Positions 1 to 30,051 of a DNA stretch of 30,051 nucleotides are shown here, piece after piece. Each line of letters opens with the position of its first letter. The stretch's first letter is position 1. The DNA lies in the IMG/VR virus record IMGVR_UViG_3300049491_000229, positions 1-30,051 of that record, one strand, 5' to 3'. The DNA comes from a virus. The notes under the pieces are model-generated. The model had not been told where the DNA came from and did not search any database. It saw nothing but the letters and a program-made list of their open reading frames with translations. The position numbers and the translations under genes are program-made.

Positions 1-38
1 TTTCTCTCTAGCGCGCCCCACACCACAGGGGGCTTGCC

Positions 39-296
39 GTGTCGCTGCCTGACGCTGCGGCGTCGGGGGACGAGTTGCGGACGCTGGAGTCGCTGCGGGA
101 TCTGCTGGCGACCCAACTGGATGTGTGTGAGTCGTCCCGGGATGTGGCGGCGTTGTCGGCGCGGTTGGTGGAGTGTTTGAAGCGGATCTCTGAGGTGCGG
201 TCGCGTGTGCCGGCGTCGGTGTCGGCTGCGGATGAGATCGCGGCGAGGCGTGCGCGTCGTAAGCCTATTCGGGATGGTCAGTCGCGGGAGGCATAA
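39..296 (+). CDS. Probable terminase small subunit / small packaging protein
   Basis: This GTG-started gene encodes an 85-residue, mostly helical protein with a basic C-terminal tail (residues about 68-82, rich in R and K). An AGGGGG Shine-Dalgarno motif at 27-32 lies 6 nt before the start. No enzymatic motif is visible. The call rests mainly on context: the gene immediately precedes the terminase large subunit, and small helical proteins with charged tails commonly occupy this slot in actinobacteriophages, where they help recognise packaging-initiation DNA. A strong hairpin follows the stop codon, so it may be transcribed partly separately from the large subunit. It could instead be an uncharacterised small protein. 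Confidence 0.6.
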   Translation: MSLPDAAASGDELRTLESLRDLLATQLDVCESSRDVAALSARLVECLKRISEVRSRVPASVSAADEIAARRARRKPIRDGQSREA

Positions 297-299
297 AGA

Positions 300-327
300 A
301 AATGCCCCCGCGTGAACGGGGGCATTT
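300..327 (+). terminator. Stem-loop terminator/attenuator between the two terminase genes
   Basis: A perfect 11-bp inverted repeat (300-310 with 317-327) has a GC core of CCCCCG/CGGGGG and a 6-nt loop. It starts 4 nt after the stop codon of the upstream gene. The stem begins in an A-rich run and ends in TTT, so the U-tract is short. This fits an intrinsic terminator or attenuator that lowers transcription into the downstream gene; termination strength is an inference. Confidence 0.7.
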
Positions 328-431
328 CTGCTGGAGGAATGCCTTCGCCTCTCAGCCGATCGGCTCTAACGCTAGCCGTGAACGACCACTTGCGTGGCCT
401 TGCCATCGTATCCCAACGGAGGGCCGTTCGC

Positions 432-1874
432 ATGGTCATCGGTGTGCAGTTCCCCAGTTTCTCGTTGGTGCCGCAGTCGAAGGCGAACTACTGGGAGGAC
501 GTGCGGGACCTGTGTTCCGCGTACGGGCTGGTCCTGGATGCGTGGCAGGAGAACGTCCTCCGGTGCTCGTTGGGTGAGCGTGCGGATGGGAAGTGGTCGG
601 CGGCGCGCGTTGGTTTGTCGGTGCCGCGGCAGAACGGCAAGACCGCGATCTATGAGGCGCGGGAGCTTGCCGGGCTGATCCTGTTCGGTGAGCAGCTGCT
701 GATCCATTCGGCGCATCTGGTGCCGACTGCGCTGGAGTCTTTCCATCGGATCAAGCATTACTTCGATGCGTATGACGATCTGCGTAAGAAGGTCGCGCGG
801 ATTCGTGTGGCGAATGGTGATCAGTCGATCGAGATGATGTCTGGGCAGCGGTTGCTGTTCAAGGCGCGCGCTCGTGGGTCTGGTCGCGGGTTCTCGGCGG
901 ATGTGCTGATGTTGGATGAGGCGCAGATTCTGCCGGCGCGCGCGTGGGCTGCGATGCTGCCGTCGAAGTCGGCGCGCCCGGATCCGCAGGTTTGGTTGGC
1001 TGGTACGCCGCCTGGTCCTGAGGATGAGGGCGAGGTGTTCGCCCGTTTCCGTGAGACCGCGAAGGCCGGTAAGGACCGGCGATTATGTTGGATGGAGTGG
1101 ACGGCGGTCGGTGATCCGGCTGATCCGAAGGTGCAGGCGACCGCGAACCCGGGTTACCCGACTCGTCCTACGCCGGACGCGATCTCGGATGAGCTGTCGG
1201 ACTTGACGCCGTTGGAGTTCGGGCGTGAGCGTCTGGGTCAGTGGCCGGATCAGTCGGCGCTGGGGGTGTTCCCGTCGGGTGCGTGGTCTGGGTGTGCGGA
1301 CAAGTCGTCTGTCCCGGCTGTGGGTGCGGGCAGGGTGTTCGCGGTAGATGTGGCGCCGGATCAGTCGTGGGCGGCTATTGGTGCTGCGGCGTTGCGTGAC
1401 GATGGTTTGCTGCACGGTCAGGTTGTGGATCACCACCGCGGCACTGGTTGGGTTGTCGCCCGTGTCGTGGAGTTGCTCGAAAGGTGGGGCCGTCATGCCC
1501 CGGTCGCCTTGTGCGGTCGGATGGCTGCGGCCCTGAGCGAGCCGCTGGAGGCCGCAGGGGTAGAGGTGCTTGTGATGTCCCTCGCTGACCGGGTTGCGGC
1601 TTGCTCGGCGATGTATGAGGCGGTGGCCGGGACACCTGAGCAGGTGGACGACGACGGGGTGGTGACACCTGAGGTGCCGCCGACTTTCCGGCATGTCGCG
1701 CAGCCTGCGTTGGATGTGGCGGTGGGTGCGTCGAAGTGGAAACGCTTTGATGACGGGCGCGTGTGGGATCGCACCGCTACGGGCGATATCTCGCCGTTGT
1801 ACGCGGTTACGGGTGCCGTGTTCGCGCACGCATCCATCGTTGAGGACTACGACGTGCTGACGTCGATCTACTGA
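432..1874 (+). CDS. terL: Terminase large subunit (packaging ATPase and nuclease)
   Basis: This is the motor that pumps DNA into the prohead and cuts the concatemer. From ATG 432 it is 480 residues. The Walker A motif is PRQNGKT, with its lysine at about residue 70. Walker B is VLMLDEAQ, with D162 and E163. The C-terminal RNase H-like nuclease begins at FAVDVAPD (D306). An in-frame start at 312 would give 520 residues, but it lies inside the upstream hairpin. ATG 432 has a good GGAGGG motif at 418-423 with 8-nt spacing, so I prefer it. The length and motif order match phage TerL proteins of HK97-like siphoviruses. Confidence 0.95.
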   Translation: MVIGVQFPSFSLVPQSKANYWEDVRDLCSAYGLVLDAWQENVLRCSLGERADGKWSAARVGLSVPRQNGKTAIYEARELAGLILFGEQLLIHSAHLVPTALESFHRIKHYFDAYDDLRKKVARIRVANGDQSIEMMSGQRLLFKARARGSGRGFSADVLMLDEAQILPARAWAAMLPSKSARPDPQVWLAGTPPGPEDEGEVFARFRETAKAGKDRRLCWMEWTAVGDPADPKVQATANPGYPTRPTPDAISDELSDLTPLEFGRERLGQWPDQSALGVFPSGAWSGCADKSSVPAVGAGRVFAVDVAPDQSWAAIGAAALRDDGLLHGQVVDHHRGTGWVVARVVELLERWGRHAPVALCGRMAAALSEPLEAAGVEVLVMSLADRVAACSAMYEAVAGTPEQVDDDGVVTPEVPPTFRHVAQPALDVAVGASKWKRFDDGRVWDRTATGDISPLYAVTGAVFAHASIVEDYDVLTSIY

Positions 1875-1888
1875 GGGGAGACCGGGCG

Positions 1889-2065
1889 ATGCGCGATCTC
1901 CTGACCACAGCCCTGGATGTGTTGGGCTTGCTGTTGCTGGCCGCTGGTATCGCCGCGCTGGTGTACCCGTTCGTCGGGTGGGCTGCGTTGGCTGTTGCTG
2001 GTGTCGTGGTGCTGTCGGGGTCCGCGTTGTCGTCGTGGCTGACGGCGCCGAAGAGTAAGCGGTGA
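1889..2065 (+). CDS. Two-helix membrane miniprotein
   Basis: The ORF encodes 58 residues starting MRDLLTTALDVLG and ending APKSKR. Two hydrophobic stretches, about residues 11-26 and 31-48, are separated by YPFVGW, which predicts a membrane hairpin with a basic tail. A GAGGGGAG motif lies upstream, and the stop overlaps the portal start by 4 bp (GTGA), so it is translationally coupled to the portal gene. Small membrane proteins between terminase and portal recur in actinophages, but I know of no assigned function. The tight packing and good ribosome site argue that it is real. Confidence 0.75.
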   Translation: MRDLLTTALDVLGLLLLAAGIAALVYPFVGWAALAVAGVVVLSGSALSSWLTAPKSKR

Positions 2066-3249
2066 GCCTGTTCCGCCGCCATCAGCGGCTGTTCGGGATC
2101 AACGGTGCGCAGGACCTGATCCCGGGTCGCTCGTCGTCGGGTGTTGGGTCGGTGCCGGTGACGACTGACTCAGCGATGCGGCACTCGGCGGTGTGGGCGT
2201 GTTTGCGGTTGCGGGCGGACCTGATCAGCACCATGCCCGTGGACAGTTTCCGCAAGCTCGGGGCGATTGATGTCGCGGTGAAGAACTCCCCGGTGCTGGT
2301 CACCCCTGGTGGTGAGCACGTCGGCATCCAGGAGTGGCTGTATTCCACGCAGGTTGACCTGGACAGGGCCGGTAATGCGTTCGGGCTGATCACGGAACGG
2401 AACGCATCCAACAAGCCGATACGGATTGACCTGGTGCCCATCGCTGCGGTGACGGTGATGGACCGGTCGGGTGTTGTGTCGTACCGGATCGACGGCAAGA
2501 CGTACGACCGCGAGAAGGTGTGGCACGAGAAGCAGTACACCGTTCCGGGTTTGCCGGTTGGGCTGTCCCCCATTGCGTACGCGGCGTGGACCATCGGGCA
2601 GTACCAGTCGGCGCAGCAGTTCGCGTTGGCGTGGTTCTCGAGCGGCGGCACCCCTAAGGGGCACATGCAGAACACCGCGTTGGCGTCCCTGCCGGCGGCG
2701 GAGGCTGCCATCGCGAAGGAGCGGTTCACGTCGGCCATTCGTGGTGGTGACGTGTTGGTGTCCGGTAAGGACTGGGAGTACAAACCGTTTCATTCCGAGG
2801 CTGTTGGTGCGGAGTGGTTGGCGACCCAGGAGTTCGGGATCGCTGACGTGGCACGGTTCCTTGGTGTCCCGGGTGACCTGATCGACGCGCCCAGCAAGGG
2901 CGGCAGTATCACGTACGCGAATATCACCCAGCGGAACTTGCAGTTTCTGATCATGAACCTGGGGCCGGCGATCATCCGCCGTGAGACAGCGTTGTCGACG
3001 CTTCTGTCGTCGCCGCGGTTCGTGAAGCTCAACACTTCCGCCCTGCTGCGGATGGACGATGCTGCCCGGGCGCAGGTGATCAAGACGCGGATCGAGTCGC
3101 GGACGATGACCCCGACCGAGGCCCGCCAGAAGGACTTGAATCTGCCGCCTTTGACGGAGGCGCAGTACGCCGAGTTTGACCGCTTGTGGGGCAAGGGTGC
3201 GTCTGCGCCGGTGCTGGATGACCCGGCCACTACGAAGGAGCCAGTATGA
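2062..3249 (+). CDS. Portal protein (HK97 family)
   Basis: The 395-residue product is the dodecameric ring at the capsid vertex through which DNA enters and to which the tail attaches. The N-terminal region has the HK97-portal pattern: a Val/Ser-rich lead into HSAVWACLRLRADLISTMPV (about residues 35-57), then a conserved middle region with GTPKGHMQ. The length is normal for the family. The GTG start overlaps the previous stop by 4 bp, and its own stop overlaps the protease start (ATGA). The C-terminal TPTEARQKDLNLPPL segment also fits HK97-type portals. Confidence 0.93.
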   Translation: MSLFRRHQRLFGINGAQDLIPGRSSSGVGSVPVTTDSAMRHSAVWACLRLRADLISTMPVDSFRKLGAIDVAVKNSPVLVTPGGEHVGIQEWLYSTQVDLDRAGNAFGLITERNASNKPIRIDLVPIAAVTVMDRSGVVSYRIDGKTYDREKVWHEKQYTVPGLPVGLSPIAYAAWTIGQYQSAQQFALAWFSSGGTPKGHMQNTALASLPAAEAAIAKERFTSAIRGGDVLVSGKDWEYKPFHSEAVGAEWLATQEFGIADVARFLGVPGDLIDAPSKGGSITYANITQRNLQFLIMNLGPAIIRRETALSTLLSSPRFVKLNTSALLRMDDAARAQVIKTRIESRTMTPTEARQKDLNLPPLTEAQYAEFDRLWGKGASAPVLDDPATTKEPV

Positions 3250-4061
3250 CGATCTCGCGTGAACAGGCGGCCCAGGCTCGCCGCGCTGCGGCGTATGAGC
3301 GCATGGAGCAGTCCCAGTTCCGGGGCGATGTGCAGGCGCGGCGGTCCGCAATGCCGGGACTGTCACGGTCGTTGGCGTTCCCGACGAAGTACCGGTCGGA
3401 GTTGGTGGAGCGCAACGGCAGTGAGTACAACCAACTGACCGGGGTGGCATCGGTCACGGACCAGCCCTACGACATGTTCGACATGTTCGGGGAGTACACG
3501 GAGACCATCGAGCGGGGCGCGTTCACCGAAACCCTTGCCAGTAACCCCGATGTCGTGTTCCTGGTGAACCACAAGGGCCTGTCGATGGCGCGTACCACCA
3601 ACGGGTCGCTGATGCTGCGGATGGGTGACACCGGGCTGGAGTCCGATGCGTACCTGAACCCGAAGCGCACCGACGTGGCCGACCTGCTGGTGGCCATTGA
3701 TGACCGCACCGTCACGGAGATGTCCTTCGCGTTCATGCTCGAGGACGGGTTGTGGTCGGAGGATTTCACGGAGTTCACGATCACGAAGCTGAGCATCGAC
3801 CGTGGTGACGTTTCGGCCGTGAATTACGGCGCGAACCCGTACACCAGCATCAGTGCCCGCGAGTTGGACGACATGGCAAGGCTTCCCGCTGGTGCTGCAC
3901 GGGCTGTGGTGGAGCGGCTGGGTTCCCGTGGTGACCTCGTCGCGACCAGCCCGGAACCCGCACCGGTCACGCCCGTGACAACCACCACCGAAACCCGTGG
4001 CCCCGCAATGCTCCTCGACAGCCTGTCCGCGTGGATCACGCTGTCCGAGAACCCGATCTGA
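3246..4061 (+). CDS. Prohead maturation protease (S78 family)
   Basis: This 271-residue protein is expected to process the capsid precursor during head maturation. Its core reads TGVASV, GEYTETIERGAF, LVNHKG and EMSFAF, followed by LSIDRGDVSAVNYGANP. That is the HK97 prohead protease pattern, with H109 and S160 as the likely catalytic pair. The N-terminal 50 residues are basic and helical. Residues after about 210 are low in complexity and rich in Pro and Thr. The start codon overlaps the portal stop (ATGA). No separate scaffold gene follows, so scaffolding is probably done by the capsid N-terminal region. Confidence 0.92.
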   Translation: MTISREQAAQARRAAAYERMEQSQFRGDVQARRSAMPGLSRSLAFPTKYRSELVERNGSEYNQLTGVASVTDQPYDMFDMFGEYTETIERGAFTETLASNPDVVFLVNHKGLSMARTTNGSLMLRMGDTGLESDAYLNPKRTDVADLLVAIDDRTVTEMSFAFMLEDGLWSEDFTEFTITKLSIDRGDVSAVNYGANPYTSISARELDDMARLPAGAARAVVERLGSRGDLVATSPEPAPVTPVTTTTETRGPAMLLDSLSAWITLSENPI

Positions 4062-4074
4062 TCTTTCCGCACCC

Positions 4075-4175
4075 CCGGCAGATGACCCGGGAGTCATATC
4101 CCACCCGCAACCACGTCCGGCAGATGACCCGGGAAGGTTCGCGACTCTGAAACACGTCCGGCAGATGACCCGGGA
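4075..4175 (+). repeat. Three intergenic direct repeats upstream of the capsid gene
   Basis: The 18-mer CCGGCAGATGACCCGGGA occurs exactly three times in the 164-nt gap between protease and capsid, at 4075-4092, 4117-4134 and 4158-4175. Copies 2 and 3 share 5 further bases on the left (CACGT). Start-to-start spacing is 42 and 41 bp. Each copy contains CCGG-N8-CCGG, so it can also fold as a small hairpin with the same CAGATGAC loop. Function is unknown: operator-like or RNA-level control of capsid expression, or a decaying coding repeat. Confidence 0.9.
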
Positions 4176-4225
4176 CGTTTCGGCGCGCAGTGGGCACCCC
4201 TATCCGTACTGACGAAAGGGCCATC

Positions 4226-5653
4226 ATGGCTACCACTTTCGACCAGCTGATCCTGACCGCCGAGGTCGGGTTGCAGCAGGCCATCAAGCGCAGGGAATCC
4301 GCGCTTGCCACCGTCAAGCTCCTGCACGCGCGCGCCCAGCACGAGGGCCGCAGCGGGCTGACCGACGACGAAGCCGCTGAGGCGAAGGCGTCGATGGAGA
4401 ACCACACCCGCGCTCAGGCCGATGTCCAGGCGCAGGAACGCGCGCTGGCTGAACTCCGGGCCGCGAAGGAGCTGGAGGACGCCAACGATGTCCTGCTGGC
4501 CACCCGCGCGTCCGACAAGTCCACCGAGGCGAAGCTGCCCGCGTACGACCGGGTGGCGCGTGTCGGTTCCGAGGAGCGGACCTACCACCGTGGCAATGAC
4601 CACGGCGGCGCAGGATTCCTGAAGGACATCCTCGCGCAGCACCTGTACCGCGATCCGCAGGCCGAACAGCGCCTGATGCGGCACATGTCGGAGGAGCGCG
4701 TGGAGCGGGGCCAGGTCCTCACCCGCGCAGCCGGCACCGGCGCGTTCGCGGGTCTGACCGTCCCCCAGTACCTGGTGGACATGAAGGCACCGGCCGTCGC
4801 GGCCCGTCGCCCGTTCGCGGACATCTGCAACAAGCACGCGCTGCCGGCGGACGGCATGACGGTCAACATCTCCCGCATCACCACCGCGACGTCGGTGGCG
4901 TTGCAGTCGTCGGAGAACGCCGCCGTGTCCGAGACCAACATCGACGACACCTTGCTGACGGTGTCGGTGCAGACCGCGGCCGGGCAGCAGACCATTTCCC
5001 GTCAGGCGATCGACCGGGGCACCGGCATCGAAGAGACCGTGATGGACGACCTCTTCCGCCGGTACGCGACAACGTTGGACTCGACCCTGCTGAATCAAGC
5101 CACCAACGGCCTGACCAACGTGGCGCAGTCCGTGGCGTACACGGATGCATCCCCGACCACCGCCGAGTTGTGGCCCAAGTTCCACAACGCGCTGGCGAAC
5201 TCGGAAGCGGCCCTGCTGGGTCAGGCCCGCCCCGACTTCGCGGTGATGCACTCCCGTCGGTGGTACTGGATGCAGTCGCAGGTCGGAACCAGCTTCCCGT
5301 TCATCGGGCAGCCGGGGATCAACGGCAACCACGGTGCGGAGAACCTGCAGGCGAAGTACGGCGACGGCGCGCGGGGCATCCTGCCGAACGGGACCGTGGT
5401 GATCGTGGACAACAACATCGGCACCACTCTCGGCGCTGGCACGGAGGACGAGATCTACATCGTCGCCTCCGATGAGTGCCACCTGTGGGAGGACCCGGGC
5501 GCACCGGTGTTCATCCGCGCGGAGCAGCCGAACGCGGCATCCCTGGGCGTGCTCCTGGTGCTGTACGGGTACTTCGCCTACACCTTCGCGCGCTACACCA
5601 ACGGGCAGTCGAAGATCGCCGGAACCGGACTGATCGCGCCGACCTTCGCCTGA
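4226..5653 (+). CDS. Major capsid protein (HK97 fold)
   Basis: From ATG 4226 the product is 475 residues. Residues 1 to about 115 are charged and helical, like the delta/scaffolding domain of HK97-type capsids. The mature shell region follows, with ARRPFADICN, ISRITTATS, SRQAIDRG, an E-loop/P-domain style segment, and an aromatic C-terminus (YGYFAYTFARYTNGQ). An in-frame start at 4190 exists, but GAAAGGG at 4213-4219 supports ATG 4226. The upstream protease suggests that the N-terminal domain is cleaved off. A hairpin follows the gene. Confidence 0.95.
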   Translation: MATTFDQLILTAEVGLQQAIKRRESALATVKLLHARAQHEGRSGLTDDEAAEAKASMENHTRAQADVQAQERALAELRAAKELEDANDVLLATRASDKSTEAKLPAYDRVARVGSEERTYHRGNDHGGAGFLKDILAQHLYRDPQAEQRLMRHMSEERVERGQVLTRAAGTGAFAGLTVPQYLVDMKAPAVAARRPFADICNKHALPADGMTVNISRITTATSVALQSSENAAVSETNIDDTLLTVSVQTAAGQQTISRQAIDRGTGIEETVMDDLFRRYATTLDSTLLNQATNGLTNVAQSVAYTDASPTTAELWPKFHNALANSEAALLGQARPDFAVMHSRRWYWMQSQVGTSFPFIGQPGINGNHGAENLQAKYGDGARGILPNGTVVIVDNNIGTTLGAGTEDEIYIVASDECHLWEDPGAPVFIRAEQPNAASLGVLLVLYGYFAYTFARYTNGQSKIAGTGLIAPTFA

Positions 5654-5661
5654 TCCTGACC

Positions 5662-5700
5662 CGGTGGCGGCAGTGGGGTGACCCTCCGCTGCCGCCGCCG
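5662..5700 (+). terminator. Post-capsid stem-loop (attenuator or mRNA stabiliser)
   Basis: A 12-bp stem (5662-5673 with 5689-5700, including one G-U pair) encloses a 15-nt loop directly after the capsid stop codon. There is no U-tract after it. It is more likely a partial attenuator or a 3'-end stabiliser of the abundant capsid message than a full terminator. Confidence 0.5.
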
Positions 5701-5733
5701 TGGCTCAACCACCCTGAGAGGAAGTGAAACCCG

Positions 5734-6120
5734 TTGGCAACACTCGAAGGTGACCCGCAGGGTGGGCTCATTGACACCGTCAACCTGTCCACCGGGCAGA
5801 CCGGTACAGGCGCGACGACGAACGTTCTGGATCGTGGCGCGGCGAAGGGTTCTGTCCTGCTGAAGTGCACGACCACGGTTGGCGCTACCCCGACATGCAC
5901 GTTCCTGATTGAGGGTTCGCCCGATGGGTCGGTGTGGTTCCAGGCTGCGTACGCCGATCACACCACCCCGGCAACGGTTGTCGCGACGTCGTTTGTTGTG
6001 ACGACGGCTACGACGAACTACAAGATCGTGCAGGCGAACCAACCGTTCAGGTATCTCCGCGTGACGTTGTCCGCGAACACGAACGTGACATCCACCATCG
6101 ACGTTTGGACGACATCATGA
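5734..6120 (+). CDS. Putative capsid-associated beta-sandwich protein
   Basis: This TTG-started gene encodes a 128-residue protein rich in Thr, Val and Ser with an alternating beta-strand pattern and no helices of note. AGAGGAAG at 5717-5724 lies 9 nt upstream of the start. The stretch TCTFLIEGSPDGSVWFQAAY resembles small jelly-roll or Ig-like virion proteins. Directly behind the capsid gene, this would suit a head decoration protein, but I do not recognise a family. Its stop overlaps the next start (ATGA). Confidence 0.7.
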   Translation: MATLEGDPQGGLIDTVNLSTGQTGTGATTNVLDRGAAKGSVLLKCTTTVGATPTCTFLIEGSPDGSVWFQAAYADHTTPATVVATSFVVTTATTNYKIVQANQPFRYLRVTLSANTNVTSTIDVWTTS

Positions 6121-6350
6121 GCGATATCCCGTACCAGCTCACGGGTTTGGTGAAGCAACTGGAGGCTGAGCGTGCGAACGCGGCGGCCATCGGGCTGACT
6201 TCCCGCGTGGATGCGTGCGACAAGCAACTCCGCGAACTCGGCGTGAAGGCGAAGGCCGCTGAGAAGCGTGCTGCGGCGCTGTCTGTCGAGGATGCACCGA
6301 AGTCTGTCACCCCGCGTGGCCGTTCCGCGAAGCCGCACGAGACGGCCTGA
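6117..6350 (+). CDS. Small helical protein, head region
   Basis: The 77-residue product has a long charged helix (about residues 8-60, LVKQLEAERANAA to KAKAAEKRAAAL) followed by a basic tail (PRGRSAKPHETA). The start overlaps the preceding stop (ATGA), and the gene ends 3 nt before the connector gene. Small coiled-coil proteins of this kind are common between capsid and connector genes of actinophages and have no agreed function. Confidence 0.7.
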   Translation: MSDIPYQLTGLVKQLEAERANAAAIGLTSRVDACDKQLRELGVKAKAAEKRAAALSVEDAPKSVTPRGRSAKPHETA

Positions 6351-6353
6351 CCT

Positions 6354-6887
6354 ATGGCGCTCGTGACCCGTGAAGAGGTGATCGAGTTCGCGAAGATCGA
6401 CACCACGCTGACCGGGTCGCAGGCGGCTGCGTTGGATGCGATCGTCGCGGCTGTCACCCCTGAGATCGAGAACATCACCGGCCCGCTCGAGCTGACCACA
6501 TCGGTCTACCGGTGCGGCCCGAAGTCCGGGGCGATTGTGCTGCCGTGGCGGTACGTGTCGGTGACGTCGGTGACCGTGGATGGTGTCACGGTTGATGCGG
6601 CCCTGTATGACGATGTGACCCGCGCGGACCGTGGGATTTTGGATGCGGTCAACGGGTCCGCACCGTGGGCGTCGGGTCAGTCGGTGGTGGTGACCGCGCA
6701 GGTGGGCTCGGCGACGACACCGACGAATGTGCGGTTGGCTGCGTTGGAGCTGGCGTCGTTCTGGTGGGTGCGGACTCAGCAGACGCAGCGGCAGGCGTGG
6801 AACGGCGATGTGCCTATGGGTTTCGGGATTCCGCAGGCTGTGCGTGATCATCTTGACCCGTCACCGCGGCTGCCTGGGTTCGCCTGA
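6354..6887 (+). CDS. Head-tail connector protein (gp6/gp15-like adaptor)
   Basis: This 177-residue protein should form a ring under the portal. The N-terminal helical part (TREEVIEFAKI to AAVTPEIENITGPLE) is the usual gp6-like helical bundle with a conserved gap. A beta-rich middle (VYRCGPKSGAIVLPWRYVSVTSVTVDG) and a C-terminal helix with LELASFWWVRTQQ follow. Length, fold pattern and position right after the head genes match the family. The last base of its stop is the first base of the next start (TGATG). Confidence 0.85.
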   Translation: MALVTREEVIEFAKIDTTLTGSQAAALDAIVAAVTPEIENITGPLELTTSVYRCGPKSGAIVLPWRYVSVTSVTVDGVTVDAALYDDVTRADRGILDAVNGSAPWASGQSVVVTAQVGSATTPTNVRLAALELASFWWVRTQQTQRQAWNGDVPMGFGIPQAVRDHLDPSPRLPGFA

Positions 6888-7345
6888 TGGTCGAGACCTC
6901 AACGGCGACAGCCACTTACCAACTGAAGGTCCAACTCGAATCGGCGGCGCGGCTCGTGTTGGCCGACTACACGGGTGTCACGTACTCGTGGGGCGAGCCG
7001 GATTCGTGGTCCGACGACATCTTGATGTTCATGCGGACCACATCCTTGCAGGAACCGGCGACGATGGGTGGCACGCAGCGCACCCGGACGGAAACCCTTA
7101 CGTGCGACGTGCATTTCATGGTTTTCCGCCACGGCCAGAGGGAAGCCGAGGAACGCGCCTACCTGATGCTGGGCCTTTTGGAGCGGTATTGCCGCGTCAC
7201 CGACACGCATCTCGGCGGGCTAGCACAGTGGTGCTTCCTGACCGAACACGAGGCCGAAGGGTTCGCCCTCGATGACTCACCTATGGGTCGCCGCGGCGTT
7301 GAGATCCGAGCGACATTCACCGCGCAAGTCCGAATCACAGGCTGA
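6887..7345 (+). CDS. Probable tail terminator / head-tail joining protein
   Basis: The 152-residue product has an alpha/beta pattern: an N-terminal helix (TYQLKVQLESAARLVLAD), central strands, a helix (REAEERAYLMLGLLERYC) and a C-terminal strand pair ending VEIRATFTAQVRI. That C-terminal pattern and the position between the connector and tail-tube genes are typical of tail terminators, which cap the finished tail and join it to the head. The family assignment is by pattern only; a head-closure (stopper) role is the alternative. Confidence 0.7.
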   Translation: MVETSTATATYQLKVQLESAARLVLADYTGVTYSWGEPDSWSDDILMFMRTTSLQEPATMGGTQRTRTETLTCDVHFMVFRHGQREAEERAYLMLGLLERYCRVTDTHLGGLAQWCFLTEHEAEGFALDDSPMGRRGVEIRATFTAQVRITG

Positions 7346-7356
7346 GGAGCCCAACA

Positions 7357-7542
7357 ATGCCCATCGTCAAGAATGTTTCGCCTCGCGGTGATCTGGACCT
7401 GCCGACCATCGGCGTCCAGAACTGGCTGGCCGGTGAGGAACGCGAGTTGCCCGTGGATGTGGCGGCGGCGTTGCTCGAGCAGCCCGAGAACTTCCAGGCC
7501 GTCGTGCCGGCCAAGGTCACCAAGAAGGGTGAAGGCGAATGA
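7357..7542 (+). CDS. Small conserved-type protein preceding the tail tube
   Basis: This 61-residue protein (MPIVKNVSPRGDLDLPTIG...) has a short beta start, then QNWLAGEERELPVDVAAALLEQPENFQAV and a lysine-rich tail. GAGGAG at 7343-7348 gives a good ribosome site, and the stop overlaps the tail-tube start (ATGA). Similar small genes immediately upstream of major tail protein genes are frequent in actinophages. I cannot give a function; a structural or assembly role is inferred from context. Confidence 0.75.
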   Translation: MPIVKNVSPRGDLDLPTIGVQNWLAGEERELPVDVAAALLEQPENFQAVVPAKVTKKGEGE

Positions 7543-8585
7543 CAACTCAGCTTGATGCCAGCATCGGTCTCAAGAAGGAGACCACCTACGGGACCGGTGT
7601 GACCGTGGACCGCCACTTCGAGTTCATGACGGAGTCCCTGGACTACCAACTGGAACTCATCCAGGGCGGCGGACTGCGGTCCGGTTCACGGTTCCCCCGG
7701 TCCACCCGCAGGTCCATCGGGAAGTACACGGCTGGTGGCGCTTTCGAGATGGAGGCGTACTCGCGTGGCATGGGGCCGATCTTCGAAGCGGCGTTCGGTT
7801 CGGGCACGTCGACGGTGATCTCGGGTGCTGCGTACCAGCAGCTGTACACCCCGGGCACCACGGCGGACCCGCTGCCGTCGTACACCATCCAGAAGGGCCT
7901 CCCACGGGTCGGTGGCGCGTCGATCGCCACGGCGGACACCCAGACCTTCGTCGGTGCGCAGTGCAACACCTTGGAACTGTCCTGCGAGGTCGGCGGAATC
8001 CTGAAGGTCGCGACGGAGTGGAAGGCGAAGAACATGGGCGTCGCCACGGCGTACGCCACCCCGTCGTACCCCAGCTCGACCAACGGGCAGATTTTCACGT
8101 TCATTCACGGGGCGATCACCATCGGCGGCACTGTGACCGCGCCGACGACGACGGCGCTGGCCACTGGTGGTACTGCCATCGCGAACATCACCGCGGCGAG
8201 CGTGAAACTGGACAACAACCTCGACGACGAGGGCTTCTACTTCGGTGGCGCTGGGCTCAGGGGACGGCCGTCCGTGGTGCAGTACACGGAGGACAGCATC
8301 ACGGGTTCGTTCACTGCGGAGTACACCGACAACGTTCTCAGGGATGCGTATATCGCGCAGACCGAACTGGCGATGGTGCTCACTTTCCAGGGCACCACGG
8401 CGATTGTCGCGTCCAATTACCCGACTATCCAGGTGTACGTCCCGGCGATCAAGCTGGATGGTGAGGTCCCGAAGGCCAACGGCGGCAACGTTGTCACGGT
8501 GAACGCGCCGTTCCATGGGTTCGACAACACCGTGGCCACCTCGCCGATCTACCTGGCGTACGTCACCGCTGACACCGCGATCTGA
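7539..8585 (+). CDS. Major tail (tube) protein
   Basis: This 348-residue protein is the expected tail-tube subunit. It opens with LDASIGLKKETTYGTGVTVDRHFEFMTESLDYQ, which I recognise as the start of the large phage tube-protein family seen in actinophages. It continues as a beta-rich chain with many Gly, Thr and Ser residues. The duplicated beta-sandwich pattern, the length and the position before the chaperone and tape measure genes agree. Codons end mostly in C here, unlike the G/T-ending codons of the terminase genes. Confidence 0.87.
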   Translation: MTTQLDASIGLKKETTYGTGVTVDRHFEFMTESLDYQLELIQGGGLRSGSRFPRSTRRSIGKYTAGGAFEMEAYSRGMGPIFEAAFGSGTSTVISGAAYQQLYTPGTTADPLPSYTIQKGLPRVGGASIATADTQTFVGAQCNTLELSCEVGGILKVATEWKAKNMGVATAYATPSYPSSTNGQIFTFIHGAITIGGTVTAPTTTALATGGTAIANITAASVKLDNNLDDEGFYFGGAGLRGRPSVVQYTEDSITGSFTAEYTDNVLRDAYIAQTELAMVLTFQGTTAIVASNYPTIQVYVPAIKLDGEVPKANGGNVVTVNAPFHGFDNTVATSPIYLAYVTADTAI

Positions 8586-8587
8586 CG

Positions 8588-9040
8588 GTGGCTGACGGGG
8601 GTATCCGGGCTGAGTTCGACCCGGCAACGTTCCGCGATTTCATGGCCCAGGTGAAGGCTTTCGATCCGAAGCTGGCGACGGCGCTGCGGCGCCGGTTGCG
8701 TCAGGCCGGTGAGGAAACGACCCGCGACATGAAAGGTGTCGTCGGGTCGGGTGACATGCGCTCGAAGATCGCCGGTGGGATCAAAACCTCTGTGGCGACG
8801 AGCAAGTCACGGCAGGGTGTTTCGATCGAGTCGACCGGCAACAAGCTCGGTGCACAGCGGACGGGTATGCACCGGGCGTGGAACAAGGGCGAGTTCCGGC
8901 ACCCGGTGTTCGGCAACAAGAAGAAGTGGGTCCACCAGTCCGGTAACCCGTTCTTCGGCAGCACGATCCGCCGGCATGAGGACGACATGCGCGAGGCGGT
9001 CCTGGATGCACTCAACGACGCACTGAAAGAGATGAGTTGA
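8588..9040 (+). CDS. HK97 gp10-like protein
   Basis: This GTG-started gene encodes 150 residues, basic overall. An N-terminal helix (RDFMAQVKAFDPKLATALRRRLRQAGEETTRDMKGVV) is followed by GIKTSVATSKSRQGVSIEST, FRHPVFGNKKKWVHQSGNPFFGSTI and a C-terminal helix. The FRHPVFGN...NPFF segment is characteristic of HK97 gp10-like head-tail/tail proteins. It usually sits before the tube gene; here it lies after it, between the tube and chaperone genes, which is a modest rearrangement. Its stop overlaps the chaperone start (TTGA). Confidence 0.85.
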   Translation: MADGGIRAEFDPATFRDFMAQVKAFDPKLATALRRRLRQAGEETTRDMKGVVGSGDMRSKIAGGIKTSVATSKSRQGVSIESTGNKLGAQRTGMHRAWNKGEFRHPVFGNKKKWVHQSGNPFFGSTIRRHEDDMREAVLDALNDALKEMS

Positions 9041-9456
9041 TCGTGGCGTTCCTGGTGATCAATACGGATGGTGTCGAGAAGCGGTACCCGGTCGAGCACA
9101 TCCTGACGCGGGTAACGAACGGCGATCTTCTGACGCTGGTTGCGGCCACGGGTTTGTCGTACAACGACATGGCGCGTGGCATGCAGGAGGCCGCGTCGAT
9201 GGACGCCGACGACATCATGCGGCGCGCGGATCTGTTGCGGGCGCTGTTGGCGTTCATCTGGTTCGCGAGGCAGCATGCGGGCGAGAAGCTGACCTACGAG
9301 GAATCGAACGAGATCACCTGGGACGAGTTCGAGTTTGAGTCGGAGGACGCCGAAGCAGAGGCGGACCCTACCCCAGCGGTGGCCGAAGTGGTCACCGCGA
9401 AGGCTACTCCCCGTGCGGCGAGGGCGACATCCAGGCGCAGGTCAGCCACCGCCTGA
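9037..9456 (+). CDS. Tail assembly chaperone, short form
   Basis: The 139-residue short product starts at TTG 9037, overlapping the previous stop; GTG 9043 is an alternative. It is helical (AARQ-type segment LLRALLAFIWFARQHAGEKLTYEES), then acidic (DEFEFESEDAEAEADP), then a low-complexity Ala/Arg tail. Position, size and acidic hinge match the gpG-like tail chaperone that coats the tape measure protein during assembly. A longer form should arise by frameshifting into the overlapping frame (see 9339-9572). Confidence 0.87.
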   Translation: MIVAFLVINTDGVEKRYPVEHILTRVTNGDLLTLVAATGLSYNDMARGMQEAASMDADDIMRRADLLRALLAFIWFARQHAGEKLTYEESNEITWDEFEFESEDAEAEADPTPAVAEVVTAKATPRAARATSRRRSATA

Positions 9457-9572
9457 TCCCGTTGCTCCTGGCCTTCCCTGGGCTGACGCCGATGTCGTTG
9501 TGGGACATGTGGTTTGTGGACTTCATCCAACTGGCCACGTACGTGGACACGAGATCAGAGGCGGTGGGCTAG
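9339..9572 (+). CDS. Tail assembly chaperone, frameshift extension
   Basis: In the -1 frame relative to the short form, the reading frame is open from 9339 (after a TGA at 9336) to the TAG at 9570. It encodes HRLIPLLLAFPGLTPMSLWDMWFVDFIQLATYVDT before the stop, the type of C-terminus found in gpGT-like chaperones. The segment from 9457 on has no good start or ribosome site of its own. The slip must lie within 9339-9456. I see no classical XXXYYYZ heptamer there; C-rich stretches at 9369-9375 and 9406-9412 are the closest. The TTG of the tape measure gene follows the TAG directly. Confidence 0.8.
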   Translation, partial: VGGRRSRGGPYPSGGRSGHREGYSPCGEGDIQAQVSHRLIPLLLAFPGLTPMSLWDMWFVDFIQLATYVDTRSEAVG

Positions 9573-12500
9573 TTGTCGAACGGCGCGACTCTAAAGCTCA
9601 CCATCTTCGGCGAGGACAAGTCTGCATCGAAGGCGCTGAAGGGCGTCGGCAAGGAAGCTGAGTCCACCGAGGGGAAGCTCAACAAGCTCGGCAAGGCTGA
9701 CAGCGTGAAGCGCGTCGGCAAGGAAGCTGAAGGCGTCACAGACAAGATCAAGGGCCTCGCGAAAGCCGTTGCCGGGCTTGCGGTGTTGGGCTTCGCGAAG
9801 TCCTCCATTCAGCAGGCGTCGGATCTGAATGAAGTCGTCTCGAAATCGGGGAAGATTTTCAAGGGCTCGGCGGATGAGATCCAGACGTGGAGCGAGACAG
9901 CCGCAGAGTCAGTAGGTCTGTCTCAGCGTGCCGCGCTGGATGCTGCCTCGCAGTTCGGGAATATGTTCACACAGATCGGGTTCGCGAGCGACGCGGCGGC
10001 TGAACTCTCGACCAAGACCGTGCAGATGGCGGCGGATCTCGGCTCGTTCAACAACGTCCCGACCGCACAGGTGGCGGACAGTATCTCGTCGGCGCTGCGC
10101 GGTGAGTACGACGCCCTCCAGGCTTTGGTGCCGACGATCGACAATGCTGCGGTCAATCAGGAGGCGTTGGCGGAGACCGGGAAGAAACTGGTTTCCCAGT
10201 TGACGTTGCAGGAGAGGGCCACCGCGCTACTGACGCTCATCCAGCGTGACGGGGCGTTGGCGATGGGCGACTTCGCTGATACCGCCGATGAAACCGCGAA
10301 CAAGGCGAAGACGCTGTCAGCGCAGTGGGAGGAATTCCAGGGCACGGTCGGCACAGCACTCCTCCCCGCGTTCGATGCGGCGATGGATGCCGCATCGCCA
10401 CTAGTTGACGTGCTGGGGAAACTCGCGGGCTGGTTCGGATCTCTGCCGGCTCCGATCCAGACGGGCGCGCTCGCATTGGCCGGGTGGGTGGTGGTCTTCG
10501 GGAAGGTCAAGGCCGCATGGGCGGGGCTGGCCGGCGCGGGGATAGTCGGGAAGCTGCGGGCCATGGCCGCTGCCGTGTGGGCATCCATTGGCCCGGTTGG
10601 TGTCGCCATCGTTGGTGTGACGGCGGCGGTTGCGCTCCTCACCATGGAATCGGCCAAGGCTGAGGCTGCGGTCACGGACTTCTCCGGTGCCGTTGACGAG
10701 AACACGGGCAAGCTGCGGGAGAACGCGGCGGAGATCGTTGCGCAGGCCACGAAGGACGCGGCGACCAAGTACCGCGAGATCGGCGGCCAGGCAGGCGATT
10801 ACACGAAGGCCCTGCTGGGTAACGCCGATGCGCAGGAGCGGGTCCACGACCGGATTCTGGATGCTGCACAGGCAGCGGTGATCCAGTCGGGCCAATTCAA
10901 GGGCACCGCTGCAGAGGCGCGGGTTTTCGCGTCGGAGCAACTGGCGTCCGGTGATGCGACGTCCGCGCTGGGCAGCAAGATGACGGCGGTTCTTGGCGTT
11001 TCGGCGCAGTTCGCGGCCGACCAGGACAACATGGGCACCGCGCTTCAGACGTCGGCTGTTGCTGCGTCGGAGTCGGCGGCTGCCATCGAGGATCAGGGTG
11101 GTGCGACCGAAGAGGCCGTTGACCCGATGCAGAATCTTGCGGATGCCACGAAGGAGATGGGTGGTGCCGCGTCCGATGCGGATGTGGCGTCCCAGTTCCT
11201 GAAGGCGTCCCTGGATGCGTTGAATGGTGGCGCGGTCTCAGCGACCGAGGCCGCGAACCGGAACGAAGCCGCGTTCCGTGGGATCGGTTCCGCCATAAGG
11301 GATGTCGCGGATGCTCAGGCCGACGTGCAGGACAAGACGGACGCGCTGTCGGAGGCGCAGAGCAACCTGGGCAAGTCCCTGGAAGATGGCGGGACGACAG
11401 CGGAGGACGTAGCCGCGGCTGAGCGTGATCTGGCCGACGCGCACGACAAGGTGGCTGATGCTCAGGCCGGTGTGTTCGACGCGAACGTGAGGGCCAGGGA
11501 CTCTGCCGCCGAGTTGGCCGGTCAAGCTGCAGCGCTGTCCATTGCGAATGGTGACTTGCAGGGTGCGACGGTGGCCGCGTCTGCTGTGATCGAGGATCAG
11601 CGCCACAAGTTCATTGATGCGCAGGTCGCTGCGGGGATGACAGAGCAGGCTGCCTATGACCTGGCGCAGCAGCTTTACGGCATCCCGGGCGAGGTCGCGA
11701 CGAAGATCACCGAAGAGGGCGCGAAGAAGGTCCAGGACGAGGCCGCGAATACCACGGGCGCGATCAACGACATCCCGGATTCGCACAACACGGACGTGAC
11801 GATCTCGGGTGGCGCTGAAGCTGAGGCGCGTCGGATCAGGTCGGAACTGAATAGCATCCCCGGGAATGTGTTTTCGTCGGTGACGGTGGAGCGCAACGAG
11901 ATCGTGTATCGGCAACCGGGCGCGATGGCTCTTCGGGCTGAGGGCGGTTCCATCGAGGGCGGCATCCCCGGCAAGGATTCCGTGCCGGTGATGGCGATGC
12001 CTGGTGAGCACATGCTGACCACGTCGGACGTCGACAAGATGGGCGGCCAGGAAGGCGTCTACAAGTTCCGGAAGGCGTTGCAGTCCGGTCGGATGAAGTT
12101 CATGGCCGCTGGTGGTGCGGTGTCCCGTGCGGCGCTGGCGGGTTACTCGCCGCGTTCCTTCGGGCAGCGGGAGGGTGTCACGAGGAACGCTTTTGGCGGC
12201 CTGTTGGACTGGCTCCAGGACCTCCAGGAGAAGGCGCGGACCACGGCCCCGCATCTCGCTGGGATGGCTGCGGCGGTGACGCAGGTGTACCAGTCGCAGG
12301 GTCGCGCCCGTGATGTCATGATCCGGCTGAACCGGGTCTACGACGATCAGGTCAAGAAGCTTGACGATTTCAAGGACCGGTTGTCGACGTTGCAGGGCAA
12401 CCGGTCGTCCATGGTGGCATCCACTCGCGGCAGCATCGCCGGGTTCGGCGGCGGCATCCTCGGGTTCTCCGAGCAGCGAGTCACGGCAGGCAGCATCGTC

Positions 12501-12929
12501 AACGGGCTGAAGTTCAACGCGGGCAAGATCCGCACGTTCAGCAAGAACATCCAACTGCTGCGGTCGAAGGGTCTCGCACCGTCGTTGCTGGCACAGATCG
12601 CTGGTGGCGGCGAGGATGGGATGCGGGTAGCGGCAACGTTGGCTCAGGCGTCGCGTACGCAGATCCGGCAGGCGAACAGCTACGCCGCGCAGGCAGCCGG
12701 GTCGGCCGGGTACGCGGCTGGTGTTGCTGGGGATGCGGTGTACGGCAAGGCGATCGCGGCGCAGCAGAGGGAAGTGACCAGGCTGACGAAGGCCAACGCT
12801 GACTTGTCCCGGACGGTGCGGGATATGGCGCAGGCGATGGAGAACGGACTGGCGTTGCGGATCGACGCTGCGGGTATGGCGCGGGTTGTCCGCAACGGTG
12901 AACGTGTCCTGGCGAGGCGGGGTTCCTGA
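9573..12929 (+). CDS. Tape measure protein
   Basis: At 1118 residues this is the longest gene in the window and sets tail length, about 165-170 nm by the rule of thumb for this family. It starts with TTG immediately after the chaperone TAG. It begins with basic helical repeats containing GVGKEAES and RVGKEAEG. Hydrophobic membrane-like segments lie at about residues 291-355. A coiled coil rich in A, D and Q (DVADAQADVQDKTDALSEAQ) lies at about 570-655. A Gly-rich region (GGSIEGGIPGKDSVPVMAMPG) with the usual EHMLTTSDV motif follows near residues 790-820. No lytic peptidase domain is visible. Confidence 0.95.
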   Translation: MSNGATLKLTIFGEDKSASKALKGVGKEAESTEGKLNKLGKADSVKRVGKEAEGVTDKIKGLAKAVAGLAVLGFAKSSIQQASDLNEVVSKSGKIFKGSADEIQTWSETAAESVGLSQRAALDAASQFGNMFTQIGFASDAAAELSTKTVQMAADLGSFNNVPTAQVADSISSALRGEYDALQALVPTIDNAAVNQEALAETGKKLVSQLTLQERATALLTLIQRDGALAMGDFADTADETANKAKTLSAQWEEFQGTVGTALLPAFDAAMDAASPLVDVLGKLAGWFGSLPAPIQTGALALAGWVVVFGKVKAAWAGLAGAGIVGKLRAMAAAVWASIGPVGVAIVGVTAAVALLTMESAKAEAAVTDFSGAVDENTGKLRENAAEIVAQATKDAATKYREIGGQAGDYTKALLGNADAQERVHDRILDAAQAAVIQSGQFKGTAAEARVFASEQLASGDATSALGSKMTAVLGVSAQFAADQDNMGTALQTSAVAASESAAAIEDQGGATEEAVDPMQNLADATKEMGGAASDADVASQFLKASLDALNGGAVSATEAANRNEAAFRGIGSAIRDVADAQADVQDKTDALSEAQSNLGKSLEDGGTTAEDVAAAERDLADAHDKVADAQAGVFDANVRARDSAAELAGQAAALSIANGDLQGATVAASAVIEDQRHKFIDAQVAAGMTEQAAYDLAQQLYGIPGEVATKITEEGAKKVQDEAANTTGAINDIPDSHNTDVTISGGAEAEARRIRSELNSIPGNVFSSVTVERNEIVYRQPGAMALRAEGGSIEGGIPGKDSVPVMAMPGEHMLTTSDVDKMGGQEGVYKFRKALQSGRMKFMAAGGAVSRAALAGYSPRSFGQREGVTRNAFGGLLDWLQDLQEKARTTAPHLAGMAAAVTQVYQSQGRARDVMIRLNRVYDDQVKKLDDFKDRLSTLQGNRSSMVASTRGSIAGFGGGILGFSEQRVTAGSIVNGLKFNAGKIRTFSKNIQLLRSKGLAPSLLAQIAGGGEDGMRVAATLAQASRTQIRQANSYAAQAAGSAGYAAGVAGDAVYGKAIAAQQREVTRLTKANADLSRTVRDMAQAMENGLALRIDAAGMARVVRNGERVLARRGS

Positions 12930-13729
12930 TGACTGACAACCCGTGGCGGTTAGGTGTTGTCGGTGGCACGTACATTGATTTGCCGGACCCGCAGCATGAC
13001 GCCGTGGAGGTTTCGTACGTCGAGTCAGGCGGGCAGTCAAGGAGTGTCAACGGGACGCTGCTGAAAGACCGTGTGGGGACACCGAAACGGGCGTGGTCGC
13101 TGGGTATGGACCCGCAGGCTGCGGGTGCGGATTGGCAACCTTTCCAGGCCCTGTACCTGGGGTCACCGGGCCCGTTCGAGATGTACGACCCGACGGTGCC
13201 GAACATGCTGACGGTCGATCAGCGGCTCGGCGCAACGTGGGTGACATCCACGGGCACGGCGATCACCACGGCCACGTCGATGCGCATGGGTATCAGTGCG
13301 TCCCCGGCGTCGGTGCAGACGGCGATCAGCACGGCACCGGCTGCGGCGGATTGCTTGGCGGTGGCTGTCAGCACTCAGTACACGGCTGCGATCACGGTTG
13401 AGGCCCCGTCGAGTTTCACTGGGACGCTTGGTGTCTACGGGTACACCAGCACTCCGTCAGGGTCCGGCACGTTGCAGGGTTCCACGACGGCGCTCACAAC
13501 GGCGGGTCGGTACACGGTGACGTTCACGACGGGCGGCACCATTGTGTACGTGCAACTGAGGGTGGTGCGCACGGCGGGCTCGGCGTCGTTGCTGGATGCG
13601 TCGGTGTGGCCTGGTGCTGCGGATGCGGGTCGTGGTGTGCGAACGGTGATGATCACGGGCGCGTCCGAAAAGCCTGCGTTCCTCACCGGTAACCGCTCCG
13701 GGTGGTCTGTGCAACTGGAGGAAGTGTGA
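12929..13729 (+). CDS. Distal tail protein (Dit-like minor tail protein)
   Basis: The 266-residue product opens WRLGVVGGTYIDLPDP. It includes GTLLKDRVGTPKRAWSLG and a Gly/Thr/Val-rich beta domain from about residue 85, and ends MITGASEKPAFLTGNRSGWSVQLEEV. The first gene after a tape measure in siphoviruses usually encodes the Dit ring that joins tube and tip, and the beta-rich pattern with a galectin-like central part fits. The start shares a base with the preceding stop (TGATG). Confidence 0.75.
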   Translation: MTDNPWRLGVVGGTYIDLPDPQHDAVEVSYVESGGQSRSVNGTLLKDRVGTPKRAWSLGMDPQAAGADWQPFQALYLGSPGPFEMYDPTVPNMLTVDQRLGATWVTSTGTAITTATSMRMGISASPASVQTAISTAPAAADCLAVAVSTQYTAAITVEAPSSFTGTLGVYGYTSTPSGSGTLQGSTTALTTAGRYTVTFTTGGTIVYVQLRVVRTAGSASLLDASVWPGAADAGRGVRTVMITGASEKPAFLTGNRSGWSVQLEEV

Positions 13730-15924
13730 CCGCGTATGACGACGCGGTCGAAGCCACCGCGCGGACCGTTCAGGCTGAGGTCACGATCACCTGGCCCGGT
13801 GGCACCAACCCGATCTTCTCCACGGTCGCGGACGTGCAGATCGACCGGGTCGTGGCGGATCTCCCGGAGTCGGTGACGCAGGTAGCGGGAACGGCCAGCG
13901 CGCAAGCTCAGGTGACGTTGCGGTCGAAGAACGTGACCGACGCACTGCGGGCGCTGCAGTTATCGCCGTTCTCGACCAGCTCGTGGTCGTCGCGGCTGGT
14001 GTCGAACTACGGCATCGGCGCCGTGGTGGTCATAGCCGAGAAGATCCTGGTCTCGGGTAGCTTCACCAGTACCACCCTGTTCACGGGCACCCTGATCGCG
14101 TTCAACATGAGCGACGACGGTGCTGTGACGTTGACGTGCCAGGACAAGGCCGCAGCGGTGCAGTCCACCCTGTCGCTCCCCGCTGCGGGCGGAACCCCGG
14201 CCGGTACGACCGGCATTGACACCCGGTTGAATCCGATCGCGGTGGTCGACCTGGCGTTGCGCTCGGCCGGGTTGTGCATCACCCCGACCGCCCGCGCGAC
14301 GGCAGTCCTGTCCGTACCGGGCGTAGGGTCTCCGCTCCCGGAGGTCGGGGAGTTCGTCAGCATGGTGTCCGCTGATGGGTACCGGGTGTCACCGTGGGGC
14401 ACGACCGGATCGCTGGACGTGTCGGCTGGTGGCGTGTTCGCGGCGACCACGCTGACTCCCACTGTGGTCGAGACGTGGATCGCCATCGAAGGATGGTTCC
14501 TGCCGGCGTCATGGCCAGGCGTGTCACAGGTGTTGGCGCAGGTCGGGGAGACCAGTTCGTCGTACGAAATCACCCTGACCCTGAACAACAACGGGTCGAT
14601 CACAACGACATTCAATGGTGGCAGCAGTACCACCAGCGCAGGGGCGTTCCCGAATGACAGCGCGTGGCATTACGTCGCTCTCGGGTGGGCGGCGGGCACA
14701 ACGTCAACTGCGTCGGTCAGGGTGGACAGCACCACCTACGCCTCCTTCTCGCTGACGGCAGCAGGCATCACGGACACCACCGAGGTCACGATCTCCACCC
14801 CGTTCCTGGGGTTGCAGATGTGGCAGGACACGGCGGCGCTGATCGTCGCCAGCTACAACAACTCATGGACACCCACCGTGCCTGTGGCGATTGAGACGGT
14901 CCCGCAGAAACTGACGGGCGTGCAGAGGTCGAGCGTTCCTGCGTGGCAGACGATCCAGGAGATCGCCGCAGCGTACGGAGATCTCGCCTACTTCGATGGT
15001 GACGGCACGTTCACGTGGGAGTCCCGCGCGACGTGGAAGGCGCGCCGGTTCGCAACTCCCGCCAGGACGTTGACGGGTGACCGGATTCTCGGTGGCGTGC
15101 CGTCGTGGTCGGCGGACGGGATGCGCACCAGTGTTCGCGCCAGCGTCATGTCAACAGTCACCGCAGTGTCCACCACGACGGCCCCGGCGTGGGTGGCGGA
15201 GGAAATCTACGCGATCCCCGCGAACAGTACGAAGTCCTTCGACATCGCCCTGGACTACAGCGTGTACGACCTTGGCGGGATGCTCAACGGGTTCCAGTCG
15301 TACGCCTCCGCATCGTGGGTGCGCGCGGTCCGGTCTACTGCGGTGGGCGATCCGGCCGCTACGCACGTCGGCCCAATCGGCGGCGGTTGGTTCACCGCGA
15401 CGGCGACCGGGATCAGGCTGACGATCCGCAACAACAACGCTTACGCGATAAGCCTGTGGACCCCCGGTGACGGCGGGTCCATCGGTGCTGGGCCGTACGC
15501 CATCGCGAACGGCACGACGGTCCGGTCGGCCGATCCGACGACGCTGACGGTCGAGACTGGGGCGTCGATCACCACCGGTGGTGACTTGATCCTGGACGAC
15601 AACGTGTGGCGGCAGGACGCAGACTACGCGCTGCCGTACGTGCAGGACATCGCACCCGAGGTCGCGCTACCCCAGGTGATGTGGCCCTCGTTCGAGATCC
15701 CGGTGGACCCGCGCCTAACCATCGGCGACGTGATCAGCGTGCAGGACACCCGGTACATGGACGTGGCGCACCCGGTGCAGATCGTCGGCATCTCATGGGA
15801 TCTGCCTTCAGGAGGTATGCACACGATGACGCTCACGGTGAGGACCGCGTACCCGGTGACGGGCTGGGTTCTGGACGTGTCCGGCCGGTCCGAACTGGAC
15901 TCCACCACTACCTTGGTGGTCTGA
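13726..15924 (+). CDS. Tail hub / tail-associated minor protein with LamG-like insertion
   Basis: From GTG 13726, overlapping the upstream stop (GTGA), this is 732 residues. The flanks look like a baseplate hub: EVTITWPGGTNPIFSTVADVQIDRVVADLPESVTQ at the start, then VPAWQTIQEIAAAYGDLAYFDGDGTFTWESR, and near the end VDPRLTIGDVISVQDTRYM and a GISWDLPSGGMHTMTLTVRT strand. Between about residues 215 and 385 sits a beta-sandwich segment (VETWIAIEGWFLPASW, SYEITLTLNNNGSITTTFNGG, WHYVALGWAAG). It resembles a LamG/concanavalin-type domain, likely binding cell-surface glycan. The probable role is tail tip and host recognition. Confidence 0.82.
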   Translation: MTAYDDAVEATARTVQAEVTITWPGGTNPIFSTVADVQIDRVVADLPESVTQVAGTASAQAQVTLRSKNVTDALRALQLSPFSTSSWSSRLVSNYGIGAVVVIAEKILVSGSFTSTTLFTGTLIAFNMSDDGAVTLTCQDKAAAVQSTLSLPAAGGTPAGTTGIDTRLNPIAVVDLALRSAGLCITPTARATAVLSVPGVGSPLPEVGEFVSMVSADGYRVSPWGTTGSLDVSAGGVFAATTLTPTVVETWIAIEGWFLPASWPGVSQVLAQVGETSSSYEITLTLNNNGSITTTFNGGSSTTSAGAFPNDSAWHYVALGWAAGTTSTASVRVDSTTYASFSLTAAGITDTTEVTISTPFLGLQMWQDTAALIVASYNNSWTPTVPVAIETVPQKLTGVQRSSVPAWQTIQEIAAAYGDLAYFDGDGTFTWESRATWKARRFATPARTLTGDRILGGVPSWSADGMRTSVRASVMSTVTAVSTTTAPAWVAEEIYAIPANSTKSFDIALDYSVYDLGGMLNGFQSYASASWVRAVRSTAVGDPAATHVGPIGGGWFTATATGIRLTIRNNNAYAISLWTPGDGGSIGAGPYAIANGTTVRSADPTTLTVETGASITTGGDLILDDNVWRQDADYALPYVQDIAPEVALPQVMWPSFEIPVDPRLTIGDVISVQDTRYMDVAHPVQIVGISWDLPSGGMHTMTLTVRTAYPVTGWVLDVSGRSELDSTTTLVV

Positions 15925-15925
15925 C

Positions 15926-16357
15926 ATGCCTACCTGGTCATCCACTGTCACGACCTGGGCCGCTGGTGCTGTCACGTCCACTGCGATGAACGCCGGCATC
16001 AAAGACCCCATCAACGAGCTGCGCGCCTACGTGTCCCCCAGCGCGTGGCAGAACATCACGGTCGGCTCCAGCATCGCGGCCGGTGCGACTGGTGCGCAGT
16101 GCCGGCTAGAGGGTGAGAGAGTATTCCTGGAGGGTTCATTGGCTCGCACGTCGGGGAACTTCACGGTCGGCGACACAATCGGAACCATCCCGTCCGGGTA
16201 CCGCCCGGCAAGGGCGCAGGTGTGCGACTCGGCTGAGATCACGTCGGGTCGTATTCGGTTGGCGATCTCCACATCGGGGGTTATCACGATCGGCCAGATC
16301 CTTTCGGGCACACCAGGGACTGCGTACCTGGACGGCCTGACTTACTCCACGACATAG
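15926..16357 (+). CDS. Small tail appendage / minor tail protein
   Basis: This 143-residue protein begins PTWSSTVTTWAAGAVTSTAMNAGIKDPINELRAY, a short helical anchor often seen at the N-terminus of actinophage tail appendage proteins. A beta-rich body (AAGATGAQCRLEGERVFLEGSLARTSG, TIGTIPSGYRPARAQ) follows, like the shaft or head domain of small fibres. It lies one base after the hub gene stop. Host-surface binding is inferred from position and pattern. Confidence 0.7.
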   Translation: MPTWSSTVTTWAAGAVTSTAMNAGIKDPINELRAYVSPSAWQNITVGSSIAAGATGAQCRLEGERVFLEGSLARTSGNFTVGDTIGTIPSGYRPARAQVCDSAEITSGRIRLAISTSGVITIGQILSGTPGTAYLDGLTYSTT

Positions 16358-16367
16358 GGGGGGCACC

Positions 16368-16787
16368 ATGGGTTACGGAGTGTTCGCGACCAAGCTCAGC
16401 AGCACGTCAGCGGTGGCGGTGGACGCGAACCTCGTGTGCGCTGTCCAGTCCGACCCCGAGGGCAACCTCACGATGTGGACCGGTGGCAGCACCGCGTTCA
16501 CCGTCTCGGAGACCACCAGCGTGGTTTTCCAGAAGCTCGTGGATGCGAAGGCGGGCAACGGGATCGCCACGTTCCCGATGCTGCCCGCCGGTGGCGAGCT
16601 GACCGTGGACGCGAACCAGGTCACCGCGATGGAGCAATTCCCGTACACCAACCCGAACGGGTCCGTCTCAACGAAGGTGCGGATCTACGTGCGTGGTGGG
16701 CTGGTCGCCTTCCCGTTGTCCGAGTCGAAAGACGTTGTCCTGACCCGGCTCGGCACCGCACGCGCGTCCAACGGGATCATCTTCTGA
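16368..16787 (+). CDS. Unknown protein with an internal duplication
   Basis: The 139-residue product contains two related halves. Both have VDANxV, then a beta hairpin, then the pattern AFxxSExxxVVxxxL-x-x-A-x-A-x-NGI-x-F (about residues 18-68 and 78-139). The unit vaguely resembles the small FlbD-like beta fold (strand, Glu-rich turn, LTRL-type segment), but I would not assign it. A G-run precedes ATG 16368. It lies in the minor-tail set before the lysis genes, so it is a virion component or a late accessory protein. Confidence 0.7.
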   Translation: MGYGVFATKLSSTSAVAVDANLVCAVQSDPEGNLTMWTGGSTAFTVSETTSVVFQKLVDAKAGNGIATFPMLPAGGELTVDANQVTAMEQFPYTNPNGSVSTKVRIYVRGGLVAFPLSESKDVVLTRLGTARASNGIIF

Positions 16788-16847
16788 CCCTGACCTGAGA
16801 TCGTCGGCCCCCGGCCGTGTTTGGACCATCCACAAAAGGGGGCAACG

Positions 16848-16907
16848 ATGCTCACCACCGCCTACCCACTGATCGGTCGTCGCTCCGTTGATTCGGTGTG
16901 CGGCTGA
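16848..16907 (+). CDS. 19-residue leader ORF coupled to the membrane protein gene
   Basis: A 20-codon ORF (MLTTAYPLIGRRSVDSVCG, then TGA) has a strong ribosome site (AGGGGG at about 16837-16842). Its stop overlaps the ATG of the next gene (TGATG, 16905-16909). The next gene has no good ribosome site of its own, so the small ORF probably exists to deliver ribosomes to it. The peptide itself may have no function. Confidence 0.55.
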   Translation: MLTTAYPLIGRRSVDSVCG

Positions 16908-17449
16908 TGTGGCCGCCCATGGCACTCGCGGCGGACATCACCGATGCTGTTGTGCCGCAGGGTGTCCCTTGGTGGGGGTGGGCCGTCATCACCGGCGCGG
17001 TTGGCCTGGTCGCGTGGATCGTGCGGACCGTGATCGTCCGGTTGCTGGAGCCGATGCGACTGGTGGAGTCGGGCGCGTTCGTCCCGTTGGCCACCCATGC
17101 GCGGGAGGTTGAGGCGTTGGAGGCTCGTGTCATGCAGGCCATCGCGGATCGTGACGCGCAGGTCGCGGTGTGCAGGGCTGATGCGCAGGAACGGATCACC
17201 GCGATGCGTGATGACCATTTGCGGATGGTCGCAGCGAAGGACTCCGAGCTGGACAAGGTGTACATGGCATGGAATTTGGAGTCCGAGGCGAACCGGCAAA
17301 CGGTCACGGCGTCGCAGGAGCAGATCACCGCGGCCGCGCAGTTGGTGACGGCGATGGCTCACAGCGTTCAGGAAGCACGTCAACGACTACCCGAGGTGGC
17401 GCGTAGTGACGGAGCAGCACCCGCAGGACGAGCGCCCAATGGGGCGTGA
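16907..17449 (+). CDS. Membrane-anchored coiled-coil protein of the lysis region
   Basis: From ATG 16907 this is 180 residues; GTG 16898 is an alternative start. One hydrophobic helix (about residues 21-45, WGWAVITGAVGLVAWIVRTVIV) follows a short lead. A long charged helix or coiled coil (HAREVEALEARVMQAIADRDAQ to QLVTAMAHSVQEARQ) comes next, then an Ala/Pro-rich end. Such single-pass, coiled-coil proteins in lysis cassettes may act as holin partners or spanin-like factors. No lipobox is seen. It overlaps the next gene by 44 nt. Confidence 0.7.
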   Translation: MWPPMALAADITDAVVPQGVPWWGWAVITGAVGLVAWIVRTVIVRLLEPMRLVESGAFVPLATHAREVEALEARVMQAIADRDAQVAVCRADAQERITAMRDDHLRMVAAKDSELDKVYMAWNLESEANRQTVTASQEQITAAAQLVTAMAHSVQEARQRLPEVARSDGAAPAGRAPNGA

Positions 17450-17600
17450 CGTCGACAACGCCCTGGCGGTGTCGGGGCGGCACTTCCACGAGTCATCGAA
17501 GGATAAGAACCGTCGCGGGAAGTCGGCCCGCCACATGTGGCAGTTGTGGCAGGACAACCACTTTGTGGATGCGTTCATCGCGGAAGGTTTGGGACGGTGA
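17406..17600 (+). CDS. Small charged protein of unknown function
   Basis: This GTG-started gene encodes 64 residues, hydrophilic and rich in His, Arg and Asp (RHFHESSKDKNRRGKSARHMWQLWQDNHF). It overlaps the upstream gene by 44 nt in another frame, and its stop overlaps the next start (GTGA). GAGGTGGC upstream of the start can act as the ribosome site. The nested packing suggests a real late gene, but I recognise no family. Confidence 0.6.
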   Translation: MTEQHPQDERPMGRDVDNALAVSGRHFHESSKDKNRRGKSARHMWQLWQDNHFVDAFIAEGLGR

Positions 17601-17905
17601 CCACGGCCGGGAACGTCGCCCTGTTCGCCGCGTTCGTGTTCGCCGCGCTGTTCGTGGCCCTGTATGGGTTGGCCCGGAAGTGGTGGCGCACCGAAACGGG
17701 TTGGCACTTGATGACTTTCACTCTGTCGCTGGCGGTCATCACAGGACGGTTGTCGGCGGGCGTGCTGACCGGTTGGACACTGTCCGCACCGGAACGGCTC
17801 GGGGTGTACGCGCTGATCGCCGTCGGTTTGGGGTGGCGGCTGGGGATGTTCGTCCGCACCCTGCTCCGGGAACGCCACAACACAACTACCCCTAGGGATT
17901 CCTGA
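17597..17905 (+). CDS. Three-helix membrane protein, holin-like
   Basis: GTG 17597 gives 102 residues. Hydrophobic segments at about residues 3-22, 38-58 and 69-85 predict three membrane helices, with a basic cytoplasmic tail (RTLLRERHNTTTPRDS). It lies directly before the endolysin gene and shares a base with its start (TGATG). A holin or holin-regulator role is plausible, but a clearer r1t-type holin candidate lies at 19334, so this one may be an accessory. Confidence 0.75.
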   Translation: MTTAGNVALFAAFVFAALFVALYGLARKWWRTETGWHLMTFTLSLAVITGRLSAGVLTGWTLSAPERLGVYALIAVGLGWRLGMFVRTLLRERHNTTTPRDS

Positions 17906-18903
17906 TGGCCGGTTATTCCGCGTACGCAGGGCTGTCCAACCCGAACTCGTCCCGCAGCGCGAACGCGGAGAACGGGTGGGGTCCGTATCGGTGGCCTGGT
18001 GGTGTGCCGACTGAATTGATGGGCATGGCCGCATACAAGGGTGTTGCGGTGATGGTGCGACGAGAGTTGATCACACTCACCGAGCTGACACTGGCGGTAG
18101 CGAAAGAGGTCCACGGGTACACGATCTGGACCCGCAACCCGAACGGCAACGGCGAGAACTGGGGCCCGTGGGGGTACCAGAACCGGGCGATATCCGGGAC
18201 CAACACGGCCAGCAATCACAGCAAGGGTCGGGCGATGGACTGGAACGCCCCGTGGAACGGGTACGCCTCCAGTTTCCAGGCGATCCAGTCTGACTTTCCC
18301 CCCGCGATGGTGCGGGACATCGAGTCCCTTGGTTGGGCGTGGGGCGGCCGGTACGGCGACGCGATGCACTGGGAGTTCTGTTGGACACCTGGCGATGTGG
18401 CCCGATTCGAGCAACGCGCTCGGCAACTTCTCAGTGGCGCTGGTGAAGGTGGCGTCGGCACAGGCAGCAAACCGAACACGACTGATTGGTGGGACGAAAT
18501 GTCAGACGCAGAGAAGGCGCAGCTACTCGCGGACGTCGCGGACATCAAGAACAAGCTGGGCTGGCTATACACGAACGAAACACTCGAGGGCTACGGATTC
18601 AGCAAAACCGCGACGATCTTCGAGGATGTGCGGGCCATGCCACGGTCGGTGCTGGCGGCACTGGTGGGTGACCGGAGCGTCGGGTATCTGCTGGCGGACA
18701 TTGCCCAGCATCTCGGCATCCAGGTGTTCGGCGTGAACCAGTCGGCCGGTCAGACGACCTATGGGGTGGTGTCCGGCGACACGTTCAGCGGGATCGCCAA
18801 GAAGCACGGCGTCACCGTGGACGCACTCAAGGCAGCCAACCCGCAGGTGAAGGACATCAACCAACTGGATGTCGGGCAGGTGCTCGTCATCCCAAAAGCC
18901 TGA
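17905..18903 (+). CDS. Endolysin: M15-type peptidase with C-terminal LysM
   Basis: This 332-residue lysin should cut peptide cross-links in host peptidoglycan. The catalytic domain (about residues 40-175) carries SNHSKGRAMDWN, with H105 and D112, and GDAMHWEF, with H155. Together these form the HxxxxxxD...H zinc site of the VanY/M15 peptidase group. A linker with an acidic helix follows, then a LysM wall-binding domain at about residues 285-331 (YGVVSGDTFSGIAKKHGVTV to LDVGQVLVIPKA). There is no signal peptide, so release depends on a holin. Confidence 0.93.
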   Translation: MAGYSAYAGLSNPNSSRSANAENGWGPYRWPGGVPTELMGMAAYKGVAVMVRRELITLTELTLAVAKEVHGYTIWTRNPNGNGENWGPWGYQNRAISGTNTASNHSKGRAMDWNAPWNGYASSFQAIQSDFPPAMVRDIESLGWAWGGRYGDAMHWEFCWTPGDVARFEQRARQLLSGAGEGGVGTGSKPNTTDWWDEMSDAEKAQLLADVADIKNKLGWLYTNETLEGYGFSKTATIFEDVRAMPRSVLAALVGDRSVGYLLADIAQHLGIQVFGVNQSAGQTTYGVVSGDTFSGIAKKHGVTVDALKAANPQVKDINQLDVGQVLVIPKA

Positions 18904-18947
18904 CACCGCAGGACGAACTGGCCACAGTCCTGCAAGTCTGCGCCGAT

Positions 18948-19337
18948 GTGGATGAGCACACGAGGTTCTGCGCTGTGCTCGCAGCGTTCGCTGAGTCCGA
19001 CTTCATCGGAGACGCGGTTGGTGTGGACAAGGGCGGCAACCCATTCTCGTTCGGTGTGTTCCAACAGGTCCCACGTTTCTGGCCCACCGCGCACGGCACG
19101 ACCGCTGAGCAGTGCGAGGCGTTCCTGAACGATTTCAGGGGCGCGGCAAGGCATCACAACGGTGACCCGGTGCATGACTGCTGGGTCACGCAACGGTGGG
19201 GCATCCCTGGTGCCGCATGGCCGGACCCTGGGCCGCAGTTCGCGGAGCAAAAGGTCACCCCCGGCACGTCCACACACAACTACGCGCGGCGGGTTACTGA
19301 CGTGCCCCGGATCATCAGCGAAAGGCGGCTGCCGTGA
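18948..19337 (+). CDS. Lysozyme/transglycosylase-like second lysin
   Basis: From GTG 18948 the product has 129 residues. The frame is open upstream, and a CTG at 18900 overlapping the endolysin stop (CTGA) would add 16 residues (LTPQDELATVLQVCAD) that look like the missing first helix, so the real start may be CTG. The core FAESDF plus NPFSFGVFQQVPRFW matches the E...GxFQQ pattern of small lysozyme/transglycosylase-like domains of actinobacteria, with the Glu in FAESDF as likely catalyst. It would cut glycan strands while the upstream enzyme cuts peptides. Two separate lysin genes replace one fused protein. Confidence 0.75.
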   Translation: MDEHTRFCAVLAAFAESDFIGDAVGVDKGGNPFSFGVFQQVPRFWPTAHGTTAEQCEAFLNDFRGAARHHNGDPVHDCWVTQRWGIPGAAWPDPGPQFAEQKVTPGTSTHNYARRVTDVPRIISERRLP

Positions 19338-19603
19338 GTTCTCTTACCACACGCGGATTCTGGGTGGCCGCATTGGAGCGCGCGGTGAAAACCGCTGCCC
19401 AGGCGGGACTCACCATGATCGGCACCAACGCAATCGGTATCACCGAGATCGACTGGGCCGCACTGGGGTCCGTCGCCGGTTTCGCCGCGTTCGCATCCAT
19501 CCTGACATCGGTGGCTTCTGCTGGTGCCGGTAACCCCGGGCCATCACTGGCCACCGAATCACTTGCCCCCGCCGCCGCATCACGCGGCACCCGTATCGGC
19601 TGA
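19334..19603 (+). CDS. Holin (r1t-like)
   Basis: This GTG-started gene encodes 89 residues. The pattern TTRGFWVAALERAVKTAAQAGLTMIG...IDWAALGSVAGFAAFASILTSVAS is that of r1t-type holins of actinophages: an N-terminal FW...ERA lead, two membrane helices (about residues 20-40 and 43-63) around an ITEIDW turn, and a hydrophilic tail. It would form the membrane lesion that releases the lysins. The start overlaps the stop of the second lysin (GTGA). Confidence 0.87.
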   Translation: MSSLTTRGFWVAALERAVKTAAQAGLTMIGTNAIGITEIDWAALGSVAGFAAFASILTSVASAGAGNPGPSLATESLAPAAASRGTRIG

Positions 19604-19620
19604 CACTGAAAGGTGTTCAC

Positions 19621-19815
19621 ATGCGTTCTCGTTTCGCCGCGCTGATCCTTGCCCTGATCGTCGCGGGACCCGTGGCCATCGCACCGGCCGCCACCGCAGC
19701 AGAAGCACACCAGGTCGTTGCAGCGCATCAGGTATCGGCACGGTGGTGCGCGATCACCTGGTGGGACTTCGGTTACTACCTGGGGTTCGGCCTGTCCGGT
19801 TGGCGCTGGTGCTGA
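19621..19815 (+). CDS. Secreted aromatic-rich miniprotein
   Basis: The 64-residue product has a clear Sec signal peptide: RSR, a hydrophobic core at residues 6-21, and a likely cut after A27 in ATAA. The mature 37 residues contain an AHQV repeat, then a segment packed with Trp, Tyr and Phe (WCAITWWDFGYYLGFG), and two cysteines, the last being the final residue, so a disulfide-closed loop is possible. GAAAGGTG upstream gives a ribosome site. I recognise no family. Its place behind the holin suggests a late, exported product acting at the envelope. Confidence 0.7.
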   Translation: MRSRFAALILALIVAGPVAIAPAATAAEAHQVVAAHQVSARWCAITWWDFGYYLGFGLSGWRWC

Positions 19816-19857
19816 CCATCTATTCCTGACCCTCAAACCCATTGAAGGAGAACGAAC

Positions 19858-20139
19858 ATGGCTGTTGGTTTCCAGGTCACCCAGCGCGCGATCAACGACC
19901 GGGTGGGTCAGATGGCGGTCACCGCACGCCTTCTCGCCCGTCAGGTGGACCAGCTACTCGTCAACACCACGGGCAAGTCGAACGCCGAGTTGCAAGCACT
20001 GCCGACGGGCGGGTCACCGGAGGCATGGTCCGCAGCGGATGTCACCGCCCTTGTTGCTGCGGTCACAACCCTTGTCACGATCCGCAACGCCGCCGACAAC
20101 GGGAAAGCGGCGCTCGACAAGATGTCCGGCATCGACTGA
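19858..20139 (+). CDS. Small helical protein of unknown function
   Basis: This 93-residue, mostly helical protein (AVGFQVTQRAINDRVGQMAVTARLLARQVDQLLV) has a very strong ribosome site (AAGGAG). The C-terminal part (AADVTALVAAVTTLVTIRNAADNGKAALDKM) is a second amphipathic helix. Proteins of this kind often accompany tail-appendage genes of actinophages. The stop shares a base with the next start (TGATG), tying it to the LamG gene downstream. Confidence 0.7.
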   Translation: MAVGFQVTQRAINDRVGQMAVTARLLARQVDQLLVNTTGKSNAELQALPTGGSPEAWSAADVTALVAAVTTLVTIRNAADNGKAALDKMSGID

Positions 20140-20846
20140 TGGCGCTACGTCTGGCGTACGCGCTGGACGAATCCAGCGGGGCATTCGCGGAGGCGTCCGG
20201 TGGCACATCGGGCACGCTGACCGCCACCGGGTCGTATGTGGCCGGACACACCGGCAACGGCATCCAGTCATCCACCGGTGACCCAGCGGGCACCGTGGAA
20301 GGGTCACCGCTCCTGACCAGCGGGTCGTGGACAGCGATCACCGTCATGGCGTGGTTCAAGAACGCGGGCAACTCCGGTGACATGTTGGCGGCGATCACCG
20401 GCGCGCCGACCGACGTCTTCGGTTTTAAATTCGCATCGTCAACGGAAATAGCTGTGTGGTGCCGCACCAACACCACCCACTACGAATTCAGCGGGTACAC
20501 ACACGGTGTCGGTGTCGGGTCGTGGCTGCACATCGCGATGACATGGTCGGCCGCGGACACCACACAACGGATGTTCCTCAACGGGTCTCAGGTCGATTCG
20601 GCATCCCATGCGGGGGCAACCCTCGTCGGGAACATGACCAGACTGTCACTCGCTGGTGGTGACACCGGGTGGGGGTCAGGTCCCGGTGCCACGCCGATTG
20701 ATGATTTCCGCCTATTCGATTCCGCTGAGTCCGGCGCGAATATCACCACCTACATGAACACACCCGTCGGTGGCGGGGCACCGGCCGCGCCACTGCTGCC
20801 GATGATCATTCGACGCCCAGCGGTCATCCGCGCCGCCTACTGGTAA
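20139..20846 (+). CDS. LamG/concanavalin-like appendage protein
   Basis: The 235-residue protein is almost wholly one LamG-like jelly-roll domain. It reads LAYALDESSGAFAEASG, then SGSWTAITVMAWFKNAG, VGVGSWLHIAMTWSA, TQRMFLNGSQVDSASHAG and TPIDDFRLFDSAESG, the usual strand order. A Pro-rich C-terminal tail follows, ending RRPAVIRAAYW. Such domains bind sugars and sit on phage tips or fibres. ATG 20139 is chosen by the TGATG overlap. A related domain is inserted in the tail hub at 13726-15924. Confidence 0.82.
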   Translation: MALRLAYALDESSGAFAEASGGTSGTLTATGSYVAGHTGNGIQSSTGDPAGTVEGSPLLTSGSWTAITVMAWFKNAGNSGDMLAAITGAPTDVFGFKFASSTEIAVWCRTNTTHYEFSGYTHGVGVGSWLHIAMTWSAADTTQRMFLNGSQVDSASHAGATLVGNMTRLSLAGGDTGWGSGPGATPIDDFRLFDSAESGANITTYMNTPVGGGAPAAPLLPMIIRRPAVIRAAYW

Positions 20847-20862
20847 ACCAAGGGAGACTGCT

Positions 20863-21339
20863 GTGGCCGCAACGATTTACAGTGTGCAGAACGCCGCACT
20901 ACCAACCACTGCCGCGACCGTGAGGGTCGCAACGGGCACGTCAATCAAAACCCTGCTGCAAGGGACCGCCGCGTCCACGAAACGCATCGAGATATGCGGG
21001 TGGCAGGTCGACATGGACGGCTCACCTGATGGTGTCGTGGAACTCATCCACACAACCACGGTTGCGGGTGGGTCGGCAACCGCTGTCACCCCGACCGTGT
21101 GGTCGGACTCGGCAGGGTCGGCAGCCCTTTCCACGTGGGGATTCTCACCATCCACGGAGGGCACAGTCGTTGCCACGACACGACTCCTGGACCTTCACAA
21201 CGTCAAGGCGAACCAGTCCACGTATTGGTTTCCGTTGGCTGAGCGTCCCCAGGTCCCGGCGTCCGGTGTTGTCCGGGTCCGGGTGTCCATGACCACCGGC
21301 GCGAACGCACTTTGCACCGTGTGGTTCACCGAACCGTAA
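20863..21339 (+). CDS. Beta-rich virion protein of unknown family
   Basis: This GTG-started gene has AAGGGAG upstream and encodes 158 residues rich in Thr, Val and Ala. The strand pattern (KRIEICGWQVDMDGSPDGVVELIHTTTVAGG, FPLAERPQVPASGVVRVRVSMTTGANALCTVWFTEP) suggests a single jelly-roll domain like those of small phage decoration or fibre proteins. No specific family is recognised. It lies in the appendage block after the lysis genes. Confidence 0.7.
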   Translation: MAATIYSVQNAALPTTAATVRVATGTSIKTLLQGTAASTKRIEICGWQVDMDGSPDGVVELIHTTTVAGGSATAVTPTVWSDSAGSAALSTWGFSPSTEGTVVATTRLLDLHNVKANQSTYWFPLAERPQVPASGVVRVRVSMTTGANALCTVWFTEP

Positions 21340-21376
21340 ACACCCGTCAACCCCAACACATCTCGGAGGCCCCACA

Positions 21377-22000
21377 ATGCCGATGGTCCCGTACGACAAT
21401 CTCGCAGTGCAACTCTGGTCCGCTGGGATCAACTGGACTTCCGACACGATCAAACTTGCGATCGCGTCGAACTCGTACACCCCCGTCCGCGCCACACACG
21501 ACTTCTTCGATGACATCACGAACGAGATCATCGGCACCGGGTACACCGCGGGCGGCGCGACACTCGGGTCCAAGACCCGCACACTGACCGCAGCCGACTC
21601 GTGGGGCACTTCCAGGGCGAACTCAACCGCATACGTCGCGGGTGACATCATCCGGCCGGCGTCGGCGAACACCTTTGTCTACGAGTGCATCACGGCGGGC
21701 ACGTCCGCAGCGTCCCCGCCCACGTTCACCACCACCGTTGGCGACGACTACACCGACGGAACCGCCGTGTTCTCTTGCCGTGGCAAGGCCGTGCTGCAGC
21801 TCGACTCCGCTGATGTTTCGTGGACCACGTCGACCATCTCGGGTGCACGGAATTTCATCTTGTACAAGTCGACGGGCACCGCGTCAACGTCCCCGCTGAT
21901 CGCGGTGGACACCCTTGCCGCCGATGCGTCCGCGACGTCGGGCACGACCCTCACGTACCAGGTGCAGGCGCTCGGGTACATCGTGCTCTTCCTGAACTGA
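21377..22000 (+). CDS. Appendage protein with inserted carbohydrate-binding-like module
   Basis: The 207-residue protein has an outer domain (VPYDNLAVQLWSAGINWTSDTIKLAIAS, then LQLDSADVSWTTSTISGARNFILYKS and ALGYIVLFLN). It resembles small phage tail proteins that describe a pseudo-measured quantity in beta strands. A module is inserted at about residues 75-136. It has the pattern STAYVAGDIIRP, NTFVYECITAGTS, then TDGTAVFSC, which recurs in many phage fibre proteins and resembles CBM-like folds. CTCGGAGG gives a good ribosome site. Probably part of the receptor-binding apparatus. Confidence 0.75.
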   Translation: MPMVPYDNLAVQLWSAGINWTSDTIKLAIASNSYTPVRATHDFFDDITNEIIGTGYTAGGATLGSKTRTLTAADSWGTSRANSTAYVAGDIIRPASANTFVYECITAGTSAASPPTFTTTVGDDYTDGTAVFSCRGKAVLQLDSADVSWTTSTISGARNFILYKSTGTASTSPLIAVDTLAADASATSGTTLTYQVQALGYIVLFLN

Positions 22001-22039
22001 GACCCCTCCCCTCCGAATTGACCAGCGGGAGGAACTGAC

Positions 22040-23131
22040 ATGGCGATCCGCGGTAGGTCTACTCCTCTGGTCGCCGTCATCAGGTACGCCCCGGCCGGGG
22101 TGGACGTGTCCGTCACCGGCACCGGAACGGCTGTCGCTGTCGCACCCCGTGACGGTGCGGCAGCCACGGACGTAGTCGTCCTTGGTGCTGCCACTGGGGT
22201 AGCTGTTCAGGCGCGCACCGGTGTGGCAGCACCGGACGTGACCGCGGTCGGCACCGCTACGGCGGCGGCCGTCAGCGCGCGAACCGGGATGGTGCTCCCT
22301 GATATCGGGGTCGCTGGTGGCAGTGCTGCGTTAGCAGTCACGGCCCGCACCGGTGTCGCACTGCCCGATATCGGGGTGGCGGGCACCGTGACGGCGGCCG
22401 CTGTCGCGGGTCGTGACGGGCTCGCGGCACCGGAGATCGGTGTTCCCGGTGCCCGCACGGCGCTCGCGGTCGCGGCCCGGACTGGTACTGCGCTCCCCGA
22501 TATTGGTGTCGCCGGTGCCGGGACCGCCTTGGCCGTCCAGGGCAGGGCTGGGGCTGCGGCAGCCGATGTGACCGTCACGGGGTCGGGGACAGCGACCGCT
22601 GTGCAGGGCCGGGACGGCAGCGCCGTGTCCGGTATCAACGTCACCGGCACGGGCACCGCGCTGGCCGTGGAAGGCCGCAGCGGTTCGGGCGTCGCTGACG
22701 CTGGTGTCCCCGGTGACCGCACCGCGCTGGCCATCACCGGTCGGTCTGGTGCCGCGGCAACGGACATCACCGTCACCGGCACCCGCACGGGCGTTGCCGC
22801 ACAGGGCCGCGACGGGTCCGCCACGGTGGATGTCATCGCGGTGGGTAGCCGGACAGCGGTCGCGATCGAGGTCCGATCCGGGTCCGCCACGGTGTCCGCG
22901 ATCATCGTCCTGGGCGACCGGGGCGGTATCGCACTGTCCGCACGCACTGGTGCCGCAGCGACCGACGTCACCGTCACTGGCACCGGCACCAGGGTTGATG
23001 TCAGTGCCCGCACCGGGCTCGCGATGGCGCTCAACGCCTACCCCGACCTGCGCAACCCGCGCGCGAACCTGACCGCCAAGCAGTACACGGCCGCACTGAC
23101 GGCGAAGCAGTGGAGGGCGGACATCACATGA
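22040..23131 (+). CDS. Fibre-like protein of 14 tandem 22-residue repeats
   Basis: This 363-residue protein is mainly a tandem repeat. After 17 leader residues come 14 copies of a 22-residue unit (the 13th has 23) at residues 18-326. The unit pattern is D-hydrophobic-x-V-x-G, then T-A-x-A-V, then R-[TDS]-G. Two short strands per unit divided by glycines suggest a beta-solenoid or spiral rod. The C-terminus carries a second small repeat, LTAKQYTAA then LTAKQWRA, perhaps a cap or binding end. GGGAGGA lies before the ATG. The place among appendage genes suggests a tail fibre or spike shaft. Confidence 0.85.
   Translation: MAIRGRSTPLVAVIRYAPAGVDVSVTGTGTAVAVAPRDGAAATDVVVLGAATGVAVQARTGVAAPDVTAVGTATAAAVSARTGMVLPDIGVAGGSAALAVTARTGVALPDIGVAGTVTAAAVAGRDGLAAPEIGVPGARTALAVAARTGTALPDIGVAGAGTALAVQGRAGAAAADVTVTGSGTATAVQGRDGSAVSGINVTGTGTALAVEGRSGSGVADAGVPGDRTALAITGRSGAAATDITVTGTRTGVAAQGRDGSATVDVIAVGSRTAVAIEVRSGSATVSAIIVLGDRGGIALSARTGAAATDVTVTGTGTRVDVSARTGLAMALNAYPDLRNPRANLTAKQYTAALTAKQWRADIT
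22091..23017 (+). repeat. 14 tandem 66-bp coding repeats
   Basis: The DNA of this gene is a tandem array with a 66-bp unit (one unit of 69 bp), reading as 22-residue protein repeats. Units have diverged (for example the PDIGVAG block occurs in four adjacent or near units), so the array is old but kept in frame. Copy-number change by recombination would lengthen or shorten the protein in steps of one turn. Confidence 0.9.
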
Positions 23132-23457
23132 CGGAGCTGATCGAGATGCGCCGGGGCGACACACTCCCCGACATCACCATCGCGTGCGTCGGGGAGGACG
23201 AGGACGGCACGGCGATCGTGGGCGACCTGTCCGGCGCCACCGAAGTCCTGATCATCGCGTCACAAAACAGGTCGTTGCTGTTCTCGCGGACCACGGCGGC
23301 GCGACCGGTCACCGGCATCCTCACTCACTCATGGGTGGCGGGTGACACAGACGCGCTCGGGATAATCACCCTAGAGGTGCAGGCCACATGGTCACCCGAC
23401 CGGGTGCTGACCTTCCGGGCACCGGTCGGCGTGAACGTACTCGCCGACAACCGATAG
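23128..23457 (+). CDS. BppU-N-like baseplate/appendage protein
   Basis: ATG 23128 overlaps the previous stop (ATGA) and gives 109 residues. The pattern IEMRRGDTLPDITIACVGEDEDGTAIVGDLSGATEVLIIAS, followed by GDTDALGIITLEVQATWSPDRVLTF, matches the small Ig-like domain at the N-terminus of siphoviral upper baseplate proteins (BppU-N type). Here it stands alone. It likely anchors an appendage, possibly the repeat protein encoded just upstream. This is the last gene of the rightward late operon. Confidence 0.75.
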   Translation: MTELIEMRRGDTLPDITIACVGEDEDGTAIVGDLSGATEVLIIASQNRSLLFSRTTAARPVTGILTHSWVAGDTDALGIITLEVQATWSPDRVLTFRAPVGVNVLADNR

Positions 23458-23521
23458 AGGTTTAGGCCCCGCTCTACGCCAAGTAAGAGTGCGCCGCTGT
23501 GCACCGCTGCACGCACTGTCC

Positions 23522-23559
23522 TTGACACGCTTGCGCGGTCGGGGGTGACCCCATCCTAC
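23522..23559 (+). promoter_or_regulatory. Candidate promoter in the late/early intergenic gap
   Basis: A perfect TTGACA lies at 23522-23527. The best -10-like bases are around TCCTAC at 23554-23559. That spacing is too long for the TTGACA but is 17 bp from TTGCGC at 23531-23536. Supporting evidence is therefore weak. If active it would transcribe the structured non-coding stretch that ends at the terminator at 23709. Confidence 0.3.
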
Positions 23560-23561
23560 AC

Positions 23562-23750
23562 ACACAAGGCACCCGTCATGCACGACGGGAGTGGATCGCG
23601 CCGCCCGGGCTACCCCTGCGATCCGCGAACCTGGGCCGGGTGCTCATCCATGGTGGGCACCCGACCCAGGCGTAACAGGATGATCCGGCACCACCGCCTG
23701 ATACGCAGAACGGCCCCAGTCACCTTCGGGTGGCTGGGGCCGTTCTTTGC
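23562..23750 (+). ncRNA. Candidate structured non-coding RNA or long structured 3' end
   Basis: The 407-nt gap 23458-23864 holds no supportable gene. Within it are three stems in a row: GGATCGC with GCGATCC (23593-23599/23618-23624), a 14-nt stem with one mismatch (23630-23643/23657-23670), and the terminator hairpin (23709-23744). This could be a small RNA with its own promoter, or the processed 3' end of the late transcript. The evidence is structure only. Confidence 0.4.
23709..23750 (+). terminator. Strong intrinsic terminator of the late operon
   Basis: A 16-bp stem (23709-23724 with 23729-23744, one G-U pair) is closed by a TTCG tetraloop and followed by TTCTTTG. This is the best terminator in the window. 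It separates the rightward late operon from the leftward small-gene cluster ending at 23865 and may stop transcription from both sides. Confidence 0.9.
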
Positions 23751-23864
23751 GTTTGTGTGAGCGATGCCCGCACTGCGCAGTACGGGCACATCCGGTGATC
23801 AGCCGAATGTCCGCGCTCTCGCGCGGCCCCGCTCACTCACCAGTCTACGACAACCGACCGCGTG

Positions 23865-24113
23865 TCACTCGTCGTCGTCCAGCCACTCATCCAGCGGGCC
23901 GTCCGTGCGAGCGTCGTACACCGACCACCCGATGACCTCACCGATACCCGCGCCGCTTGGCTCAGACCAGAACCCCTCGACGTCCGACCCGTCCGACCCG
24001 GCACGCAACCTGACCCCGTCCGCGCCCGTATGCAAACTGACCCGCGTGACACCCTCCAACGAGGCCAGGTCAAGATGCGGGAACAACCGCGACGGGTTCA
24101 CGTGCTCAGCCAT
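23865..24113 (-). CDS. Small acidic protein of unknown function
   Basis: Starting at the ATG that shares a base with the previous stop (TGATG), this is 82 residues. It is acidic, with strands in the middle (GVTRVSLHTGADGVRLRAGSDG) and an acid-rich end (PLDEWLDDDE). A GTG one codon upstream is possible. It is the last gene of a leftward five-gene cluster. I recognise no family. Small acidic phage proteins often inhibit host enzymes, but nothing in the sequence proves that here. Confidence 0.65.
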   Translation of the reverse strand: MAEHVNPSRLFPHLDLASLEGVTRVSLHTGADGVRLRAGSDGSDVEGFWSEPSGAGIGEVIGWSVYDARTDGPLDEWLDDDE

Positions 24114-24325
24114 CACCCGATCATCCCATCCCGCGCGCCGTCCGCCTCCCGCACCAGCACCAGTAGCCGCTCCACCTGCGCCGGAGTCGGCTCGCCCGTC
24201 GGATGATGCAGCGACCGCTGAGTCGGGAACCGCTGGTCCAAAGCCGCCAGCGCATCATCCACGCGCCGGACCCTCGCGCGCCGATCAGCCCAACGCGACT
24301 GCGCACGGGAAAGTAAGTTGGTCAT
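24113..24325 (-). CDS. Small basic helical protein of unknown function
   Basis: The start at 24325 is chosen because AGGAGG lies 7 nt before it; a longer version from 24376 lacks that. The product has 70 residues, an Arg-rich helix (LLSRAQSRWADRRARVRRVDDALAALDQRF) and a second helix (PAQVERLLVLVREADGARD). It has no recognised domain. A 118-nt gap containing a strong hairpin separates it from the gene upstream. Confidence 0.65.
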   Translation of the reverse strand: MTNLLSRAQSRWADRRARVRRVDDALAALDQRFPTQRSLHHPTGEPTPAQVERLLVLVREADGARDGMIG

Positions 24326-24358
24326 GCCGTTGCCTCCTAGTGGCATCGGTGGCTGGGG

Positions 24359-24386
24359 CCGGGCACGGGGTGGCACCCGTGTCCGG
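24359..24386 (-). promoter_or_regulatory. Strong hairpin in the leftward cluster
   Basis: An 11-bp stem with one wobble pair (24359-24369 with 24376-24386) and a 6-nt loop lies in the only real gap of the leftward cluster, upstream of the gene starting at 24325. There is no U-tract in the leftward direction. It may attenuate read-through or act as a processing or stability element. Confidence 0.4.
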
Positions 24387-24443
24387 TACTCGTAGCGCTA
24401 AAGACTCGCGCGTGGTGCCGGTGATACGTCGCGCAGCATCGGG

Positions 24444-24683
24444 CTACTCCCGGCGCCATCCTGCCGCGGTGAGGGTGGCAGCCAGACGCGCCCAACCGGC
24501 CGGGTCCGTGCCATCACCGAACAGGTCCCGGTCGGCGATGAACACATCCCTCGACAGCTTCGCCAGCGCCGTCCGCGCGTCGCCGTCGCTATCGTCGGGA
24601 TCGTCGCACTCGGGCTCGTCCACGCACACACAATCCTGGAATTTTCCGCAGTCGTCGCAGCGGTCGCTCGGTGAGTAGCTCAT
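24444..24683 (-). CDS. Small acidic protein with a cysteine cluster
   Basis: The 79-residue product has five cysteines near the N-terminus (C9, C12, C18, C20, C26: RCDDCGKFQDCVCVDEPEC), a possible metal-binding knuckle. It then has a very acidic stretch (DDPDDSDGD) and a helical end (GWARLAATLTAAGWRRE). It overlaps the upstream gene by ATGA. A function is not assigned. A Zn-binding adaptor to a host protein is one possibility. Confidence 0.65.
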   Translation of the reverse strand: MSYSPSDRCDDCGKFQDCVCVDEPECDDPDDSDGDARTALAKLSRDVFIADRDLFGDGTDPAGWARLAATLTAAGWRRE

Positions 24684-24943
24684 GACGCCGCCCTACGGAG
24701 ACGCACGACGTCGGCCCACGCCTTCGCGGTCAGGTGATGCGCGTGACCCTCCTTCGCCACCCTGTACCGCTCCTCAGCGGCAGCAAGGTCCAGCGGCGGC
24801 GCTGGGTCGTCCAGGTCGGTGTCGGCGGTTTCCTCTTCCCAGATACCGGCCGACTCCATCAGGTCCGCGAACGTCTGGTACGCGGGGCCGGTGAGTTCCT
24901 TCCCGATCAGGTCGGCAGCGGCGGCGAGCGGGTGGCGGGTCAC
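24680..24943 (-). CDS. Small helical protein of unknown function
   Basis: GTG at 24943 overlaps the preceding stop (GTGA) and gives 87 residues; a GTG 5 codons earlier is possible. It is helical with an acidic centre (WEEETADTDLDDPAPPLDLAAAEERYRVAKEGHAHHLTAKAWADVVRLRR). It is translationally linked on both sides. No family is recognised. Confidence 0.65.
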   Translation of the reverse strand: MTRHPLAAAADLIGKELTGPAYQTFADLMESAGIWEEETADTDLDDPAPPLDLAAAEERYRVAKEGHAHHLTAKAWADVVRLRRAAS

Positions 24944-25122
24944 AGTTCCGCTCCGCACCGGTCCAGCTCCTCCACGATCAGCTCGGCGAGGCGAACCCCC
25001 CTGTCAAGGCTGCTGGACATCAGGATGTCCAGGACCTTGGTCACGCGCGGGTCGGTGGTGCTGGTGCTGCGGCGACCGGCCGAGTAGATGTCGGCGGCGG
25101 CGGCGGTGTGTGTGTTGGGCAT
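24940..25122 (-). CDS. First gene of the leftward cluster, small unknown protein
   Basis: The 60-residue product reads MPNTHTAAAADIYSAGR, then a helical region (TDPRVTKVLDILMSSSLDRGVRLAELIVEELDRC). There is no Shine-Dalgarno motif; instead a -10-like ATACTT ends 5 nt before the ATG, fitting a leaderless mRNA. It is the head of the operon that runs to 23865. No family is recognised. Confidence 0.65.
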   Translation of the reverse strand: MPNTHTAAAADIYSAGRRSTSTTDPRVTKVLDILMSSSLDRGVRLAELIVEELDRCGAEL

Positions 25123-25127
25123 GGGTC

Positions 25128-25157
25128 AAGTATGCCGCGCCAGGGCGGCACAAGCAA
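25128..25157 (-). promoter_or_regulatory. Leftward leaderless promoter
   Basis: Read leftward: TTGCTT (25157-25152), an 18-bp spacer, ATACTT (25133-25128), then 5 nt and the ATG at 25122. The same geometry (TTGnnT-18-ATACTT-5-ATG) is present in the opposite direction at 25205-25240. The match makes both much more credible than either alone. Confidence 0.65.
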
Positions 25158-25232
25158 GGGTCGAAACGCAAGTTACACCGAACGGGTGAACTCTCATACC
25201 GCTCTTGTGTATGCCGCGCTGGAGAGGCATAC
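25130..25232. promoter_or_regulatory. Pair of operator-like elements in the divergent promoters
   Basis: A 24-bp element occurs twice in direct orientation, at 25130-25153 and 25209-25232, with 18 of 24 positions identical. The second copy is a perfect palindrome GTATGCC-N10-GGCATAC; the first keeps GTATGCC and has GGCACAA. Each copy covers one promoter from the -10 towards the -35. One repressor could thus switch both operons; its identity is not shown by the sequence. Confidence 0.6.
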
Positions 25233-25234
25233 TT
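25205..25234 (+). promoter_or_regulatory. Rightward leaderless promoter
   Basis: TTGTGT at 25205-25210, an 18-bp spacer, ATACTT at 25229-25234, then 5 nt to the ATG at 25240. This suits a leaderless transcript starting at or beside the ATG, common in Actinomycetota. It overlaps the palindromic operator copy at 25209-25232. Confidence 0.65.
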
Positions 25235-25239
25235 ATCTC

Positions 25240-25527
25240 ATGACCAACACAGCCACCGCCCCCCGCCGCCTCTCCGCCAAGCAGCTCTCCAAGGCACTCA
25301 TGGAAATCGACTACCAGATCGCCGCACTCCGCATCATCGAGAACCAGTTCGGCACCGCGTTCGCTGAGGTCTCCCAGATCCCCACCGCCGTAGGCGAGGC
25401 ATGGAACGCCACCCACGACGCCATCGAGGCACTGACCGAGCGGCGTGCAGAGGTCCAGGCCAACCGCAAGCCGTTCACCGCCGCCGAGCGGGCGGCCTGG
25501 GCGCTCATCGCCGCGAACATCGACTGA
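25240..25527 (+). CDS. First gene of the rightward small-gene operon, helical protein
   Basis: ATG 25240 gives 95 residues and sits 5 nt behind the ATACTT box. The protein is helical: RRLSAKQLSKALMEIDYQIAALRIIENQF, then a second helix (GEAWNATHDAIEALTERRAEVQANRKPFTAAERAAWALIAA). A coiled-coil fold is likely. An in-frame start far upstream would run through the divergent promoter and is rejected. Its stop shares a base with the next start (TGATG). Function unknown. Confidence 0.7.
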   Translation: MTNTATAPRRLSAKQLSKALMEIDYQIAALRIIENQFGTAFAEVSQIPTAVGEAWNATHDAIEALTERRAEVQANRKPFTAAERAAWALIAANID

Positions 25528-25724
25528 TGCCAACCACCCGGCCCGCGCTGACCTTCCACAGGTCGCGCGGGCACTTCCGCGTAGACAGCAACGACGAACC
25601 CGCGCTGGTTGGTGCGGACCTCGGAAGCGAGCTGCACATCTGGCAGACCATCGGACTACGGCTCAACCCCGAGCAGGCGCGCGAACTCGCTGCACTACTC
25701 ACCGAATGGAGCGACAGCACGTGA
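25527..25724 (+). CDS. Small unknown protein
   Basis: The 65-residue product (PTTRPALTFHRSRGHFRVDSNDEPALVGADLGSELHIW) has an N-terminal strand pair and a C-terminal helix (NPEQARELAALLTEWSD). The TGATG overlap with the upstream stop and the GTGA overlap with the next start support the chosen frame. I recognise no family. Confidence 0.65.
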   Translation: MPTTRPALTFHRSRGHFRVDSNDEPALVGADLGSELHIWQTIGLRLNPEQARELAALLTEWSDST

Positions 25725-25924
25725 CCCCCCGCCGCAAACCGTTGACCACCACCGAAGCCGCGGTGGTGGCAGGCATGAACCAGCCAGCGTTCCGCCGCGA
25801 GATGCACAGAGAACGAGAACGAGGCCGCGACTACCGCCTACCCCGTGACCAATGGTTCGACCAGCGCACACCCCTCTACGACGCCACCGCCGTCACGGCA
25901 TGGGCGAAAGGACGACAAGGATGA
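25721..25924 (+). CDS. Small putative DNA-binding protein (winged-helix/excisionase type)
   Basis: The 67-residue GTG-started product has a helix-turn-helix-like start, LTTTEAAVVAGMNQPAFRREMHRERERGRDYRLP, then LYDATAVTAWAKGR. This is the layout of short MerR/excisionase-type proteins: recognition helix, a basic wing, and a C-terminal segment that ends the wing. It may regulate the neighbouring operon or serve as a directionality factor for the integrase, although a clearer Xis-like gene lies at 29339. Confidence 0.6.
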   Translation: MTPRRKPLTTTEAAVVAGMNQPAFRREMHRERERGRDYRLPRDQWFDQRTPLYDATAVTAWAKGRQG

Positions 25925-26373
25925 GCAAGCATGACGACGACGAGTGCTACCAGTGCGCCGCAACACAAACAGGGCACACCGTCATGATCAGGGACCAAAG
26001 GATGCGACTTTTCTGCCGGTGCTTCGTCATGGGTGGCAGCGTGCCGTCAGACTGGCACGCCGCATGCATGGACGCCTACACAGAGAAGAAAGGCGTCCCG
26101 ATGACCGCCGACCGTGACGCGCTGGCCCGGATCATCCACGAGGCGTGCGGATGTGACGGCCAATGCCCACCCGGCACCATGCGTCGGTTAGAGGACGCGC
26201 AGATAGCCGACGCGATCATCGCGGCCGGGTGGCGGTACGACGGGTCATGCCGCGACTGCCAAGCCAACCTCGACACCAACGGCGGGAACCACAACTTCTG
26301 GTGCGCCACCGACACGGGCCGCGCGCAATGGCCGGACGCTAACCCTCGTCCGGGTCCTCCCCTGCCAACCTGA
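25921..26373 (+). CDS. Cysteine-rich unknown protein
   Basis: From ATG 25921, overlapping the preceding stop (ATGA), this is 150 residues with 11 cysteines. Groups are CYQC (C9, C12), FCRC, a central CGCDGQC, and CRDC near the end. The layout suggests two metal-binding modules around a helical middle (DRDALARIIHEACG). An internal ATG at 26101 could begin a shorter protein (residues 61-150). It may act as a nucleic-acid or protein-binding accessory factor; no family is recognised. Confidence 0.65.
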   Translation: MSKHDDDECYQCAATQTGHTVMIRDQRMRLFCRCFVMGGSVPSDWHAACMDAYTEKKGVPMTADRDALARIIHEACGCDGQCPPGTMRRLEDAQIADAIIAAGWRYDGSCRDCQANLDTNGGNHNFWCATDTGRAQWPDANPRPGPPLPT

Positions 26374-26485
26374 CCGCTTCCGCACGGAACGCACGCCAAT
26401 CCACCAGGCCCGACTCAGGGTCGCGGAAGTCGTCAGGGTTCGGCAGGGTAGGAGGCTCGGGGGTGTCGTCAGTGTTCTCAGTCAC
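26339..26485 (-). CDS. Possible 48-residue acidic ORF next to the tRNA
   Basis: A leftward GTG-started ORF encodes MTENTDDTPEPPTLPNPDD, then FRDPESGLVDWRAFRAEAVRLAGEDPDEG. The start lies one base beyond the mature 3' end of the tRNA, and the end overlaps the rightward gene at 25921-26373 by 35 bp. Composition looks protein-like, but there is no ribosome site. If real it would need tRNA 3' processing or a leaderless start. A bare spacer is the alternative. Confidence 0.4.
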   Translation of the reverse strand: MTENTDDTPEPPTLPNPDDFRDPESGLVDWRAFRAEAVRLAGEDPDEG

Positions 26486-26486
26486 G

Positions 26487-26557
26487 AGCCCCCTACCAGG
26501 ATTGAACTGGCGCATCCGACTTACGAGGTCGGCGCTCTACCACTGAGCTAAGGGGGC
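26487..26557 (-). tRNA. tRNA-Thr (anticodon CGT)
   Basis: Read leftward this is a full 71-nt cloverleaf: a 7-bp acceptor stem (GCCCCCT with AGGGGGC), D-stem GCTC/GAGC, anticodon stem CCGAC/GTCGG around loop CTCGTAA (anticodon CGT), a 4-nt variable loop, and T-stem GCCAG/CTGGT around TTCAATC. The discriminator is T, and CCA is not encoded. All stems pair, so it is likely functional. It lies 209 nt upstream of the integrase start. It may be a phage translation aid or part of the attachment region. Confidence 0.93.
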
Positions 26558-26675
26558 GAATTGCTGTCTTCTGGGATTGCGGAAGTATTCGCCAGTTCGT
26601 TTCCTATCGTTGCAGGTCAGGCCCGTTCTATCGTCTCATTACGAGTGAGAATAGGTTACGCTTAGCCCAATGCAA

Positions 26676-26704
26676 TTGACGCCCGTGACCTGCGGTTATA
26701 GGGT
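26676..26704 (+). promoter_or_regulatory. Integrase promoter
   Basis: TTGACG (26676-26681), a 17-bp spacer and TAGGGT (26699-26704) give a near-ideal actinobacterial promoter in the 209-nt gap between tRNA and integrase. Just upstream, TACGCTTAG at 26657-26665 is identical to half of the immunity palindrome at 29087-29104. TGCAAT/ATTGCA motifs cluster at 26671-26676, 26721-26728 and 26732-26737 in a locally AT-rich stretch, perhaps integrase arm sites. Confidence 0.7.
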
Positions 26705-26766
26705 CAGCGAGTCCCATTGAATTGCAATGAAATTGCATGACGATTGCTGACGCTCAGGGGGTCTCA

Positions 26767-27957
26767 ATGACGGCAACGAAACGCAGGCAGTACGGCACCG
26801 GCAGCATCAGCCAACGAGCCAAAGACGGCCGATGGGTCGGCGCGATCATGGCCGGGTGGACCAGCAAGGGCACCCGCAGACGCATCACCGTCACAGCCAA
26901 GACCGAAGCCGAATGCAAACGGAAGCTCGAAGCCAAACGCGCCGAGATCATCCGCGACGGCATCCCGTCCGAAGGCATGGCCAGCAAGGTCACCGTCAAA
27001 GCCTGGGCCGAACAGTGGCTCGAGCACACACAGACAGAGATCCGCCCCAAGACCTGGGCCACCAACCGGAGCTGCGTCAACCTCTGGATCATCCCCATAG
27101 TCGGCAACAGGCGCGTAGACCAACTCACCCCCGACGCCTACCGCGCCATACGCGAGGCAGTCAGGTCCGCCGACAACGCACACAACACCGCGCTCCGGGC
27201 AATGGTGATCTTCAAGCAACTCCTACACGCAGCCCAACAGGAAGGGCACCACGTACCGCCCCGGGTCCTGGCCTACAAGCTCGGGAAACCGGAACGATCC
27301 ACCCGCGCGAACATGTCCCTCGAGCACGCCCGCGCGATCCTGCTCACCGCCTCCGGGCTGCCCGACGCATCCCGCTGGTTCGCCGCGTTCCACCTCGGCA
27401 TCCGGCAGGGTGAAACCCTCGGGCTCACCTGGGACCGCGTCAACCTCAAGGCCGGGACCGCTGACATCTCCTGGCAGTTGCAGGCGCTCCCATACAAGGA
27501 AGGGCGCTCCGGTCTCCTGCGCGTCCCCGATGGATACGAGTTCCGCCGCCTCGAAGGTTCCCTATGCCTCGTCCGACCAAAGAGCGTGGACCGCATCATC
27601 CCCCTCAGCCGACCCCTGGCGGACAAGCTCACCGCGTGGAAAGCCGTAGCACCAACCGGCCCGCACGACCTCGTGTGGACCCGCTCAGGGCGGCCCATCG
27701 CAGCCAACGACGACCGCACAGCCTGGCACCACCTACAGGAACTCGCCGGTGTTCAACACCCGGACGGACGGCACTACTACCTCCACGAAACCAGGCACAC
27801 CGCCGCGACCGTCATGCGCGCGGCCGGCGTCCCCATTGAAGACGTGCAAGCCATCCTCGGACACGCAGCCATCCTCACCACCCTCGGATACGCCCACGAG
27901 AATCAGGAGATGCGGCAATCAGGCATTGACCGGCTAGCCGCTGCACTGGAAGGCTGA
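26767..27957 (+). CDS. int: Tyrosine recombinase / integrase
   Basis: The enzyme integrates and excises the phage at att sites. ATG 26767 (CAGGGGG just before it) gives 396 residues; ATG 26737 lacks a ribosome site. The N-terminal part (GTGSISQRAKDGRWVGAIMAGW) is an arm-binding AP2-like domain. A core-binding SAM-like helical domain follows (VKAWAEQWLEHTQTEIRPKTW). Catalytic residues are R213 (GIRQGE), H340 and R343 (HETRH), H366 (LGHA) and the nucleophile Y375 (LGYAH). It looks intact and should be active. A perfect hairpin closes the gene. Confidence 0.95.
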   Translation: MTATKRRQYGTGSISQRAKDGRWVGAIMAGWTSKGTRRRITVTAKTEAECKRKLEAKRAEIIRDGIPSEGMASKVTVKAWAEQWLEHTQTEIRPKTWATNRSCVNLWIIPIVGNRRVDQLTPDAYRAIREAVRSADNAHNTALRAMVIFKQLLHAAQQEGHHVPPRVLAYKLGKPERSTRANMSLEHARAILLTASGLPDASRWFAAFHLGIRQGETLGLTWDRVNLKAGTADISWQLQALPYKEGRSGLLRVPDGYEFRRLEGSLCLVRPKSVDRIIPLSRPLADKLTAWKAVAPTGPHDLVWTRSGRPIAANDDRTAWHHLQELAGVQHPDGRHYYLHETRHTAATVMRAAGVPIEDVQAILGHAAILTTLGYAHENQEMRQSGIDRLAAALEG

Positions 27958-27966
27958 TTGGTCGCA

Positions 27967-27995
27967 GCCCCGGCCCGTAGGGGACGGGCCGGGGC
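27967..27995 (+). terminator. Terminator hairpin after the integrase gene
   Basis: A perfect 12-bp GC-rich stem (27967-27978 with 27984-27995) with a 5-nt loop begins 9 nt after the integrase stop. A second small hairpin (28001-28006 with 28014-28019) follows. No U-tract is present. It lies between convergent genes (integrase and the leftward gene at 28023), so it probably serves both directions. Confidence 0.7.
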
Positions 27996-28022
27996 CACTC
28001 GCGGGTGGGGGTTACCCGCTGG

Positions 28023-28226
28023 TCAGGTGGTCTCACTGGCTATTTGGTGGATGCGTTGCCGTGTGAGTTCCGCTGCGGCTGCTACGTCTTTCACTGCTGC
28101 CCCGACGTTGAGCGCGTCCACGATGGCCCTGCGTAGCTCAATGGTGATCCGGTCTCGTTCGATCCGGGCCGCGCGCACCCTCGCAATCGCCTCTGCCTGT
28201 GCCTGCAACTGTTCGGGTGTCGTCAC
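28023..28226 (-). CDS. Small helix-turn-helix protein
   Basis: This 67-residue GTG-started product is all helical. It has a long charged helix (QLQAQAEAIARVRAARIERDRITIELRRAIVDALN) followed by AAVKDVAAAAELTRQRIHQIAS, a HTH recognition helix of the type seen in sigma-like and small phage regulators. It should bind DNA. It lies between integrase and immunity genes and has its own leftward promoter at 28304-28275 with palindromes around it, so it may be self-regulated. Confidence 0.72.
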   Translation of the reverse strand: MTTPEQLQAQAEAIARVRAARIERDRITIELRRAIVDALNVGAAVKDVAAAAELTRQRIHQIASETT

Positions 28227-28268
28227 CGGGTGAGCTAAACACCCGCATCACGCTCCGACATCAGAGGG

Positions 28269-28315
28269 TTACCAATGGTAAAGACCTCTTGTCTCGGAGG
28301 TCAAACCGATTTGAC
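28269..28315 (-). promoter_or_regulatory. Leftward promoter with nested palindromes
   Basis: Read leftward: TTGACC (28304-28299), an 18-bp spacer, TACCAT (28280-28275), about 50 nt before the gene that starts at 28226. Three inverted repeats crowd this stretch: TTACC-AAT-GGTAA (28269-28281), GACCTC-N8-GAGGTC (28283-28302) and GTCAAA-CCGA-TTTGAC (28300-28315). They look like operators, or possibly an attachment core; the sequence does not decide. Confidence 0.6.
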
Positions 28316-28318
28316 ACC

Positions 28319-28699
28319 CTAGACATCACGAGACGCCCGGACCCTATTGATCGACACCACGGTCCCCAGGTTCTTGTGGCACTGACACTTGCAGCGGGCC
28401 TCTGACCGGCCGATCTCCCGCCACGTCAACGCGGTACTCAACACCGGGCCGACCACCCACGCCAGCAGGGTGGCCACCGTGACGACCAACGCCACGTGGC
28501 GCAGGACCTCGCTGATCATCCGCCACGGCGGACCCAGGTCGTACACCATCACAGGCCACGCCACAGCCAGCCACCACACCCACAGGACCGCGCTGACAGC
28601 AGTCAGCACCCAACGACGTTTCCCCAACAAGACTTCCCCCTGCGCCACAACACTGTGCCGAATCGAATGACGCCGCTGTCTGGCGTTGCTACTCAGCAC
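28319..28699 (-). CDS. Two-helix membrane protein downstream of the repressor
   Basis: The 126-residue product has a basic N-terminus and two membrane helices (about residues 30-53, WVLTAVSAVLWVWWLAVAWPVMVY, and 66-92). The C-terminal tail has a Cys cluster (RCKCQCHKN). It lies 32 nt behind the repressor gene on the same strand, so it is probably made in the lysogen. Membrane proteins in this position often block superinfecting phage; that is an inference here. Its GTG start sits in a stem whose loop holds the ribosome site. Confidence 0.72.
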   Translation of the reverse strand: MLSSNARQRRHSIRHSVVAQGEVLLGKRRWVLTAVSAVLWVWWLAVAWPVMVYDLGPPWRMISEVLRHVALVVTVATLLAWVVGPVLSTALTWREIGRSEARCKCQCHKNLGTVVSINRVRASRDV

Positions 28700-28720
28700 G
28701 GCTGCCCCCGCGAGCCGTGC
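28696..28720 (-). promoter_or_regulatory. Hairpin over the membrane protein start
   Basis: A perfect 8-bp stem (28696-28703 with 28713-28720) spans the GTG start at 28699; its 9-nt loop carries the GGGGG ribosome site when read leftward. The folded mRNA would hold the start codon in the stem, so translation may be limited or controlled. Confidence 0.45.
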
Positions 28721-28731
28721 CGGATCAAATC

Positions 28732-29004
28732 TTAGGACACGGAGCGACCATTCGCTTCCCCCGATTGGGTGCCTGCCACACGGGTCTCCGCGAGTTGCAC
28801 AACGTCACGAACAACGAGCCCCAACGCCTCACACGCCAAGTACAGCTCGTCAGTGTTCATGGCCTTGCGGCCCTTCATCATCGCGCCGGCCGTCGTCTGG
28901 TGCCTGCCGATCACCGCACCCAACCACGCTTGGGTCAGGTTCTCTTCCGCCATCTTCCCGCGCAGGATCTTCGCGATCTCCTGCGTCAACCCCGACGTTT
29001 CCAT
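28732..29004 (-). CDS. XRE-family repressor-like protein
   Basis: The 90-residue protein has a Cro/C1-type helix-turn-helix at about residues 20-58 (MAEENLTQAWLGAVIGRHQTTAGAMMKGRKAMNTDEL), with the usual Q-rich recognition helix. A short C-terminal tail follows with no peptidase or dimerisation domain of the LexA type. It points away from a Cro-like gene across a 110-nt control region, the normal layout of a lysogeny switch, and is the likely immunity repressor. Cleavage-type induction is not expected because the S24 domain is missing. Confidence 0.85.
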   Translation of the reverse strand: METSGLTQEIAKILRGKMAEENLTQAWLGAVIGRHQTTAGAMMKGRKAMNTDELYLACEALGLVVRDVVQLAETRVAGTQSGEANGRSVS

Positions 29005-29078
29005 GACTCATCATGAACCCGCGTTAACGTCGGACGCAAGCGATTTACAACCCTGAAGAGTGAATCTGGCATCATGGG

Positions 29079-29107
29079 TTGCGGTTCTAAGCGCATACGC
29101 TTAGATT
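29079..29107 (+). promoter_or_regulatory. Rightward early promoter with palindromic operator
   Basis: TTGCGG (29079-29084), a 17-bp spacer, TAGATT (29102-29107), then 7 nt to the ATG at 29115, so the transcript is probably leaderless. A perfect palindrome CTAAGCG-CATA-CGCTTAG fills 29087-29104, inside the spacer and touching the -10. This is the expected position for repressor control. A further small palindrome CGTTAACG is at 29022-29029 on the repressor side. Confidence 0.75.
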
Positions 29108-29114
29108 CTGTGCC

Positions 29115-29342
29115 ATGGCTTACAGATCGCAGATCACCGCAGAGCTAAGAGCGGAGATGGCAGCCCAGCGATACACCATCAAGGGCCTAGCCGAACTCAC
29201 CGGCTACTCCCGGTCCCTACTCAACAGCAGGTTCAACGGTCACAAGGCGTTCGACATGGACGAGCTGGCCGCTATCACCAAGGTCCTCGGGATCACGGTG
29301 AAGGAACTGCTGGCCCGCGCCGAAACGAGGGCGGCAGCATGA
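29115..29342 (+). CDS. Cro-like XRE transcription factor
   Basis: This 75-residue protein is essentially one XRE helix-turn-helix domain: ITAELRAEMAAQRYTIKGLAELTGYSRSLLNSRFNGHKAFDMDELAAITKVLGITVKELLARAE. The size and the position opposite the repressor gene suggest a Cro-type switch to lytic growth. No Shine-Dalgarno motif is seen; the -10 box lies 7 nt upstream. Its stop overlaps the next start (ATGA). Confidence 0.85.
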   Translation: MAYRSQITAELRAEMAAQRYTIKGLAELTGYSRSLLNSRFNGHKAFDMDELAAITKVLGITVKELLARAETRAAA

Positions 29343-29521
29343 CCACCCTCACGCTCACCCTCCGCGAGACAGCGGAACTCACCGGCTTCAGCCTCCGCGT
29401 CATCGAGGCAGCGATTGTCCGGGGCGACCTGCGCGCCAGGAAGGCCCCGGGCAACGAACGCACCCGCCGCATCCTGCGCAGCGACATTGATGTCTGGCTC
29501 GAGTCCCTCCCGGACGCCTGA
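29339..29521 (+). CDS. Excisionase-like small DNA-binding protein
   Basis: The 60-residue product (TLRETAELTGFSLRVIEAAIVRGDLRARKAPGNERTRRILRSDIDVWLESL) has the winged-helix pattern of MerR-type/HTH_17 and excisionase proteins: a recognition helix, a basic wing with NERTRRIL, and the closing DIDVWL segment. With a complete integrase in the window, a directionality role is likely. It overlaps its neighbours on both sides (ATGA and TGATG). Confidence 0.8.
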   Translation: MTTLTLTLRETAELTGFSLRVIEAAIVRGDLRARKAPGNERTRRILRSDIDVWLESLPDA

Positions 29522-30051
29522 TGAATATCAACGACCTCCCCGCGAACATGCGGAACAAGATCCAGGTCAGCGAGTCAGGGTGCTGGGAATGGATGGGTGC
29601 CCGCAACAGTCGCGGGTACGGGCAGGTCGGCGTCCTTGGTGTCAGCAAGTCAACTCACCGCGTGGCGTTCGAGTTGCTTGTTGGCCCGATCCCCGAAGAG
29701 CTGCAGATTGACCACCTGTGCCGCAACAAGCCGTGCTGCAACCCCGCGCACCTGGAACCGGTCACCGGGATCACGAACATGCAACGCCGCCCGGACGTGA
29801 ACAAGGCGTACTGCATCCACGGCCACGAGATGACCGCAGAGAACACGATCATCAAAGCGCGCGCCACGGGTAGCGGGAAGATCCGCAACTGCCGCATCTG
29901 CGCCATCGAACGTCAGCGCGAGCACCGCCAGCGCAACCCAGGCGCGGCCCCACGCACCCCGATGTCCGGCCCGGACGACAGCCGTCACGGCTCGCTGAAT
30001 GGCTACTCGAATCTGAAGTGCCGTTGCGAGCGGTGCCGCGAAGCGTACGCG
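29521..30051 (+). CDS. HNH endonuclease, cut by the window end
   Basis: At least 177 residues are seen without a stop. An HNH_3-type domain lies early: ESGCWEWMGARNSRGYGQV, then HRVAFELLVGPIPEELQIDHLCRN and CCNPAHLEPVT, with D64, H65, N74 and H77 as the catalytic/metal core and cysteines for a structural metal. A second part has CIHGHEMTAEN and CRICAIERQREHRQR, then HGSLNGYSNLKCRCERCREAYA, a repeat-type zinc motif often found on actinophage proteins. Such enzymes may be homing nucleases or aid packaging when near terminase; the exact role is unknown. Confidence 0.88.
   Translation, partial: MNINDLPANMRNKIQVSESGCWEWMGARNSRGYGQVGVLGVSKSTHRVAFELLVGPIPEELQIDHLCRNKPCCNPAHLEPVTGITNMQRRPDVNKAYCIHGHEMTAENTIIKARATGSGKIRNCRICAIERQREHRQRNPGAAPRTPMSGPDDSRHGSLNGYSNLKCRCERCREAYA

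Follow-up and report, generated by a model that had tools for sequence, protein, structure and literature searches.

A gene of fourteen 22-residue repeats beside a phrog_644 partner: a candidate attachment-fibre shaft in a phage genome record

The locus and its genes

The stretch of DNA analysed here, called the window, is a whole virus record of 30,051 bases with the gene order of a siphophage on the plus strand. The structural genes run from terminase, portal, protease and major head protein through the head-tail connectors to the tape measure and two large tail genes. Next come an M15+LysM endolysin, a LamG protein and a three-gene cassette (21377-23457); a gap separates the cassette from an integrase, close to which lies a tRNA-Thr. 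The gene of interest is the middle member of the cassette, lying between a phrog_644 protein and a small protein whose gene is coupled to it. The features are as follows.

20133..20846, plus strand: LamG-domain protein belonging to this cluster, perhaps the part that binds the receptor (PF13385, E=1.6e-14)
20863..21339, plus strand: small cluster protein, no match found
21377..22000, plus strand: phrog_644 partner protein, candidate fibre base (phrog_644, E=6.7e-27)
22040..23131, plus strand: repeat protein of 363 aa, candidate fibre shaft, with 14 units of 22 residues and a predicted beta-solenoid
22091..23017, plus strand: the fourteen 22-residue units (residues 18-326), with units 12 and 13 separated by a single spacer residue
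23018..23128, plus strand: C-terminal tail outside the repeats, carrying the LTAKQ doublet (residues 327-363; model pLDDT about 30-50)
23128..23457, plus strand: small gene with an ATGA overlap with the repeat gene, candidate adaptor or beta-sandwich by position only
26486..26557, minus strand: tRNA-Thr(CGT), 180 bases upstream of the tyrosine integrase gene
26737..27957, plus strand: tyrosine integrase gene

The open reading frame at 22040-23131 is real and well supported, with an ATG start, a strong Shine-Dalgarno sequence (GGGAGG) upstream, and a stop codon that overlaps the ATG of the next gene as ATGA. Two statements about its neighbours in a preliminary description of this DNA need correction. 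LamG genes were mentioned in the plural, and HMM searches of the proteins scanned found one (Laminin_G_3) rather than several. The small gene at 23128-23457 was called BppU-N-like, a label that did not survive, as its product matched no Pfam family even at E<=10. This product also had no PHROG match and no relatives in phage genomes or viral contigs, and aligning it with the small genes that come after the repeat genes of two comparison loci (L013 and L003) revealed no convincing homology. It may play the part of a fibre adaptor.

Several other features of the record were observed in passing. The tRNA-Thr(CGT) by the integrase is a possible attachment site, and no second copy of the tRNA of at least 15 bases occurs within the record. 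The 1.6 kb past the cassette (23458-25100) is without a convincing plus-strand gene; it holds a 304-aa plus-strand frame with atypical GC content by codon position (0.62/0.71/0.71), and its minus-strand frames contain short gene-like pieces. A 41-bp tandem repeat of 2.4 copies (4075-4175) lies just ahead of the gene for the major head protein.

The fourteen units

A chain search recovered exactly fourteen 22-residue units, with a single residue inserted between units 12 and 13, and the C-terminal LTAKQ doublet reported earlier was likewise found in the protein (LTAKQYTAALTAKQWRADIT). At a lag of 22 residues 44% of positions are identical, whereas none of 300 shuffles exceeded 19%. Pairs of units share 46.9% of their residues on average, a figure that falls to 13.8% (maximum 16.4%) when each unit is shuffled. 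The unit follows the pattern A-x-x-x-D-[VI]-x-V-x-G-x-x-T-A-[VL]-A-V-x-x-R-x-G, in which G10, R20 and G22 are invariant (14/14), A16 is present in 13/14 units, and V8 and D5 in about 11-12/14. Gly-X-Y triplets, as in collagen-like phage fibres, are absent from the repeat protein, whose period is 22.

Tandem Repeats Finder detected no 66-nt array at the gene, and third codon positions are 37% identical between units, compared with 62-66% for first and second positions. Where units share a residue, the codons are identical at a frequency of 0.39, with 0.37 expected from independent draws. Agreement between codons no greater than chance argues that the units are old and owe their continued likeness to selection on the protein; judged from these codon comparisons, the array is not a recent DNA duplication.

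Predicted fold

In the AlphaFold2 model of the single sequence every unit of the array has two strands (mean pLDDT 67.9, pTM 0.65), and DSSP assignments on this model are consistent with the two short strand patterns per unit described earlier. Compared with right-handed beta-helices by VIA-align, the model gave Z scores of up to 20.6, with many phage tailspikes among the matches. The highest score was with the Pam1 tailspike (Z 20.6), and the tailspikes of P22, Sf6, 9NA and Det7 (Z 17-18) resemble the model in predicted fold and in the 22-residue rung. None of these right-handed beta-helix tailspikes matches the repeat protein in sequence. The coils of tailspikes are irregular, with bulky cores and catalytic clefts, whereas the modelled coils of the repeat protein are near-identical and made of small residues. 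Foldseek searches with the model returned weak matches (best E 0.04 and 0.11).

The repeat array is likely to form a beta-solenoid, as modelled. The earlier proposal of such a fold agrees with a monomer prediction of modest confidence, which is to be discounted because about 41% of perfect repeats with random sequence come out of AlphaFold2 as beta-solenoids (PMC11795689) and because the prediction for a relative from locus L013 had a pLDDT of 40 and no solenoid.

The same observations leave some room for a fibre shaft with another beta-rich architecture, such as a triple beta-spiral or an interwoven trimer, in place of a monomeric beta-solenoid. Trimers are common among phage fibres, and a trimeric assembly would accommodate tandem units that have turn glycines, a pair of short strands and small residues. 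A monomer prediction cannot reveal an obligate trimer, and the L013 relative did not fold alone. The window model is nonetheless regular along all 14 units and aligns structurally with beta-helix tailspikes at Z 17-21. Furthermore, the rung of right-handed beta-helices is 22 residues long, the same as the unit found here, while the adenovirus spiral has a 15-residue unit and the T4 gp5 needle an octapeptide. We therefore regard a trimeric shaft of this kind as a serious contender that is unlikely to be correct.

The array might also be an intrinsically disordered, low-complexity linker that has a period and no defined fold. Its richness in Ala, Gly, Thr and Val would fit such a linker, as would the AlphaFold2 bias on repeats and the low pLDDT of the L013 relative. 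The strict patterning of the units, with V/I, G, R and D at fixed places and beta-branched residues in alternation, points the other way, as does selection on residues whose codons are saturated; a disordered linker appears quite improbable.

Direct searches and the phrog_644 partner

Searches with the repeat protein itself were unproductive. It had no match in phage genomes (tblastn) or viral contigs and nothing meaningful among PDB sequences, and Pfam and PHROGs returned only sub-threshold dUTPase and NosD hits, the beta-helix family NosD scoring under its cut-off of 23.6 (E=0.04, 13.8 bits). No paper describing the 22-residue repeat was found in the literature.

The phrog_644 partner was more informative. 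The phrog_644 profile matches the PDB chain 9d93_Ra, "Tail wing arm, gp31", which we take to be from mycobacteriophage Bxb1 (E=1.2e-4). The match is weak but significant, covers only the core fold of the partner, and concerns the partner rather than the repeat protein. The window's phrog_644 protein carries an inserted module at residues ~80-150 that seven other aligned relatives are without, and that scores below threshold for CBM_5_12 (E=0.43). The phrog_644 proteins of loci L013 and L014 are the closest to that of the window (48-49%), and their full-length matches suggest that they share the module. When the phrog_644 protein was sought in genome contigs, 84 pattern matches were obtained and none was confirmed.

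Repeat proteins at phrog_644 loci elsewhere

Direct searches with the repeat having failed, comparison loci (numbered with the prefix L) were collected through homologues of phrog_644. Among 485 distinct ORFs at these loci, 35 are significantly periodic, and 31 of the 35 have a lag of 20-24 residues or its double, a count that takes in a few repeats of other kinds, for example collagen-like ones. At the loci where the anchor pattern was found, genes with 20-24-residue repeats make up 19 of 72 ORFs at positions +1 to +3 after the phrog_644 gene, compared with 3/141 upstream and 1/53 at +4 to +8. The window's repeat protein has both traits, tandem units of this length and a gene within three genes downstream of phrog_644. 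Many unrelated phages have repeat proteins of this length at their phrog_644 loci, among them metagenomic phages, phages of Gordonia, Rhodococcus, Tsukamurella and Mycobacterium, and Caulobacter phage phiCbK. Both genes are found in Gordonia phages Gibbles, Kampe, Vasanti, GodonK, Sixama, Guey18 and GMA1 and in Rhodococcus phage REQ3, and also, with the repeat gene upstream, in Tsukamurella phage TPA4 and Mycobacterium phages NoShow and Onyinye.

Several of these proteins are annotated as minor tail proteins, namely Gordonia Vasanti gp28, GodonK gp96, Gibbles gp37 and Kampe gp39 and Mycobacterium NoShow gp22 and Onyinye gp43. Like the window protein, they are encoded close to a phrog_644 gene and contain 22- or 24-residue units with two strand-like segments. 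Their unit is mostly of a PATATAxAPxG...V type, whereas the window unit contains an RxGxxxxD loop and is without the conserved AP, and tblastn found no sequence match between the two. Fibre-tail adaptor genes lie near several of the repeat genes: PF23148 in Vasanti (gp27) and GodonK (gp94), and LtfC (PF23926) in Sixama (gp103) and Guey18 (gp62).

Searches of phage genomes with the repeats of L002, L004 and L045 found none, and that with the L006 repeat recovered Gordonia minor tail proteins. The latter search also returned the tape measure of Microbacterium phage Cece (L047), which has a strong 22-residue hydrophobic period (61/100 matches); it was rejected as different in kind, the period lying in a helix-like hydrophobic stretch. 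The lag tables also include other kinds of fibre repeat that are not claimed as relatives, namely L025 and L029 (lag 40, LPKAGGAMTG units) and a collagen-like GPTGATG protein at L013.

In phage phiCbK the gene directly downstream of the phrog_644 homologue is gp76 (2,799 aa; L062, 37549-45948), and the C-terminal ~900 residues of its product consist largely of SGxIGTIxVTPPxA-type units of ~22-24 residues, with lags of 22-24 and 45. This protein was proposed to be the flagellum-binding head filament, and the same authors did not detect it in virions (PMC3556154). It resembles the window's repeat protein in following a phrog_644 gene and in repeat length, a likeness of length and position and not established homology. 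It differs in being much longer, in having a glycine-rich front half with a lectin domain, and in lying among head-proximal genes.

The example of gp76 raises the question of whether the window protein might decorate the capsid or form a filament attached to the head, and not be part of a tail fibre. In satellite phage MiniFlayer (L059, 5186-9997) the phrog_644 gene comes after that for the major capsid protein, and the window's own phrog_644 protein also matches a "head decoration" PHROG. The latter match covers residues 66-129, mostly the inserted module and outside the phrog_644 core. In the window and in the actinophages, moreover, the cassette lies past the tail genes, adjoining lysis genes or integrase, and its neighbours are tail-fibre adaptors; a location on the head is accordingly improbable.

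The position near the end of the structural block and ahead of the integrase region, a possible site for lysogenic conversion, could instead suggest an accessory, non-virion protein, such as a surface or host-modifying product of the lysogen. We consider this very improbable in view of the ATGA coupling to the neighbouring gene, the recurrent pairing with phrog_644 and the relatives annotated as minor tail proteins.

Relationships among the units

Alignment of whole repeat arrays with MAFFT was out of register and was set aside. Other arrays were instead scored with chained unit profiles, and the controls were plain shuffles and a stricter column permutation of units, which preserves period and composition. 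Under column permutation, the L042 profile recognised eleven other arrays, Gordonia, Mycobacterium and Rhodococcus arrays among them, each at the lowest p that the test could give (1/151). The window unit matched that of L014 (column-permuted p 0.02, reverse 0.007), and the window profile matched Vasanti with z=7.8 by shuffles and p=0.02 by column permutation; about 144 comparisons were made, so that a single p of 0.02 is weak. No direct match at p<0.05 was seen between the window unit and L042, NoShow or Onyinye. A chain of matches leads from L014 to L013, from L013 to L002 and from L002 to L042, and the R-x-G-x4-D spacing is common to the window, L014 and L013 units.

On these sequence comparisons, the window repeat probably belongs, as a divergent member, to a widespread group of phage fibre repeats that has no name. 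The earlier statement that no named family has this unit holds for Pfam, PHROGs and a sequence-based search of the PDB, but the repeat is not a singleton, as similar units are widespread in phages.

A candidate fibre shaft and its wider meaning

The preliminary description had proposed an appendage or fibre gene, and this is supported by gene position and by minor-tail-protein relatives with adjoining fibre-adaptor genes. An assignment to a virion appendage is supported by the location, the recurrent phrog_644 partner, the 9d93 match, the minor-tail relatives and the fibre-tail adaptor neighbours. With a probability of roughly 0.6, the product of the repeat gene is the shaft of an attachment fibre or arm on the virion. 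In that case every 22-residue unit would make a single turn of a beta-solenoid; its two strands would fall near DIxVxG and TALAVxxR, and the Arg and Asp of the RxGxxxxD loop would stack along one edge. The phrog_644 protein would be the base that anchors the rod to the virion, and the distal, host-facing part would be the C-terminus of the repeat protein or else the LamG protein or small partner. The number of units would set the length of the shaft, 14 x ~0.48 nm or about 6.7 nm if the array is a solenoid.

A broader and more tentative proposal is that the solenoid fibre repeats form a single family that diverges fast and, set on a phrog_644 base, makes attachment filaments in phages infecting both Actinomycetota and Caulobacter-like hosts, ranging from short tail fibres such as the one proposed here to the 200 nm head filament of phiCbK. 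Unit number would serve as a length ruler while unit sequence was free to change. We consider this possible but doubtful. Fibres set the host range of phages yet evolve too fast for sequence searches, and no Pfam or PHROGs model was found for the window's repeat; phrog_644 is conserved and searchable and marks fibre-encoding sites, and thereby offers a practical way to find such fibres. The main interest lies in the pattern around phrog_644 more than in the window's own gene. For phiCbK, the pairing with phrog_644 adds an argument for gp76 as a filament protein, a matter left open by its discoverers (PMC3556154). Finally, gp8 of MiniFlayer contains a few ~22-residue PMTGSG units, with a periodicity that is not significant, and this satellite may carry a fibre of its own.
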